A stretch of 64,000 nt of DNA from the NCBI RefSeq assembly GCF_000258765.1, contig NZ_AJLT01000054.1, forward strand, positions 1-64,000, in the 5' to 3' direction. The notes beneath the pieces were generated by a model, which saw only the letters and a program-made list of their open reading frames with translations, did no database searches and was not told the origin of the DNA. The DNA is from Gillisia marina. GTDB taxonomy: Bacteria; Bacteroidota; Bacteroidia; Flavobacteriales; Flavobacteriaceae. The translations under genes were made by a program, and so were the position numbers. Of the stretch, positions 1 through 64,000 are shown one piece after another. Numbering within the stretch: position 1 is the stretch's first letter; each line of letters begins with the position of its first letter.

Positions 1-2625
1 TGGTGTGGTCAAAATCGGGGCTTCGGGAACAGTTGTAAAACTCCATATTTCGGATTCACTGGAACCTCCTGCACTGACCGAAAAGACACGCCAATAATAG
101 GTTGTACTATAAGAGAGTCCAACAGGGATTACTGATGTCCCAGTGAGACCGCTCTGAGTATCAATAATAGTATTGAAACTGGAATCTTCTGCTACTTCCA
201 AGGTATAAGTATCTGCTCCAGTGGAAGTATTCCAGCTCAAGCTTGGAGTTACAGAAATATTGATAGAAAGATCTTCAGGCGATAATAAAACCGGTGCTAA
301 TGGTATCGTCGTAAAACTCCAGGTATCTGACCAAATTCCTGTTCCTGTATTATTTTTTCCACGAATACGCCAGAAGTATAGTCTATTATTGGTGAGAGAC
401 GAAACTTGAACCGAAATATCTGATAGACCATTTAAATCTACTATTTTATTAACAAAATTCATATCAGTAGCTACCTGTATTTCATAAGTATCAGCACCAT
501 TTAAAGGTGTCCAGCTTAAAGTTGGATTAACGGAAACTTCAATAGCATCATTGGATGGCGAAACGGGAAGGGGAGAATTTGCCATATAAAAAATTTCAGA
601 AGCACTAAGAGCCGTCTTATAAAGGCGAATCTCATCCATAGTGCCTTCAAAACTTCTTAGCCCATCATTCCCAGATCCTATAGAAAGAGGAAGTTGATTG
701 ATACTTATAGGACTTGCTGAGCTTAAACTAATAGAATTATTTTCGACCCCATCGATATAAATTCGAAGAAAAGATCCATTATAAGTGGCTGCAATATGCA
801 TCCAGGTTTCCCCATCTGTAGGGTAATCAACTTGAGAATCCACTCTAAAAGTATCTCCAGAACTATTCTGATTAAACCGAAAGAATACATTACCGTCCAC
901 AGAAAGAGATAACTCATAACCATTTATATTGTTATGATCTGCTTTCTTGACAAGATATTGAATTGCAGTTTTTTCAGGTCTTACCCAGGTTGCAATTGTC
1001 ATTGCATCAGTAATATCCAGTGAAGCATTATCTATTACATTGGCAACTTGATTAGGATTATTGAATCTTAATCCTAGTCCATCTTTACCCACTTCCCAAA
1101 TGGGATTACCAGTAACATTAGCATTATTAGAATGTTCAGATACATCAATAAGGTTGTTACCGCTACCTTCCTCTAATTTCCAATGACCAACCAAAATAGC
1201 ATTTGCTGAAGCTGGGGTAGTTTTGAAATTCCAAATAGAGGACCATTCACTCTCCCCGGTGCTAGTTGTAGAGCGAACCCTCCAATAATAAATAGCATTA
1301 TTTGCAAGGCCATTAATAAGGACCGAATTCGAGGTAATGTTGGATTGGTTAAAAAAGGTGCTTGAGAAATTATTTACTTCTGAAACCTGAACTTGATAGC
1401 TCAATACATTCGTTCCTGAATTCCAGCTTAGATTAGTTTCTAAGGGAAGTTGTGTATAATTATTCTTAGGAGCTTCCAAAGTAGGACCTTGTAGTTTATC
1501 GCTTGCAAGAACTCCTACTACTTGAGAACTAGTTGATGCTAGAATTGCAACTTCAGAGGTGAAATTACCTTTAATGCTTGTGGGATTATTATAGTCCCCT
1601 GTGATCAATCTTCGTTGATCTCCAAAAGAAATATTTGGAACAGATGACTCATTATACACAATATTATCACCGCCCGTATCTTCAGGATATACAACTCTCA
1701 ATTTATTAAGGATATCGTTCAAAATAACAATTGGTCTTGTTCCTTGATCGGAAACATAATAAAGATTGTCCCAGTTTCCATTGGGACGGCGTACCAGCAG
1801 TGCAACCGTTGGGTAGCCAGCCGTATCATAAGAAGTTTTAATGGCACAAAATAACGTGCCATCACTTGAAACAGCCATATTTACATGGTCATCTGCCATT
1901 CCTCCCTCAATATTTAAAGCTGATTGAGAAGCTGGCACCTCATCACTTGACCAAGAGGAAGGATTTGTACCATTTAGATGTGTTTTAAAGCCGAACCTTT
2001 CGTTATGTTGATTTGACCAAAAAACACCCATCTTCCCGGGAAGGGCAATAATGGCACCAATATCATCTGAATCTAAACCCGTGGCAACGGTTATTGGAGC
2101 ACTCCAACTTTGATAAGGAGAATTACTCCAGGTTACGTAAATTTCCGTATTACCATCATAAGCCATCCACATTCTTCCATTATCATCCATATCTATATTA
2201 GCAATCTCTACGGTTGATGGAAGATTAATTGTTACTGTGGAGGGTCTTTGTGACCAAAATTGATATGTGCCTAAAGACGATAAATATTCTAGAGACACCA
2301 ATTGAGACGAAATTCCTTGAAAAAGTAAGATGTGTACAATATTACCAACAACCTTAACATCTGCTTTGGAATTTGTTTTCGATGAGAGTTGAAGTAGATT
2401 TGTCCAAGTTGTACCGTCCAATCTCCAAAGGTGCGTACCAGAAGAGTTAGCTAAAACCGCCCAATGTTTATCGGCATAAAACCATACCTTAGCCTGTGGT
2501 TTTTCACCAGTATTTGTGGACACTGAAATTGGATTTAAATTTGTGAGGGAGGTAAAACCTTCCTGAGCATTTAACCTTACAGTGACCGATAAAATAAAAA
2601 TTAGAAAATATATAGAAATTTTCAT
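1..2625 (-). CDS. Large secreted protein with propeller-like, Fn3 and LamG domains (partial, runs off left edge)
   Basis: The frame is open for 875 codons from an ATG at 2625 to the window edge, so the C-terminus is missing. Residues 1-20 form a signal peptide ending near LNAQ. Residues of about 25-380 are rich in short Trp- and Asp-containing repeats and read like a beta-propeller (inference). An Fn3-like module follows at about 385-470, with the usual SW and YYWRV motifs. A LamG/concanavalin-like domain lies at about 477-680 (GHWKLEEGSG at its start, MDEIRLYKTALS at its end). Two more Fn3-like modules occupy about 682-770 and 773-875. This build is common in Bacteroidota cell-surface adhesins and glycan-binding proteins, which often end in a type IX secretion sorting domain; that part would lie outside the window. 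An in-frame ATG at 2637 is an alternative start. Confidence 0.85.
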   Translation of the reverse strand, partial: MKISIYFLIFILSVTVRLNAQEGFTSLTNLNPISVSTNTGEKPQAKVWFYADKHWAVLANSSGTHLWRLDGTTWTNLLQLSSKTNSKADVKVVGNIVHILLFQGISSQLVSLEYLSSLGTYQFWSQRPSTVTINLPSTVEIANIDMDDNGRMWMAYDGNTEIYVTWSNSPYQSWSAPITVATGLDSDDIGAIIALPGKMGVFWSNQHNERFGFKTHLNGTNPSSWSSDEVPASQSALNIEGGMADDHVNMAVSSDGTLFCAIKTSYDTAGYPTVALLVRRPNGNWDNLYYVSDQGTRPIVILNDILNKLRVVYPEDTGGDNIVYNESSVPNISFGDQRRLITGDYNNPTSIKGNFTSEVAILASTSSQVVGVLASDKLQGPTLEAPKNNYTQLPLETNLSWNSGTNVLSYQVQVSEVNNFSSTFFNQSNITSNSVLINGLANNAIYYWRVRSTTSTGESEWSSIWNFKTTPASANAILVGHWKLEEGSGNNLIDVSEHSNNANVTGNPIWEVGKDGLGLRFNNPNQVANVIDNASLDITDAMTIATWVRPEKTAIQYLVKKADHNNINGYELSLSVDGNVFFRFNQNSSGDTFRVDSQVDYPTDGETWMHIAATYNGSFLRIYIDGVENNSISLSSASPISINQLPLSIGSGNDGLRSFEGTMDEIRLYKTALSASEIFYMANSPLPVSPSNDAIEVSVNPTLSWTPLNGADTYEIQVATDMNFVNKIVDLNGLSDISVQVSSLTNNRLYFWRIRGKNNTGTGIWSDTWSFTTIPLAPVLLSPEDLSINISVTPSLSWNTSTGADTYTLEVAEDSSFNTIIDTQSGLTGTSVIPVGLSYSTTYYWRVFSVSAGGSSESEIWSFTTVPEAPILTTP

Positions 2626-2637
2626 TTTAGTCCTCAT

Positions 2638-2919
2638 TTCTCCATTAATTTAGAGTACTACTAAACAGTACTATTCCCTAAATTCATCTTACTACATTAT
2701 AAGTTTGCCTAAATTCCCTTACATAGCGGGCAACTTATCTAAAATGATCCTATTAACATTTAGTTCATTATTGAGTTCCTCAAAACAGGGTGGGTTTTAT
2801 AATTAAAAAATTTATTTTATTGTAAAAAAAAAGTGATTGTCATGAATTATGAAACGAAATAATCTTAAAAGCCAAAGTGGTTTAATACCAATATTTGGTA
2901 GTCCTTAGGAGTTAAAAAC
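2638..2919. other. Intergenic region, nothing recognised
   Basis: This AT-rich gap separates the start of the secreted LamG protein from the end of the ParB-like protein. It must hold any promoter of the LamG gene, but I see no exact TAnnTTTG element, no strong hairpin followed by a T-run, and no plausible small gene. Confidence 0.4.
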
Positions 2920-3845
2920 CTACAATACCGGTGCTTTATTTATTAAATTATACCGACGAGCTTTTTGAAGTCCAGACCCGTGAAATAGCATATTAAATAG
3001 TTCTATAACAAGCTCTTTTGTGTAAATACCACCTCTTTCTTTGGTCCAATCGTCCAGATTATCCCAATCTATTACGGAGGGGTGACCAGGACGAATTACA
3101 GCATATACTTCTTTATATCTAAGTGCCTTTAATGCTGAAACTCTGTGATTTCCATGGAGCAATACAAATCTGTACGCATTATTTTTTTTTTAAAAAATAA
3201 CCATTAATAGGATCCTTATCCATTCTATTAGACTGATAACCATTTTTTTTTGATAGAATTATAAACCGATATTAATCTTTTGAATTCAGTATTCCCATAT
3301 TGAATGGTGTGTGGGCCAAAGAAAATCCAACCCTGCCCATCTGAATTTCTATTTATGACCTTTAAAAAATAGCTGAGACTATATTTATTTAATGTCCATA
3401 GTCTGCTGATTAACCGATTGTCTGGTGGCCAATTATAAATTGGGAATAAGGGTCTATTCTCACAATTCAACATTGCCTCCTGAACATTTTTTGGCTGAAA
3501 ATTTCTATATAAATGTGAGATCGTTGAATCTTGAAAAGAGAGATTATCATCTAAAATATATTCCTTTAAAGTTTCTACAAATGGGTGCCAGCCTTTGTCT
3601 CTATAGGAAAAACCTACTCTAGAAATAATAGATTCAATATCAATTTTAAAGGGTATCGTATAAGGATCTTCGAAATTAATTTGAATTGTATTTGGCAGGT
3701 CTCCTGAAAATAATTTATATCGAGGAATTTGCCACCAGTTTCTACTATCTCCTACCAGTACATAGCCAAATTTACGGGCTAAATAGGCCAAATAAGGCCT
3801 TATCCTAAAAATCCTAAAAACCATTCTTCTATTTTTACCCAGCAT
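2920..3845 (-). CDS. Unknown protein with C-terminal ParB/sulfiredoxin-like HGNHR domain (two frameshifts)
   Basis: As sequenced this is two fragments. Removing one base from each of two homopolymers (T9 on the plus strand at 3243-3251 and T10 at 3182-3191) joins them into a continuous 307-residue protein. The joined region reads like a ParB/Srx fold: a helix ending SIKKNGYQ, then DPINGYFLKK, then a strand into LLHGNHRVSALKAL, which matches the DGHHR-type phosphate/nucleotide-binding motif of that superfamily. The first 200 or so residues are not recognised; they are rich in aromatic residues (for example RNWWQIPRY) and carry no signal peptide. The gene is last in the antiterminator-gmd-fcl-ABC operon, 99 bases after the ABC gene. 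Relatives of the fold include DNA-binding ParB, sulfiredoxin and the serine kinase SerK, so a kinase or phosphotransfer role in glycan assembly is possible but unproven. Confidence 0.7.
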
Positions 3846-3944
3846 TTACAAATAGTTACCAAAAATTTTTATAATTGATGCGGGTTTAAAATTTAACTTG
3901 GCAGATATTATTTTCAAAATTTTGAGAACAATGATATAAACATG

Positions 3945-5745
3945 TTATACTTCTTGTAACTCAACCATTTTCTTGAATTTAATTGAGTGAAGAACCAATT
4001 CGTCAAAATTTCCTTCATCTACAATTTCTCCATTATTTAGGACAATAATCCGATCTGCATTTTTAATTGTGGACATACGATGGGCTACAATCACAATGGT
4101 GTATTTTCCTCTTAATCTTTCAATTCCTTTTTGAATGGCATTTTCTGTTTCAGAATCTAAAGAAGAGGTCGCTTCATCCAATACAAGGATATCCACATTT
4201 TTAAACAATTCTCTAGCAATAGATATTCGTTGCTTTTGTCCTCCACTTAAATTAATACCATTATTCCCCAACATGGTATTTTCCTTCTCAGGGAGTTCCG
4301 ATATAAATAAATTAATAGAAGCCTGCTCTATTGCCCATTCAAAACGCTTATAATTTTCCAAAGTTGGTTCAGACCAAAAACTGATGTTATTAAAAACAGT
4401 ATCACCAAACACTACCGGTTCCTGAGTAATATATCCTATTCTCCTTTGGTAACTTTCTTTGTTAAGGTTTAAGCTATTCACTCCATCTATTAAGAGCTCT
4501 CCACTACTAAACGGCATTAAACCCGATAGAATATTAATTAATGTAGTTTTACCGCTCCCACTCTCACCTACAATCGCAATTGTCTGATTTTTAATTATAT
4601 TCAAATTTATATTATTTAGGATTTGAGTATCTGAATAGTGGAAGCTAACTTTTTTTTAATTCAATAGTTTTATTAAACTTTTCCATTTTAACTTCTCCAT
4701 CAATTTCTGCTGCCATTTTTAACTCTTGTTCGAAACGCGTCATATTTTCCATAGACCCAGAAACTCCTAGGAAATCATTATAATGAGTTTGCATTTGCAT
4801 TAAGGCAGACAAGGCTCGGTAAAAGAACAAAAGGCTTATAAGAATGGGTCCCATGCTTCCATTTAACAAGCTAACCTGCACTAGAATCACTATACTAACA
4901 ACTATAATTAATATTGGCTCCCTAATAGAATTAACTATAGAATTCAATTTTCCAATTCTTCTATTATGATCTTCGATATTATGAATACTACGTTTTAATT
5001 TATTATTATATTCCCCTATATACCCTGTTGCTTTGAGATATTTAAAATGAGTAACAAACTGCAGAATTAAACCCTGATAAAAATTTAAACCTCTAGTGAG
5101 TTTTTTTGATGAAACTTTTGTTGCCTTATAAATGGCTTTATAAATAAAATTGGTTAGCCCCCCGCCAATGCAAATTAGTATAGCGAATCTGGCATCTATA
5201 TAAAAAGCGAATACCATATAAACAGTTACCATTATTACCTGTTGAAATGCACCAAAATAACCTAGATAGGCTTTAGATATTCGCATTACTTCTCCAGACA
5301 TTGTATTTTGTATTCTTCCTGCATCTGCCATTGCAAAAGCCTTAAAAGACATATGTGACAATGCATTGGAAAGTTTAATCCTGAGGCTTTTTATGAAAAA
5401 TTGCTTTAAAATTACACTGTAAATACTATTTATGTATTGGGCTATTCCTTTTAGGATAAAGAATAAGCTCATTAGTATTAAAATAGTTAAAAGGCTTGGA
5501 GTTAAACCTATGTTTTTCATCCCCTCCAATAAAAATCCTAATTTACCGAGGCTTTCCGGATCCACCGTAGAGGAGTCGCCCACCATTTGCAGCAAGGGTA
5601 AGAACATGGCCAAACCAAAACCATCTAAAATCCCTACGCCGATGCTTAAAATAACACTAATAAAAATGCGGTATTTGAGTATTCTATAGAAGTAAGTAAA
5701 GTTATAAAAGTACTTTTCTTTTAAAGTTGTTGTTTTATTATGCAT
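3945..5745 (-). CDS. ABC exporter, MsbA/PglK-type, probable lipid-linked glycan flippase (one frameshift)
   Basis: Joined across a one-base excess in the T8 run at 4650-4657, this is a 599-residue half-transporter with fused membrane and ATPase parts, the normal size for the family. Residues 1-345 contain about six hydrophobic segments. The ATPase domain starts near 365 with Walker A GESGSGKTT at 393-401, an intact LSGGQKQR signature, and Walker B ending VLDEATSSLD with the catalytic Glu present. Such exporters flip lipid A or lipid-linked oligosaccharides across the inner membrane. Its place between fcl and the ParB-like gene suggests that it moves a fucose-containing lipid-linked glycan (inference). 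No Wzx-type flippase is present in the window, so this protein could also serve the larger locus. Confidence 0.85.
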
Positions 5746-5925
5746 GGAACTTAGTGTTTTAAGAAGCTAAAAGTTTACGCTGCTTATCTTGCGAAAGATG
5801 TTGACATTTTATTATTGGAGGTTATATTAAACTCATTCTAAAAATATGCTTGAGTTGTGAGGAAGATTTATAAGAGTTATGCTGGCCTTATTTTAAACAA
5901 ATTTATCAATACTACTTGTCCCATT

Positions 5926-7044
5926 TTATGGCTGTACAAGTACATCTATCCCTGTGTATTCCTTATACATCATTTGGATTCCTTCAGCTATTTCAATTTT
6001 ATGGTGCCAGCCAAATTTTTGTAGTTTAGTGGGATCTGTGATTTTTCTTAATGTTCCTTCAGGTTTATCACCATTAAAGGCAAGTTTTCCTTTAAAACCT
6101 ATCAATTCTTTAGTGAGATATGCTAGATCTTTAATCGAGATTTCTTTACCAGTCCCAATATTGAGATGACAATTTCGAATTTGTTTCTCTTCAGATAATT
6201 CTATGAGGTCTGAGAAATTAATTTCATTCATTATAAAAATGCAAGCTTCTGCCATGTCTTCGCTCCATAAAAATTCCCGCAAGGGCTTTCCGCTTCCCCA
6301 TATTTCAATCTCAACTAAATTGCTATCATTTTCTTCTATAAGATCAATCCCATATTTTGATAGTGTTTTTAAAATATTCTGCTTAGGGGATTTACCTGTT
6401 ATTTTCTCTATAGGTAATTTATTTAAATCTTCTCTTATGGTTTCCCAATCATTCATCTCTATGGCTCTTCCCAAATGAATTTTACGTATTATCGCTGGTA
6501 GTACGTGAGAAGTTTCGAGATTATAATTGTCATTGGGACCATAAAGATTTGTTGGCATTACAGAGATAAAATTTGTAGCATATTGAAGATTATAACTTTC
6601 GCACATTTTTATTCCAGCTATTTTGGCAATAGCGTATGGCTCGTTTGTATATTCTAATGAACCTGTGAGTAAATATTCCTCCTTTATTGGTTGTTTACAA
6701 TTCTTAGGATAAATGCAAGTACTTCCTAAAAAGATCAATTTCTTCACCTTATTTAAATAACTGTAATGAATGATATTTGTTTGAATCATTAGATTCTCAT
6801 AAATAAAGTCTGCTCTATATTTATTATTGGCAACAATGCCACCCACTTTTGCAGCTGCTATAAACACATAGTCCGGTTTACATTTTAAGAAAAAATGAGA
6901 TACTTCTATACAATCCAAAAGATCCAACTCATTGCGAGTTCTTGTAATTAAATTGGTATAACCAGCATCCTTTAATTTTTTTAAAATAGCACTACCCACG
7001 AGGCCGCGATCTCCGGCTACAAATATTTTAGCATCCTTCTCCAT
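5926..7044 (-). CDS. fcl: GDP-L-fucose synthase
   Basis: This cytoplasmic short-chain dehydrogenase performs the epimerase and NADPH-dependent reductase step that turns GDP-4-keto-6-deoxymannose into GDP-L-fucose. The nucleotide-binding loop GDRGLVGSAI is at 11-20 and the catalytic pair Y137-x3-K141 is present in EPYAIAK. At 372 residues it is longer than the E. coli enzyme of about 320. The extra stretch, at about residues 190-240, looks like the insert common in Bacteroidota versions. It lies 18 bases downstream of gmd on the same strand, so the two are almost certainly co-transcribed and act in sequence. Confidence 0.95.
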   Translation of the reverse strand: MEKDAKIFVAGDRGLVGSAILKKLKDAGYTNLITRTRNELDLLDCIEVSHFFLKCKPDYVFIAAAKVGGIVANNKYRADFIYENLMIQTNIIHYSYLNKVKKLIFLGSTCIYPKNCKQPIKEEYLLTGSLEYTNEPYAIAKIAGIKMCESYNLQYATNFISVMPTNLYGPNDNYNLETSHVLPAIIRKIHLGRAIEMNDWETIREDLNKLPIEKITGKSPKQNILKTLSKYGIDLIEENDSNLVEIEIWGSGKPLREFLWSEDMAEACIFIMNEINFSDLIELSEEKQIRNCHLNIGTGKEISIKDLAYLTKELIGFKGKLAFNGDKPEGTLRKITDPTKLQKFGWHHKIEIAEGIQMMYKEYTGIDVLVQP

Positions 7045-7062
7045 AATATACCTTCCTTTAAA

Positions 7063-8175
7063 TTATTCATGAAAATTTAAGATTTTAAATCCACCTTCTT
7101 TTAAACAGGATTCTTTACTCATTAGTTCCAAATCGCTTTCCATCATTTCCTTTACCAAACTAGATAGCGTATACTCAGGAAACCAACCCAATTTAGAATT
7201 GGCTTTGGTTGGATCTCCTATTAACAAATCCACTTCTGTTGGTCTAAAATATCTAGGATCTACAGCTAAGACCTCTTTACCCTCCACTAACTGATAATCT
7301 ATATTTGAGCAATTCTTTATATACCCTTTTTCATCCACTCCTTCACCAATGAATTCCAATTCTATTCCTACCTCGCCAAACGCCATTTGCACAAAATCTC
7401 TAACGCTAGTAGTTTTACCTGTTGCTATTACCCAGTCTTCTGGCTCCCTTGCCTGTAATACCATCCACATAGCTCTAACATAGTCCTTGGCATGTCCCCA
7501 ATCCCGTTTTGCATTTAAATTTCCTAGGTAAATTTTATCTTGCATTCCCAAAGCTATTCTGGAGACCGCCCGTGTAATCTTTCTGGTCACAAAAGTTTCA
7601 CCTCTATTAGGAGATTCATGATTGAATAAAATACCATTACATGCAAATAAATTATAAGCCTCTCTATAATTAACTGTGATCCAATAAGCATAGAGCTTAG
7701 CAACAGCATAGGGGCTTCTAGGATAGAACGCAGTAGTTTCAGATTGGGGAACTTCTTGAACCTTCCCGTAAAGCTCTGAAGTTGATGCTTGATAAATTTT
7801 AGTTTTATTTTCTAAACCCAATAGTCTAACTGCTTCCAATATTCTTAATGTTCCCAATCCATCCGTATTTCCAGTATACTCAGGAATTTCGAATGAAACT
7901 TGAACATGGCTCATTGCTGCCAAATTATAAATTTCATCTGGTTGAATCTTATTAATAAGCCCCATTATTGAAATCGCATCATTCATATCACTATAATAAA
8001 GAATGAAATTCCTATTTTCTATATGTGGATCTTGATACAAATGATCAATTCTTTCTGTGTTGAATTGGGAGGTTCGTCTTTTAAGTCCATGTACTTCATA
8101 ACCTTTCTTTAATAAAAAATCACTTAGATAAGCTCCATCCTGTCCAGTTACTCCTGTAATTAATGCTCTTTTCAT
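7063..8175 (-). CDS. gmd: GDP-mannose 4,6-dehydratase
   Basis: This enzyme makes GDP-4-keto-6-deoxy-D-mannose from GDP-mannose, the first committed step to GDP-fucose. The Rossmann loop GVTGQDG sits at 8-14. The active-site set is complete: T132 and E134 in STSELYG, and Y156-x3-K160 in SPYAVAK. Its 370 residues match the family. It is followed directly by fcl. It lies 288 bases downstream of the antiterminator gene, in which gap I see neither another gene nor a clear terminator, so the operon probably reads through. Confidence 0.96.
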
Positions 8176-8463
8176 ATTTTGTTATTAATGGTTAATCTAA
8201 ATCAGAATATTACTTCAAAAAGTCACAAATTGGTTTTGGTGAATTGATTTTTAATTCCCTTCAATAATTTTCTAATATTGAATCTATAAAGGGTTTACCT
8301 GACTAGGTTTAGTGAGTGCTGAATAAAAATGTTGAATCTCATAAAAGTTGTGAAAGACTTTGTACAGAATAATCGCAATAAGAGAATAGTTCTAAATCTT
8401 CATAAATAAGTTAAGTACTGAATTCTCTAATAATTACACATTATTATTTGAAAATAACTTAGA

Positions 8464-8941
8464 TTATTGAGCAAGCTCCCTGATTCTGACACTAACAACA
8501 CATCCTAAATTATCTAAAACCAAACTCAACCTTTTAGAGCCTACATGTTTTATTACTCCTTCTTGGCTCTTAAAAGCACCAGACTTTATTTGCACCTTTT
8601 TCCCCGAATATAGATTATCTACTCTAAATTCAGCGTAGCAATCATTATCTAACCAATCTTTGATTAGTTGGATTTCCTTATCTTTTGCAACTGCGGGTTT
8701 TCCTAACCAGTATAAATACCTTACGATACCTGGAAACTGAAAAACTTTTTCTCTGTCTTTCTCATCTAATCTTACAAATACATAAGATCTAAATAATGGC
8801 ACTTTAATTTTTTTTTGCTCTATCGCTCCATTTCTTAACCTCTACAATAGTTGGGCAATAATTCTCAATATTAGCCGCATCAAGATACTGTGATACTTTT
8901 ATCTCTGCTTTTGGCTTAGTGTAGATAACAAACCACCTCAT
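8464..8941 (-). CDS. NusG/UpxY-type transcription antiterminator of the polysaccharide operon (one frameshift)
   Basis: Removing one base from the T9 run at 8808-8816 joins an N-terminal stretch starting MRWFVIYTKPKAE (ATG at 8941) to the rest, giving 158 residues. The N-terminal half is a NusG NGN domain, with the RWFVIYTKP start and the PLFRSYVFVRL strand. The C-terminal third is a KOW-like domain (KKVQIKSGAFKSQEGVI). This is the layout of UpxY/RfaH-type specialised NusG paralogues. In Bacteroides such proteins are encoded first in capsule operons and bind the operon's own leader to prevent early termination. Here it is likewise the first gene of the gmd-fcl-ABC operon, behind a long untranslated region. 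Confidence 0.88.
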
Positions 8942-9867
8942 AAATTCAAGTTTTTAATTAATCTTATTTTTATGCAGTACCAAATAGCTTATTTATAGGG
9001 CATAGGTTTTCCACTAAAGGTGTTTTGGTTTAAAACCTTTTTTAGTTACACGATTAATCCAGAATCCTATTAATAAGGTTCAAGAATAAATACTAGTAAA
9101 ATACAAGAACTAATCTTAAAGAAAGTTTAGCAGAATTTGCCGGGAAAGTTGAAGTAATTGATTTTCATCCTTCATTTTTTTAAATTTAGCACGTAGGATA
9201 TTTGTAAAAGAATTAAACAATAATATCGATACTCGTAAGGTAAATACTAATTATAGCTTCGCTTTGTAAGTCCCATGATTGAGAATTACATACAAATAAT
9301 TAAAGTTAGGGATTCTAATAACAACTTCTGTAGAGTAAGAAAATCTAGTTGTATTATTTAGAAGAACTAATTTATAGATTAAAGTTAATTTTAAGAATAA
9401 GAAAAATGTTAAAATTTCAAAATATTTATGTAAGAATTAAAAGTGTAAGCTAAAAATTCAATTTTAAATAAAATTTAATATTTAAATTATTAATATCATA
9501 AATTAAACAGGTTTATACATTGAAAAATAATATTAATTCTTAATTCAGGATTCAATATTGAAAATTCAAAAACTTACCAAATTGATTTTCTAATTTTTTT
9601 TTATCCGCCTAATTGACCGTTGATCTAATTTCTTATAAATGTATGTAAGAATATCAAATTTTATAACTTATAAAAAAAACATTAATAATCTCAAGCAATT
9701 ATAAAATTGAATACAAAAAATGATGAAGTTTCTTCCATTATTACTTAAATCTATTTAACATTCATATTTCAATAACATCTATTCACCTATCAAAACCCCC
9801 ACTTCAGCGTTTTTATCAAAATATAAGTAGCTGAAAATCATACATTTGCCTAACAAAACAAAAAAAA
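8942..9867. other. 926-base AT-rich gap: probable long leader and promoter region of the antiterminator operon
   Basis: No credible gene is found on either strand. The part at 9360-9780 is extremely AT-rich. A possible RNA hairpin on the minus strand lies at about 9013-9046 (arms ACTAAA and TTTAGT with an inner GGTTT/AAACC), roughly 75-105 bases before the antiterminator start. No exact TAnnTTTG element is seen on the minus strand. The plus-strand promoter of the STAS gene sits at the right end. By analogy with UpxY systems, the leader is the likely target of the antiterminator (inference). Confidence 0.5.
9841..9848 (+). promoter_or_regulatory. Putative -7 promoter element for the STAS gene
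   Basis: TACATTTG matches the Bacteroidota -7 consensus TAnnTTTG and lies 19 bases before the start codon at 9868. No clear -33 TTG was found at the expected distance. Confidence 0.5.
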
Positions 9868-10155
9868 ATGTCTGAAGTTGTTTTAAAAAATGCTGAACTA
9901 ATTACGCTCAGAGGAAGCTTAACTTCAATGAATGTGAGTGAGGTTCAAGAGGATATTGAAATGGAACTTCACTATGCTCCAAAAATCATTTTAGATCTTA
10001 CGCAATTAAATAAGCTGGACATTGCAGGAGTTTTTATGCTGATGATTGTAAAGCAGAAAGCAAAAACAAATGGTAAAAAAATATTGATTTTAAATAGTTG
10101 TAATGAGATTGTTACACAAGCAATTAAAAAAATCGGGGATGAAGAATATTATTGA
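9868..10155 (+). CDS. Small single-domain STAS protein
   Basis: This 95-residue protein has the alternating strand-helix pattern of an anti-sigma-factor antagonist (STAS) domain: IILDLTQLNKLDIAG in the middle, then a helix, then the strand KKILILN. In classical SpoIIAA-type antagonists a phosphorylatable Ser or Thr follows the Asp in D-x-S/T-G. Here the equivalent reads D-I-A-G, so the usual phosphosite is missing. It may therefore act as a fixed partner-binding protein. The gene stands alone on the plus strand, has its own promoter-like element, and ends at a strong terminator shared with yajC. No kinase or anti-sigma gene is next to it. Confidence 0.75.
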   Translation: MSEVVLKNAELITLRGSLTSMNVSEVQEDIEMELHYAPKIILDLTQLNKLDIAGVFMLMIVKQKAKTNGKKILILNSCNEIVTQAIKKIGDEEYY

Positions 10156-10220
10156 CGTGGTTTAATTCCTTAATGAAATACATCCCTAATGTATTTTGGA
10201 ATTAGATCGCGTTGATTAAT

Positions 10221-10254
10221 AAAAAAGCCTGTTGAAGATTCAACAGGCTTTTTT
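10221..10254. terminator. Bidirectional intrinsic terminator between the STAS gene and yajC
   Basis: A 9-bp perfect stem (GCCTGTTGA at 10227-10235 with TCAACAGGC at 10240-10248) and a 4-base loop are flanked by an A-run on the left and a T-run on the right. It can therefore terminate the convergent genes on both strands. Confidence 0.92.
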
Positions 10255-10276
10255 AATGAGAATTAATTTCAAGAAA

Positions 10277-10586
10277 TTATTTCTTTTCAATAGTTTTTTT
10301 CTCTGAAACTGGTTCATTCAATTTTTTACTCATTTCCATTGAAATGGAAGAGCGATCAAAAGTGATTTTCCCTGCACCTGTTTCAATTATAACTGAATTA
10401 TTTTTCTCGCTAAAATCAACGATCTTACCATGCATCCCACTTTTAGTAATTATCCTATCACCTTTTTTAAGCTCAGATGCAAAAGTTTTTTCTTGCTTAG
10501 CGCGTTTCATTTGTGGGCGTATCATAAAAAAAATACACTACCACAAACATTAATATTATTGGTGCAAACTGGGTTAATTGTTCCAT
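10277..10586 (-). CDS. yajC: Sec translocase accessory subunit YajC (one frameshift)
   Basis: Removing one base from the A8 run at 10526-10533 (plus strand) restores a 102-residue protein starting MEQLTQFAP at 10586. It has a single membrane helix (PIILMFVVVYFFMI) followed by RPQMKR and a small cytoplasmic beta domain containing GDRIITKSGMHGKI, which is the YajC hallmark. YajC associates with SecDF and SecYEG in the inner membrane. The gene follows the DUF1573 gene by 21 bases in a nusB-DUF1573-yajC operon. As sequenced, the transmembrane part and the soluble part are in different frames. Since yajC is a conserved housekeeping gene, a base-calling error is the easiest explanation. Confidence 0.93.
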
Positions 10587-10607
10587 AAATTATTTTAAAA
10601 GTTTTGT

Positions 10608-11072
10608 TTATCCGGCAGTTTTATCTTCGCCAGCTTCAACAAAAGCTTTGATTCTTATTTGTTCAGATCCGTTTTCTGTATTTGCTGTTACAGTTACAGT
10701 TTTGGTAACTTGACCTTGTCCAGATCCGTTAAATTTCACTAACATTTCTCCAGATTCTCCCGGAGCTATAGTTTCATTTTTTGGATAAGTTGGCACTGTA
10801 CATCCACAAGTACTAGTTGCATTGGTGATTACCAAAGGTCCGTCTCCTGAATTAGTGAATTTAAATACGTGCTCTACTTCTGTTCCTTTCGCAATGTTAC
10901 CAAAGTCGAATTCTTCTTCTTCAAAAGTAAGTTCTGCGAAAGCGGCAACTTGAGCATCACGCTCTGCTGCAGTTTCCACATTTTCTGCCTTCACTTTACT
11001 AGAGGCATCATCCTTACAAGAAGTAAAGAATAACGCTCCAACAGCCGCTATCATTAAAAATCCTTTTTTCAT
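10608..11072 (-). CDS. DUF1573 lipoprotein
   Basis: The protein has 154 residues. An N-terminal hydrophobic stretch ends in the lipobox FFTSC, with Cys19 as the lipidation site, so it is likely anchored in a membrane and exposed to the periplasm. Residues 45-150 form a DUF1573 domain (an immunoglobulin-like beta sandwich) with the conserved TCGCT motif and a P-x-K-N-E-T-I-x-P-G-E stretch. The family's function is unknown. It is often found between nusB and yajC in Flavobacteriia, as here, and is probably co-transcribed with both. Confidence 0.9.
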   Translation of the reverse strand: MKKGFLMIAAVGALFFTSCKDDASSKVKAENVETAAERDAQVAAFAELTFEEEEFDFGNIAKGTEVEHVFKFTNSGDGPLVITNATSTCGCTVPTYPKNETIAPGESGEMLVKFNGSGQGQVTKTVTVTANTENGSEQIRIKAFVEAGEDKTAG

Positions 11073-11118
11073 AATATTTGATTTAAAGTTAAACGTTAAA
11101 AATAATAAATTTTCCTGA

Positions 11119-12063
11119 CTACATAAGACCTCGTCCCATTTTATTTAAACGGTTTTGATCCTTATATTCTTTAGATAATTTATCTAAAATTCCATTTATA
11201 AAAATGCTGCTTTTTGGAGTGCTGTATTCTTTAGCAACTTCCAAATACTCGTTAATACTCACCTTTACCGGAATAGAAGAAAAATGAAGCAATTCACAAA
11301 TTCCCATTTTAATAAGGATCGTATCTATTTCCGCAATACGTTCCTTATCCCAATTAGGAGTTTTATCTACCATTTCTTTCGCCAAATCCTCATCATTTGC
11401 TAAAGCTTTCCTAAACAACTTTGCTGCGAATTCTTCATCATCCGGACTCTTAAAAAGCTTTGGAATTTTAGCATCCTCTGGAGTATGCTCCTTCAATTTA
11501 TTTAAATATTTAAGGATGGCTGTATTCACCAATGGAAGATCATCTACCCAGGTTAATTTCGTATCCTCAATATAATCATAAAGTTTATCGTTAGGAGCAA
11601 TAAATTCCTTCAGTAAAAGAATTATAAAGTCTTTATCCTCTTTAAAAGTTGATTCCCGTGTAGTCATGTAATTTTCGAAAGCATCACTATTGCGAATTTC
11701 TTCCCAAAGAATAGCAACATACTCGCCATCCCTTTTCCAGTGACTAATCCCACGTTCTTCCCAAGCATCCTGTAAATACTGGTTATTTTCCAGAATTTTA
11801 ATAATGCTGTTCTCTACGAATTTTTTGTTGGGATCTACTTCTTCTTGTGTTGGAAGAAACTTCTTTTGAGATTTTTCCAGATAACTTTCTGAATAATCTT
11901 TGATTTCGGTGATTAATTTCAGCATCAATAAAAACAAATCGTACATCTCCAACATACTTTTCTGAAGGAATTTCTCTTCTGTACTGAAGTTTTTGTTTTC
12001 ACTTTGATGGAATGCATATAGTGATTGCATTACCTTAACTCGAATATGTCTTCTGGTTAACAT
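11119..12063 (-). CDS. nusB: Transcription antitermination factor NusB, long Bacteroidota form
   Basis: The C-terminal 130 or so residues carry the NusB helical fold, including WDKERIAEIDTILIKMGICELL and KVSINEYLEVAKEYSTPKS; the KxxINExxxxAK motif is diagnostic. NusB works with NusE (S10) on boxA RNA to support rRNA transcription. At 314 residues it is twice the length of the E. coli protein. The N-terminal extension begins MLTRRHIRVKVMQSLYAF, which resembles the normal NusB start, so the family appears to have a large insertion in the middle. It is the first gene of the nusB-DUF1573-yajC operon. Confidence 0.93.
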   Translation of the reverse strand: MLTRRHIRVKVMQSLYAFHQSENKNFSTEEKFLQKSMLEMYDLFLLMLKLITEIKDYSESYLEKSQKKFLPTQEEVDPNKKFVENSIIKILENNQYLQDAWEERGISHWKRDGEYVAILWEEIRNSDAFENYMTTRESTFKEDKDFIILLLKEFIAPNDKLYDYIEDTKLTWVDDLPLVNTAILKYLNKLKEHTPEDAKIPKLFKSPDDEEFAAKLFRKALANDEDLAKEMVDKTPNWDKERIAEIDTILIKMGICELLHFSSIPVKVSINEYLEVAKEYSTPKSSIFINGILDKLSKEYKDQNRLNKMGRGLM

Positions 12064-12145
12064 AGCTGTAAAAGAACGTTATAAAATTAGCAAGGCGAAG
12101 AGAATCCTCTTTCGCCCTGCAAAAATACTATTAATTTCAAACTAC

Positions 12146-13246
12146 CTAGTTCGAATTCTCTCTTTTTCTGTCATCAATTCGCTGCTGAGCGATTTTTAGA
12201 GCAGCATGGTGTGTTGTTATAGACTGAGCTTCTGCCGTTTTAAGAATTTCTAAGGTAGTATTAAAAATGTTTTCGGTTTTACGAATAATTTCTTGCTTTC
12301 CGTAGCCTTCTAATTCTGCATAAACATTAATAATCCCTCCTGCGTTGATCAAGAAATCCGGAGCATAAACGATTCCTCTTTCCTGCAATAGCAAGCCATG
12401 AGTATTTTCGTCTTGCAACTGATTGTTTGCAGCACCGGCTATTATTTTAGCCTTAATTCTATGGATGGTTTCATTATTTACGGTAGCTCCCAATGCACAT
12501 GGAGCGTATATATCCACCTCTGCATCATAAGGGTCTTCCGTATAGATTGTCACTCCGTACTTAGCGCTAACCTCTTCAAGTCTGGCAGGATTAATATCAC
12601 TAATAAATACGTTTGCGCCTTCGTTGGTTAAATGCTCAACCAAAGCTTCGCCCACATGACCAATTCCCTGAACTAATATTTTTTTACCATCTAAATCATC
12701 TGATCCAAATTTATACTTAGCAGCAGCTTTCATTCCCATAAAAACACCATAGGCTGTAATGGGAGAAGGGTTTCCTGCTCCACCTTTAGATTCAGATATT
12801 CCAGTAACAAACGGTGTTACTTCTCTCACGATATCCATATCTTCGGTATCCATTCCCACATCTTCTGCAGTGATATATTTACCACTTAAAGAATGTACAA
12901 ACTCACCGAATTTTCTCATTAATTCCGGCGTCTTCTGAGTTTTAGCATCACCAATAATAACCGCTTTTCCACCACCAAGATTTAATCCCGTGATAGCACT
13001 TTTAAAAGTCATTCCTCTGGAAAGTCTTAAGGCATCGTTCAAGGCATCCCATTCGCTTGTATAATTCCACATTCTAGTTCCACCTAAAGCAGGTCCTAAA
13101 ACAGTATTATGAATTCCAATTATTGCCTTTAAACCTGTATCTTTGTCATTGCAAAAAACTACTTGTTCATGATTATCAAAAGACAACTGCCCAAAAACAG
13201 GAGCAGTTTTTTTAAGGTCATTAGCAGCTAAAACGTCAACTTGCAT
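12146..13246 (-). CDS. Leucine/branched-chain amino acid dehydrogenase (Glu/Leu/Phe/Val family)
   Basis: This NAD-dependent enzyme reversibly deaminates branched-chain amino acids to keto acids. It has 366 residues, the size of Bacillus leucine dehydrogenase. The substrate-side glycine-rich motif GPALGGTRMW is near residue 55, and the catalytic Lys lies in LNLGGGKAVI near 93. The NAD-binding fingerprint GIGHVG lies near 194, followed by an acidic strand end (FISDINP). Specificity between Leu, Val and Phe cannot be settled by eye. The gene lies upstream of nusB on the same strand with an 82-base gap, and a -7-like element precedes it. Confidence 0.92.
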   Translation of the reverse strand: MQVDVLAANDLKKTAPVFGQLSFDNHEQVVFCNDKDTGLKAIIGIHNTVLGPALGGTRMWNYTSEWDALNDALRLSRGMTFKSAITGLNLGGGKAVIIGDAKTQKTPELMRKFGEFVHSLSGKYITAEDVGMDTEDMDIVREVTPFVTGISESKGGAGNPSPITAYGVFMGMKAAAKYKFGSDDLDGKKILVQGIGHVGEALVEHLTNEGANVFISDINPARLEEVSAKYGVTIYTEDPYDAEVDIYAPCALGATVNNETIHRIKAKIIAGAANNQLQDENTHGLLLQERGIVYAPDFLINAGGIINVYAELEGYGKQEIIRKTENIFNTTLEILKTAEAQSITTHHAALKIAQQRIDDRKRENSN

Positions 13247-13297
13247 AAAATTATAAATTTAAGTTCAGATTTTTATGTATTTGAAAAAATCGATGAG

Positions 13298-13305
13298 CAA
13301 AATTA
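13298..13305 (-). promoter_or_regulatory. Putative -7 promoter element of the leucine dehydrogenase gene
   Basis: On the minus strand TAATTTTG matches TAnnTTTG about 50 bases before the start codon. A TTG that could serve as the -33 box lies at 13331-13329, slightly further away than usual. Confidence 0.4.
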
Positions 13306-13381
13306 ACTAATATTTTAATTTTCACAGTCAATTCGTTTGTTAAAATGCGAATACTGCAAGAATCATAGGGCCTACCATTAG

Positions 13382-15139
13382 ATGAAAGAATTACGACACC
13401 TCAATAAATATTTCTTTAAATATAAATGGCATATGCTGCTTGGGCTATTAATAACTATAGCTGCAAGAATTTTCACATTGTATCCCGTTCAGTTTATTGG
13501 AAATTCTACAACGGTTATAGAAAGCTATATAAGAGGAGAAATAACCGATCCCGCAGAGTTGAGAGAAGAATTATTTTATAACATTCTTCTTATTATTGGA
13601 GCCAATTTAGTTGCCGCAGCTTTAACATTTGTAATGCGCCAAACCTTTATTGTGGCTTCCAGACATATGGAATACGATCTAAAAAATGAGATCTATCAAC
13701 AATACCAACGCCTTTCTTTAAACTTTTATAAAAAGAACCGTACCGGGGATTTAATGAATAGGATTAGCGAAGATGTTTCTAAAGTGAGAATGTATCTTGG
13801 GCCTGCAATAATGTACAGTATTACTACGCTTACCTTATTTGTGGTGGTAATATGGTATATGGTTAATACAGCTCCGCTATTAACTCTTTATACCTTGGCT
13901 CCACTTCCATTTCTATCTTTTGCAATTTACAAACTAAGTGTAGCCATTCACAATAGAAGCACGATAGTTCAGCAGTATTTATCAAAACTAAACACTTTTA
14001 CCCAAGAAACATTTAGCGGAATTTCTGTTATTAAATCTTACGGATTAGAGCCTCAAACCAATCAAAATTTTGAAGTGCTTTCCAATGGGAGCAAAGAAAA
14101 AAATCTTAATCTGGTAAAAGTACAGGCTTTCTTCTTCCCATTAATGGTTCTTTTAATTGGAGTAAGTAACACTGTAGTTATATACATTGGAGGAAAACAA
14201 GTAATAAGTGGTGAGATTGAAAATATTGGGATTATTGTAGAGTTTCTTTTATATGTAAACATGCTTACGTGGCCGGTGGCCATTGTAGGTTGGGTTACTT
14301 CTATAGTCCAACAAGCGGAAGCTTCTCAAAAACGTATTAACGAATTTTTAAAACAAGAGCCTCAAATAAAAAATCATCAGGAAAAATCTGTAGAAATTCA
14401 AGGGAATATTGAATTTAAAAACGTGACTTTCACTTATGAAGACACCAATATCACCGCTCTTAAAAACATTTCCTTCAAAGTAAATAGAGGGGAAACTTTA
14501 GCGATTATAGGAAAAACAGGTTCCGGAAAGTCCACAATTTTAGAGCTTATTGGAAGATTATACGATGTAAACCAGGGAACTATTCTCGTAGATGGGGAAA
14601 ATATTCAGGAACACAATCTTTTCAATTTAAGGGATAGTATTGGATATGTGCCACAGGACGCCTTCCTATTTAGTGATTCCATTCGCAATAATATTATGTT
14701 TGGAAACACCAATGCTACTGAAGAAGAAGTGGTTGAAGCAGCTAAAAACGCTTCAGTTCATAAAAATATTCAAGGCTTCAGTAAAGGCTATGATACCGTT
14801 CTTGGCGAAAGAGGAATAACCCTTTCCGGAGGTCAAAAACAACGAGTTTCCATAGCAAGAGCAATAATTCATGATCCTCAGATATTACTTTTTGACGATA
14901 GTCTTTCCGCAGTAGATACAGAGACCGAGGAAGAAATTCTTCAGAATTTATTTAAAATCTCAGCAACCAAGACCACAATTATTGTGAGTCATAGGATTTC
15001 GTCAGTGAAAAATGCCGACAGGATAATCATTCTAGAAAACGGGGCTGTTGTTCAGGAAGGGAACCATCAAAAATTAATTCAAGAGGATGGTTATTACAAA
15101 GAGCTTTACGCAAAGCAGCTAAGTGAAAAAGAAATGTGA
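13382..15139 (+). CDS. ABC exporter half-transporter, MdlA/LmrC-like
   Basis: The 585-residue protein has six predicted membrane segments in residues 1-315 and an ATPase domain from about 340. Walker A is GKTGSGKST near 379, the signature LSGGQKQR is intact, and Walker B reads LLFDDSLSAVD. The residue after the Walker B Asp is Asp instead of the catalytic Glu. That substitution is typical of the degenerate-site partner in heterodimeric exporters such as MdlA or BmrC, which suggests that a second half-transporter is needed. None is encoded next to it. The substrate is unknown. It is divergent from the leucine dehydrogenase gene. Confidence 0.9.
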   Translation: MKELRHLNKYFFKYKWHMLLGLLITIAARIFTLYPVQFIGNSTTVIESYIRGEITDPAELREELFYNILLIIGANLVAAALTFVMRQTFIVASRHMEYDLKNEIYQQYQRLSLNFYKKNRTGDLMNRISEDVSKVRMYLGPAIMYSITTLTLFVVVIWYMVNTAPLLTLYTLAPLPFLSFAIYKLSVAIHNRSTIVQQYLSKLNTFTQETFSGISVIKSYGLEPQTNQNFEVLSNGSKEKNLNLVKVQAFFFPLMVLLIGVSNTVVIYIGGKQVISGEIENIGIIVEFLLYVNMLTWPVAIVGWVTSIVQQAEASQKRINEFLKQEPQIKNHQEKSVEIQGNIEFKNVTFTYEDTNITALKNISFKVNRGETLAIIGKTGSGKSTILELIGRLYDVNQGTILVDGENIQEHNLFNLRDSIGYVPQDAFLFSDSIRNNIMFGNTNATEEEVVEAAKNASVHKNIQGFSKGYDTVLGERGITLSGGQKQRVSIARAIIHDPQILLFDDSLSAVDTETEEEILQNLFKISATKTTIIVSHRISSVKNADRIIILENGAVVQEGNHQKLIQEDGYYKELYAKQLSEKEM

Positions 15140-15210
15140 AAATTTGTTGCGAAATGTTAATTTTTTTTAGATTTTTGGTCTTAGTTAAATAAAACAAAAA
15201 GATTTATTTT

Positions 15211-15591
15211 ATGAATGAAAATGGAATGATGGAGAAAGATGAAATATTCTCTAAAGTATTAAGAGCTGGAAGACGTACGTACTTCTTTGATGTAAGAGCT
15301 ACTAAAGCGGATGATTACTATCTTACTATTACCGAGAGTAAAAAATTTACCAATGCAGATGGTTCTTTTCATTACAAAAAACACAAAATCTACTTGTACA
15401 AGGAAGATTTTGACGGTTTTGCTGAAATCCTAAATGAAATGACTAATTACATAGTTGAAGAAAAGGGACAGGAAGTAATAAGCGATAAACATCAGAAAGA
15501 CTTTAAAAAAGAATATCAGGAAGATAATGTAGCAACAGATGCTGCACCCTCACCAGATAAGTTTACAGATATTAGCTTTGACGATATTTAA
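15211..15591 (+). CDS. PUR-alpha-like nucleic-acid-binding protein (DUF3276)
   Basis: This 126-residue protein contains the compact PUR repeat of bacterial PUR-alpha homologues: IFSKVLRAGRRTYFFDVRATKADDYYLTITESK is followed by HKIYLYKEDFDGFAE, at about residues 10-75. The last 40 residues are acidic and look disordered. Spirochaete relatives bind RNA and DNA as dimers and act post-transcriptionally. The family is universal in Flavobacteriia, but its role there is not established. It is a single-gene unit ending at the terminator at 15694-15724. Confidence 0.9.
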   Translation: MNENGMMEKDEIFSKVLRAGRRTYFFDVRATKADDYYLTITESKKFTNADGSFHYKKHKIYLYKEDFDGFAEILNEMTNYIVEEKGQEVISDKHQKDFKKEYQEDNVATDAAPSPDKFTDISFDDI

Positions 15592-15693
15592 AGTTAAAAA
15601 AAAATCTGCGAACTAGTTAGGCTAAAAATCGAGCGAAGCGTGAATATATAAGACAGCTCTCGAAAATTACACCTTTAAAAAGGGATTATACGG

Positions 15694-15724
15694 AAACCGC
15701 CTCAAGAAATTGAGGCGGTTTTTA
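15694..15724 (+). terminator. Intrinsic terminator after the PUR-alpha-like gene
   Basis: A perfect 10-bp stem (AACCGCCTCA at 15695-15704 with TGAGGCGGTT at 15711-15720) has a 6-base loop and is followed by a T-run. Confidence 0.92.
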
Positions 15725-15752
15725 TATATTAGAGCCTCAAATTATTAGTTTT

Positions 15753-18267
15753 ATGAAATATCTGTATTTAACGCTTATCCTTATTTTTTCTTTCAATGTA
15801 AGCGCGCAAGAAAATTTAGACCTCTCCTACTATCTTCCCCAAGACATTTCTTATAATCCGGAAATATCTACGCCACAAGAAGTTCTTGGGTATATCCCGG
15901 GAGAATGGCACGTAACCCATGATTTGTTAGTTGCTTATATGCGAACTTTGGCTTCGGAATCTCCTAGAATTACACTAGAAAACAGAGGAACTACTTTTGA
16001 AAGTAGACCGCTACTCCTACTTGTTATTACTTCCGAAGAGAATCAGAAAAATATAGAACCTATTCGCAAGAATCATATAAGTTTAACTGAAGCCGATAGT
16101 GAGAATCTAAAAACCGAAGAGATGCCAATTGTGGTTTATCAAGGATTTTCTATTCACGGAAACGAACCAAGTGGCTCTAATGCAGCTTTGTTAGCAGCTT
16201 ATTATTTAGCCGCAGGACAAGGCGAAAAGATTGATCAGCTTCTTGACAATACTGTGATTTTATTTGACCCTTCGTTAAACCCGGATGGATTACAGCGTTT
16301 TGCATATTGGGCGAATACGAATAAAAGCAAAAATTTAAATCCAGATCCACAAGATAGAGAGTTTAGTGAAGTTTGGCCGGGCGGAAGAACCAATCATTAT
16401 TGGTTCGATATGAACCGGGATTGGTTACCAGTACAATTACCAGAATCTAGAGCTAGAATAACCACTTTTCATAAGTGGCAACCAAACATTCTTACAGATC
16501 ATCATGAAATGGGATCTAATTCCTCATTTTTCTTTCAGCCGGGAATTCCTTCCAGAACCCATCCGCTTACACCGCAAATGAATCAAGATCTTACCCGAGA
16601 AATAGGAACTTATCATGCAAAAGCATTGGATAAGATTGGCTCCTTATATTATACTCAAGAAGACTATGATGATTTTTATTACGGAAAAGGCTCGACTTTC
16701 CCTGATATCAATGGAAGTATCGGGATTCTTTTTGAACAAGGAAGCTCTAGAGGCCATGTGCAAGAAACAGATAATGGTTTACTAACGTTTCCCTTCACTA
16801 TAAGAAATCAGTTTACCGCCGCGCTATCTACTTTGGAAGCTGCAGGCAGTATGAGAAGTAAGATTTTGGACTATCAACGTTCATTCTATAAGAATTCCAG
16901 AAATACCATGGGGAAAGATGCTTATGTATTTGGAAGCGAAAAAGACAAAAACAAGGCTTATCATTTAGCCGAAATCTTAAAACGTCAGCAAGTCGAAGTT
17001 TATGAGATCAAAGAAGATTTTGAACTTAATGGCAAAAAATTTAAACAAGGTGCGGGATATATAGTTCCTAAAAATCAACGGCAACATCGAGTTGTTGAAG
17101 CAATGTTCGAGAAAAGAACCTCTTTTACAGATAGCTTGTTCTACGATATTTCGGCTTGGTCCTTTCCTTTAGCATTCGATCTTGAATTTAATAATAGTGT
17201 ACCGTTTAAATACGTAGGTGAGAAGATAGATAGCCTTCAAAAACCAGCTATAAATACAATTAATAAGAGCGATTATGCTTATTTAATGGAATGGCATGAT
17301 TACAATGCTCCAAAAGCACTCAATCTTATCTTAGAAAAAGGTCTTAGGGCTCAGGTTGGAATGAAAAGTTTTGAAGCAGACAATAAAAAATATGATTATG
17401 GAACAATTTTAATTTCTGTACAAAATCAGAAATTAGATGCTACGGAAATTTTTAATTTCTTGACAGAAGTATCCGAAAAAGCCAATGTTTCAATCACTGG
17501 AGTTACTACCGGACTAACAAAAGGCATCAATTTAGGAAGTAATTATTTTAGATCCTTAGAACCTCAAAAAGTAGCCATCATTGTAGGTGATGGAATCACG
17601 CCCTACGATGCAGGAGAGATCTGGCATTTATTCGATCAGCGTTATGATATGAATATTACAAAGTTGGACACCAGAAACTTCGGAAGAGCAGATCTCAGCA
17701 AATACACCGATATTATTTTACCAAATAGCTGGGGAACTGCTTTAGAAAAAAAAGGACGCAGATAAGCTAAAAGATTGGGTTAAAGATGGAGGTACTTTGA
17801 TAGGTTATAAAAATGCTGCAAAGTGGTTTAACACCAACGAATTTATGAAACTGGAATTTTTAGAGAACAAAGTGAAAGCTAAAAACGTAAGTTTTGAAGA
17901 GCGCAATGACTTTAGAGGAGCACAGGGAATTGGGGGAGCTATTTTTGAAGCTACCCAAGATAGATCTCATCCCGTGAATTTTGGGTATACAGATAATAAG
18001 ATTGCTTTATTTAGAGATACTACAATTTTTGTAAAAGCAGATTCCACAAGCTACAATAACCCTATAAAATATACTGAAAAACCTCTTTTAAGCGGTTACA
18101 TTAGCAAACCAAATTTAGATTTATTAGCAAATACAGTTCCTTTTAGACATGTTGGGATGGGTCGCGGTAATGTGATTCTATTTACCGACAATACAAATTT
18201 TAGAGGTTTTTGGTATGGAACCAATAAATTGTTGATGAATGCTATTTTCTTTGGTGATGAAATGTAA
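15753..18267 (+). CDS. Secreted M14-family zinc carboxypeptidase (one frameshift)
   Basis: Removing one base from the A8 run at 17746-17753 gives a continuous 837-residue protein. Residues 1-18 are a signal peptide ending SAQ. The M14 catalytic domain spans about residues 50-370: zinc ligands are in HGNEPSG and in the later DHHEMG, NPDG precedes the substrate site, and the catalytic Glu is probably in LFEQGSSRG. The rest contains a glutamine-amidotransferase-like fold seen in large Bacteroidota M14 proteins (VAIIVGDGI, then the tail around PFRHVGMGRGNVILF). It probably trims peptides in the periplasm or outside the cell. The break falls inside the C-terminal domain, so even the truncated product would keep the catalytic part. 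Confidence 0.9.
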
Positions 18268-18314
18268 TTAAGCTATTTTTAATATTCACTTCCCTACGAT
18301 AATATAAAATCATC

Positions 18315-18701
18315 ATGAAAACAGTTTCCATTTTTACACTTATCGTAGGATTATTTTTAACGATTTCTTGTTCTAAAGAAAATGTAACCGAGAAAGATCT
18401 AATTAACAGTTGGCATTTAATTGAAGTTTTAAACGATCCCGGTGATGCTAGTGGAATCTTCCAAAAAGTAGAAAGTGATGCTATTATTCAATTTTTTGAT
18501 GACAATACTGTAAGTTATTCTAATTCTTTTTGCAGCGGAGAAAATGCTAGTAATAGCGCGACCTACTCTACTGTTGACAATAAAATTTACCCTGATTGTA
18601 ATTTGGGCTTATCATTTAGTTATAAAATTCAAGATAATCGATTAATTATATATTACAACTGCATAGAAGGCTGTGCAGAAAAATTTGAGTTGATAAAGTA
18701 A
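18315..18701 (+). CDS. Small lipocalin-like lipoprotein of unknown function
   Basis: The protein has 128 residues. The N-terminus is a lipoprotein signal ending LTISC, with Cys19 lipidated. The remainder reads as a small beta-barrel resembling the lipocalin-like (META/DUF4923-type) lipoproteins of Bacteroidota: LINSWHLIEV near the start, repeated polar strands, and four Cys residues in the C-terminal half that could form disulphides. Its stop codon directly abuts the stop codon of the convergent tRNA-binding protein gene, with no spacer. Confidence 0.75.
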   Translation: MKTVSIFTLIVGLFLTISCSKENVTEKDLINSWHLIEVLNDPGDASGIFQKVESDAIIQFFDDNTVSYSNSFCSGENASNSATYSTVDNKIYPDCNLGLSFSYKIQDNRLIIYYNCIEGCAEKFELIK

Positions 18702-19037
18702 TTACCCTATTCTTAACCCATTCTCGACCTTAAAATCGGGGTTTAAAAGAACAATATCGTTTTTAGAACCAACCGCACCTAGAACCAAACATTCACTCAT
18801 AAAGTTTGCAATTTGTTTCTTGGGAAAGTTTACAACCGCAACGATTTGCTTCTGTAATAAATCTTCTTTGGTATATCGCTTGGTTATTTGTGCAGAAGAT
18901 TTTCTAACACCTAGCCCATTACCAAAGTCTATCTCCATGATATAAGCAGGTTTATTGGCTTTTGGAAAGTCCACCACTTTAATTATTGTTCCCACTCGCA
19001 TTTCCACTTTTTCAAAATCATTCCAGCTTATCTCCAT
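18702..19037 (-). CDS. csaA: tRNA-binding-domain protein, CsaA-like
   Basis: From the ATG at 19037 the protein is 111 residues, the normal CsaA length. I prefer this to a TTG start 20 codons upstream because family members begin just before DFEKVEMRVGTI. The OB-fold EMAP/Trbp111-type tRNA-binding domain fills the whole protein, with the typical SSAQITKRY, VVNFPKKQIANFMSE and LVLGAVG motifs. CsaA is a dimeric tRNA-binding protein with proposed chaperone activity. It is convergent with the small lipoprotein gene and divergent from the redoxin gene. Confidence 0.88.
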   Translation of the reverse strand: MEISWNDFEKVEMRVGTIIKVVDFPKANKPAYIMEIDFGNGLGVRKSSAQITKRYTKEDLLQKQIVAVVNFPKKQIANFMSECLVLGAVGSKNDIVLLNPDFKVENGLRIG

Positions 19038-19109
19038 GTATTCTCTGTTTATTCTTAAATTGAAGTCCTTATCTAATATGGCAACCAATTGCAATTAGAA
19101 TAAAGATAT

Positions 19110-19117
19110 TAAATTTG
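19110..19117 (+). promoter_or_regulatory. Putative promoter of the redoxin gene
   Basis: TAAATTTG matches TAnnTTTG. A TTG at 19089-19091 lies about 19 bases upstream, fitting the Bacteroidota -33/-7 layout. The ATG at 19148 is about 30 bases downstream. Confidence 0.6.
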
Positions 19118-19147
19118 TTAGCATCCTAAAATTCAAAACTTCAAACT

Positions 19148-19705
19148 ATGTCCTTAACACCCTCCAATATGCTTGCTTTAGGAACCAAAGCTCCAGACTT
19201 TGTACTCCCGGATGCCATAACTTCAAATAGGTATAGTTTATCAGATCTTAAAGGAGAAAAAGGAACTGTGATCATGTTTTTAAGTAATCACTGCCCTTTT
19301 GTAAAGCATGTAAATGATGAAATTGTAAGAGTAGCTAATGATTATAGGGTAACAGGTTTTAGTTTTATAGCTATTATGAGTAACGATATAGAAGCATATC
19401 CAGATGATCATCCAGACCTTATGTGGAAGGCCGCTAGAAAATATCATTATCCTTTCCCATATTTATATGATCAAACTCAGGAAGTAGCTAAGGATTATGA
19501 TGCTGCGTGTACTCCGGATTTCTATTTATTCGATTCAGAATTAAAACTGATTTATAGAGGCCAATTGGATAACTCGCGACCGGGAAATGGAATTCCAGTG
19601 AACGGACGAGATCTAAGAGAAGCTTTAGATTCCGTATTAAATAATCGTAATGTTCCCGAACCGCAAAAGCCGAGTGTAGGTTGTAATATCAAGTGGAAAA
19701 AATAA
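19148..19705 (+). CDS. Thioredoxin-like redoxin (AhpC/TSA family)
   Basis: The protein has 185 residues with a single thioredoxin-fold domain. It shows the redoxin start LGTKAPDFVLPD, then SNHCPFVKHV carrying the presumed active-site Cys, and later ACTPDFYLFD with the cis-Pro loop. There is no signal peptide, so it is cytoplasmic. The family includes thiol peroxidases and thiol-disulphide oxidoreductases; which of these this one is cannot be told from the sequence. It lies upstream of a second, clearer peroxiredoxin on the same strand, with a 112-base gap. Confidence 0.88.
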   Translation: MSLTPSNMLALGTKAPDFVLPDAITSNRYSLSDLKGEKGTVIMFLSNHCPFVKHVNDEIVRVANDYRVTGFSFIAIMSNDIEAYPDDHPDLMWKAARKYHYPFPYLYDQTQEVAKDYDAACTPDFYLFDSELKLIYRGQLDNSRPGNGIPVNGRDLREALDSVLNNRNVPEPQKPSVGCNIKWKK

Positions 19706-19817
19706 CTTGACCATCACTATATTTTAGCATTTCCACCTCCTTTTTTAGTAATGTTTTAACCAAGATCAGGGGCTTATTTTCTTAAATTAAAGCCGCTAAT
19801 TTTAAAAGACTTTAGTT

Positions 19818-20453
19818 ATGAAAACACTTAAATTGGGAGATGTAGCACCAAATTTTGTTGCAGAAACTACTGAAGGTAGAATTAATTTTTATGATTATTT
19901 AGGAGATCACTGGGGAGTTTTGTTTTCTCACCCAAAAGATTTTACACCAGTTTGCACAACCGAGCTAGCCACTATGGCAAAATGCAAAGATGATTTTGAA
20001 AAGCGCAATGTAAAAGTCTTAGCCTTGAGTGTAGATGATATTGACACCCACAAAAAATGGATGGAAGATATTGTTGAAACTCAACATACAAAACTCAACT
20101 TTCCTCTAATTGCTGATGGAAACAGAAAAATTGCATATCTATATGATATGATTCATCCAAATTCTGATGATACAGCAACTGCACGCTCTGTGTATGTAAT
20201 TGCTCCAGATAAGAAAATTAAATTAATGATTACCTATCCTGCGAGTACAGGAAGGAATTTTGATGAAATTTTTAGGGTGATAGATTCGCTACAACTTACC
20301 GAGTATCACAAAGTAGCAACACCTGCTAATTGGAAAAATGGTGAAGAGGTAGTAATAGACCCTAATCTTTCTGATGAAGAAGCAAAAAAAATGTTCCCTA
20401 AAGGCTTTAAAAAAGTGAAGCCTTATATGAGATTCACTTCTCAGCCTAATTAA
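19818..20453 (+). CDS. Peroxiredoxin, Prx6-like (1-Cys type)
   Basis: The 211-residue protein has the Prx6 signature HPKDFTPVCTTEL with the peroxidatic Cys near position 46, and the long C-terminal part (TPANWKNGEEVVI, KKVKPYMRF) that distinguishes Prx6 from AhpC. It reduces hydrogen peroxide and organic peroxides in the cytoplasm. It is monocistronic or co-expressed with the preceding redoxin, and ends at a terminator at 20468-20503. Confidence 0.93.
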   Translation: MKTLKLGDVAPNFVAETTEGRINFYDYLGDHWGVLFSHPKDFTPVCTTELATMAKCKDDFEKRNVKVLALSVDDIDTHKKWMEDIVETQHTKLNFPLIADGNRKIAYLYDMIHPNSDDTATARSVYVIAPDKKIKLMITYPASTGRNFDEIFRVIDSLQLTEYHKVATPANWKNGEEVVIDPNLSDEEAKKMFPKGFKKVKPYMRFTSQPN

Positions 20454-20467
20454 AACTTAGATGAATG

Positions 20468-20503
20468 AAAAAGCCTCAACAAATTAATTGCTGAGGCTTT
20501 TTT
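20468..20503. terminator. Intrinsic terminator between the peroxiredoxin gene and the PPIase gene
   Basis: Arms AAAGCCTCA (20470-20478) and TGAGGCTTT (20492-20500) enclose a 13-base loop. An A-run on the left and a T-run on the right allow use from both convergent genes. Confidence 0.88.
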
Positions 20504-20522
20504 ATATAATTCTTGGCAAGAT

Positions 20523-21455
20523 TTACTTAACTGCCACCAACTCTACATCAAAAATCAAAGTTGCATTTGGAGGAATTGTTCCTCCTGCTCCACGTTCTCC
20601 GTAAGCTAAATGAGAAGGAATCACAAATCTTGCTTGGTCTCCAACACTCAATAACTGAATACCTTCATCCCAACCTTGGATTACTTGACCTTTACCCAAT
20701 TTAAAATCTATTGGTTGATTACGGGTATATGAAGAATCGAAAACACTACCATCCGGTAACATTCCTTTATAATGAACTGAAACGGTCTTGCCCTTTTGAG
20801 CTTGAACACCATCTCCTTTTTGTTCAATTTTATATCGAAGTCCGCTAGCCGTTTTTTCAAATCCCTGAGACATTTCTCCCATTAATTCTTCTTGTTTCTT
20901 TTTTGCGGCTGCTTCTCTTTCAGCTTTGGCACCATTAAAAGAGCGAAATTCTTCAACTCCATTAAACTTTTCAGCTTCAGCACCTTGTCTAATAATTTCA
21001 ACTTTATCAAGTTTATCACCTTGAGCTATAGCATCTACCACATCTTGCCCTTCAACTACACTTCCAAAAACGGTATGTTTCCCGTCCAACCAAGGAGTTG
21101 CAATATGAGTAATAAAAAACTGACTTCCATTTGTTCCAGGCCCAGCGTTTGCCATAGAAAGTTTTCCGGGAGCATCGTGAGTTAATTCTGGATGAATTTC
21201 ATCTTCGAAGTTGTAACCAGGCCCACCGGTTCCATTTCCTTTTGGGTCTCCACCTTGAATCATAAAATCCGGAATCACTCTATGGAATTTCAATCCGTCA
21301 TAGTAAGGTTTCCCTTGCGGAATCGCTTTATTCTCTAAATTACCTTCTGCCAGTCCTACAAAGTTCCCAACAGTTCCAGGTGTTTTTTCATTTTCCAATT
21401 TCACCAAAATCTCACCTTTAGAAGTATGAAACTTGGCATATAATCCGTCTTGCAT
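20523..21455 (-). CDS. Cyclophilin-FKBP fusion peptidyl-prolyl isomerase
   Basis: Two different prolyl isomerases are joined in one 310-residue chain. Residues 5-150 are a cyclophilin domain ([34 protein letters not shown]). A charged coiled linker of about 50 residues follows. Residues 215-310 are an FKBP domain ([41 protein letters not shown]). There is no signal peptide, which suggests a cytoplasmic folding role. The fusion is known from Flavobacteriia. A -7-like element precedes the gene. Confidence 0.95.
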
Positions 21456-21479
21456 AATGCTAGTTTTTAATTAGTGGCG

Positions 21480-21487
21480 CAAAGATA
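21480..21487 (-). promoter_or_regulatory. Putative -7 promoter element of the PPIase gene
   Basis: On the minus strand TATCTTTG matches TAnnTTTG and lies 24 bases before the start codon at 21455. Confidence 0.5.
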
Positions 21488-21584
21488 ACAATTTGAAAAA
21501 GTAACCGGGATAGGCTTGGGGAGATTTTAGGATTTAAAATGAATAAATTCTGAAATTTTCAGGTTTCAAGTTTCAGCTTTCAAG

Positions 21585-21640
<56 letters not shown>

Positions 21641-23836
21641 TTAATTAGCTACTTCGCTGATGAATTTAATTCGATATAAACGCAATTCTTCATCGTCGTA
21701 ATCTCCATCGAACTCTTCTATAGCTTCTTCTATTTTATCTGATTCTGCTTCCAAGAAATATTCATGGATCTCTTCTTGCTGCTCATCGTCTAGAATATCA
21801 TTAAGCCAATAATCGATATTAAGCTTAGTACCACTATAAACAATAGCTTCCATCTCCTTAATAAACTCGTGCATTTCCATTCCTTTTGCAGAAGCAATGT
21901 CTGTTAAAGGTAATTTTCTGTCGACATTCTGAATAATATAGAGTTTAAGACCACTGTTAGCACCCGTAGATTTTACCACAAAATCATCCGGCCTAATAAT
22001 ATCATTCTCTTCTACATAATTGCTGATTACCTCAACGAATTCCTTACCAAATTTTTTAGCTTTACCCTCTCCTACACCATGAATATTACTTAATTCATCT
22101 ATAGAAATCGGATATTTTAAAGCCATATCCTGAATAGAAGGGTCTTGAAAAACTACAAATGGAGGGACATTCTGCTTTTTGGCTACTTTTTTACGAAGCT
22201 CTTTTAAAATTTTGACCAATTGTATATCAGCATCTGCATTACCTCCTTTCGGCGTGTTAGAATCATCTTGATCGAAGTCATAAATATGATCTTCGGTCAT
22301 CATAAAGGAACTTGGATTTTTAATAAAATCTTTACCTTTTTCTGTAATCCTTACAACACCATAGGTTTCAATATCCTTTTTCAGCATTCCGGCAACCAAA
22401 ACTTGGCGCACAAGTGCCGTCCAGTATTGAGAATCTTGGCCTTTTCCTTTACCAAAAAGAGGATGTTCATTTGTTTTGTGAGATAGAATCAAAGCATTCG
22501 ATTTTCCTATCAATGTATTTACAACTTCCTTTGCTTTATATATTTGATTAGTTTCCATTACTGTTTTCAGTAAAAGAGCAACCTCATCTTTGGCTTCATG
22601 TTTCTTCTTAGGATTTTGCACATTGTCATCCATCGATGCTCCATCCCCTATTTTTTCATCGAAATGCTCCCCAAAATAATGAAGTAGAAATTTACGACGA
22701 GACATGGAAGTTTCGGCATATCCAACTACTTCCTGAAGCAATGCATGGCCAATTTCCTGTTCTGCAACAGGTTTACCACTCATGAATTTTTCCAGTTTTT
22801 CTATATCCTTATAAGCGTAATATGCCAAGCAATGACCTTCACCACCATCTCTACCTGCACGGCCGGTTTCTTGATAATAACTCTCTAAACTTTTTGGAAT
22901 ATCATTATGAATTACAAATCTTACATCTGGTTTGTCTATCCCCATCCCAAAAGCAATAGTTGCCACTACGACATCTATATCTTCCATAATGAACATGTCC
23001 TGATGTTTAATTCGAGTTTTAGCGTCCAAGCCAGCATGATAAGGAACTGCTTTAATTCCGTTCACCTGAAGTACTTGCGCTAATTCCTCAACCCTTTTTC
23101 TACTTAAACAATAGATAATTCCAGACTTCCCCTCATTCTGCTTAACAAAACGAATAATGTCTGAATCTACATTTTTTGTCTTTGGCCTTATCTCATAATA
23201 CAAATTAGGACGATTAAAGCTGGCTTTAAACGTCTTAGCATCTGTGATGCCAAGGTTTTTAAGAATATCTTCTTGCACTTTTGGAGTAGCAGTTGCGGTA
23301 AGTCCAATAATTGGAATGTTATCCCCAATACGTTTTATAATATGTTTTAGATTTCGATATTCCGGTCTAAAATCATGCCCCCACTCACTAATACAATGAG
23401 CTTCATCTACCGCCATAAAAGAAATTTCAACCCCACGTAAAAATTCAACATTTTCCTCTTTTGTTAAAGATTCGGGGGCAACATATAGCAGTTTGGTGAT
23501 ACCATTGGTTATATCCTCCTTCACCTGCTTGATCTCCGACTTATTTAAGGAAGAGTTTAGTACATGCGCGATCCCATGTTCAGAAGAAATCCCGCGAATT
23601 GCATCCACTTGATTTTTCATTAAGGCGATTAAAGGTGAAACCACGATTGCGGTTCCTTCTTCTATTAAAGCAGGGAGTTGATAACAAAGTGATTTCCCAC
23701 CCCCAGTAGGCATTATAACGAAAGTATTGTGTTTGTTAACGATACTTTTAATTACTTGTTCCTGAAGACCTTTGAATTGACTGAATCCAAAGTACTTTTT
23801 AAGTTGTTGGTGTAAATCGATTTCGGTAGAGCTCAT
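21641..23836 (-). CDS. recQ: ATP-dependent DNA helicase RecQ
   Basis: The 731-residue protein contains a complete RecQ core: Q-motif region FGFSQFKGLQEQVI, Walker A MPTGGGKSLCYQ, DEAH box VDEAHCISEWGHDFR, motif III GLTATATP, and motif VI YYQETGRAGRDG. The RQC region follows, then an HRDC-like domain at about 540-610 (SIDELSNIHGVGEGKAKKFG). The acidic C-terminal 120 residues are an extension common in Bacteroidota. The zinc-binding cysteines expected in the RecQ-Ct region are not obvious by eye. It is divergent from kdsD across an 83-base gap. Confidence 0.95.
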   Translation of the reverse strand: MSSTEIDLHQQLKKYFGFSQFKGLQEQVIKSIVNKHNTFVIMPTGGGKSLCYQLPALIEEGTAIVVSPLIALMKNQVDAIRGISSEHGIAHVLNSSLNKSEIKQVKEDITNGITKLLYVAPESLTKEENVEFLRGVEISFMAVDEAHCISEWGHDFRPEYRNLKHIIKRIGDNIPIIGLTATATPKVQEDILKNLGITDAKTFKASFNRPNLYYEIRPKTKNVDSDIIRFVKQNEGKSGIIYCLSRKRVEELAQVLQVNGIKAVPYHAGLDAKTRIKHQDMFIMEDIDVVVATIAFGMGIDKPDVRFVIHNDIPKSLESYYQETGRAGRDGGEGHCLAYYAYKDIEKLEKFMSGKPVAEQEIGHALLQEVVGYAETSMSRRKFLLHYFGEHFDEKIGDGASMDDNVQNPKKKHEAKDEVALLLKTVMETNQIYKAKEVVNTLIGKSNALILSHKTNEHPLFGKGKGQDSQYWTALVRQVLVAGMLKKDIETYGVVRITEKGKDFIKNPSSFMMTEDHIYDFDQDDSNTPKGGNADADIQLVKILKELRKKVAKKQNVPPFVVFQDPSIQDMALKYPISIDELSNIHGVGEGKAKKFGKEFVEVISNYVEENDIIRPDDFVVKSTGANSGLKLYIIQNVDRKLPLTDIASAKGMEMHEFIKEMEAIVYSGTKLNIDYWLNDILDDEQQEEIHEYFLEAESDKIEEAIEEFDGDYDDEELRLYRIKFISEVAN

Positions 23837-23858
23837 TAAATCGTGTTACAATTTTATT

Positions 23859-23866
23859 TACATTTG
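23859..23866 (+). promoter_or_regulatory. Putative -7 promoter element of the kdsD-tatC operon
   Basis: TACATTTG matches TAnnTTTG, about 60 bases before the TTG start of kdsD. On the opposite strand TATCTTTA, a near match, lies close by at about 23873-23880 and could serve recQ, so the gap probably holds back-to-back promoters. Confidence 0.45.
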
Positions 23867-23919
23867 CATTAATAAAGATACATATTTCTTTAGGATTCAC
23901 AATTCATAATTCTACAAAT

Positions 23920-24885
23920 TTGAAACTAGAAGAGAAAATCCTTTCTGTTGCCAAAGACACCATTTCCATTGAAGCAAAAGCAATTGCAAACCTCGAAAAT
24001 CTGATAGACAAGGATTTCTCTGATGCTGTTGAATGTATCTATAACTCGAAAGGTAGGGTAATTATTACAGGAATAGGTAAAAGTGCAATTATCGCAAATA
24101 AAATAGTTGCAACCCTTAACTCTACGGGTACTCCGGCCGTATTCATGCATGCAGCAGATGCCATTCATGGGGATTTGGGAACTATCTTAACAGATGATGT
24201 CGTTATTTGTATCTCAAAAAGCGGAAATACGCCAGAAATTAAAGTACTGGTTCCTCTGATTAAAAATTTCAACAATAAGCTTATTGCAATTACAGGAAAT
24301 AAAGATTCTTTTTTAGGCCAGCAATCTGATTTTGTCTTAAATGCGTATATAGAAATGGAAGCTTGTCCAAATAATTTGGCACCTACCACTAGTACCACTG
24401 CACAATTGGTATTAGGAGATGCTTTAGCAGTTTGTTTATTAAAATTAAGAGGATTTACGAGTAAAGATTTTGCAAAATATCATCCAGGTGGGGCTTTAGG
24501 AAAGAAGCTATATTTACGTGTTAGCGATATCACTGCTCAAAATCAATTACCGCAAGTAACACCTCAAACCAATGTTAGAGATGTAATTATCGAGATTTCC
24601 GAAAAAATGCTTGGAGCAACAGCCGTGATAGAAGATGAAAAGGTTATTGGGATTGTTACTGACGGTGACATTCGTAGGATGCTTAGAAATAATGATGCTT
24701 TTATACATCTTACAGCTTTAGATATCATGAGCAAAAACCCAAAAACGGTTGCTCAAGATATGATGGCCGTGGAGGCACTGGCAATATTAGAAAAAAATAA
24801 AATCTCTCAACTTATTGCCGTTGAAGATGGAAAATATGCCGGAATTGTGCATATTCACAACTTAATACGAGAAGGAATTATATAA
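23920..24885 (+). CDS. kdsD: Arabinose-5-phosphate isomerase KdsD/KpsF
   Basis: This enzyme makes D-arabinose 5-phosphate from ribulose 5-phosphate for Kdo synthesis. It has 321 residues, with a SIS sugar-isomerase domain at about 35-175 (GIGKSAIIANKI, ISKSGNTPEI, then PTTSTTAQLVLGDALA) and two CBS domains at about 205-320 (GIVTDGDIRRML). The start is a TTG at 23920, supported by alignment of KLEEKILSVAKDTI with the family N-terminus. Its stop codon overlaps the tatC start by one base. Confidence 0.94.
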   Translation: MKLEEKILSVAKDTISIEAKAIANLENLIDKDFSDAVECIYNSKGRVIITGIGKSAIIANKIVATLNSTGTPAVFMHAADAIHGDLGTILTDDVVICISKSGNTPEIKVLVPLIKNFNNKLIAITGNKDSFLGQQSDFVLNAYIEMEACPNNLAPTTSTTAQLVLGDALAVCLLKLRGFTSKDFAKYHPGGALGKKLYLRVSDITAQNQLPQVTPQTNVRDVIIEISEKMLGATAVIEDEKVIGIVTDGDIRRMLRNNDAFIHLTALDIMSKNPKTVAQDMMAVEALAILEKNKISQLIAVEDGKYAGIVHIHNLIREGII

Positions 24886-25733
24886 TGGGAAAAGTTAGCA
24901 AGCCGGAAGAAGAAATGTCTTTTCTGGATCATTTGGAAGATTTAAGATGGCATTTAATACGATCTACTTTAGCCGTCCTAATCGCTGCAACATTAGCCTT
25001 TATAGCTAAAGGTTTCATATTTGATGTGCTTCTTTTTGGACCTAGCCAAACCGATTTCTGGACTTACGACATTCTTTGTAAGATTACAACATGGTTTGGC
25101 GTAGATGGTGGATTTTGTAATAATGTTATGCCATTTGGAATCCAGAGTAGAACGATGGGCGGGCAATTCTCTGCTCATATTTGGGTAGCAATCACCGCAG
25201 GATTTGTAATTGCGTTTCCTTATGTAATTTATGAATTCTGGAAATTTGTTGCTCCCGCCATGAAAGATAACGAACGAAAAAATGCCAGAGGTTTTATATT
25301 TATCTCATCGCTTTTATTCTTTACAGGAGTACTTTTTGGATATTATGTTATTACTCCGTTATCAATCAACTTTTTAGGAAAATATCAAGTAAGTGAAGTT
25401 GTTTTAAATGAATTCGACTTAGATAGTTATATAAGCCTCGTAAGAGCTTCAGTTATTGCCAGTGGTCTAATATTTGAGCTACCGATTGTGATTTTCTTTT
25501 TAACCAAGGTTGGAGTACTTACGCCAGACTTCTTAAGAAAATATAGAAAATATGCATTGATTGGAGTTCTAGTGCTTTCAGCAATTATAACTCCGCCAGA
25601 TATTGTGAGTCAGATAATAGTAGCAATACCGGTTTTAATTTTATATGAAATAAGTATAGTTATTTCCAAAATAGTGTACAAGAGACTTTTAAGAGAAGAA
25701 CAAGAGAATAAAAATAAATTAGCTAGAAAATAA
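24885..25733 (+). CDS. tatC: Twin-arginine translocase subunit TatC
   Basis: The 282-residue polytopic inner-membrane protein begins with the conserved EMSFLDHLEDLRWHLIRS, in which the family Glu-Leu-Arg motif is recognisable. There are six hydrophobic segments, with FVIAFPYVIYEFWKFVAPAM in the middle and a C-terminal TPPDIVSQI motif. TatC recognises twin-arginine signal peptides. The periplasmic loop between the first two helices is longer than in E. coli, as is usual in Flavobacteriia. Translation is probably coupled to kdsD. Confidence 0.95.
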   Translation: MGKVSKPEEEMSFLDHLEDLRWHLIRSTLAVLIAATLAFIAKGFIFDVLLFGPSQTDFWTYDILCKITTWFGVDGGFCNNVMPFGIQSRTMGGQFSAHIWVAITAGFVIAFPYVIYEFWKFVAPAMKDNERKNARGFIFISSLLFFTGVLFGYYVITPLSINFLGKYQVSEVVLNEFDLDSYISLVRASVIASGLIFELPIVIFFLTKVGVLTPDFLRKYRKYALIGVLVLSAIITPPDIVSQIIVAIPVLILYEISIVISKIVYKRLLREEQENKNKLARK

Positions 25734-25737
25734 TAGA

Positions 25738-26094
25738 ATGACAAATCAAGTTGAAGAGTTCAATGCATATAGAGAGCGCATGAACGATAGGATCTTAGGA
25801 GATAATAATAAGATCATAAAACGAATATTTAATCTGGACACCAATGCATTTGCGCCTGGAGCTCTGGACGTGAAGACCAAAGAATTATTAGGCCTAGTTG
25901 CCTCTACCGTTTTAAGGTGTGATGACTGTGTGAAATACCATTTGGAAACATCCTATAAAGTTGGATTAAGCAAGGAAGAAGTTATGGAAGCTTTAAGTAT
26001 CGCGACTTTAGTTGGAGGAACCATTGTTATCCCACATTTAAGAAGAGCTTATGAGTATTGGGATGAGTTGGAAACTGTTTCAGATAAAGCCTAA
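25738..26094 (+). CDS. Carboxymuconolactone decarboxylase/AhpD-like protein
   Basis: This 118-residue all-helical protein carries the AhpD-type redox motif CDDCVKYH near residue 61 and GLSKEEVMEALSIA after it. It starts 4 bases after tatC, so the three genes kdsD-tatC-CMD form an operon. In this family the CxxC-H motif supports thiol-dependent peroxidase activity. The true substrate here is unknown. Confidence 0.88.
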   Translation: MTNQVEEFNAYRERMNDRILGDNNKIIKRIFNLDTNAFAPGALDVKTKELLGLVASTVLRCDDCVKYHLETSYKVGLSKEEVMEALSIATLVGGTIVIPHLRRAYEYWDELETVSDKA

Positions 26095-26149
26095 TCTTTA
26101 TTTCCTTTACCTCCCGATATAAAAAATAACCTAGTTAAGAATTAATCCC

Positions 26150-26890
26150 ATGAAGTTAAAAGCCGAAAGTTTAGTAAAATCGTATAAAGGCCGAAAAGTG
26201 GTGAAAGGGATTACTGTGGAGGTAAATCAAGGGGAAATTGTGGGTTTATTAGGCCCAAATGGTGCCGGGAAGACCACTTCTTTTTATATGATCGTAGGCT
26301 TGATAAAACCAAACGGAGGAAGCATATATCTGGATAATGAAAACATCACTAAGTTCCCTATGTATAAACGAGCTCAATATGGAATTGGTTATTTAGCCCA
26401 GGAAGCTTCGGTATTCAGAAAACTAAGTATTGAGGATAATATTATGAGTGTTTTAGAACTCACAAAATTATCCAAGAAAGAGCGGCATTTAAAGATGGAA
26501 TCTTTAATTGAAGAATTCGGACTTGGACACATCAGAAAAAGTAGAGGAGATTTATTGAGTGGTGGTGAGCGCAGGAGAACAGAAATTGCTCGTGCTTTAG
26601 CAACAGATCCTAATTTTATTCTTTTAGATGAGCCATTCGCCGGAGTAGATCCCGTTGCTGTAGAAGATATTCAACGAATTGTAGCACAGTTAAAAAATAA
26701 AAATATAGGAATTCTTATTACAGACCATAATGTACAGGAAACCTTAGCTATTACAGATAGAACCTATCTTATGTTTGAAGGAAACATCCTTAAACATGGA
26801 ATGCCCGAGGAATTGGCTGAAGACGAAATGGTTAGAAAAGTATATCTCGGTCAGAATTTTGAACTTAGAAAGAAGAAAATATTTGACTAG
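26150..26890 (+). CDS. lptB: LPS export ABC transporter ATPase LptB
   Basis: The 246-residue ATPase has Walker [10 protein letters not shown] near residue 37, the LptB-type signature [15 protein letters not shown], and Walker [14 protein letters not shown]. The switch and Q-loop [10 protein letters not shown] match LptB closely. It powers the LptBFG complex that takes lipopolysaccharide from the inner membrane to the Lpt bridge. It is downstream of the kdsD-tatC-CMD operon by 55 bases and may be co-transcribed. Having kdsD and lptB together links two LPS steps. Confidence 0.95.
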
Positions 26891-26896
26891 AAGTTC

Positions 26897-27676
26897 TTAA
26901 GCTAGTTTTGTCTTTTTAGCTTCACTTTTATTTGAAATTATCGATAGCAACACATAACTAGCTATAATAAGCGGGATAGCGATAAACTGAAAAATGATTA
27001 TCATTATCAAACAAAAGGCTATAAAAAAATATCTCAACTTATTTTTATTGAACGACCAATCGGAAAACTTTAAAGCAAATAAGGGAATTTCTGCGTTTAA
27101 GATATAACAACTAAAAATTGTAAGTCCTACCAAAAACCATTCATTTAAAATTAGTGAAACGGCAATTGGATGTGGTTGATATACCAAAATTAGAGGCAAA
27201 CTCAAGATCAACATAGCATTAGCGGGAGTTGGTAGTCCAATAAAAGAATCTGTTTGCCGATCGTCCACATTAAATTTTGCTAATCTATATCCCGAAGCTA
27301 AAACAATAAACAAACCTAGAACTGCTAAAAATGGAATATTCCATTCCAACCAAGTACTGGCAGCATCGGCACTCCAACTATCTGCTGTTGGATCCTTAGT
27401 TCCGGGGAGTGCCCGCAAGAATAACTGATACATTACAATCCCTGGTACTAATCCGCTGGTAATCATATCTGCCAAAGAATCCAACTGTAAACCAACTTCG
27501 CTTTTAACATTAAGTGCTCTAGCAGCCAAACCATCAAAAAAGTCAAAAAAGATTCCTAATCCTACAAACAAAGCAGCCATAATTAGGTTGCCTTGAACTG
27601 CAAATATTGCGGCTAATGTTCCGCATAACATATTTAAACCGGTAATTATATTAGGAATGTGTCTTTTTAAGGCCAT
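26897..27676 (-). CDS. pssA: CDP-diacylglycerol-serine O-phosphatidyltransferase PssA
   Basis: This integral membrane enzyme of 259 residues makes phosphatidylserine, the precursor of phosphatidylethanolamine. The CDP-alcohol phosphotransferase signature D-G-x2-A-R-x8-G-x3-D-x3-D is visible as FFDGLAARALNVKSEVGLQLDSLADM near residues 47-71. About eight hydrophobic segments follow. Its 3' end lies 6 bases from the convergent lptB stop codon. No promoter motif was found upstream. Confidence 0.94.
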   Translation of the reverse strand: MALKRHIPNIITGLNMLCGTLAAIFAVQGNLIMAALFVGLGIFFDFFDGLAARALNVKSEVGLQLDSLADMITSGLVPGIVMYQLFLRALPGTKDPTADSWSADAASTWLEWNIPFLAVLGLFIVLASGYRLAKFNVDDRQTDSFIGLPTPANAMLILSLPLILVYQPHPIAVSLILNEWFLVGLTIFSCYILNAEIPLFALKFSDWSFNKNKLRYFFIAFCLIMIIIFQFIAIPLIIASYVLLSIISNKSEAKKTKLA

Positions 27677-27830
27677 GTTTATTTTTCTTTCAGGGTTCTA
27701 AAGTAATTATTTGAAATTAAAAGATTCTAAAATTAACGCAATTATAGATAACTATTCCAAATCATTAAAAATAGCTATTCAAATTAATCAAGATTTTCAC
27801 TAATCGGCAGTGCAATATAAAAGTCTTTCC

Positions 27831-27838
27831 TATTTTTG
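27831..27838 (+). promoter_or_regulatory. Putative -7 promoter element of lnt
   Basis: TATTTTTG matches TAnnTTTG and lies 16 bases before the ATG at 27855. This supports that ATG over a TTG three codons upstream, which would leave almost no leader. Confidence 0.5.
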
Positions 27839-27854
27839 AATAGATTTGAATTTT

Positions 27855-29442
27855 ATGAAAAACCTTTTTTTTGCAATCCTATCCGGATTACTGCTTGCCT
27901 TCGCATGGCCCACATATGGTCTTCCTCTTTTATTATTTTTTGGTTTTATACCGCTATTATATGTTGAATACAAACTAAGAACAGCTGGTGTTAAATTTTT
28001 AAAATTGAAGGTATTAGGATATAGCTATTTATCTTTCTTTTTGTGGAATCTTATTACGACCTATTGGCTATATTTTTCGACTCCATTTGGGGGAGCATTT
28101 GCCATTCTAGTGAATTCCCTTTTAATGGCCTTGGTGTTCTTACTCTACCACATAGTTGCCAAAAGAACAAACTTCAAGGCTTCCTCTGCTTTTCTGATCT
28201 GTTTGTGGATAGTTTTTGAAAAATTGCATTTAAACTGGGATTTTTCCTGGCCTTGGTTAAATCTAGGAAATGGATTTTCAAATTATATAAACTGGGTTCA
28301 GTGGTACGAATACACAGGGACTTTCGGTGGAACTTTATGGATATGGGTAGTAAATATGGCTGTTTTTAAATTCATATTACTCTATAGGGAACACCGGGCA
28401 AAAGAGATTTTGGTTCGAAGTATTGTAAAAATCAGTTTAATAATTTTTCTTCCTATTACTATTTCCTATATAATTTTAGCTAATTATACTGAAGGCAACA
28501 AAAAAAATAGAAGCGGTAATTCTTCAACCAAATATAAATCCTTACACAGAAAAATATAATACTACCGATACTAGAATTGGAGAATTACTATTGAAGCTAA
28601 GCGATTCTTTAGTTACAAAAAATACTGATTTATTGGTAGCTCCGGAAACTGTGTTTGCAGATGGAACAGCATTGCCACAATTTCAACGTTCAGAAGCTAT
28701 TTACTTTGGTAATCAACTAATAAGCAACCATCCAAATTTAAATTTCTTAAGCGGAATTTCCATGTTTGATAGGTTTAAAGATCCTGTGAAAGCGGGAAAA
28801 CAAAGTAATTATATTGGACCAAACGATTGGTACAACGACTATAATTCTGCTTTCTTTCTGAATTCCGATAGCAAGCCCGAATTATATCATAAATCGAAAT
28901 TAGTTGTCGGAGTCGAAAACTTTCCATATCAAAACATTCTGAAACCATTGCTTGGAAATATTATGATTGATCTTGGTGGAACCGTTGCAATGAAAACCAC
29001 GCAAGAAGACAGAGAGGTTTTCAGATTGAATAACTCAGAAGCTACAGCTCCAATTATTTGTTATGAATCTGTTTACGGTGAATATGTAACAGGATATGTA
29101 AAGAACGGGGCTAATTTTCTTACAATCATTACAAATGATGCTTGGTGGGATAATACGCAAGGCCATAAACAGCATTTGAGTTATGCAAGCTTGCGAGCGG
29201 TAGAAACAAGAAAATCTGTAGTTAGAAGTGCTAATACAGGAATTTCAGCATTTATAGATGAAACAGGACAGGTTACTAAAAGTTTGGGTTATGAGAAACA
29301 GGGAAGCATAAAAAGTAAAATCACTGTGAATAATAAGCAAACCTTCTATGTAAAGCACGGAGATTACATTGCAAGGATTGCTCAGTTTCTCGCTTTATTC
29401 TTATTCTTATTTTGTATCATAAAATATAAGCGGAGTCGATAA
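27855..29442 (+). CDS. lnt: Apolipoprotein N-acyltransferase Lnt (one frameshift)
   Basis: Removing one base from the A8 run at 28500-28507 joins two fragments into a 528-residue protein. The N-terminal 215 residues hold about six membrane helices. The rest is a nitrilase-type domain with the E-K-C triad: Glu in LLVAPETVF, Lys in YHKSKLVVG, Cys in APIICYESVYG. Lnt adds the third acyl chain to lipoproteins at the periplasmic face of the inner membrane. The break separates the membrane part from the catalytic part and would abolish function if real, which favours a sequencing error. Confidence 0.92.
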
Positions 29443-29454
29443 TTAATCTAGATA

Positions 29455-29588
29455 GTCATGCTGAACTTATTTCAGCATCTTAACACTGAAATAATGAAGA
29501 ACTCCAAAAGAGACCATGAAACAAGTTAAGGGTGACGATAACTTGAAAAATTCTATGATTGTCAAGTTGAGCCTGTCGAAATGTGTGA
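29455..29588. repeat. REP/MITE-like intergenic repeats between lnt and the sugar transferase gene
   Basis: Two inverted arms, GTCATGCTGAACTTATTTCA at 29455-29474 and the complement of CGTCACCCTTAACTTGTTTC ending at 29537, form an imperfect large hairpin. A third unit, TTGTCAAGTTGAGCCTGTCG at about 29559-29578, is of a different but also commonly dispersed type. They lie between convergent genes. A related inverted pair is at 44064-44146. Confidence 0.7.
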
Positions 29589-29594
29589 TTTTAA

Positions 29595-30993
29595 CTACTG
29601 CCCTCTAAAGAAAAGAATGGTGCTAAACGTTTTAATAAGAATATTAAGGTCTAAAAACAAACCTCGATGTTTGATGTAATAAAGGTCATATTGCAACTTC
29701 TCTAAACTATCTATATAACTAGAACCATAATTAGCTTTAACTTGCGCCCAGCCTGTAAGACCTGGCTTCACAATATGTCTGGTCTTATAAAAAGGTAACT
29801 TCTCAGACAATTCTTTAACAAATACTGGTCTCTCTGGTCTGGGCCCAATAATACTCATATCTCCCACTAAAATATTATAAAATTGAGGAATCTCATCTAA
29901 TCTGGTCCTCCTAAGGAACTTTCCGAAAGATGTGATCCTATAGTCATTTTTCTCTGCCCATTGCGGCCCATTAATTTCAGCATCTTCCAGCATAGTTCTA
30001 AATTTTACTATTCTAAAATTCTTGGCATTCTTACCGACTCGCGCTTGTGTGTAAAACAAACTTCCTCTATTAGAAAAAAAATTAATTATAAAAACTACAG
30101 GGGTCAGCAATATGCAAAATAGCAATCCTATCACTGAAAATAAGACATCGAAAAAACGAAGTGAAAAAAGATAAAATTTATTATGATTACTCCGGCTAAA
30201 AAGAAAGAACTTATAGAAATCTTTACCAATGTGTTGTACTGGAACACGATATGTTAAATTCTCATACACCTGTGTATAATCTTTAATAGGAAAACCTTGA
30301 ATTAATAAACTATTCAGATCTTTTAATAGAGACGCAGTAACCTCCTTAGATTTTACTTTAGAACTGGCAACCACTATTTCATTAATATGCTGATCATCAA
30401 CAATATGTTTTAAATTTGTGGCTTCAAACTTTTGCAGTTTTTCATAATCGAAGTCGCCGTCTTTTTTACCTGTATTAATATAGCCTGCAATCACATAATT
30501 AGGATCTGATTTTTGCAATGCCTCCACCATTAATCTAAGTTCCGAAACATCTCCAATTAGTAATGCTTTTTTGTAAAATCTCGGAGAGGAAATTAGAGTA
30601 ATATAGGCATACCTCCAAAGCAACAATGCGCTCACCATAGATAAAAAGAAGAATAGAATTTGCAGTCTGTTTTCCGGTAGACTAGGAGAATAAAAAGGCG
30701 TAAGCATGAAGAAAAGTACAGTAACAGATACGGTTAAAATAACATTTTTTAAAACAATTTCGAACCTACTTGCTTTTTGAAGATCATATAATTCAAATAT
30801 AGTCGAAAAAAAGTACTAGATAACCTATCAAAATTACTGTCCAACCCCAATAATCTGGAGTTATCCTAAAATAATCAAATCTAAATATCACACTAACAAT
30901 ACTTAATGTAAAGAGTACACAGAAAATATCCATTAATCGCAACAAAACTTTTCGTTCTGAAATATCAAAATGAATTATAGATTTCTGAGCCAT
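29595..30993 (-). CDS. WcaJ-like polyprenyl-phosphate sugar-1-phosphate transferase, initiating enzyme (one frameshift)
   Basis: Joined across the A7 run at 30806-30812 (plus strand), this is a 465-residue polyprenol-phosphate glycosylphosphotransferase. Four N-terminal membrane helices are followed by a Rossmann-like middle domain (ALLIGDVSELRLMVEAL) and another helix. The catalytic bacterial sugar transferase domain comes last (KFRTM, FLRRTRLDEIPQFYN, MSIIGPRPERP, KPGLTGWAQV). It loads the first sugar phosphate onto undecaprenyl phosphate in the inner membrane, starting repeat-unit assembly. It is the last gene of the large minus-strand locus, as is often seen for this enzyme. Confidence 0.92.
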
Positions 30994-31047
30994 ATTCTAT
31001 AGGGGAAGGTTAGGTTCGTGTTGAATTGAATCTAAATATAAAAATTT

Positions 31048-32062
31048 TCAGGCTAGTAATTCATTCCAATCGTTTTTAATATTATCCCAATCGAAATTCA
31101 GTACTTTTTTTCTGTGCTCTTATAACAATTTGCCTAGTTTGATCTGGATTTTGAAGTATCCAATCTACCCAAGTAGCAATTTGTTCCGGAGCTTGTTTAT
31201 CTATAAGAATTCCATCTATCCAATGCTCAATTAAATAAGGCATTCCCCCTACGTTGGTCGTAATCACGGGTAATCCAAGAGCCATTGCTTCTATAACACT
31301 AAGTGGGCTATTATCTATATTCGAAGTGTTTAAAAATATATCGAAATTCGATGCGAGATAAGTCCAATCCTTTTTTTTGAGCTTTCCAGTGAAGACTACA
31401 GGAAGGTCCTTACTTTTGGCATATTTCTTACAAGTTTCCAGGCTACCATCTTTATCGGGTCCAACCATACATAATTCCGCAGATGGATATTTTATTAAAA
31501 TTATTTCCAATGCCTTGATTGCCATCAACGGGTTGTAGATTTCATTAAAAGCCCTAACCCAAAGCAGTTTCGGCTCAAATTGATTTCGCTTTTTGAAAGT
31601 ATAGTTTTTAATAAAAATCGGATTGGGAATATGATCGACCTTATGATAGCCCAAGTTGATCACTTCATTTTTATAGTATTGCGAAGGTGAAACTATATGA
31701 TATGCGTTCTCTAATAATTTAGTGGTTGCATACGTAGAATTTTCAAAGCGATTCTTAAGATCTCCTCCGTGTAAAATAGGGATGTATTTCTTGTTGAAAA
31801 GTCTTGAAAACCTAGCTATAATTATAGCATACCAAAAATTTTGAGTGCTATACACATCGATTAAAACAATTTTAAATTTGCTGAAGTTTATAAGAAATGT
31901 AAAGATCATATCTGCCAATCTCAGATATTTGTTTTTCATTCCAGAAGCAGAATATACATGTACACCTTCAGACTGTAATCCCTTTACGAGCGATTTATGG
32001 GAAGTTGGATTGGCTTTGGGGTCTGAAAGTTTATTACCTATATATAAAATAGATTGAGCCAT
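31048..32062 (-). CDS. Family 4 glycosyltransferase (one frameshift near the C-terminus)
   Basis: The GT-B enzyme has the donor-site EX7E-type region (LSVIEAMALGLPVITTNVGG) near residue 255. Removing one base from the T7 run at 31105-31111 replaces a short abnormal tail with KKVLNFDWDNIKNDWNELLA, which matches the C-terminus of the neighbouring paralogue and gives 337 residues. It shares its start with the stop of that paralogue (TAATG overlap), so the two are translationally coupled. The pair is a recent tandem duplication; both share the motifs LYIGN, PILHGG and TGKLKKK. The sugar transferred is unknown. Confidence 0.92.
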
Positions 32063-33075
32063 TAATTAAGCAATTCATTCCAATTATTCTTAATCTTCTC
32101 CCAATCGAAATTGGATACTTTCTCAAGTGCGCTTAAAGTCATTCGAGCAGTTCTCTCCTGATCTTCTAGCAGCGATTTAACTGCCAACACCATAGAGCTT
32201 TCATCTTTCCATGGAACTAAAATTCCATCTTCGTTGTGAGTGATTAAATCTTTCATTCCTCCAACATCAGTAGATACAATTGCTAATCCAAGTGCCATTG
32301 CTTCAATTACACTTATTGGGGTGTTATCGATATTGGTAGAATTAAGGAAAATATCGTATTCTTCAGACACCTTAGCCCATTCTTTTTTCTTCAGTTTCCC
32401 TGTGAAGATCACGTTTAAACCATTCTTTTCAGCATAGGCTTGACATTTTTGAAGTGAGCCATCTTTTTCTGGCCCAATCATACAAAGTTCTGCTAAAGGA
32501 TAGTCTTTTTTAAGTTGCTCTAAAACCTTAATAGCCATCATAGGATTATATCTTCCCTGAAAACGTCTTACCCAAAGCATTTTTGGAGCAAAAATTTTAC
32601 GTTCTTTAAAAGGAAATTTACTCAATTCGATTGCGTTGGGTATAATTTTCAAATTATTGAATCCCGCACTATTAAATATTCTAAAAAGAAATTCTGACGG
32701 TGCTACATTCATTTTTGCTTTTCCAAATAAGGAGTTACTAAGCTCTGTAGACTCTTCTAATCTTGTAGGTAAATTACCCCCATGAAGAATAGGTATATAA
32801 TCCAACTTATAGAACTGGCAAGCTTTAGCTACGAGATATGCATAATAGAAGTTTAGAGCCCCGTAAGTGTCTATTAGCACTATATCTGTAGATTTATGAT
32901 GCTTTACAATCATCCCGAGCATTTCTACCAATCGCAGTGCTTTATTATTTTTGTTGGAAGCAGTCCTCACAGTATATCCTTCCTTCTTTAGCACTTTACT
33001 AAAAAAGGAGATATAGGTAGCAGTAAAGCTATTAATGGCTAAGTCGTTTCCTATGTACAGGAGCTTTTTTCTCAT
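32062..33075 (-). CDS. Family 4 glycosyltransferase, paralogue of the next gene
   Basis: I place the start at the ATG at 33075 (MRKKLLYIGN), because the alternative 16 codons upstream has no counterpart in the paralogue. The product is about 337 residues with a GT-B fold, an acceptor-side PILHGGNLPTR motif and a donor-side ISVIEAMALGLAIVSTDVGG motif. With this start it overlaps the 3' end of the polymerase gene by 44 bases in another frame. It is followed by its paralogue with a one-base stop/start overlap. Confidence 0.9.
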   Translation of the reverse strand: MRKKLLYIGNDLAINSFTATYISFFSKVLKKEGYTVRTASNKNNKALRLVEMLGMIVKHHKSTDIVLIDTYGALNFYYAYLVAKACQFYKLDYIPILHGGNLPTRLEESTELSNSLFGKAKMNVAPSEFLFRIFNSAGFNNLKIIPNAIELSKFPFKERKIFAPKMLWVRRFQGRYNPMMAIKVLEQLKKDYPLAELCMIGPEKDGSLQKCQAYAEKNGLNVIFTGKLKKKEWAKVSEEYDIFLNSTNIDNTPISVIEAMALGLAIVSTDVGGMKDLITHNEDGILVPWKDESSMVLAVKSLLEDQERTARMTLSALEKVSNFDWEKIKNNWNELLN

Positions 33076-34336
33076 CAACGATATATAATAAAGCCAACCC
33101 ATAAACAAAGGCCGGCAGGGCAATTCTCATAGCAGAATGGTTTATAGTTAAAAACCAGAATGCCATAAATGCTAAAAAGTAATAATTGTTTTTAAACTTA
33201 GTCCAAAATATTATCGGGACAAATATAAGAATAAGTAAGGCAATCATTCCAAACATTCCATGTTCCGATAATAAGCGACTTATTTCATTGTGAGAAGCAG
33301 TTTCTACACCCGCTTCTTCAGATCGAATTTCTTTAGCTTTTCCAACACCCACACCTAAAACTGGATTATTAATAAATCCAAACAATTCTGTTTCAACTAA
33401 TTCAGCCCTGCCAGTTGTTATATCATCTTCCAATTTTCCAGCTGAATCTCTATTCGTATATCTATAAGTAATTAGTCCTTCCGTACTTAGTGCAGTATAG
33501 CTCCATAGCGATACAACACTTATTATTAAAATAAAAAATTTGTTGAGCAGTTTTACTTTTTCGAATCTATTTCTCTTATAGTAAAATATAATCACAAAAC
33601 ATAAAACACAAAATAAAGCAGTTATAACTCCTCCTCTAGAAAAGGTAACTATAGCCCTAAAAATCATCATTAACATTAATATTAGGTCAACTATATTTAC
33701 CAACTTATTTTTAACTACGAATAATCTTGTGCAAAGCAAAAATGCCCCCAAACCCATAACTGTTGAAATTTGATTAGGACCGTATCCACCAGAGGCTACA
33801 TAATTAGAATTAGTTCCACTTCTCAATGCTTCACCAATCGTAGGAGTGAAAATAAAAAGGTAAGCCATATTTGCTATCAATGGTAATAATAGCATAATAA
33901 TTATGGTTTGAAATTGATTTTTAGAAATCTTTTTATAATAACAATATAATGCTGATACACCCAAACAAACTGGACCGCTTAAGTTAAAGGCAATAGCTTT
34001 CCTAAAAACGACGTCGTAATCTAAGGTTATGGAAGCCATCACTATACCCGGGATTAAGATTAAAAGATAGATCCAAAATGGAATTGATTTAGCGGAAGTT
34101 CCTTTATAGAACATTCCTATAAGAAGAAATAGAATTACACTGTATTTACCAGTTTCATAGAAAACCATGGCACCATTCATTCTATAGAAGACTTCTGCTC
34201 CAGCAATATATGCCGCAGCCATTAGGGCTTCATTGTTCTTATTTTCATTTAGTATTATATAGAAAATGAAGAAAAACATGGTTCCAAGTAATAGAAATGA
34301 GGCAGATGGCCTATATGCATAGACCAAGTATCCCAT
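33032..34336 (-). CDS. O-antigen polymerase/ligase family membrane protein (Wzy-like)
   Basis: The 434-residue protein has about eleven hydrophobic segments. A periplasmic loop near residues 330-370 (GVGVGKAKEI ... ASHNEISRLLSEHG) carries the His-Asn motif of the O-antigen ligase/polymerase (Wzy_C) family. As the only such gene in a locus full of glycosyltransferases, it is most likely the polymerase that joins lipid-linked repeat units on the periplasmic side. A ligase role cannot be excluded from the sequence. Confidence 0.85.
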   Translation of the reverse strand: MGYLVYAYRPSASFLLLGTMFFFIFYIILNENKNNEALMAAAYIAGAEVFYRMNGAMVFYETGKYSVILFLLIGMFYKGTSAKSIPFWIYLLILIPGIVMASITLDYDVVFRKAIAFNLSGPVCLGVSALYCYYKKISKNQFQTIIIMLLLPLIANMAYLFIFTPTIGEALRSGTNSNYVASGGYGPNQISTVMGLGAFLLCTRLFVVKNKLVNIVDLILMLMMIFRAIVTFSRGGVITALFCVLCFVIIFYYKRNRFEKVKLLNKFFILIISVVSLWSYTALSTEGLITYRYTNRDSAGKLEDDITTGRAELVETELFGFINNPVLGVGVGKAKEIRSEEAGVETASHNEISRLLSEHGMFGMIALLILIFVPIIFWTKFKNNYYFLAFMAFWFLTINHSAMRIALPAFVYGLALLYIVDEKKAPVHRKRLSH

Positions 34337-34397
34337 AAAAATATGAGCAACTAATATCTGCAGGTAACCAATGTTTGTAAAACTTTTTATAGCTTAA

Positions 34398-35480
34398 TTA
34401 ATTAGTTATTAGGATTGTATTATAGAACGAAATTAATTTTGAAACTACTGCACTTGGCGAATAATTTTCATTGATATCATTATGGAATTTCAATGCATCA
34501 GTTTTTGCTAATTCTATATTAGAGTAGTAAGTATTAAATGCTTTAGATAATGAGATGGGATCTTCTTTATTTACGACAATTCCATTATTTTTAATTACAT
34601 TTTTACACTCCCCTACATCTGTAGAAACTACATAGAGACCTGCTGAACCATACTCCAGAAGTGCCACTGGCAAACCTTCTGACCGAGAAGAAATCACTCC
34701 TAAATTAGCCTGTTTAAGCACTAGGCTCACATTTGTACGAGACCCATAGTAAAACATCTTATTTGTAAATTCTGAATTCTCCAACTCTTTCAGTATTTTT
34801 TTAGAATAGCTGGAGTCTATATCATTTCCTATAATGTGCAAACTAACATTCTTATTTATAGCAAATTCATTAAAAGCTTTTATAAGATTAGAGTAATCTT
34901 TTTCTGGTCTTAAATTCGCAACACATATTATTTTAAATGCATCTCTGTCCCCCTTTAAAATTAAATCTCCTATAGCTGTGGAAGAATTATTCAAAACAAA
35001 ATTTGGTAAATCAATAATATGTTTACAATTCAAATTCTCTTCTGCCCAATTACTCAAAGTTATATTAACAGATATAATACCATCAAAAAAGCGAGAAAGA
35101 AATTTTAGAATATTAAGTTCAAATAAATTCATTTTCTCACTTGCACCGTTATGTATATGCCAAACAAGCTTAAAATTTGGCCATACCATTTTAACTAAGC
35201 ACGCAATGAAATAAGAACCCCCATGCGCTTGTACTATATCTATATTATTCTTTTTTATAAAATTCTTTAATTTAAAGATGGCATTTTTATCTAAACTGCT
35301 CTTTTTATTTAAAAACAAATAATTAATCCTTCTATCTAATTCTTCTTTTAATGAGCCCTCTAAACGGGTACTGCACAAATACGAACCATCCACTCTTTTT
35401 GCCAAAGCATTTGCATAGGAAACCGACATTTTTTCTGCCCCTCCTAATCTTAAAGAATCTATTAATTGGAGAACTTTCAT
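34398..35480 (-). CDS. Family 4 glycosyltransferase
   Basis: The 360-residue GT-B enzyme opens with VLQLIDSLRLGGAEKM, a typical family 4 N-terminal motif. The middle part has ICVANLRPEKDYSNLIKAF, and the donor site has SRSEGLPVALLEYGSAGLYVVSTDVGE with the expected Glu pair. It is soluble or peripherally attached on the cytoplasmic side of the membrane. Its place next to the Wzy-like gene suggests that it adds an internal sugar of the repeat unit. Specificity is unknown. Confidence 0.9.
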   Translation of the reverse strand: MKVLQLIDSLRLGGAEKMSVSYANALAKRVDGSYLCSTRLEGSLKEELDRRINYLFLNKKSSLDKNAIFKLKNFIKKNNIDIVQAHGGSYFIACLVKMVWPNFKLVWHIHNGASEKMNLFELNILKFLSRFFDGIISVNITLSNWAEENLNCKHIIDLPNFVLNNSSTAIGDLILKGDRDAFKIICVANLRPEKDYSNLIKAFNEFAINKNVSLHIIGNDIDSSYSKKILKELENSEFTNKMFYYGSRTNVSLVLKQANLGVISSRSEGLPVALLEYGSAGLYVVSTDVGECKNVIKNNGIVVNKEDPISLSKAFNTYYSNIELAKTDALKFHNDINENYSPSAVVSKLISFYNTILITN

Positions 35481-35509
35481 CGCTTTATAGGCTTTTTCAA
35501 GAACATTAT

Positions 35510-36625
35510 CTATGCTTTAAATATACTCTCTATTGCGTCACCAAAACATTCCAAGGTATATCTCTGAGACCATTCCATAGCGCTTTTCGACATTTCTTGA
35601 AGTTTTAATGTATCAGATAATTTATCCTCAATCGTTCTTGTTGCACTTTCAACATTAGGCTTTATTAAAATGCCCCTTTTACCGTAATCCAACATCCAAT
35701 CTACACAAGAAATATTGGTAGCAATTGGGATACATCCAAAATACATAGCCTCAGCAATTGCCTTTGGCCAACCCTCAGATTTTGAAGCCAAGATCAAAAA
35801 ATGTGAATTACAATAAGCCTCTTTTACTTTACATAAATTTTGATTTCCCATTAACTTAATAAATGGATCTAAATTATTAATACTAATATATTCTTCTAAC
35901 ACTTGTTTCATTATACCATTACCGTACATTTCTAAGGTGACAGGAATTCCCTTCTGCAAAAGATTTTCTATTAATTTGATTGTAAAGTAAGGCCTTTTAC
36001 CTTCGCTTAAGGTACCTACAAATACAAATTTATAGGGGGTGTTTATTTTTCTAACTGAGTTTATCTTATCCGTTTTGCTAAAGGATGCCGTAAAAAACGG
36101 CATAATATTTTTTGATTGATCTTTCCATTCTCCGTAAACCAATACTTTAATATTCTTACTAATTCTAGTATTACTCAATATCTTCTTTTGCAATCTGTAA
36201 CTCCAAGGTTGTTCTGCATTAGGATCCCAATTCCCTGCATATTTAACTGTCTTAGGTTTCTTCGGAAAAAATATTTGCAAAACACAACCAACAAGCCCAA
36301 TATTTCCCGGACATCTTAAATGAATATGATCTGCAGCGTTCATTGCTTTTAAAATTCTAAAAACAATAAATGGCATCTTTAAGGTACTCTTTAAAGTCAT
36401 TAAAATACTTAAGAAAGAAATTTGAGGGATTGTCTTAAAGCTAATAGTCTCTTTTAAATATTTTGATTCTATTCTTGTAATTGAATTACCAGATAATGGA
36501 GCAACTACAATCACATCAGAAACATATTTAAACCATATATTCATCTCTCTTATGTAGGGCTCGTAAGAATAATATTCACAATTCTTTTGTTTATGCAGAA
36601 TATGTGTAATTACAGCTATTTTCAT
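35510..36625 (-). CDS. Family 4 glycosyltransferase
   Basis: From the ATG at 36625 (MKIAVITHILHKQ) the protein is 371 residues; an upstream in-frame ATG at 36655 would add ten poorly conserved residues. The C-terminal donor domain contains FVFVGTLSEGKRPYFTIKLIENL and ASKSEGWPKAIAEAMYFGCIPIATNISC, the EX7E region of GT4. It is the first minus-strand gene after the single plus-strand methyltransferase, so its promoter should lie in the 36626-36842 gap, where I see no exact consensus. Confidence 0.88.
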   Translation of the reverse strand: MKIAVITHILHKQKNCEYYSYEPYIREMNIWFKYVSDVIVVAPLSGNSITRIESKYLKETISFKTIPQISFLSILMTLKSTLKMPFIVFRILKAMNAADHIHLRCPGNIGLVGCVLQIFFPKKPKTVKYAGNWDPNAEQPWSYRLQKKILSNTRISKNIKVLVYGEWKDQSKNIMPFFTASFSKTDKINSVRKINTPYKFVFVGTLSEGKRPYFTIKLIENLLQKGIPVTLEMYGNGIMKQVLEEYISINNLDPFIKLMGNQNLCKVKEAYCNSHFLILASKSEGWPKAIAEAMYFGCIPIATNISCVDWMLDYGKRGILIKPNVESATRTIEDKLSDTLKLQEMSKSAMEWSQRYTLECFGDAIESIFKA

Positions 36626-36842
36626 TTTTATTCTTCGGCAATTTGAGAAGTGCAAGATATTAATTTACACTTTTATTATTAACACATTTCTATTTACTTG
36701 CATTAACTTTAAATTTTAGTTTTATAAGCTTTTAAAAGATGCTAATTAAATGTGATATTGAGCTTAAATATATTTTAACATTAGAATTCTCGAATACTAT
36801 AAATTGAAGTTTTAACTTCATGAATTAAATCAAAACTGCTTT

Positions 36843-37643
36843 GTGAAAAAATTCCTCAATACTATTTTGCCTTACAAAAAAAGGCGGGAGATGCGAAAAA
36901 TCTTAGATAAGAATCTACAATTCATAACAAGAAAACTAAATTACAGGTATAAATTCTCAGGAGTTTACTGCCCATATTGCAAAAATTACTTTAAAACATT
37001 TGGTGATTTTGGAGCATCTATAAGGCACAATGCTCAATGCCCGGTTTGTAAAAGCCTTGAAAGACATAGAATGATTTACCTATTTCTAAAAGAGAAAGGT
37101 TTAGTTTTTGAAACTTCTAAGACAATCGATTTACTTCACGTAGCACCCGAAAAATGCATTTATGATAAGATTAAATACTCAAAACATATTGAATATTTCC
37201 CTTTAGATCTATACCCAGATTATTATTACTATCTAAATGGTCCAGATTTAATAAAGGGAGATATAACAGACCTCCAATTTGAAGACGAAAAGTTTGACTT
37301 TATATTTTGTAATCACGTACTAGAGCATATTCCTGATGATACTAAAGCCATGAGCGAACTATTTAGAGTATTGAAAAAAGATGGAAACGCTGTTCTTTTA
37401 GTTCCAATTGATAAACAATTATCAGAAACTTACGAAGATTTTAGTATTACAGACCCCATAGAAAGAGAAAAAGCTTTTGGCCAAGATGATCATGTAAGAT
37501 TATATGGAAAAGATTACGTAGATAGATTAGCAGCAGCAGGTTTTAAAGTTTCTGCTATAGATTACTGGAATACTTTATCTCAACGCGATCGATTTAAATA
37601 TGGGATTTTAGAGAATGAATGGATCTATTTTGTAGAGAAATAG
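36843..37643 (+). CDS. SAM-dependent methyltransferase with N-terminal zinc-ribbon-like cysteines
   Basis: This 266-residue protein is the only plus-strand gene in the large glycan locus. Two CxxC pairs (C43/C46 in CPYC, C66/C69 in CPVC) could bind zinc. A class I methyltransferase domain follows: motif I region LLHVAPEK, then a post-I acidic strand, KGDITDLQFEDEKFDFIFCNHVLEHIPDD, and LFRVLKKDGNAVLLVP. Motif I lacks the usual glycine-rich loop, a feature of this sub-family. The start is a GTG at 36843. It is convergent with the next glycosyltransferase gene. Its target could be a sugar or a lipid carrier; the sequence does not say. Confidence 0.85.
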   Translation: MKKFLNTILPYKKRREMRKILDKNLQFITRKLNYRYKFSGVYCPYCKNYFKTFGDFGASIRHNAQCPVCKSLERHRMIYLFLKEKGLVFETSKTIDLLHVAPEKCIYDKIKYSKHIEYFPLDLYPDYYYYLNGPDLIKGDITDLQFEDEKFDFIFCNHVLEHIPDDTKAMSELFRVLKKDGNAVLLVPIDKQLSETYEDFSITDPIEREKAFGQDDHVRLYGKDYVDRLAAAGFKVSAIDYWNTLSQRDRFKYGILENEWIYFVEK

Positions 37644-37651
37644 AATTTAAA

Positions 37652-38671
37652 TTAATTTCTCAACTTAGGTTTATTATAAATCAAACTAAACCAACCCGCA
37701 ACTCTTCCTAAGGCTTCTGTAAAGGCAGCTTTTTTCTGAGAGGTAGTTACTACATTCCCCAAGCGAATAAGAGTAAGAACAAATGCTATGTAATTCCATT
37801 TTATAATAGCAGCTATAGATGGCTTAGGGTATTTAATACGCCAAACATACCAACCGTTTCTTAGTACCATTTTCCCATATTTAAACTGATTAGGCCTTCC
37901 CTCCTCTTCATGTAAATGGTATAGTTGCGCACTTGTATTTACAAATAATTTTCCTTTTTTAGATGCTCTTAGACAAAAGTCCATATCTTCATATAAACCG
38001 TATCCAATAAAATAATCAGAAAATCTCATATTATCGAAAAGACTTTTTTTGTAAGATGAAACGCCACCCATAAAAAACTCCACCGGATAGATTTTTCCAG
38101 AGGGAGGCAAAAAACTAATTGACAACCCATTAGAAAATTCGGGCATATATCCCGGAGGATCATTACTCAACATCTTCATTTTCTTTCGAAATAAGTTCCT
38201 GTTACCTATTTTTCGAATATATCCGTCAATAGAGTATTCATCAAATTGAGCTGGTTGCTCAGATGTAAACCATTTTACCTCATCTTTAATATAACCCCCC
38301 ACTCCAATTGCTGAAGGATATGCACTATACGTAGAAATTAAATTTTTAAAATAATCTGTAGTTAATACAATGTCATCATCTAGAAAGCATATAATTTCTG
38401 TAGAACGGTTCACCTTGTTAACACCAAAATTTCTCTGTTTGGTAAGCCCTCTATTATCTTCAGTTACTTTATAATATTCTAAATTCGTGATCTGATTTTT
38501 AGATAATAAACATTCAGTTTCATTATCTAAAGAACCATCAATTATTAAGATCTGATCTGGATAAAGTGTTTGGATTTTGATAGAATCAAGTAGCCTACTC
38601 AACGCTTTAGAACGTTGGTAGGTACAAACTATAAGCGTAAAATCTAATTCCATCGGTAAAAAATTATTCAT
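37652..38671 (-). CDS. Family 2 glycosyltransferase
   Basis: The 339-residue GT-A enzyme opens with FTLIVCTYQRSKALSRLLDSI. The nucleotide-binding and metal site reads CFLDDDIVL, with the DxD aspartates, near residue 92. A later motif (GYGLYEDMDFCLRASKKGKL) carries the acidic ED catalytic region. No membrane helices are present in the catalytic part. The first 7 or 8 bases overlap the preceding gene, so the two are co-translated. An internal Met at codon 7 is an alternative start. Confidence 0.9.
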   Translation of the reverse strand: MNNFLPMELDFTLIVCTYQRSKALSRLLDSIKIQTLYPDQILIIDGSLDNETECLLSKNQITNLEYYKVTEDNRGLTKQRNFGVNKVNRSTEIICFLDDDIVLTTDYFKNLISTYSAYPSAIGVGGYIKDEVKWFTSEQPAQFDEYSIDGYIRKIGNRNLFRKKMKMLSNDPPGYMPEFSNGLSISFLPPSGKIYPVEFFMGGVSSYKKSLFDNMRFSDYFIGYGLYEDMDFCLRASKKGKLFVNTSAQLYHLHEEEGRPNQFKYGKMVLRNGWYVWRIKYPKPSIAAIIKWNYIAFVLTLIRLGNVVTTSQKKAAFTEALGRVAGWFSLIYNKPKLRN

Positions 38672-40205
38672 TCTCTTTAATTAAATGATTGGCCCATCTA
38701 TTACTTGTTTCCCATCTCTTCTGCATATTATTATAATATTTTAAAGGATTCTTTATAGTTTGAGAAGCATAGAATTTTAAAAAAAGTACTGTTTTAAAGC
38801 CTAATAATTGTTGTTTTGAAAAATATTTTAATGCTAAAGCCAGTAATGCAGGAGAAGGTTTTGGAGCATATTCTTCTGAAATCCAGGGTAATTTAGGCTT
38901 TGTTCTAAATCCTCCCATTGGGGCTTTTAAATGAATAATTTCTAAATTAGGATGGTACATAATCTCATTACCAATCAATCTTAGCTGCATTCCAAAATCT
39001 ACATCCTCTCCATAGCTATGCTCAAATACCATAGAAAAATTAATATCTTTTACAGCACTGGTTAATGCAATTCCATTTCCTGCCCCAAAAGTCCCCCATT
39101 GTTTTACATCTTCATAAATTCTACTTTCTCCTGTCTGGATATAGGCAGTATTTAAAACCTCCACTCCATATTTTCTTATTTCCTCTAGACCTCTTCTTAA
39201 AAGATCATTATCTATTCTGTTATCATCATCACAAAAGAAAACCCATTCCGCTTTAATTTCCTTTAAAGCAATATTTCGAGCATTACAAGCCCCTGTTTGA
39301 TGAATGAACTTATGAATGATTTCAAATGGAAATTCGCGATTGAGTCCTTCTGTCAACTCAGACTGTGTAATTGGATCTTGATTCTGCTCTATTATGATGA
39401 CTCTCTTAGGTAATAAAGTTTGATTTTTTAGGTCATCAAGAACCTGTAAAAGATGTTGAGTTCTCCCAATGGTTGGAATTATAACATCTAGAGTATTGGA
39501 GTTTGTAAATATTCTTTTGGAATTAATAAAAATATCTGATAGATCTATCCTCTTCTTAAAAAATTTCGATCTAAAGAAAGATGCAATAAAAAAGAACAAA
39601 GGAACTTCCTTATCATATTTAAAAATACACCAAAACAGAACAACCACTCTAAAACTTTTATAATGCTGAAATACAAAAGAAAAAAGTTCATTCTTTGTAG
39701 CGGTGTATTCCAGACTTGATCTTTTTCCTAATTTAATTAAATCTGGTGCACTATAACAAAAAAGACCATTTTGTTGTCCAATTTTAGCAATAGAGTTGAT
39801 TAAATATTCAAAGTTATTAATACTATCAAAAAGATCTTTAAACTTTAGGATGACCTCACCTTTCATTCCGCCAACATCACTACTCATTCTCCAAGTAGCA
39901 TATGTCAATTCAGATAAAATATTAGCAAAAGGTAATTGATCTATATACCCTATGCTTTGAGGAAGATACATAGTATTTACCCCATAGGAAGCCATGATAA
40001 GATCATGATGAAACACATTATCCCAAGTTGATAAATCAATATGAGATTTAAGAGCTACATCGCACCAAGCAATTATTTCATTTTCAAATTTTTCGGAGAG
40101 ATTCCAAAAGGCTTCAACACAAGAATTAAATTTTATATCTAAAGGTTTTCCATCTTTAATTACTTCCAGAACATGACTCGCTTTTTGATGGACTATTAAT
40201 ATCAT
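38664..40205 (-). CDS. Two-part family 2 glycosyltransferase with unrecognised N-terminal half
   Basis: At 513 residues this is about 200 longer than a simple GT2. Residues of about 238-470 are a GT-A domain: LDVIIPTIGRTQHLLQVLDDL, a metal site in WVFFCDDDNRID, and the acidic motif EHSYGEDVDFGMQLRLIG. Residues 1-230 are not recognised; they contain EIIAWCDVAL and a conserved-looking MASYGVNTMYLPQSIGYID stretch, and could be a second, divergent glycosyltransferase-like domain. There is no signal peptide. It may be a bifunctional enzyme adding two sugars, but this is inference from length only. Confidence 0.82.
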   Translation of the reverse strand: MILIVHQKASHVLEVIKDGKPLDIKFNSCVEAFWNLSEKFENEIIAWCDVALKSHIDLSTWDNVFHHDLIMASYGVNTMYLPQSIGYIDQLPFANILSELTYATWRMSSDVGGMKGEVILKFKDLFDSINNFEYLINSIAKIGQQNGLFCYSAPDLIKLGKRSSLEYTATKNELFSFVFQHYKSFRVVVLFWCIFKYDKEVPLFFFIASFFRSKFFKKRIDLSDIFINSKRIFTNSNTLDVIIPTIGRTQHLLQVLDDLKNQTLLPKRVIIIEQNQDPITQSELTEGLNREFPFEIIHKFIHQTGACNARNIALKEIKAEWVFFCDDDNRIDNDLLRRGLEEIRKYGVEVLNTAYIQTGESRIYEDVKQWGTFGAGNGIALTSAVKDINFSMVFEHSYGEDVDFGMQLRLIGNEIMYHPNLEIIHLKAPMGGFRTKPKLPWISEEYAPKPSPALLALALKYFSKQQLLGFKTVLFLKFYASQTIKNPLKYYNNMQKRWETSNRWANHLIKENE

Positions 40206-40230
40206 AAATTAGAATACTATTCAAAAATGA

Positions 40231-41379
40231 TTAAACTTTAGAATGTAAGATAACTTTCCTATAAAATTCAATATTCTGCAAGACAACTACATCTGTTGAG
40301 AATTTAGATAATACTTGCTTACGAGCAGCTTTGCCCATTTGGTTATTCAAGTTATCATCATTCATTAACTTAACGATTATACTTGCATAGGATACATGAT
40401 TTTTAGGATTTATGGTAAAGCCAGTTTTACCATCAATCATTACTTCTGGAGCCCATCCCACATTGGATGTTACCAAAGCCTTTTCCATAGACATAGCTTC
40501 TAACCAAGTCATTGGTAATGCTTCCGCAAAACTTGGAAGTATTATCACCTTAGCAGATGCTACGTGATTTTGAACATCCGAATAATTTACTTCTTGTAAA
40601 TGTTCTACCATAGATTTGGCTTCTTTACTTAGCGAAGTTATAAATAATTCTAAAGTCGATTTGTTTTCAAAAACATCTACCACATCTTTTCCTAATAATA
40701 GAAGTTTAGCATTTGGCTTCTCTTGTACTACTTTATTAAAGATACTAGCTAATTCTAAAACTCCCTTTTTACGAATTATAGTGCCAAAATATAGCAACAA
40801 GTTTTCATCAACCTTTAGGGTTGATGGCATAAAATTATTTGGATCTAGACTGTTGGGAATGACTGTTATCTTATTCTCTAATTTAAAGATTTCAGATGTT
40901 ACTTTTGCTGTAAAAGCACTTACAGAAACTATGGCATTTGCGGCTTGCAAAGCTCTTTTTTCAAAGAATCTATTTTTGGGTTTTTGATCTCTATTTTCTA
41001 AATGACAAAAATATCCATCAGAACCATTCAATCTTATCACTAAAGGACAGTTAAACTTCATTAAAGCTGTGATGCCGGTCCAATCTGGAGCTTCTAAAAG
41101 ATCTATAGATTTTTCCTTTACTTTTTTATTGATGTATTGTTGAAGATATTTCCTGTAAAAATAAAAGCCTCCAAATTTATAGATTTTTTGTTTTATAAGA
41201 TAAAAATTGATCTTGTCTTCTTTGAAATTTTTGTTTTGATCTTGAGCATAAATAAAAACACTTACTTCCACTCCTTGGTGTATCAGCGAGTGTGCGAGAT
41301 TTTTAATACTGGTACCCAAACCTCCGGAACTATTGGTTAATGAATGAGGATATTCTGGAGTTATAAAGGCAATATTCAT
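40231..41379 (-). CDS. Family 4 glycosyltransferase
   Basis: The 382-residue GT-B enzyme begins IAFITPEYPHSLTNSSGGLGTSI, where the GGLG glycines contact the donor phosphate in the family. The second domain has LLYFGTIIRKKGVLELASIF and LPSFAEALPMTWLEAMSMEKALVTSNVGW (EX7E region). It follows the neuABC-adjacent gene by 3 bases in the same direction. Specificity is unknown. Confidence 0.92.
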   Translation of the reverse strand: MNIAFITPEYPHSLTNSSGGLGTSIKNLAHSLIHQGVEVSVFIYAQDQNKNFKEDKINFYLIKQKIYKFGGFYFYRKYLQQYINKKVKEKSIDLLEAPDWTGITALMKFNCPLVIRLNGSDGYFCHLENRDQKPKNRFFEKRALQAANAIVSVSAFTAKVTSEIFKLENKITVIPNSLDPNNFMPSTLKVDENLLLYFGTIIRKKGVLELASIFNKVVQEKPNAKLLLLGKDVVDVFENKSTLELFITSLSKEAKSMVEHLQEVNYSDVQNHVASAKVIILPSFAEALPMTWLEAMSMEKALVTSNVGWAPEVMIDGKTGFTINPKNHVSYASIIVKLMNDDNLNNQMGKAARKQVLSKFSTDVVVLQNIEFYRKVILHSKV

Positions 41380-41382
41380 CTT

Positions 41383-42774
41383 CTAACAAATTAGATTAAT
41401 TGAATTCCAAATACGTTCTGAAGCCTTATCTGCTGGAGCTTCATTAATTACGCTAAACCATGCCCTAACATTTGCAGTCACTTCTTCATCTTCGTTATTT
41501 AGTAAGCTAGCAATTTTATTAGCAATCTCACTCTTACTATTCAACCATATTACAGATTTGGAGGACGGCATTGATCTAAAATGAACATATTTATAAATGT
41601 TTTCTGTACTCCAATCTTCAACGTTTTTATTTTCTACATCATAATTAATATAAAAACAAGGTTTGTTATGTGTTACTGCATCAAACACCATAGTAGAACC
41701 TAAATTGATCAAAGCGATGCTATGATGAACAGTATTTACCTGTAAGGCAACATCTGCTTTGGTTGGCAAAATGGTATTCCAACTATCGCCTTGTTTCTCC
41801 CACAAAGGACTTATCTCTTTTATTATTTCAGGGTATGTATCAACAATAGTCTGATATCTCCCTGAAAAATCTACAGGACATCTTCTAAATATGATACCTA
41901 AATCAAGTCCTCTAGCATTTAAAGTTTGAACAGCTTTTGCCAGATCTTCTAAATATTGAGGATCATCTGGTGATGTAGTAATATCATCTCCGCTAAAACA
42001 AACATATTTCTTCTGAAGATCTAAATTATGCTGTTCAAAAAAATCTTCTTTAGTTATAAGTAGGCTGGCATCGTAATGAGCTTCAAATTGTGGTGTACCT
42101 GTTATATGTATATTCCTATTATTTATATATGGATAATATTTAACCAATTCATCCATCATATATTTACTCCAGACAAAATAGTAATCTGCTTCTACACTAA
42201 AGTTGCCTTTGACAGGTTATCCCAAGAAAAGATAAAGGAAGCGGTTGGAATATTAAAATCTTGAGCTGCAGTAAGTGGTGCTATTGCAGTCACTGGCCTT
42301 TGGCTGGTACAAAATATAATATCCGGCTTTTCTCTTTCTAAGACCTCCTTACAATGATTATAGAACTTGGAACTACGTTCAGACTTTTTTTAATCTATAT
42401 CTCAATTGCTTTAATCCATTCTCATTCTTTGAACTGTTCTCTAAAATTGTGACAATGCTATTTTTTAGTATCGCCTTTATTCCACTAAAGGAAGGCGAGA
42501 ATTTATAAGAACTATATACCGGATCATTCCATTTATTTTCAAAATGACTTAATTCTGAATTTATCTTAGCTCTTTTTAAAAGATCTGTAAATGGTCTTGG
42601 TTTAACTTGAAGTTTGATTTCCTTGAGTCCAAGAGAACTCAAATCGAACGGAGTTTGATTCCAAAAGATCACTTCCCAACCTAGTTCCTCTCCAATCTCT
42701 ACAAAATTAGAAAAGGCAAAGTTTCTTAAGCCTACACCATCAGGAAGTAAAATTAAAATTTTTTTAGAGCTCAA
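41383..42774 (-). CDS. Unfamiliar GT-B-like glycosyltransferase next to neuCBA (two frameshifts)
   Basis: Two corrections are needed: one base less in the T7 run at 42385-42391, and a second indel near 42200, repaired by adding one base or removing a GT dinucleotide. The result is about 463 residues. The N-terminal part has KKILILLPDGVGLRNFAFSN, the middle has PDIIFCTSQRPVTAIAPLTAA and FSWDNLSKAT, and the C-terminal part has ALINLGSTMVFDAVTHNKPC, resembling the donor-site loop of capsule and CDP-glycerol-type transferases. I do not recognise the exact family. Its position directly after neuA-neuB-neuC makes it a candidate transferase for the CMP-activated nonulosonic acid, which is inference only. 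Confidence 0.7.
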
Positions 42775-42876
42775 ATTTTATAATGATAAATGGGTATTAG
42801 CCAAAGATAAAAATAATAGTGACTAAGGAGAAGATTCTAAAAAGTATTAAAAACAATCCAGAGGTTATTTAGCAAA

Positions 42877-44004
42877 CTAGAGGTCTTTAAACTGTTTCTG
42901 ATGATTTATTCCCCACAAAGTAGATTTCTTAAGAGATGTCAAAAATTCAAATGCACTGTTTCCCTTACCATAGGAGGTTTGTTCATAGCTAATCTGGTGA
43001 TCATCTACCACATCTAATGCTTGGCTTATACTTTTTGTGTCATAATCTACATGTATGATATCTGCAAATTGAGATCTATTTTGTTGTCTTGTTCCAATGT
43101 TTATTATTGGTATTTTGTAATAAGGAGCTTCTCGAATCCCCGCACTGCTATTACCAATTATAAATTGAGTTTCCTTTAGAAGACTCAGAAAATATTCAAA
43201 TCTTAAAGAAGGAATAACCCGAAATCTTTTATTATCTAAAATCCGTTTGTATTCTTTCAAAATAGTTTTACTTCCTAAGTCGTTATTAGGATAGATCACT
43301 ACATAGTTATGATCATCATTCAACAAAGCATCTACAAAGTTTTTCACATATGCTGCTATATGCAATACTTCTGTGGTAACAGGATGAAACATTGCTACTG
43401 CATAACGCTGAAATGGAATTTGATAATATTCTTTAACAACATTCAAATCTGGAAGATCCGGGGATAACATTAGATCGATATCCGGCGATCCAATTTCAAA
43501 GATCGAATTCTCCAATTCTCCCATTTGAATTAACCTCTTACACGCTTCATTATTAGAAACAAAATGAATGTGACTCAACTTACTTACGCTATGTCGTATC
43601 AATTCATCTACTGTTCCAGAGATTTCCCCACCTTCTATATGTGCTACTAAAATATTATTAAGCGACCCTACAATAGCTCCTGCTAAAGTTTCTACTCGAT
43701 CCCCATGTACCACTATCATATGCGGATCGATCTCCTTAATATAACCAGAAAGACCTTCTATAGTTTTTGCCAAAGTGAGATCCATGGTGGTTTCGTGAGT
43801 GAAATTTTCGAAGGTATGAACGTTGGAAAAATTACAGCGTTCAATTTCTAGTAAAGTATATCCATATTCCTGTTGAAGATGCATACCAGTTACAAAAACA
43901 AAGACTTCAAGGTCCACATCAGAATCTAAGATCTGAATAAGCGATTTGATCTTTCCAAAATCTGCTCTGGTGCCTGTTAAGAAAAGAATTCTTTTTTTAA
44001 TCAT
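42877..44004 (-). CDS. neuC: UDP-GlcNAc 2-epimerase, hydrolysing (NeuC-like)
   Basis: The 375-residue enzyme belongs to the UDP-GlcNAc 2-epimerase superfamily. In the hydrolysing branch it releases ManNAc from UDP-GlcNAc and so starts nonulosonic acid synthesis. Visible motifs are FLTGTRADFGKIKSLI at the N-terminus, VVHGDRVETLAGA, AHIEGGEISGTVDELIRHS and IIGNSSAGIREAPYYK. The RADFGK-type start and the GEISGTVDE stretch separate it from WecB. It lies downstream of neuB with a repeat element between them. It may act on a related precursor if the product is legionaminic rather than neuraminic acid. Confidence 0.92.
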   Translation of the reverse strand: MIKKRILFLTGTRADFGKIKSLIQILDSDVDLEVFVFVTGMHLQQEYGYTLLEIERCNFSNVHTFENFTHETTMDLTLAKTIEGLSGYIKEIDPHMIVVHGDRVETLAGAIVGSLNNILVAHIEGGEISGTVDELIRHSVSKLSHIHFVSNNEACKRLIQMGELENSIFEIGSPDIDLMLSPDLPDLNVVKEYYQIPFQRYAVAMFHPVTTEVLHIAAYVKNFVDALLNDDHNYVVIYPNNDLGSKTILKEYKRILDNKRFRVIPSLRFEYFLSLLKETQFIIGNSSAGIREAPYYKIPIINIGTRQQNRSQFADIIHVDYDTKSISQALDVVDDHQISYEQTSYGKGNSAFEFLTSLKKSTLWGINHQKQFKDL

Positions 44005-44063
44005 GAATTATTTCGCTAAAAATACATTTTGATTTATAAACGTTATTTGCCCTGAAAGTTTTT

Positions 44064-44146
44064 GCGTCACCCTCAATTTATTTCAGGGTCTCAATATTGT
44101 ATCGATTTACATTATTATGAGATTCTGAAACAAGTTCAGAATGACG
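44064..44146. repeat. REP/MITE-like inverted repeat between neuB and neuC
   Basis: The left arm GCGTCACCCTCAATTTATTT (44064-44083) is followed by CAGGGTCTCA. The right arm GAGATTCTGAAACAAGTTCA and GAATGACG ends at 44146 and is its imperfect reverse complement. The core matches the unit at 29455-29537. It ends at the neuB stop codon, inside an operon. Confidence 0.7.
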
Positions 44147-45199
44147 TTAATTTTCAACATCTAACCATTTCAATTGTCTGTCAACCTTAATATCAGTCGT
44201 AGCCATCTTACCCAAAACTTGATCATAGTTCTCTGCTAAGATCTCACCAGTACCAGGACGCTTTACCCAAATGTTTTCCTTAGAGAACACCTCTCCCTTT
44301 TTAATGTTTTTTATACTACACACCGTTGCAAACGCAAAATCTATAGTCACCTTTTCTTCTTGTGCCGCTTCCTTTTTACCTCCTCGCATTTGCGCAATTT
44401 CCGCACTTGAAATTATAAGTTCTGCACAGGCTTTTTCATCCATACTACAAATAATATCAGGCCCGGTACGTTTCATATGATCTGTAAAATGTCTTTCTAA
44501 AATAGAAGCTCCTAATGCTACAGCACCTAAGCAAGCATTATTATTTAAAGTATGATCTGACAACCCAAACACTTTTTCTGGAAAAGAATTATGAAGCTCC
44601 TGCATAGCCCCTAATCTTACTAAATGTTTTGGGGTGGGATATAAATTAGTTGTATGCAAGAGAGCAACGGGAACTTTATATTTATCAAATATAGCAACCG
44701 CTTTTTCAACGCTTTCAATACTGTTCATACCAGTACTTAAAATTATAGGTTTCCCAAAACCGGCAATATGTTCTAACAAGGGATAATTATTACATTCTCC
44801 ACTACCTATTTTATAAGCAGGAACTTCAAAATTTTCTAACCTGTTTGCTGCTGCTCTAGAAAATGGGGTAGAAATAAAGATCATACCCTTACTTTCAACA
44901 TATTCTTTTAAACTTCTTTCATCTGCTTCACCTAAAGCACAACGCTTCATGATTTCATAAATAGAAATATCTGCATTTCCTGGTATCACTTTTTTAGCCT
45001 CAGAACTCATTTCGTCTTCTACAATATGAGTTTGATGTTTAACCATCTCTGCTCCAGCTCTATGAGCAGCATCAACCATTTCTTTAGCAGTTTCGAGAGA
45101 ACCTTCATGGTTAATACCAATTTCAGCAATCACTAAAGGTGGATAATCCTCTCCAATCTTTCTTCCAGATATTTCAATATATGGTTTCGTGTGTATCAT
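44147..45199 (-). CDS. neuB: N-acetylneuraminate/nonulosonate synthase (NeuB-like)
   Basis: This enzyme condenses a 2-acetamido sugar such as ManNAc with phosphoenolpyruvate. The 350-residue protein has the NeuB TIM barrel ([75 protein letters not shown]) and a C-terminal SAF antifreeze-like domain from about 285 ([20 protein letters not shown]). It abuts neuA with a one-base gap, which implies co-translation. Sequence alone does not separate NeuB from the legionaminate synthase LegI. Confidence 0.95.
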
Positions 45200-45200
45200 C

Positions 45201-45878
45201 TTATTTTCTATTCTCCTTTTTCATTAAAAACTCCGCATACTCAAAATCTTCAAAGGTATCAATATCAACTTTTGCCCAGGGATGGTCTACCACATATGCA
45301 CAATTATTAGGAGCCAACAGTTTTCCATTACTTATAATTTCAGTTTTGACAATATAAAGCAATCCGTTTTCAAAATATAAATGTTCCAGATCCTGACTTC
45401 TTTGTCCCATATTATAACTGAAGGGAATAAAACTAGAATCTTTTATTTTTCCGAATTTTTGATGATTTGATGTTACGGTCATCAAACTATCAAAATCTCC
45501 TTTTAAATATTCTGAATAAGCATTTTCTAATAAATCGTGAGGTCTTAATGGATTTGTAGGCTGTAGTAAAATAACATTATCATATGGCTCCTGAAGCGCT
45601 ATTATTGCATGATGGAGAACTTGCAAAGTAGACGTCAGATCTTGAGCTAATTCTATAGGTCTGTCTACAACATCTACTCCATTTGATTTTGCAATATTCT
45701 TTATTTCCAAATCATCTGTAGATACATAGATCTTATCTATAATACCCAAATTCTGTTTAGCATAATTAATACTATGTACAATTAAAGGTAACCCCTCTAA
45801 AAGCTTAATATTCTTACCCGGTAATCTTTTAGATCCACCTCGAGCGGGAATGATGGCTATGTTCTTTTGCTTTTTCAA
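45201..45878 (-). CDS. neuA: CMP-nonulosonate (N-acylneuraminate) cytidylyltransferase
   Basis: The 225-residue enzyme activates the nonulosonic acid with CTP. The nucleotide-binding start [18 protein letters not shown] is at 7-24, and the substrate region [17 protein letters not shown] and the C-terminal [17 protein letters not shown] with the metal-binding Asp are all present. It is the first of the three neu genes in transcription order, and its start lies 8 bases after the upstream glycosyltransferase. Confidence 0.94.
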
Positions 45879-45886
45879 TAGGATTT

Positions 45887-46969
45887 TTATCTATTTGATA
45901 TTTCCAAAGCAAATTCAATACTCTGCAAATTATCATCTATTTTAAAAATATAAGGTTTATCTCTGTAATATGAGATAAGATGTAGCAAAATCAGATCATT
46001 TACTTTTTTTAGTGAGTAATATTCAGGAACATTTTTTCCCAGACTTTTTTTAAGCTTTTGCTGAAGATTACTCTTTTTTAAACTTTCAACCCTCACTTTT
46101 AAAATTCCGTTTCGAAGATTTGGAAGAATTCCAAATAGCAAATTATCTATTTTTCTTTTTTCAGTATTCAAAATCAAGTTTACAGATTGCTTTTCTAAAC
46201 TTTGCAATTCTTCCTTTAACAAAGTTTCGCCCCATCCTTTTGCATTCACATCCAGAGACATTTTAAGCAGATTATTTTGTAAATACTGATGATTTAACTG
46301 CACTATTCCAGAGATCTGGTAATCTTTAATTATTTTTTTAGACTCTGAACTTCTATAACTCGGATGCCACTGATGGAACATTAAAGTTTCTAAATTATAG
46401 AAATTTACTTTATAGCCCTTTTCAATTAACCTTTTATGAACATCTGTGTCTTCAGCTCCCCAGAAATGGTAAAACTCATCGAAGCCGCGTATCTGTTTTA
46501 AAGCGGCAACAGGAAATAAACTAAGCCCTGTAGCTTCATGAGTGCTTTTTCTATAATTGGTTATATCAGCAAAATTCAGATCTTTTAGATTTTCCTTCGG
46601 ACCTAAAAATCCAACTTCAAAATAAGTAATGTTCTCCGGGTTTTTTAAGGTATAAGCTATTTCAATAAAATCACTTCTAAAGATCATATCCACATCTGCA
46701 ACAAAACATTGTTCAGTATTCAGATCTTTTATTACCGAGTTTAATGCTTTAGATTTATTCCACGGTTGATATTGGGTAAATTGATATGTATAAGAAATAA
46801 ACTTGTAATTTGAACATAACCGCTTGGCATTATTAGCCAAATCTGGTTCAGAACCATAATCTACCAAGATAACCTCAAAATCTTTTACAGATTGTCTGTC
46901 CAAAGAATTAAACGAATTCTCTAATCTATTTAAGTCTCTATTCCTGTATGAATAAATTATTGATAGCAA
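45887..46969 (-). CDS. Family 2 glycosyltransferase with GT7-like WGxED motif
   Basis: The 360-residue enzyme has a GT-A domain beginning LSIIYSYRNRDLNRLENSFNSL. The metal site is CFVADVDMIF near residue 96, and the galactosyltransferase-type motif FDEFYHFWGAEDTDVHKRL lies near 177. The arrangement resembles the catalytic halves of chondroitin/heparosan-type polymerases and other processive hexosyl transferases. The last 130 residues are charged, without recognised motifs. It sits immediately upstream of neuA. Confidence 0.88.
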   Translation of the reverse strand: MLSIIYSYRNRDLNRLENSFNSLDRQSVKDFEVILVDYGSEPDLANNAKRLCSNYKFISYTYQFTQYQPWNKSKALNSVIKDLNTEQCFVADVDMIFRSDFIEIAYTLKNPENITYFEVGFLGPKENLKDLNFADITNYRKSTHEATGLSLFPVAALKQIRGFDEFYHFWGAEDTDVHKRLIEKGYKVNFYNLETLMFHQWHPSYRSSESKKIIKDYQISGIVQLNHQYLQNNLLKMSLDVNAKGWGETLLKEELQSLEKQSVNLILNTEKRKIDNLLFGILPNLRNGILKVRVESLKKSNLQQKLKKSLGKNVPEYYSLKKVNDLILLHLISYYRDKPYIFKIDDNLQSIEFALEISNR

Positions 46970-46970
46970 A

Positions 46971-48114
46971 TTATTGTGCTTGTTGTAAATATCGATATTT
47001 CTGCCTTACCTGATTCTCAATAAAACTTCGCTCTAATTTAGGCTTTATATTTTTCAAGTTATAGTCAACACCAGATTTTAATAATATTGGATCGTTCAAC
47101 GCTTGAAAAATTAGTCTTTTTATTTCAGAGGAATCTTCCGCGTCTTCTATCAAAAGTCCATTCAAGCCATGAGTGATCATTTCTGCAGTAACTTCACCGG
47201 GATTAGACTGAATTGGAAATACCCCCATAATGATAGCTTCCAATAAGGTATTGGGCATTCCATCTGATATACTGTTACCTATATAGATCAAAGATTCTCC
47301 CATCAACTTCAAAATTTCGGAATGTGCTCTTTGCTTGTAAATAATCAAATTGTCCCAATTATCGAAATTCTTTTTATTGAAAACCTCCACTTTTTCATTA
47401 GCACCAAATACAACAATATTATAACCCGATAATTCAGATTTCATAGTTGTAAGTGCCTCTAATACTTTAACACACCTACCGAACTCATGCTCATAACCTT
47501 TTATTAAAATCGTTTTTCTTTCAGAAGCTTCCTTTAGGAACTTATCATATTTGTCAAGATCATACCCCCCCACCAGTTGGAAATACTCCTAAAAACTCTC
47601 CATTAAACCCTAAATCCTCAGCAATTTTATGATCCCTTTCGCAATCTGAAAAAAGATAATTTATTCTTTCTAAAACTTCCTTGATCTGTGCTTTTGGCTT
47701 GGAAAATTCTTTAAAATAGAATAGATCATTTCCCCAAATATTATAAACCCATTTAATTTTCGGATTTTTTTGCATCACTTCAAGAATTGGCACACAGGAA
47801 GAAAACATTTCAAAACTTTGTACAATATCCGGCTGAATTTCAATCAATTTGTTCTCGAAAATATCTACTAAATTATTTTGATTGAACTTATTAATAAAAT
47901 CATAGAGTTTTGGTAATTCTTTCTTTATCTTATATCTGCCCGGATAATCTGTTTTATTTCTCCAGCCAATTATGTGGTGCACAAAGCTTATTTTTTCTAC
48001 CTGAATATTGGCATCGTATACATCGAGCCAGTAAATAGTATGCCCTTGACCTTCCAATTGTTTGGTCCAATTAAAAAAATGATTCGAGAACATAGAAACC
48101 ATTAATATCTTCAT
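46971..48114 (-). CDS. Family 4 glycosyltransferase (one frameshift in a G7 run)
   Basis: Removing one base from the C7 run at 47565-47571 (plus strand) joins the N-terminal half, ending GVFPTGGG, to YDLDKYDKFL and gives 380 residues. The N-terminal domain starts ILMVSMFSNHFFNWTKQLEG. The C-terminal donor domain has KTILIKGYEH and IGNSISDGMPNTLLEAIIMGVFPIQSNPG, the Glu-containing donor loop. The PTGGGYD junction is the usual GT4 linker before the second Rossmann domain, which supports the repair. This is the only one of the frameshifts not in an A/T run, apart from the indel near 42200. The start overlaps the preceding gene by 4 bases. Confidence 0.88.
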
Positions 48115-49376
48115 GATTCTATTTTTTGGAAAACTTTATTCACTACAGATCTCAAATGGTCCTCCGATAAGTAATTTTCCAAGTCTGGTCTATTTAAACT
48201 GAGATTCCCCGATTTTAATTTCCAATCTCTATAAAGTTCTCCAATCAAGTCAGCAATAATTTCTTCTGAATCTATTTCAGACCAAAACCTATAATCTTCT
48301 CCTAACAATCTTCTTGATTCACTAACGGGAGGCCCAAGTAGCAAAATAGGTTTATTTGCTAAGACACAATGAGGAAATTTACCAGGTAAGAAGGGACTTG
48401 TCTTCGCCTTTGCTTCTAATATCACATTTACAGCACTTTCCTTTTGTATGTACTGAGTTTCTTCAAAAGGCACATAGTTACCACTTACATAGATGCTGTG
48501 GTACTTTCCATGGTAATGCAATAACTGCTTTGTATAATGATTCTTTCCACCCAAAAACATCAAACAACTTTCATCTTCAGCCTCTGGAATGTTATTGATA
48601 AATTTCAAATAACCATTTATCAATCCTTTAGGATCTCTACCCCATAAAAGGTTACCAGAATGAACAATATTAAATTTAGAAGCATCAAAATAATTTGGAG
48701 TAATTTCTAAATTAAATTGTTCCTCTAAGATTTGATGAGGAACAACAACACCTTTTTTTGAATACCCTTCAAAATAGTTCCCCATCCATTTCATCAATAA
48801 TTTACTTGGAAAAGCATGAAATGCAGCTTTTATAGAAACTTCCTCCATAAATTCAGACTTGATCTTATATCCCGGCTCTTTCCATGGGTAAGGCTCAGGA
48901 TATAGATGCATTGGATAAGGATCATGAATATATGCCATCCACTTATTATGAAGATGTGGTAATTTAAGCAATGCATGATGCGGCCTAAATCTTCCCCCTT
49001 GGCTAAGGGTGAGAACAAGATCAAATTTGGAAAAATCTAATACTTTTAAAGCAGAAACTATGCTATCTCTATCATTAAAAAGGGTAAAAGAGAATCCAAA
49101 GATATTCTCTAATGGTTTACTCAATTTAATTTTTAAAATGTATCGTATTTGTCGTTCTAAACGACTTAAATAGAAGTACAAACTTCTCCTATTTTCTTTT
49201 ACGGCTACACATTCAATACCCGATATTTGTATATCTTTCCTAGTATAATGAAGTACTTTTAAATGATATCCTGAAGATTGTAGATTAATAATAAGAGCCA
49301 AATTAGCCTTAGCACCGCTGCTGTCTTCAACATCAATAGATTCAACTACAACTAAGATCTTTTGTTTAGCAGACAA
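48111..49376 (-). CDS. GT-B-fold glycosyltransferase
   Basis: The 421-residue protein begins KILVVVESIDVEDSSGAKANLALII, a GT-B first strand and loop. The C-terminal half includes FNIVHSGNLLWGRDPKGLINGYLKF and a terminal donor-side segment with LPGKFPHCVLANKPILLLGPPVSESRRLL. It resembles family 4 enzymes but the EX7E motif is altered, so the family assignment is tentative. It overlaps the next gene by 4 bases, so expression is coupled. Confidence 0.8.
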   Translation of the reverse strand: MSAKQKILVVVESIDVEDSSGAKANLALIINLQSSGYHLKVLHYTRKDIQISGIECVAVKENRRSLYFYLSRLERQIRYILKIKLSKPLENIFGFSFTLFNDRDSIVSALKVLDFSKFDLVLTLSQGGRFRPHHALLKLPHLHNKWMAYIHDPYPMHLYPEPYPWKEPGYKIKSEFMEEVSIKAAFHAFPSKLLMKWMGNYFEGYSKKGVVVPHQILEEQFNLEITPNYFDASKFNIVHSGNLLWGRDPKGLINGYLKFINNIPEAEDESCLMFLGGKNHYTKQLLHYHGKYHSIYVSGNYVPFEETQYIQKESAVNVILEAKAKTSPFLPGKFPHCVLANKPILLLGPPVSESRRLLGEDYRFWSEIDSEEIIADLIGELYRDWKLKSGNLSLNRPDLENYLSEDHLRSVVNKVFQKIES

Positions 49377-49488
49377 TTATTTAATCTTTTTAAGTTCAAT
49401 AAAAAATGAGGAGCCGCTAGCAGTGCGAGTTACAAATATAAAATATTAAGCCTAAAGAAACTCTTTCTAAGTATGCCGTTTTAGAACG

Positions 49489-50587
49489 CTATTTTATCTT
49501 TAGAAATTCGATAATCTTTTGAGATGCAAAGCCATCTCCATAAGGGTTCACCTTGTCTAAATTATTTGTAGGATTAGTTAGAACTTCTTTAGCTTTTTCA
49601 AATATTACTGAAGAATTAGTTCCAACTAAATAGCAAAATCCAAATTTAATTCCTTCCATTCGTTCTGTGTGATTCCGTGTTACCAAAACCTGCTTATTAA
49701 AACTGGGGGCTTCTTCTTGAAGACCTCCGGAATCTGAAATAATAAGATCACACTTCTGCATTAAAAAGATCATAGTAGGATAAGTAACAGGAGAAATTAG
49801 GCTAATATTTTTTACTTCCCCTAAAATTTCCTTTACAGGACCAGATACATTAGGATTAAGATGAAGGAGATAAATAATTTGAACATTCTCTAAATGAGAT
49901 AGATTTACCAATGCTTCACAAATACTTTTTAAACCAGTTCCAAAATTCTCTCTTCTGTGTCCGGTTACAAGGATCAATTTTTTTTTCCTCAATTATAAGA
50001 TCTTTGACTCTAATAATTTCTTCAGATTCTTGATTATCAATCTTTTTGATTGCCCATTTTAGTGCATCTACAACCGTATTTCCGGTAATTAAGATATCTT
50101 TTGTATCTACCATTTCATTCTCCAAATTTAGTTTTGAGTCTGAAGTTGGCGCAAAATGAAAATCGGCTAATTTACTTATAAGTTGTCTATTTGCTTCTTC
50201 AGGAAACGGAGACTTTTTATTATAAGTTCTTAAACCCGCCTCAATATGACCAATTTTAATGTTCTTATGAAAACTACCCAAAGCTACCATAGCTGCTGTT
50301 GTAGTATCACCTTGAACCAAAACCACATCTGGTTTATAGTCATCTAAAACAGGGTCTATAGAATTTAATATGGAAGCGCTCAGAGAGTTTAGACTTTGAC
50401 CTGTTTTCATCAAACTGAGATCATAATCCGGAATGATGTCGAAAAAATCCAATACCTGATCCAACATTTCTCGGTGCTGAGCTGTTACACACACTTTATA
50501 AGAAATATGCTGACGATCGAGTTCTTTAATGATCGGAGCCATTTTAATAGCCTCGGGCCGTGTACCAAAACAAAGAAGAATTTTCAA
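49489..50587 (-). CDS. wecB: UDP-GlcNAc 2-epimerase, non-hydrolysing (WecB) (one frameshift)
   Basis: Joined across the T9 run at 49978-49986, this is a 365-residue epimerase that makes UDP-ManNAc from UDP-GlcNAc. Motifs include CFGTRPEAIKMAPIIKEL at the start, VVLVQGDTTTAAM, HIEAGLRTYNKKSPFPEEANRQL, TGHRRENFG just after the junction, and SDSGGLQEEAPSFNK. These are diagnostic of WecB rather than NeuC. No wecC (ManNAc dehydrogenase) is seen in the window, so UDP-ManNAc is either used directly or oxidised by an enzyme encoded elsewhere. Confidence 0.93.
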
Positions 50588-50592
50588 ATATT

Positions 50593-51547
50593 TTATTTTA
50601 AAAAATGTTCACCTTTACCAAATATCTGGAAGCTAAAATACGCAAGAAATAACTTAAGCCATGTCTCTACAGTGGTTTTATTAAGATCTGAAAGTTTTTT
50701 TACTTCCTTAAAATATTTAGATAATGAAGCTTTACTTTTTATTATCGCAGGAAGCCTTTTTTTTTTGCTCCTGTAAATAATGTTGCTTTAAGTTTTTACC
50801 TAATAAATTATACTCATTCAGAACCTCCACCTGATTTATAAGACTGTTGTAGTGAGAAACTTGCATCTTGATGTTTGCTTCTCTATAAATTTTATCTGAA
50901 ATACTATCTTGATGAATTCTATAGTAGGTAGCATAAAAATCTAAAATTTTAATCTTAGGCAATTCTCTAGCAAATAATCTAATATAAAAATCTCGATCTT
51001 GTCCTGCTAACAGGTTTTCATCAAATAATTGTTTGTCCTCTAAAAAAGACCTTTTAAACATTGCATCTGGCAAATACCAACTTATTTTTCTAACTACATA
51101 ATCTTGTAAAAAAGTTGAACTATATTTCAACCTTTCATCTGGAACATTTACTTCAGAAAAATCTGTTCTTATAGTTTTTGTAAAAACTAACTCCAAGTTT
51201 TCCTGGTCTTTAAATTCTTCAACCTTTCTTTCTATAAACTCAGGATGCATAAGATCATCACTATCAAACCAATTGATTAAATCTCCGTTTGATCTTTGAA
51301 ATCCATAATTTCTAGCGGAATTACCACCACCTAATTTAGTATTTGGTCTACATACGCTTAAAATTCTATTATCATTTTGCGCAGCTGTATTCGCAATTGA
51401 TATAGATGTATCAGAAGAACCATCATCAACTAAGATTAACTCCCACTTTTTATAAGTTTGATTTATAACAGATTCTATAGTTTCCCGAAGAAAACTTTCT
51501 CTGTTATAAACAGGAATGATAATACTTACTAAAAAAGAATCATTCAT
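50593..51547 (-). CDS. Family 2 glycosyltransferase (one frameshift)
   Basis: The catalytic GT-A domain is intact: VSIIIPVYNRESFLRETIESV, LVDDGSSDTSISIA, metal site LINWFDSDDLMHPEF near residue 95, and later AGQDRDFYIRLF. As sequenced the frame ends early, at 50732. Removing one base from the T10 run at 50757-50766 extends it by about 45 residues to a stop at 50593, for 317 residues in all, which fills an otherwise empty gap before wecB. The C-terminal extension is basic and hydrophobic. This break only trims the tail, so the truncated form might still be active. Confidence 0.87.
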
Positions 51548-51550
51548 TTT

Positions 51551-52531
51551 TTAGAGTTGTTTTATACTTCTAAGTACTTTAAAAAATATTCTTTTAAGTT
51601 TATAGGGAGTTTGGGATGGCCTAGGTCTACTTAAAGCTTTAAAACTCTCTTGGGAGATTTTTGATTTAGGATTGTTACAGAATTCAGAGACCACATCATC
51701 TAACTCATTTCCTACATGGTAAGCAAAAGTTTTGGAAGTAGAAAGTCTATACCAACCCAATCGATCTGCAGGAAAATCTAAATAATATTCTTCGTAACCC
51801 TTTTTAAATTTTTCCTGAGGAAATTCTTTATTCCACAGTAAAACCTCTCGCCTATAAGTAGCAATAAAATGGTTTGCACCAACTATAGCCCTTATAGGTT
51901 TATCTAAATAGTATTGTTTCTGTTTCCATGAATATTCAACATTATTTCTATCCAGCAAGGCCGCATTTCCTAATCCTTTCAGAAAAAGTTCGCAATCGTA
52001 ATCGCTTACTACCTTTCCATATTTTATTTTTCCCTTTAAGAATAGATCATAAAATAAGGAGCGGTTATAATAAAGTGATAAATTTTGGGAGGGAACTGGA
52101 GAAACCACTCCTGCCTTGGGATAAGAATTGAAGATTTCAAAACACGCGTTTTCCCAACCCTCCATAAATAAAACATCGCTATCTGCAATAGAAATATAAT
52201 GTTCAAAACATGCTCTAGCTTCACTTATAATTGCATTAACCTTTCCCTTGTTCTCTTTATATATTACATATTTATTTATAAGTCCATCTTTATAATAACC
52301 AGACAATACTTCTTCTACTTCTGTATTAGAAGCATTGTTTATAATAGTTATTGCAGTAGTCTCATTATTTATAGATTTAAATAAGGATTGAAGACATACT
52401 TTTAGAACTTCTATAGCTTCTTTATAATATAAATTTGAACTCTCTGGAACATGCACAGGAACGATCACCCTATGAAAGTAATGAACATTCTTTTCTGTTT
52501 TAAACTTCTCTGGATTAACTCCCGTGCGCAT
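51551..52531 (-). CDS. Family 2-like glycosyltransferase
   Basis: The 326-residue protein is a divergent GT-A enzyme. The N-terminal part has HRVIVPVHVPESSNLYYKEA and ITIINNASNTEVEEVL in place of the common VVDDGS motif. The metal site is ISIADSDVLFMEGW near residue 113. The second half contains ANHFIATYRREVL and FPADRLGWYRLSTSKTFAYHVG. It is tightly packed with neighbours on both sides. Specificity is unknown. Confidence 0.83.
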   Translation of the reverse strand: MRTGVNPEKFKTEKNVHYFHRVIVPVHVPESSNLYYKEAIEVLKVCLQSLFKSINNETTAITIINNASNTEVEEVLSGYYKDGLINKYVIYKENKGKVNAIISEARACFEHYISIADSDVLFMEGWENACFEIFNSYPKAGVVSPVPSQNLSLYYNRSLFYDLFLKGKIKYGKVVSDYDCELFLKGLGNAALLDRNNVEYSWKQKQYYLDKPIRAIVGANHFIATYRREVLLWNKEFPQEKFKKGYEEYYLDFPADRLGWYRLSTSKTFAYHVGNELDDVVSEFCNNPKSKISQESFKALSRPRPSQTPYKLKRIFFKVLRSIKQL

Positions 52532-52540
52532 TTTGAATAT

Positions 52541-53638
52541 TTATTTATTTAGAAAATTACTTATTTGCTTCAAATTTTCAGTTCCGCTGCTCAAATCTGG
52601 CTCTAAATAATTTCCCTCTGCCCATTCATTCCAAGCTTTCACAAATATTATTTTCTCTTCGGGATCGTTGTTTTCTATTCTTTTATAACAATTCTCCAAA
52701 TTATGATAAAAGTATTCAGGTTTTTGATCTATAATTACTTGGCCTTTACTACCACTTCTTGGAGTATGATCCCAATTTGGACTGCAACTCGGAAAGAATT
52801 TCAAGCCTTCATCCAAATCTGAATAATCACTTGCTTCTAATATTTGCTTATGTGTATAGATATTTCTAAGTTTTAAAGTGCCTTTCTTTAACTGATTTAA
52901 TCTATACCCTGTAATTTTATTAACTGCTCTATCTAATACATTATATTTCACTCTATTAAATAAATGAGATGGACTTGGAGGAGTTAAACTATCAAATCCA
53001 AATTTCTTATAAGGATAATCAAAGTGCTGATAGGCAATGAAATGTATACCTTCTAATCCATTTTCTTGAGCCAATTTATTCCAGAGATCAATAAATTTAT
53101 TTGGGTTTGGTAAACCCTTAGGGTTATAAATAGTGAAAATAGGTTTCCCATGAATCTTTATATAACGCTTGTCCAAGAAGGCAGGTAAGACCTCATAAAA
53201 ATGCTTTTTAAAATCTTCTTCTCCCGGATAGGTTTGTTCTATAAGTAATCTTTTATATTTATCGCCATAAGGTAAGCCTCCCCAACTTACATTTGCCCAT
53301 GCTAGAGAAAATCCAAGATCGGGTTTTCCGGATCTTAAAACATCTTCAAAAGGTTTTTCTAATAACCTTTTTCCATTCCCAAACCAATAATGCCAATAAC
53401 AAAATCCTTCTATCCCATAAGACCTAGCCATTTCTGCCTGTTGTTCTCTTACTTCGGGAATTCTAAGATCATAAAAACCCAAATCTGCGGGAGTTTTAGG
53501 TTGTTGATGATTTTTAAATAAGGGCTTAGCTTTACTTACATTGGTCCATTCTGTAAAGCCTTTTCCCCACCATAGATCATTTTCTGGGATGGGATGAAAT
53601 TGTGGTAGATAATATGCGATAATTCTCGCTTTTGGCAT
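52541..53638 (-). CDS. WbsX-like glycoside hydrolase/transferase-type protein
   Basis: The 365-residue protein is a clear member of the WbsX family (Glyco_tran_WbsX, related to GH99-like folds): RIIAYYLPQFHPIPENDLWWGKGFTEW at the start, GIEGFCYWHYWFGNGKRLLEKP, WANVSWGG, and FVKAWNEWAEGNYLEPD near the end. Members are common in O-antigen and rhamnan clusters. Their biochemical role is not settled, although the fold resembles endo-acting glycosidases. It lies inside the GT2 array, in the same direction. Confidence 0.9.
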   Translation of the reverse strand: MPKARIIAYYLPQFHPIPENDLWWGKGFTEWTNVSKAKPLFKNHQQPKTPADLGFYDLRIPEVREQQAEMARSYGIEGFCYWHYWFGNGKRLLEKPFEDVLRSGKPDLGFSLAWANVSWGGLPYGDKYKRLLIEQTYPGEEDFKKHFYEVLPAFLDKRYIKIHGKPIFTIYNPKGLPNPNKFIDLWNKLAQENGLEGIHFIAYQHFDYPYKKFGFDSLTPPSPSHLFNRVKYNVLDRAVNKITGYRLNQLKKGTLKLRNIYTHKQILEASDYSDLDEGLKFFPSCSPNWDHTPRSGSKGQVIIDQKPEYFYHNLENCYKRIENNDPEEKIIFVKAWNEWAEGNYLEPDLSSGTENLKQISNFLNK

Positions 53639-53649
53639 AATGTTTAAAA

Positions 53650-54610
53650 TTACTTAGAGTTAATTTTAATCTTCATTTTTTTTACAATAGGATAGACAAT
53701 TTTATAAATATAACCCTTAATAAAATAGAAGTTGGCAAGACTTAAATAGATTCCGTTCTCTCGAAAAATCTCTTTATGCTTTATGAGCACATCTTTATCA
53801 GTCCTCCAAAAAGCTAAAAGCACTCTTCTCAATCTCCACTTAAAAAAGTTTTTGTTTTTGAAATTTTGCGTTTTTAAATTTGAAATCATTATTTCATACC
53901 CTTTCAACAAAGACTTAATGCTTTCTTTGGTATAACGTGCACTTAATCTATTTTCTCGATGAGTTCTATAAAGCACATGACAGCCCACAGTATTGAGCAA
54001 TTTATCGGCATTCAACATAATTCTCAGGACAAACTCCGCATCATTATTAATAATTAATGTAGTGTTCCAAATTCCTGCAGCCAAAACAACATTCCGAGGT
54101 ATTAAAAAAGTATGGTAAGGAACAAAAGATTCTTTCTCAGCCAGTTTAATTAGATATTGATCAGCTTTTATACTATGTTCATTATCAAATATATTTCTAG
54201 CGACAAATTTTTTTATTTTTCCAGTAAACATCCCAATCGCAAGTTGTTACACTTTTAAAATTCCCAACATCGTTTAATATATTAACCTGAAGTTCCAGTT
54301 TATTTATAGACAATAGATCATCATCATCTAGATATTGGATATACTTCCCAATACTTTTCTCAAAGCCCATATTTCTTGATCCACAAGCTCCTTTAGCATA
54401 TTCTTCAGATCTTTTAAAGTATTTAAATCTGGAATCTTTTTCTATAAAACTATTAACAATAACTTCAGTGTCATCGGTACTGCCATCATCTATAATAATA
54501 CATTCCAAGTTTCCCAAGGATTGTTTTTCCACAGATCTCAAAGATTCCATTAAAAGGCTGCTCCTATTATAGGTTGGAATAATAACGGAAACAATCACAT
54601 TTTCATTCAT
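53650..54610 (-). CDS. Family 2 glycosyltransferase (one frameshift)
   Basis: Removing one base from the T7 run at 54208-54214 joins DWDVYWKNKK to FVARNIFDNEHSIKAD and gives 319 residues, in line with its neighbours. Motifs are VSVIIPTYNRSSLLMESL, IIDDGSTDDTEVIV, metal site IQYLDDDDLLSI near residue 96, and NNDAEFVLRIML in the catalytic part. The second half is basic and helical. Its domain order matches the other GT2 genes of the array. Confidence 0.88.
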
Positions 54611-54625
54611 TAAATTGAGTGCTTT

Positions 54626-55576
54626 CTAGATCCAAAAACCTAATCTTATAATTATTTTTCTGTAAAACTTAGTAATACGCATTACCACCTTTATATAAAA
54701 CTTATACTTTGATGATAGAATCCGATCTTGCTCGCAATACGCATTAAGTTCTTTTAGTAATTCAGGATGATAAGCTTTTAACAAAAAAGATTCAGTTAAA
54801 AATCTTATACTATCCGGAGTATGTAATTTATTATTAGTAAGGAATTCAAATATTTTTATTCTAATAATAGCAGATGTTTTCCTTCTTTCATAATTTTTAT
54901 CTCCTCCCAAAGTTAGAGATTTGTTATGCTTTCTATAGGTAAACAGAAATTCATCTACCACTTTATAATTATTAGGATATAGGTAGCCTAATCGGGTAAA
55001 TAATTCCCATTCTTCAGCATAGGCTAATTCTTCATCGAACCTGAATTGATCTATAATCGTCATCTTCCAGATCGGACCTAAATTATTCATTCTAAACCTT
55101 CCTGTTAAAATTGCATCTCCAAGGTGTTGATGGTGTAAATTGAATTCAGGTTTTAATCTGCGAAGATCTCCATTATCATCCTCAATTAACTTCTCAAATT
55201 TGCAGACAGTAAAATTTAATGCCGGATTTTCTATAAAAGGACTGATCTGTAATTCCAATTTTTCAGGATGCATGATATCGTCATCGTCAAAAAACTGAAT
55301 ATATTTAGCGTTTCTTATTCTTGCCAGGTCTAACCCGTAATTTCTAGTTCCGGAAAGTCCTTTTTTATAGGCTTCGGTCTTTAGGAAGTAACTGAATCTG
55401 GAATCTTCCGCAATGAGGCTACTTACCACCTTAGGAGTGTCATCGGTGGAATGATCATCTACAATAATGCAGTCCCAATTCTTATACGTTTGAGATTTAA
55501 TAGAATTAAGGGTCTCCTCAATTAAATGAGCACGATTAAAAGTTGCAAGTAATATGGTTACCCTATAATTATCCAA
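54626..55576 (-). CDS. Family 2 glycosyltransferase, tandem paralogue
   Basis: The 316-residue GT-A enzyme has VTILLATFNRAHLIEETLNSI, IIVDDHSTDDTPKVV, metal site QFFDDDDIMHPEKLELQI and YAEEWELFTRLGYLYP. It is closely similar throughout to the gene just upstream (55589-56542), sharing the rare VDDHSTD motif and the KGLSGTRNYGLDLA stretch. This indicates tandem duplication followed by divergence, mainly after residue 120. Confidence 0.92.
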   Translation of the reverse strand: MDNYRVTILLATFNRAHLIEETLNSIKSQTYKNWDCIIVDDHSTDDTPKVVSSLIAEDSRFSYFLKTEAYKKGLSGTRNYGLDLARIRNAKYIQFFDDDDIMHPEKLELQISPFIENPALNFTVCKFEKLIEDDNGDLRRLKPEFNLHHQHLGDAILTGRFRMNNLGPIWKMTIIDQFRFDEELAYAEEWELFTRLGYLYPNNYKVVDEFLFTYRKHNKSLTLGGDKNYERRKTSAIIRIKIFEFLTNNKLHTPDSIRFLTESFLLKAYHPELLKELNAYCEQDRILSSKYKFYIKVVMRITKFYRKIIIRLGFWI

Positions 55577-55588
55577 TATCTAAACTTA

Positions 55589-56542
55589 TTAGTTTGAATT
55601 ATAAATTAGAATTCTAAGCATCATTTTCCTCGTTAAATAATGAATTTTTAATGCCATTCGTAGCCTTTTGCTCAACTTAGAAAATATTCTATCTCCCTTT
55701 GATATCTGTTTTATCAATTCTAAATTATTAGAACTATAATGATATAGGAGAAATACTCTTCCAAAGTAAGTCAAACTATTTGGCGTATGGCAATTCTGGT
55801 CTACTAAAAAGTAAAAAACTTTATTAACTGCGGTGTTTAAATTAGAAGCACGAAGACCCATTCTATCCAAGTCTTCTGTCATAGAATTCAAATGTTTTCT
55901 CCTAAAAAAAAGCACTTGTTCTAAAACCTCATACTTTGGAGTTTCTTTTAGGAACAATTTAGAAAAGAATTCCCAGTCTTCTGCATATCTTAAATTTTCA
56001 TCAAACCTTTGATCTTTTAAATACTGTGCTCTAAATAAGAACACCTGAGCTACCAATCTTAATTTTCCAATTAAAAATGCCTCTCCAAACGAATATAATT
56101 TAGAATGAAAAATTTGTTGATGACCCTCCCAATCTATTTTAGCGTCATTTTCAAAATTTCTTCTCCCACAAATAGAAAACATGCTTTCAGGGTTTTCAAG
56201 TAATCCATTTAATTGAAGTTCCAACTTTTTAGGATGCATTAAGTCATCATCATCAAAAAAATGAATAAATTCAGAGTTTTGAGACTCTGCAAGATCTAAC
56301 CCATAATTTCTGGTTCCGGAAAGTCCTACTTTATAATTTTCAGATTTCAAATAATAGCTAAAACGTTTATCCCTTTTTATAAAATCCTGAACTATTTTTT
56401 CAGTACCGTCGGTAGAATGATCATCAATAATCAAACATTCCCAATTAATATAGGTTTGAGCCAGTATAGATTGCAGCGTGTTGGGTAACAAACTTGCTCT
56501 GTTATAAGTTGCAATTAGAATGGTGATCTTTGGATTTTTCAT
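55589..56542 (-). CDS. Family 2 glycosyltransferase, tandem paralogue
   Basis: The 317-residue enzyme has ITILIATYNRASLLPNTLQSI, LIIDDHSTDGTEKIV, VGLSGTRNYGLDLAE, metal site HFFDDDDLMHPKKLELQL and YAEDWEFFSKLFLKE. It is the paralogue of 54626-55576; the two sit 12 bases apart in the same direction. The basic C-terminal 80 residues may attach the enzyme to the membrane surface. Confidence 0.92.
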   Translation of the reverse strand: MKNPKITILIATYNRASLLPNTLQSILAQTYINWECLIIDDHSTDGTEKIVQDFIKRDKRFSYYLKSENYKVGLSGTRNYGLDLAESQNSEFIHFFDDDDLMHPKKLELQLNGLLENPESMFSICGRRNFENDAKIDWEGHQQIFHSKLYSFGEAFLIGKLRLVAQVFLFRAQYLKDQRFDENLRYAEDWEFFSKLFLKETPKYEVLEQVLFFRRKHLNSMTEDLDRMGLRASNLNTAVNKVFYFLVDQNCHTPNSLTYFGRVFLLYHYSSNNLELIKQISKGDRIFSKLSKRLRMALKIHYLTRKMMLRILIYNSN

Positions 56543-56544
56543 AT

Positions 56545-57569
56545 TCAGTGGAATAATGAATTTTTAATTAAACCCAGGGTCTCTCTTTTATTGAAAGTGC
56601 TTTCTAATAATATAGATCTTTCACTTTTCAAAATATTAATTAAGTTCTTAAAGTTATGTCCGCTCTTATTTTGAATCAAGATTATTCTCATGCTCTTTAT
56701 CAAGCCTAATTTTAGTTTCTTAAAGTCTAAATTTTTAGTTGCCATTTTCTTAAGGTCTAGTTCAATGAGCTTTTTATTTCTTAAATAATATTTTAAAACC
56801 TCCTTTTTATTAAGATGGATCATCTTAATAAAGCTTAACATTTCCTCGCTCCACCTAAAATCTTTTGCTACTCCTTCCAACATAATAGAGATGGCAATAT
56901 TATACGAATTTCCATGAACTTCCTCCAAATTGATTTTTGATGTTAAACTTTCTCCATGAATTCTGTAGGAATATAAGTTTTTATCCAAATTAAAAAATCG
57001 ATATTGGGTTAAAGCTCTAATCCAAAAATCGTAATCTTCAATTAAAAAAAAGTTCAGGATCATAACCATTCAAACCCTCAAAAACCTCTTTCCTATATAA
57101 AAAAGAAGCACCAATATAATTTCCTATTAATAAATATTCCGCCGGACCTGCAACCTGAATTCTTTTAATTGAATTATCAGACCGAATGATATCATAATTT
57201 GAAAAGACAATATCTACATTCTCTCGTTCCATAACCCTAGATAATTCTTCAAGAAAATTTTTCCTTAATAGATTGTCATGACTCGTCCAAGTAATATATT
57301 TTCCTTTAGCAGATTGGTGACCTATATTTAAACTAATAGGTAATTTTTTATTTGTGATATTAGAGATGACCTTAATTCTGGAATCTTTTTTTTTGATATT
57401 TCTCTGATATTTCTAAACTTCTGTCTGTAGAACAATCATTAACTATTATCAATTCAAAATTCGGATAGGTTTGGGCGAGTATGCTTTCAATTGCTGAAAC
57501 CAGATAATTCTCGCCATTATAAACAGGCAAAATAATTGAGATTAATGAAGATTTTATATTTTGATTCAT
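56545..57569 (-). CDS. Family 2 glycosyltransferase (two frameshifts)
   Basis: Three fragments become a single 340-residue protein after removing one base from the T9 run at 57386-57394 and one from the A8 run at 57044-57051. The repaired chain reads [77 protein letters not shown]. The junctions recreate the family motifs exactly. The DxD site reads TSHDN, as in some GT2 sub-families. The N-terminal fragment alone could not be active. Confidence 0.87.
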
Positions 57570-57608
57570 CAGCTTATATTAAAAGCAATACTGTTTATGC
57601 AAAGAATT

Positions 57609-58532
57609 TTATAGTTTAGAAATTGCCTTTTTAATAAAAATATATCCTTTTCCAAAAACTGCATTCAAAATAATCCAATTCGAAAAATACCATATAGTTT
57701 TATACTTTTTATAAGATCTTAGTGTTCTTAATACTTTTAATTGAATCTGACTCAAAGAAGAACTTTTCTTTAACTTATAGGAAAATCGAATAATTCGTTT
57801 TAAAGATCTTTTTACAATTTTTGAACTTGCAAAGTAACCAAGATCCTGCAACAAATAGAACTCATTATCTATTAATAGCTGTAAAGATGTTGATTGATTT
57901 ATAGAGTCCTTATGAATTCTTCTATAACAAAGATCCTCTTTAAGGAATTTTCCTTTAGTAGTATAAAAAAGATAGCGAGAAAAAAAGTTGTACTCCTGCC
58001 CCGATCTCAAATTTTCATTAAATCTAATTTTTATACTTTCCTTTCTAAGCAATACATCGTTTGTTATCCAACCAATTCTTCCGGTTATAAAATTTTCTGG
58101 GGTAATAGATAAATCATAAGCGAGCAAATATGGTCTGGATATATTTCCGACTTCATCGAAATTAAGACTGTTGGAAATTACGAAGTCTAGGTCTGAAGTT
58201 AAAGTATCAACCTTTAATTGAAGATTATCGGGCTGCATTAGATCATCACTATCAAACCAATTCACAAATTCTCCATTACACTTATCAAAACCATAATTTC
58301 TACATGAATTGGCTCCTTTAGGAAAATTTGAAGGTCTGGAATAATAAAGAAATCTATTATCTCTAGATACATACCTATCTAATAAATCGTTAGTGTTATC
58401 TGTAGAGCCATCATCTACTACAATACATTCCCAATTTTGATAAGTTTGAGAGCTTATAGAATCTAAAGTTTCACCAAGCAGATGTGCTCGGTTATAAGTA
58501 GGAATTATAATGGAAACTAAAGGTTCTTTCAA
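57609..58532 (-). CDS. Family 2 glycosyltransferase
   Basis: The 307-residue GT-A enzyme has VSIIIPTYNRAHLLGETLDSI, CIVVDDGSTDNTNDLL, GANSCRNYGFDKCNG, metal site VNWFDSDDLMQPDNLQLKV near residue 95, and SGQEYNFFSRYLFY. The FDSDD variant is shared with 50593-51547, suggesting that these two form a sub-pair in the array. The C-terminus is strongly basic. Confidence 0.92.
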   Translation of the reverse strand: MKEPLVSIIIPTYNRAHLLGETLDSISSQTYQNWECIVVDDGSTDNTNDLLDRYVSRDNRFLYYSRPSNFPKGANSCRNYGFDKCNGEFVNWFDSDDLMQPDNLQLKVDTLTSDLDFVISNSLNFDEVGNISRPYLLAYDLSITPENFITGRIGWITNDVLLRKESIKIRFNENLRSGQEYNFFSRYLFYTTKGKFLKEDLCYRRIHKDSINQSTSLQLLIDNEFYLLQDLGYFASSKIVKRSLKRIIRFSYKLKKSSSLSQIQLKVLRTLRSYKKYKTIWYFSNWIILNAVFGKGYIFIKKAISKL

Positions 58533-58534
58533 TA

Positions 58535-59491
58535 CTATGACTTTAATCCTTTTCTAAAAAATGTTACTAAGGGATTGGTATAAATAAAATATTTCAATCT
58601 TAGGAGTTTTGGGTATTTCAATGCATATTCTAGCCAATCTAATACGCCAAATTGTTTAAACTTCTCCTCTTCACCGAGATATTTAAAATTGATATAAGAA
58701 TTTTTATAAAAATACTCTAAAACAGACATTTTTAATTGATTGCTATAGCCCCATTTTAATAAAGAATTAAACATTAATGCCATATTTCTTTTATAAAGAA
58801 GGCTTGAATATAAATGGAACACATTAGAGTCATGCACACCACGAATACTTAGAGGTCTATCTAAGATTCCGGCTACCAATTTAGCCTTTAAAGACATCTT
58901 TATCCACATATGAGTGTCTTCTGCAACTTTGAGTCTGTTATCAAAACAACCTACCTTTTCAAAAATTTCACGCTTTACAGTTAATCCATCCCCAGAAAAA
59001 TAACCAGCATCTCCTTTTGGAGACATCTTATCAAATAATTCATTTGATTCAATTTGATATTGAATAGTGGTAAGTTTTAATCGCTCCTTTTCATCCTCTG
59101 AGGCATTTCTATAAAAGTGGGCCCCGATTGCATTATAAACTCCATCAATACTACTGTCTTCAGCAAACAATCTTACATCATTCTCGAATCTATTTTCTAA
59201 ATAATAGTCATCTGCATCTAAAAATGCAATAAACGGACTAGTTGCCATTGTAATTCCTAAATTCTTACTTGATGCCCTACCACGGTTTTCGCCATTTGAA
59301 TGCTTGTAAGTTTTAAGTTTAGAATATCCCTTCTCAAGTTTAGCAAGAATTTTCGAGGTATTGTCAGTGCTTCCATCATTTACCACGATCACTTCCGCAA
59401 CTTCTTTTTGAACTAAAGCAGATAAGATTGCCTTTTCAATATATAATTGAGCATTGAAAACCGGAATAATAACAGAAATTTTAAAATTCAT
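58535..59491 (-). CDS. Family 2 glycosyltransferase
   Basis: The 318-residue GT-A enzyme has ISVIIPVFNAQLYIEKAILSA, IVVNDGSTDNTSKIL, RGRASSKNLGITMA, metal site FIAFLDADDYYLENRFEND near residue 92, and KVAEDTHMWIKMSLKA, which contains the acidic catalytic pair. It lies 2 bases before the next GT2 gene. It is the most upstream GT2 of the array. Confidence 0.92.
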   Translation of the reverse strand: MNFKISVIIPVFNAQLYIEKAILSALVQKEVAEVIVVNDGSTDNTSKILAKLEKGYSKLKTYKHSNGENRGRASSKNLGITMATSPFIAFLDADDYYLENRFENDVRLFAEDSSIDGVYNAIGAHFYRNASEDEKERLKLTTIQYQIESNELFDKMSPKGDAGYFSGDGLTVKREIFEKVGCFDNRLKVAEDTHMWIKMSLKAKLVAGILDRPLSIRGVHDSNVFHLYSSLLYKRNMALMFNSLLKWGYSNQLKMSVLEYFYKNSYINFKYLGEEEKFKQFGVLDWLEYALKYPKLLRLKYFIYTNPLVTFFRKGLKS

Positions 59492-59609
59492 AATACCTTT
59501 TCTATTCAGAAATCATCCTTTAAGAATTTTTAATTCAGGGATAGTTTTTACAAATCTATCTATTTCAAATCGTATAGATAATTATAAAATAGCTTGTAAA
59601 ATATAAGGC

Positions 59610-60375
59610 TTATAATTTGTTATCTACTACTATATTAGATTTCTCATTATTATTGCCTTTATAGATAAATATCAGATTATGGTAAAAATGCATGGATACA
59701 ATTTTCTTATCAAAATAGGTTTGCTCATAGTTAGGGATTATAAACTCTTGATTGTTTAAAGAATCTGTAAAGCTCTTAAAAAAATTCATCATGGTTTTGG
59801 GATTGCGTAGATCTTTACTATCACCACCATAATGCTCCCAATAGGAGGTCTGTGTATCTTCTACTACATAAATTCCCCCATCTTTTAATTTGGGAAATAG
59901 TATTTTAAAAGATTCTATAACATGCTCATTCATATGGCTGCCATCATCTATGACAATATCTATTTCACCAATTTCATTACAGACGTCTTCAAGAAAATCT
60001 TTATCAACCTGATTTCCTTTAAAGATCTTAATGTTTTGTTCCTGAAGTGCTGACTTGTCGTGAATATCTATACTGAAGATCTTTGCGAATTGAAAATATT
60101 TTTTCCACATTCTAAGAGATTCTCCACCTTTAAGTGGATTCTTCATGCCTCCAACACCTATTTCGAGTAAATTAATTTTTTTTAACCTAAACTTTTTAAA
60201 GTGAGTTTGATAATGCTCGGTATAAAAATGTTCTCCAACTTTATCTGTACCATAAATAAGACCAAGCTTTGTTAGATTATTTCTGTAAGCATATGCTAGA
60301 ATATCTTTAAACTCTTTTTTTTAATTTATTTCTAATATTAAAAGACAATTTACTTTTGATATATCTAATGATCAT
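59610..60375 (-). CDS. MycE-like SAM-dependent O-methyltransferase, copy 2 (one frameshift)
   Basis: Removing one base from the T8 run at 60315-60322 extends the frame to an ATG at 60375, for 254 residues, restoring the region GEHFYTEHYQTHFKK and the motif I strand INLLEIGVGGM. The rest contains GGESLRMWKKYF, DIVIDDGSHMNEHVIESFK and GGIYVVEDTQTSYW. These are the SAM-binding and metal-site motifs of the macrolide sugar methyltransferase MycE family. It is a close paralogue of 61381-62160, with one glycosyltransferase gene between them. The predicted job is O-methylation of a sugar in the glycan. Confidence 0.88.
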
Positions 60376-60392
60376 TTTAAATTGTTGATTTC

Positions 60393-61334
60393 TTAATTTT
60401 TAATTGCAATCTCATTAAAATCCCTTATAAATACTAAAAACTGATATTTATGGTACGCTTTAGAAATTTTTTTAAATTCATAATAACTATAGTTCTGAAT
60501 ATAAAGTTGCCCTAATTTGAATTTAGCAGATAAGTTATAAGCACCACTCATATTTAATACTTTTTCATATTCTCTTATAAGTTTAAGACGTGCTTCTAAA
60601 TTAAAAAGACTCAATTTCTCTATTATAAGATAAGTAAGAAATTGTTTCTTTGCCATCTCTTTTTCATGAAGATTATCAGTTCTTCCTGAAATATTAAAAG
60701 CGGAATTTCTAACATAAACTGTTGCTTCGTTAACAGAATATATGTTCTTACCTTCTGAAAAATCAAACCAAGCCCTATCGTCACTATACCATGCAAGTGG
60801 ATAAGATTGAAATCCTTTGTTCTTATATACCTCTTTAGAAAAAATATATTCTGATAACGAGCTTCTAGATAAACCTATAAATTTTTTGAAATAAGAGTCT
60901 TGTGCTTTTTCCCAGACTGGATGATTATATATTTTACTAATCAATTTTGAATCTTCGGAAATAAGTTGGGAGGAAAATCTGATGACATTTGTTTTCCCAT
61001 TAAAAAGTTTAAAATGTTTGTAAAAACATTCAACCATATTAGAATCAAGAACATCATCATCACCCAAGATCATTATCCAATCTTCATTATTTATAAGCTC
61101 TATGCATCTTGACCATTGCTGCGTTAGATCTTCTTGCCCAATATTTTGACTAAATTTATGATAAACCTTATCAACATCAACTAAATAATTATTAATCAAT
61201 TTAGTAGGATCATCCGGTGAAGCATCGTTTCCAATATATACATTGAAATTTTTATTTGTTTGATTTGCTAATGATGATAATGTCTCCTCAAAAAAATCAA
61301 TTTTAAAAAAAGGTATTACGATAGCTAGCATCAA
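60393..61334 (-). CDS. Family 2 glycosyltransferase
   Basis: The 313-residue GT-A enzyme has LAIVIPFFKIDFFEETLSSL, VYIGNDASPDDPTKLI in place of the common VDDGS motif, and metal site WIMILGDDDVLDSNMVE near residue 93. YSDDRAWFDFSEGKN lies later. It is sandwiched between two MycE-like methyltransferases, suggesting that it adds the sugar that one of them methylates (inference). A hairpin precedes its start codon. Confidence 0.9.
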   Translation of the reverse strand: MMLAIVIPFFKIDFFEETLSSLANQTNKNFNVYIGNDASPDDPTKLINNYLVDVDKVYHKFSQNIGQEDLTQQWSRCIELINNEDWIMILGDDDVLDSNMVECFYKHFKLFNGKTNVIRFSSQLISEDSKLISKIYNHPVWEKAQDSYFKKFIGLSRSSLSEYIFSKEVYKNKGFQSYPLAWYSDDRAWFDFSEGKNIYSVNEATVYVRNSAFNISGRTDNLHEKEMAKKQFLTYLIIEKLSLFNLEARLKLIREYEKVLNMSGAYNLSAKFKLGQLYIQNYSYYEFKKISKAYHKYQFLVFIRDFNEIAIKN

Positions 61335-61347
61335 TTTTATAAATTAA

Positions 61348-61382
61348 AAGCCCAATAATATTTAAAATTATTAATTGGGCTT
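61348..61382 (-). terminator. Possible attenuator or weak terminator between methyltransferase and glycosyltransferase genes
   Basis: Arms AAGCCCAATAAT and the complementary ATTAATTGGGCTT form a hairpin that begins at the methyltransferase stop codon. On the minus strand it is followed by TTTTAATTT. The T-run is interrupted, so it may only reduce readthrough within the operon. Confidence 0.5.
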
Positions 61383-62160
61383 ATTTATTAAGTATTCTAT
61401 TATTTATTACCATGTTGGATGGTTCATCATTTGAACCTTTATAAATAAAAATTAAATTATGATAGAATTGAATAGATATTATGTTTTGGTCATAATAGGT
61501 GGGTTGATACTCCTCAATAAGCAATTCTTGATAATTTAAACTGTGAACTAATGATTTAAAGAAATTAATTGCTGTATCAGGATTATCTAAATTTTCACTA
61601 TCTCCTCCGTAGTCTGGCCAGTATGAAGTTTGAACATCTTCAACAACATATATCCCTCCATTTTTCAATTTTGGAAATAAAAGTTTAAATGATTCAATAA
61701 TATGCTCATTAATATGACTGCCATCGTCAATTATAATATCTGGGCAGCCAGATGTTTTTAAAACTTTTTCTAAAAAATAATTATCGACTTGGCTTCCTTG
61801 GAATGTTTTAATTCTTTTTTCATCTAATTTCGATTTATCATATATATCAATTCCATAAATTTTACCTTTTTTGAAGAATTCTTTCCACATTCTAAGTGAA
61901 GCACCACCATAATTTATGTTTGAATACCCCCCTATCCCTATCTCTAATAAAATGATTTTTTCATTTCTTAGTGATTCAAAATGGCTTTCATAATGAGGTG
62001 TATAAAAATGCGCTCCCCATTTGTCACACCCATTGGATATTGCAATATCAGTTAGATTTCTATTTTTGATATAATTATATCTAAATAATCTAAGTTTTTG
62101 AAATAGGCTCATGGAAAATTTACGAAAATTTGTATTTAGCATTATTCTATTGATAATCAT
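61381..62160 (-). CDS. MycE-like SAM-dependent O-methyltransferase, copy 1
   Basis: The 259-residue protein has WGAHFYTPHYESHF, motif I IILLEIGIGGYS, GGASLRMWKEFF, IYGIDIYDKSKL, the metal-site motif DIIIDDGSHINEHIIESFK, and GGIYVVEDVQTSYWPDYGG. In MycE-type enzymes the DDGSH acidic residues bind Mg2+ and the enzyme methylates a sugar hydroxyl. It lies directly after the Wzt-like exporter ATPase, and its paralogue lies two genes on. The ATG at 62160 gives a slightly long N-terminus; inner Met codons at residue 7 or 17 are possible. Confidence 0.9.
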   Translation of the reverse strand: MIINRIMLNTNFRKFSMSLFQKLRLFRYNYIKNRNLTDIAISNGCDKWGAHFYTPHYESHFESLRNEKIILLEIGIGGYSNINYGGASLRMWKEFFKKGKIYGIDIYDKSKLDEKRIKTFQGSQVDNYFLEKVLKTSGCPDIIIDDGSHINEHIIESFKLLFPKLKNGGIYVVEDVQTSYWPDYGGDSENLDNPDTAINFFKSLVHSLNYQELLIEEYQPTYYDQNIISIQFYHNLIFIYKGSNDEPSNMVINNRILNK

Positions 62161-62200
62161 ATGACTGAAAAGTTTTTAAAATCTATAAATTATATTTAAT

Positions 62201-63478
62201 TCAATCTAAAATTTTAATATTTGACTGAAAAAACACATCTCCCCAATATTTATTCCAATTAAGCAAATAATCCTTTTCGGAACTTTCGTTATAAATTTCA
62301 AATCCTATGGCTTCATAAGCATGGTCCAATACCTCTATATCTCCACCCTCCAAATTACCCTTTGAAATCGAAAAATGCATGTAATATTCACCTATTGATA
62401 GGTTATGGTTAAAAATAGAAAGTTCTATTTTCAAATTATCTTTATTCATTAAAAATGGTTTAGAGAAGAAAGACCCAATAGCATGATCACTTATATTACA
62501 AATAGTCCCGGTCACTATAACTGATTCAGGAATCCTTTTATTCAGCTTTAAATCAATCTTAAATCTAAGTTCTTCTCGTATTAAATTATGCGTCTGAATA
62601 CTTGAAACTTTCGACAGTTGTATTTCTCTTGAAGTATTAGTACGTCGATGATTATCTGTTATTTTAGTTTCTGTTCTACTTATAATTTTAGAACTAGATA
62701 AATATTCCTCAATTACATGTGCTATGTCGCCAGTAGCTGTAACCATTCCATTTTCTAGAAGAATACCACGATCACACAAACTTTTTACTGCTACCATATT
62801 ATGGCTAACAAATAAAACAGTTCTTCCTTGGGCATGAGATAAATCTTGCATCTTCCCGATTGCCTTCTTCTGAAATTCAGCATCGCCAACCGCTAAAACT
62901 TCATCTATTACTAATATTTCTGGCTCTAAATGGGCTGCCACCGCAAATGCTAATCGTACTGTCATCCCACTGCTGTATCGCTTAACAGGAGTATCTATAT
63001 ACATTTCACAACCAGAAAAATCTATGATCTCATCAAGTTTACTAGTAATTTCAGACTTCGTCATGCCTAAAATTGCTCCATTTAAATAGATATTCTCTCT
63101 TCCAGTTAATTCCGGATGAAAACCTGTACCCACCTCTAGTAAGGAAGCAATTCGTCCTTTTGTCTTTATAATTCCAGTTGAAGGAGCAGTTACTCTGGAA
63201 AGAATTTTTAAGAGGGTGGATTTACCAGCACCATTTTTACCAATAATTCCCAATACCTCTCCTTGATTCACTTCAAAATTAATGTCTTTTAACGCCCACA
63301 CATAATCTTCAGAAGCTTTAAGACTTCTATCGTTAACTCCTCCTATCTTTAAATATGGATCTTCCTTGCCTCTTAGACTATGCCACCATCTATTAAGATC
63401 ATGACTTAAAGTGCCTGTACCTACAGTTCCCAGACGGTATTGCTTTGAAATGTTTTCGGCTTTTAATATAACAGACAT
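62201..63478 (-). CDS. wzt: Polysaccharide ABC exporter ATPase with C-terminal glycan-binding-like domain (Wzt)
   Basis: The 425-residue protein has an ATPase domain with Walker A GKNGAGKSTLLK near residue 80, signature RYSSGMTVRLAFA, and Walker B ILVIDEVLAVGD. The Wzt/TagH-type insert between the first strand and Walker A (HDLNRWWHSLRGKEDPY) is present. Residues of about 285-425 are a beta-sandwich-like Wzt_C domain, which in E. coli O9a and Raoultella recognises the modified end of the finished O-antigen. The membrane partner Wzm is not in the window and should lie upstream, beyond the right edge. The neighbouring methyltransferases could create the cap it reads (inference). Confidence 0.93.
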   Translation of the reverse strand: MSVILKAENISKQYRLGTVGTGTLSHDLNRWWHSLRGKEDPYLKIGGVNDRSLKASEDYVWALKDINFEVNQGEVLGIIGKNGAGKSTLLKILSRVTAPSTGIIKTKGRIASLLEVGTGFHPELTGRENIYLNGAILGMTKSEITSKLDEIIDFSGCEMYIDTPVKRYSSGMTVRLAFAVAAHLEPEILVIDEVLAVGDAEFQKKAIGKMQDLSHAQGRTVLFVSHNMVAVKSLCDRGILLENGMVTATGDIAHVIEEYLSSSKIISRTETKITDNHRRTNTSREIQLSKVSSIQTHNLIREELRFKIDLKLNKRIPESVIVTGTICNISDHAIGSFFSKPFLMNKDNLKIELSIFNHNLSIGEYYMHFSISKGNLEGGDIEVLDHAYEAIGFEIYNESSEKDYLLNWNKYWGDVFFQSNIKILD

Positions 63479-63556
63479 TTAGGATGGATTTAATACTAAT
63501 ATTATAATTAATGTTTGGGATTTTTATAAATAATAACCTGACTTCTGGCAAATATT

Positions 63557-64000
63557 TTATTTAATGTGGACGGAAGTTTTTTTTTCCCAAACAAATGCCT
63601 TCTTCCTGAATGACCTTTTATTAAAACTTGTAGGAAGTAATCTATGAAACCTCTCTAAAGTTCCAAGATTAATAATTTTTACATCTCTAAAATATTTTAA
63701 TCCCAAATTTCTGAAATGAGAACTACTATTGTCTCTCTCTGGATGAGGATCATTAGCTTTCCATAATTTAAAAGCTTTGGCAGAAAATTTTGAAGGTCTT
63801 CCCGGAACAGGAATATGCCATCTAATCTCATCTAAAATTCTACTATTTACGGCAGGTTCAAAAAACCTAGATTCCCCTGTAGGAGCCAATAATTCACATA
63901 TTTTACTGAAGAATTTGCGCTCTATATTATGAGTAAGATGATGTAAAAATGCTTTCCCCACAACGTAGTCAAATTCTTTTTCTTTAAAATCTGCAGTCAA
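63557..64000 (-). CDS. SAM-dependent methyltransferase, C-terminal part (runs off right edge)
   Basis: The frame is open to the window edge, so the N-terminus is missing. The visible 147 residues hold a post-motif-I region, FDYVVGKAFLHHLTH, followed by LLAPTGESRFFEPAVNSRIL, resembling the Methyltransf_11/25-type core, and then a basic tail. The visible first codon (TTG at 64000) is only the edge of the window. It lies 78 bases upstream of wzt and is probably co-transcribed. This would be the third methyltransferase close to wzt. Confidence 0.78.
   Translation of the reverse strand: MTADFKEKEFDYVVGKAFLHHLTHNIERKFFSKICELLAPTGESRFFEPAVNSRILDEIRWHIPVPGRPSKFSAKAFKLWKANDPHPERDNSSSHFRNLGLKYFRDVKIINLGTLERFHRLLPTSFNKRSFRKKAFVWEKKTSVHIK

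Follow-up and report, generated by a model that had tools for sequence, protein, structure and literature searches.

The ParB/sulfiredoxin (Srx) fold is known from DNA segregation, from the repair of oxidised peroxiredoxin and from two serine kinases. Among its solved representatives are SbnI, the serine kinase in the synthesis of staphyloferrin B (PDB 5uje, 5ujd and 6nr6), SerK, an ADP-dependent serine kinase of archaea (PDB 5x0b), a Pyrococcus protein that we take to be a SerK homologue (PDB 1vk1), sulfiredoxin (PDB 3hy2, 3cyi and 6ky4), and the CTPase domain of ParB and Noc (PF02195). The kinase activity of SbnI requires Glu20 and Asp58, according to PMC9641203. Binding of nucleoside triphosphates (NTPs) is not universal among ParB-fold proteins: ATP, CTP and GTP binders have been reported, and 17 of 28 purified proteins bound no NTP, as given in a 2025 survey of the fold (PMC12704722). 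The domain-centred part of that survey started from PF02195, a model that does not match the proteins described here, and the word "polysaccharide" is absent from its main text. In the titles and abstract openings of open-licence literature, no ParB/Srx-fold protein in a glycan locus was found; PMC7117936 and PMC12904642 concern something else, ParB standing there for the chromosome-partition protein in a proteomics table or for part of a web address.

The window analysed here is a stretch of 64,000 nucleotides from Gillisia marina (contig NZ_AJLT01000054.1, hereafter C54). A gene on its reverse strand (2920..3845, about 306 residues, the frame being interrupted twice at A-runs) encodes a predicted ParB/Srx-fold protein of a glycan locus. 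Its relatives form a family for which no Pfam match is better than E 0.02 and which is found repeatedly in surface-glycan loci; such a family would extend the fold to polysaccharide assembly and offers a candidate for phosphate chemistry in glycan operons that are as yet uncharacterised. The recurrence in sugar-polymer loci suggests a little-studied phosphate-handling step in the making or export of the polymer. We judge the family to be a new glycan-locus branch of the known ParB/Srx superfamily.

Fold and conserved residues

A structure model was built for the Litoribacter homologue (295 aa; m052b6e4d7992) from a five-row alignment, with the pieces of the window protein as extra rows. The model has a mean pLDDT of 58.6 and a pTM of 0.58 and is of low confidence outside the core, its ten-residue pLDDT means being 66 to 90 over residues 171-240 and 88-92 over residues 81-100; a second model, with the Reinekea member (27% identical) in first place, had a mean pLDDT of 39.7 and was too poor for use. 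Nearly all of the 50 Foldseek rows shown for the Litoribacter model were ParB, Noc, Srx, SerK, SbnI, PadC or KorB (best E 6.3e-3, none below 1e-3), and the list was headed by sulfiredoxin, Noc, SbnI, ParB, PadC and SerK. VIA-align gave Z values of 5 to 6.3 for ParB, Noc, SerK, SbnI and Srx, which, being below 8, might by themselves reflect a common arrangement. The individual values were 6.3 for ParB (80 residues aligned, rmsd 2.8), 6.2 for 1vk1 (94, 3.8), and 6.0 each for SbnI 5uje (93, 3.5), Srx 3hy2 (97, 3.9) and SerK 5x0b (101, 5.5); plainly unrelated rows scored 3.0 and 2.1, and two rows assigned to neither class scored 5.6 (2hwj) and 3.8 (4ovb). When a seven-row profile was searched against PDB sequences, nine matches were obtained up to E 10, all of them SbnI or sulfiredoxin (best E 0.0077), and a 21-row profile returned the same nine (best E 0.0011). 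Since these profiles agree independently with the modelled structure of the 51%-identical homologue, a ParB/Srx fold is supported for the family.

A reading of the window made from the sequence alone (the sequence-only reading) had placed a ParB/Srx domain in the C-terminal third of the protein and had pointed to kinship with a serine kinase and sulfiredoxin. The domain and the kinship stand, the nearest solved relatives by sequence being SbnI and sulfiredoxin and the model resembling SerK, ParB and Srx alike; the confinement to the C-terminal third does not. In the 295-aa homologue the fold is predicted to run from residue ~50-57 to ~283 and to hold a low-confidence helical insertion (~100-172), so that the unrecognised N-terminal two thirds would partly be the fold itself.

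At E up to 0.01 the NCBIfam SerK model matched two of the 21 members, the better one at E 0.0013, a result that is near chance, given that a transposase model matched one of the 21 at E 0.0035 in the same scan, and too weak for assignment. In PHROGs, a ParB-like model matched 2/21 members (best E 4.1e-4) and two further ones 1/21 each; a DNA-binding model (2/21) and a DNA methyltransferase model (1/21, E 0.009) appeared in the same scan. The only Pfam matches of the 21 members were DUF1508, DUF3887 and ParBc_2, in one member each (E 0.023, 0.046 and 0.083), with no helix-turn-helix (HTH) family among them. PF02195 matched none of the 21 at E up to 0.1 and did not match the window gene at E up to 1; its single match in the genome at E up to 1 lies on contig C42, in a protein with a GERR motif and an adjoining ParA-like ORF. 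Alignment of the family with this genome's own canonical ParB by hhalign was weak (probability 1.2%). A higher hhalign probability (96.9%, E 1.4e-10) was obtained over the C-terminal half with ParB/Srx-like proteins of a G[ED]WD type (P0006 in L017, L070 and L069), which differ in their N-terminal region and form a separate subgroup. This second subgroup is found at L017 9244-10038, L069 8749-9582 and L070 9524-10198, L017 and L070 being glycan loci by eye.

Conservation was counted over the 21 aligned members. Three members found after the alignment (L078, L079 and L080) are not part of these counts; L064 (truncated at a contig end), L067 (a GGQNR variant), L051 (a partial match), and subgroup P0006, L069 and L070 (matches of the C-terminal half only) had been dropped beforehand. 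The HGNHR motif singled out by the sequence-only reading (3142..3156, reverse strand) is invariant in its G, H and R throughout the family (21/21). It occupies the place of the phosphate-binding G-x-x-R motif of the superfamily, present here as G-x-H-R in every counted member, and is aligned in the profile alignment with GVHR of SbnI and G-x-HR of sulfiredoxin. The family thus keeps the His of sulfiredoxin, unlike ParB and Noc, which have Arg-Arg (GERR) in place of His-Arg; with ParB and Noc it shares the fold and a Ser-Ile...Gly helix before the motif. The x of the motif is Asn, Gln, Lys, Tyr, His, Phe, Ile or Trp and never Cys (0/21), whereas in sulfiredoxin a Cys at this position is presumably the nucleophile.

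Other conserved positions (codons all on the reverse strand) are Trp150 in the helical insertion (3396..3398, invariant in 21/21), Glu187 where the helix preceding SIKKNGY begins (3285..3287, Glu in 20/21), Gly202 and Trp265 (20/21 each), Ser197 (18/21), Arg190 (17/21), and an HPFV motif (3576..3587; His 15/21, Pro 15/21, Phe 13/21) at the start of the helix that follows the first strand of the fold (residues 81-91 of the model). SbnI, the best PDB profile match, has in common with the family the ParB/Srx fold, membership of a biosynthetic pathway, and a similar helix and strand after the G-x-H-R (GVHRYTSLKALGCKKVPV against GNHRVSALKALRYKEVYAV). What sets the family apart from it is an additional helical insertion, a conserved W...G...F motif in the C-terminal region, and the lack of conservation of SbnI Asp58: the corresponding position (numbering from 6nr6) is Asp in 1/21 members and His in the window protein. 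SbnI Glu20 counts to residue 184 (Arg26 of 6nr6 against Arg190), three residues from Glu187, in a loop of uncertain alignment. No acidic residue is invariant in all 21 aligned members, and the Asp that precedes G-x-x-R in SerK is not kept, the residue before G-x-H-R being Gly in ten members, Glu or Ala in two each, and Asp, His, Gln, Thr, Lys, Arg or Asn in one each. With G-x-H-R invariant and Asp58 of SbnI not conserved, the phosphate-binding side appears to be kept and the known catalytic side lost.

Glycan loci and distribution of the family

The sequence-only reading had placed the gene after an antiterminator, gmd, fcl and an ABC exporter. This order is borne out by Pfam for the last three genes and by eye for the antiterminator, all of them lying on the reverse strand. 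Directly upstream lies the ABC exporter (3945..5745; PF00005, PF00664), split near an A-run at 4650-4657; it is preceded by a GDP-fucose synthase-like epimerase gene (5926..7044; PF01370), which we take to be fcl, by the GDP-mannose 4,6-dehydratase gene gmd (7063..8175; PF16363; 62% identity over 380 residues to the Litoribacter gmd), and by the C-terminal part of a putative antiterminator (8464..8802) without a Pfam match, which was read by eye as NusG/UpxY-like. Downstream, a large laminin-G/Fn3 protein (1..2637, reverse strand; PF13385, PF00041) runs off the contig end.

The membrane part of the exporter is 66% identical over 354 residues to a Litoribacter exporter which sits one kinase gene before a family member. 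When six genomes were searched for the P-loop kinase found beside the Litoribacter copies, two gave a match, Litoribacter and the genome of the window itself, in the latter on contig C86. The matching end of C86 carries a secretion sorting tail (PF18962), then a nucleotidyltransferase-like gene whose frames are broken, a fragment faintly similar to protein kinases (E 0.22, given no weight), two P-loop kinases, GT4, GT2, an acetyltransferase and further glycosyltransferases, in the gene order of Litoribacter and with identities of 62-66% for the nucleotidyltransferase-like protein, 61% for GT4, 65% for GT2 and 41% for the kinase. These kinases reach Pfam kinase models only below cut-off, as do the kinase neighbours in member loci; the nucleotidyltransferase label was given by eye to a protein matching no Pfam family, and neither the 458-aa nucleotidyltransferase-like protein nor one of the kinases has a match among PDB sequences. 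No family member was seen on C86, where Litoribacter has its second copy. C86 is probably the other half of the same glycan operon, and C54 and C86 are probably neighbours, broken inside the large laminin-G/Fn3 protein, to which the PF18962 tail would then probably belong; the join rests on synteny, since the compared contig ends share no 21-mers. Glycosyltransferases, kinases and polymerase-like ORFs syntenic with Litoribacter were observed over positions 1-11536 of C86 (locus L087).

Twenty-four members were placed in their neighbourhoods: the window, two in L018, and one each in L011, L014, L015, L016, L019, L054-L063, L065, L066, L068, L078, L079 and L080, the loci being unequal in length and some of them contig fragments. 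The expectation that homologues would recur in glycan loci was upheld, 21 of the 24 lying in surface-glycan loci (17 by Pfam/phmmer evidence on neighbours, 4 by eye), or 19 of 22 if the near-duplicate pairs L061/L062 and L079/L080 are each counted once. A glycan-specific Pfam/phmmer neighbour was found for ten members (window, both of L018, L014, L015, L016, L058, L059, L061 and L062), a Pfam-backed ABC transporter with glycosyltransferases recognised by eye for five (L019, L055, L065, L066 and L068), and looser support for L057 (DegT/formyltransferase) and L063 (cytidylyltransferase/asparagine synthase), and four were assigned by ORF reading alone (L054, L078, L079 and L080). The flippase is the sole glycan-related gene seen in L061 and L062, where the next genes are housekeeping ones by eye. 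The members of L011, L056 and L060 are not in glycan loci.

Of the 31 same-strand slots adjoining a member within 300 bases, 6 hold an ABC exporter or a flippase of Wzx type; among the 260 other ORFs of these loci, 12 are of this kind (p 0.001). The background of 260 ORFs includes unproven genes, which flatters the enrichment; the p value is 0.0036 without near-duplicates, and upstream slots give 5/17 (p 0.0004). This test was post hoc and left the window out, some search seeds had been chosen for adjacency to members, and two transporters that the seeds had not picked up were included after inspection of a hydrophobicity scan by eye.

A ParA-type motif (KGG-x-GK[ST], in ORFs of at least 90 aa) was found neither in the window nor in 21 of the 22 member loci, which span 4-31 kb; the exception is L011, where two MinD-like ORFs lie at a distance of 4-5 kb from the Acetoanaerobium member. 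By this motif scan no parA adjoins the members, and the parAB genes of this genome lie elsewhere, on C42.

In L058 the member lies directly upstream of a PEP mutase-cytidylyltransferase gene and downstream of a Capsule_synth gene. The whole row (4866-11809) comprises Capsule_synth, the family member, PEP mutase-cytidylyltransferase, a TPP enzyme, Fe-ADH and LicD, and by its gene content is a predicted phosphonate-glycan locus with a ParB/Srx-fold protein, that is, one for phosphonate or phosphodiester decoration. In L015 a 409-aa protein (6377-7606) adjoins the family member and combines, by eye, a LicD/nucleotidyltransferase-like N-terminal part with a C-terminal part that has its own GKHR; it has no Pfam match and is perhaps a natural fusion of both functions. 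A nucleotidyltransferase-like family with a motif like KYVLLRWWQDYPEIP..GEDLDIL, recognised by eye and without a Pfam match (L018 8479-9855, L070 6753-7088), recurs near both ParB/Srx-like subgroups, and its C-terminal part resembles nucleoside-diphosphate kinase by eye.

The family is patchily distributed and common in one order. Protein searches found it among 299 genomes of the taxonomic family only in the genome of the window, and across the phylum in 3 of 395 genomes. Matches to the seven-row profile came from 5 of 345 genomes of the phylum (two with the C-terminal part only), 1 of 398 genomes of the Reinekea phylum (the seed itself), 3 of 251 genomes of the Litoribacter order (one C-terminal only) and 15 of 128 genomes of another order in the same phylum (three partial); with the 21-row profile, 4 of 145 genomes of the Reinekea order were matched, and a scan of genome contigs gave two loci, in Litoribacter ruber and Reinekea blandensis. 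A viral origin was considered and rejected, as searches of viral contigs and phage records with the family proteins gave no relative. A plasmid origin was rejected likewise, the sole plasmid record matched being a 2.6 Mb one of Acetoanaerobium noterae that is labelled plasmid; the member in it lies, by eye, outside any glycan locus.

Possible functions in polysaccharide assembly

We tentatively favour, at somewhat below even confidence, a soluble ParB/Srx-fold enzyme of surface-polysaccharide assembly that would carry out a phosphoryl transfer before export. The protein would bind a nucleotide (ATP, ADP or another NTP) or a phosphorylated sugar in the G-x-H-R pocket and would move a phosphoryl group to or from a sugar, an amino acid or a lipid-linked repeat unit on the cytoplasmic side, after which the neighbouring exporter or flippase would move the glycan out. 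Phosphoryl transfer is plausible, and is the first choice because the nearest solved relatives carry it out and because some of the neighbours are kinase-like, nucleotidyltransferase-like, LicD or PEP mutase proteins. The chemistry would differ in detail from that of SerK and SbnI, as the catalytic Asp is missing. It is possible, if rather doubtful, that the family amounts to a new class of enzyme: a kinase or phosphotransferase of ParB/Srx fold, specific to cell-surface glycans, that would act with P-loop kinases and a nucleotidyltransferase-like protein and would phosphorylate a sugar, an amino-acid substituent or a lipid-linked repeat unit just before flipping, through a Glu/G-x-H-R site distinct from that of SerK and SbnI.

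The main rival, which we consider somewhat unlikely, is a non-enzymatic nucleotide switch or adaptor, in which an NTP or a nucleotide sugar would gate the neighbouring flippase or exporter, or the glycosyltransferases, much as CTP acts on ParB and Noc. Such a role would agree with the ABC exporter or Wzx directly adjoining the gene in several loci, with the loss of the SbnI catalytic Asp while G-x-H-R is kept, and with the survey (PMC12704722), in which several proteins of the fold bind ATP, CTP or GTP although no reaction is known for them. It accounts less well for the phosphoryl-transfer neighbours (kinase-like, nucleotidyltransferase-like, LicD and PEP mutase) in L018, L087, L015 and L058, and the near-invariant Glu suggests chemistry.

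An unlikely alternative is a tailoring enzyme whose pocket would hold another phosphate-bearing ligand (a sugar nucleotide, PAPS/PAP or a lipid phosphate) for a non-phosphoryl reaction. Sulfotransferase-like genes are indeed near the members of L014 (Pfam below cut-off), L063 and L078 (both by eye), and a pyruvyl transferase is near that of L014, with similar genes by eye near those of L068, L079 and L080; yet in the ORF lists neither kind of gene was noticed beside the window gene or the Litoribacter copies, and the nearest solved relatives, SbnI and sulfiredoxin, act on ATP.

Integrity of the gene and DNA binding

The gene consists of three ORF pieces in three frames of the reverse strand (3845-3228, a short middle piece, and 3180-2920). 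The first frame break is at a run of nine A in the coding strand (3243..3251) and the second at a run of ten A (3182..3191), and relatives are uninterrupted at both. Litoribacter ruber has two intact relatives with open frames of 302 and 307 aa, 51% identical over query residues 13-299 and 12-300, which are stop-free at both junctions; this continuity bears out the claim that a single gene needing two frame repairs is present. When 290 codons were aligned with one of the L. ruber relatives, 146 encoded the same residue and the differences at codon positions 1, 2 and 3 numbered 118, 75 and 168, the pattern, by this comparison, of a protein under selection.

Runs of at least 7 A or T number 61 in the window, 26 of them of at least 8, and a homopolymer of at least 7 lies within 90 bases of 21 same-strand ORF junctions. 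Part of these junctions are ordinary gene boundaries and part are cuts in recognisable genes, namely the ABC exporter and two genes recognised by eye, one N-acyltransferase-like and one wecB-like. Both frame breaks most likely stem from sequencing error, which is also the simplest cause, since several homopolymer junctions cut recognisable genes. The alternative, in which the breaks are genuine and the cell has stopped making the protein, could draw on the occurrence of two breaks within one 0.9-kb gene that is present as a single copy in its genome (search at E up to 0.1), but other genes of the window and of C86 also break, at homopolymers or in frame, the codon positions bear the mark of selection, and the relatives are intact in a conserved gene order, so that we regard a dead gene as quite improbable.

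The least probable reading, an orphan ParB acting on DNA in partition or in transcription control of the locus, could appeal to the fold similarity to ParB and Noc, to the PHROGs ParB-like and DNA-binding matches, and to the additional description of SbnI, the closest relative, as a transcriptional regulator (PMC9641203), but is refuted as far as checked and is held very improbable, because PF02195 finds the ParB of C42 beside its ParA-like gene and not the window gene, ParA-type motifs occur in member loci only as the two MinD-like ORFs of L011, the window has no parS-like site within 3 mismatches of the consensus, the motif is G-x-H-R instead of GERR, and no HTH family is among the Pfam matches.

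A promoter and terminator scan gave 40 promoter-like sites against 36.6 in shuffled sequences, and no terminators against 3.4 expected in shuffles. ORF breaks at homopolymers run across many genes of the window, so that pseudogene calls on single genes of this assembly are unsafe; examples lie at 4650-4657, 28500-28507, 49978-49986 and 17746-17753.
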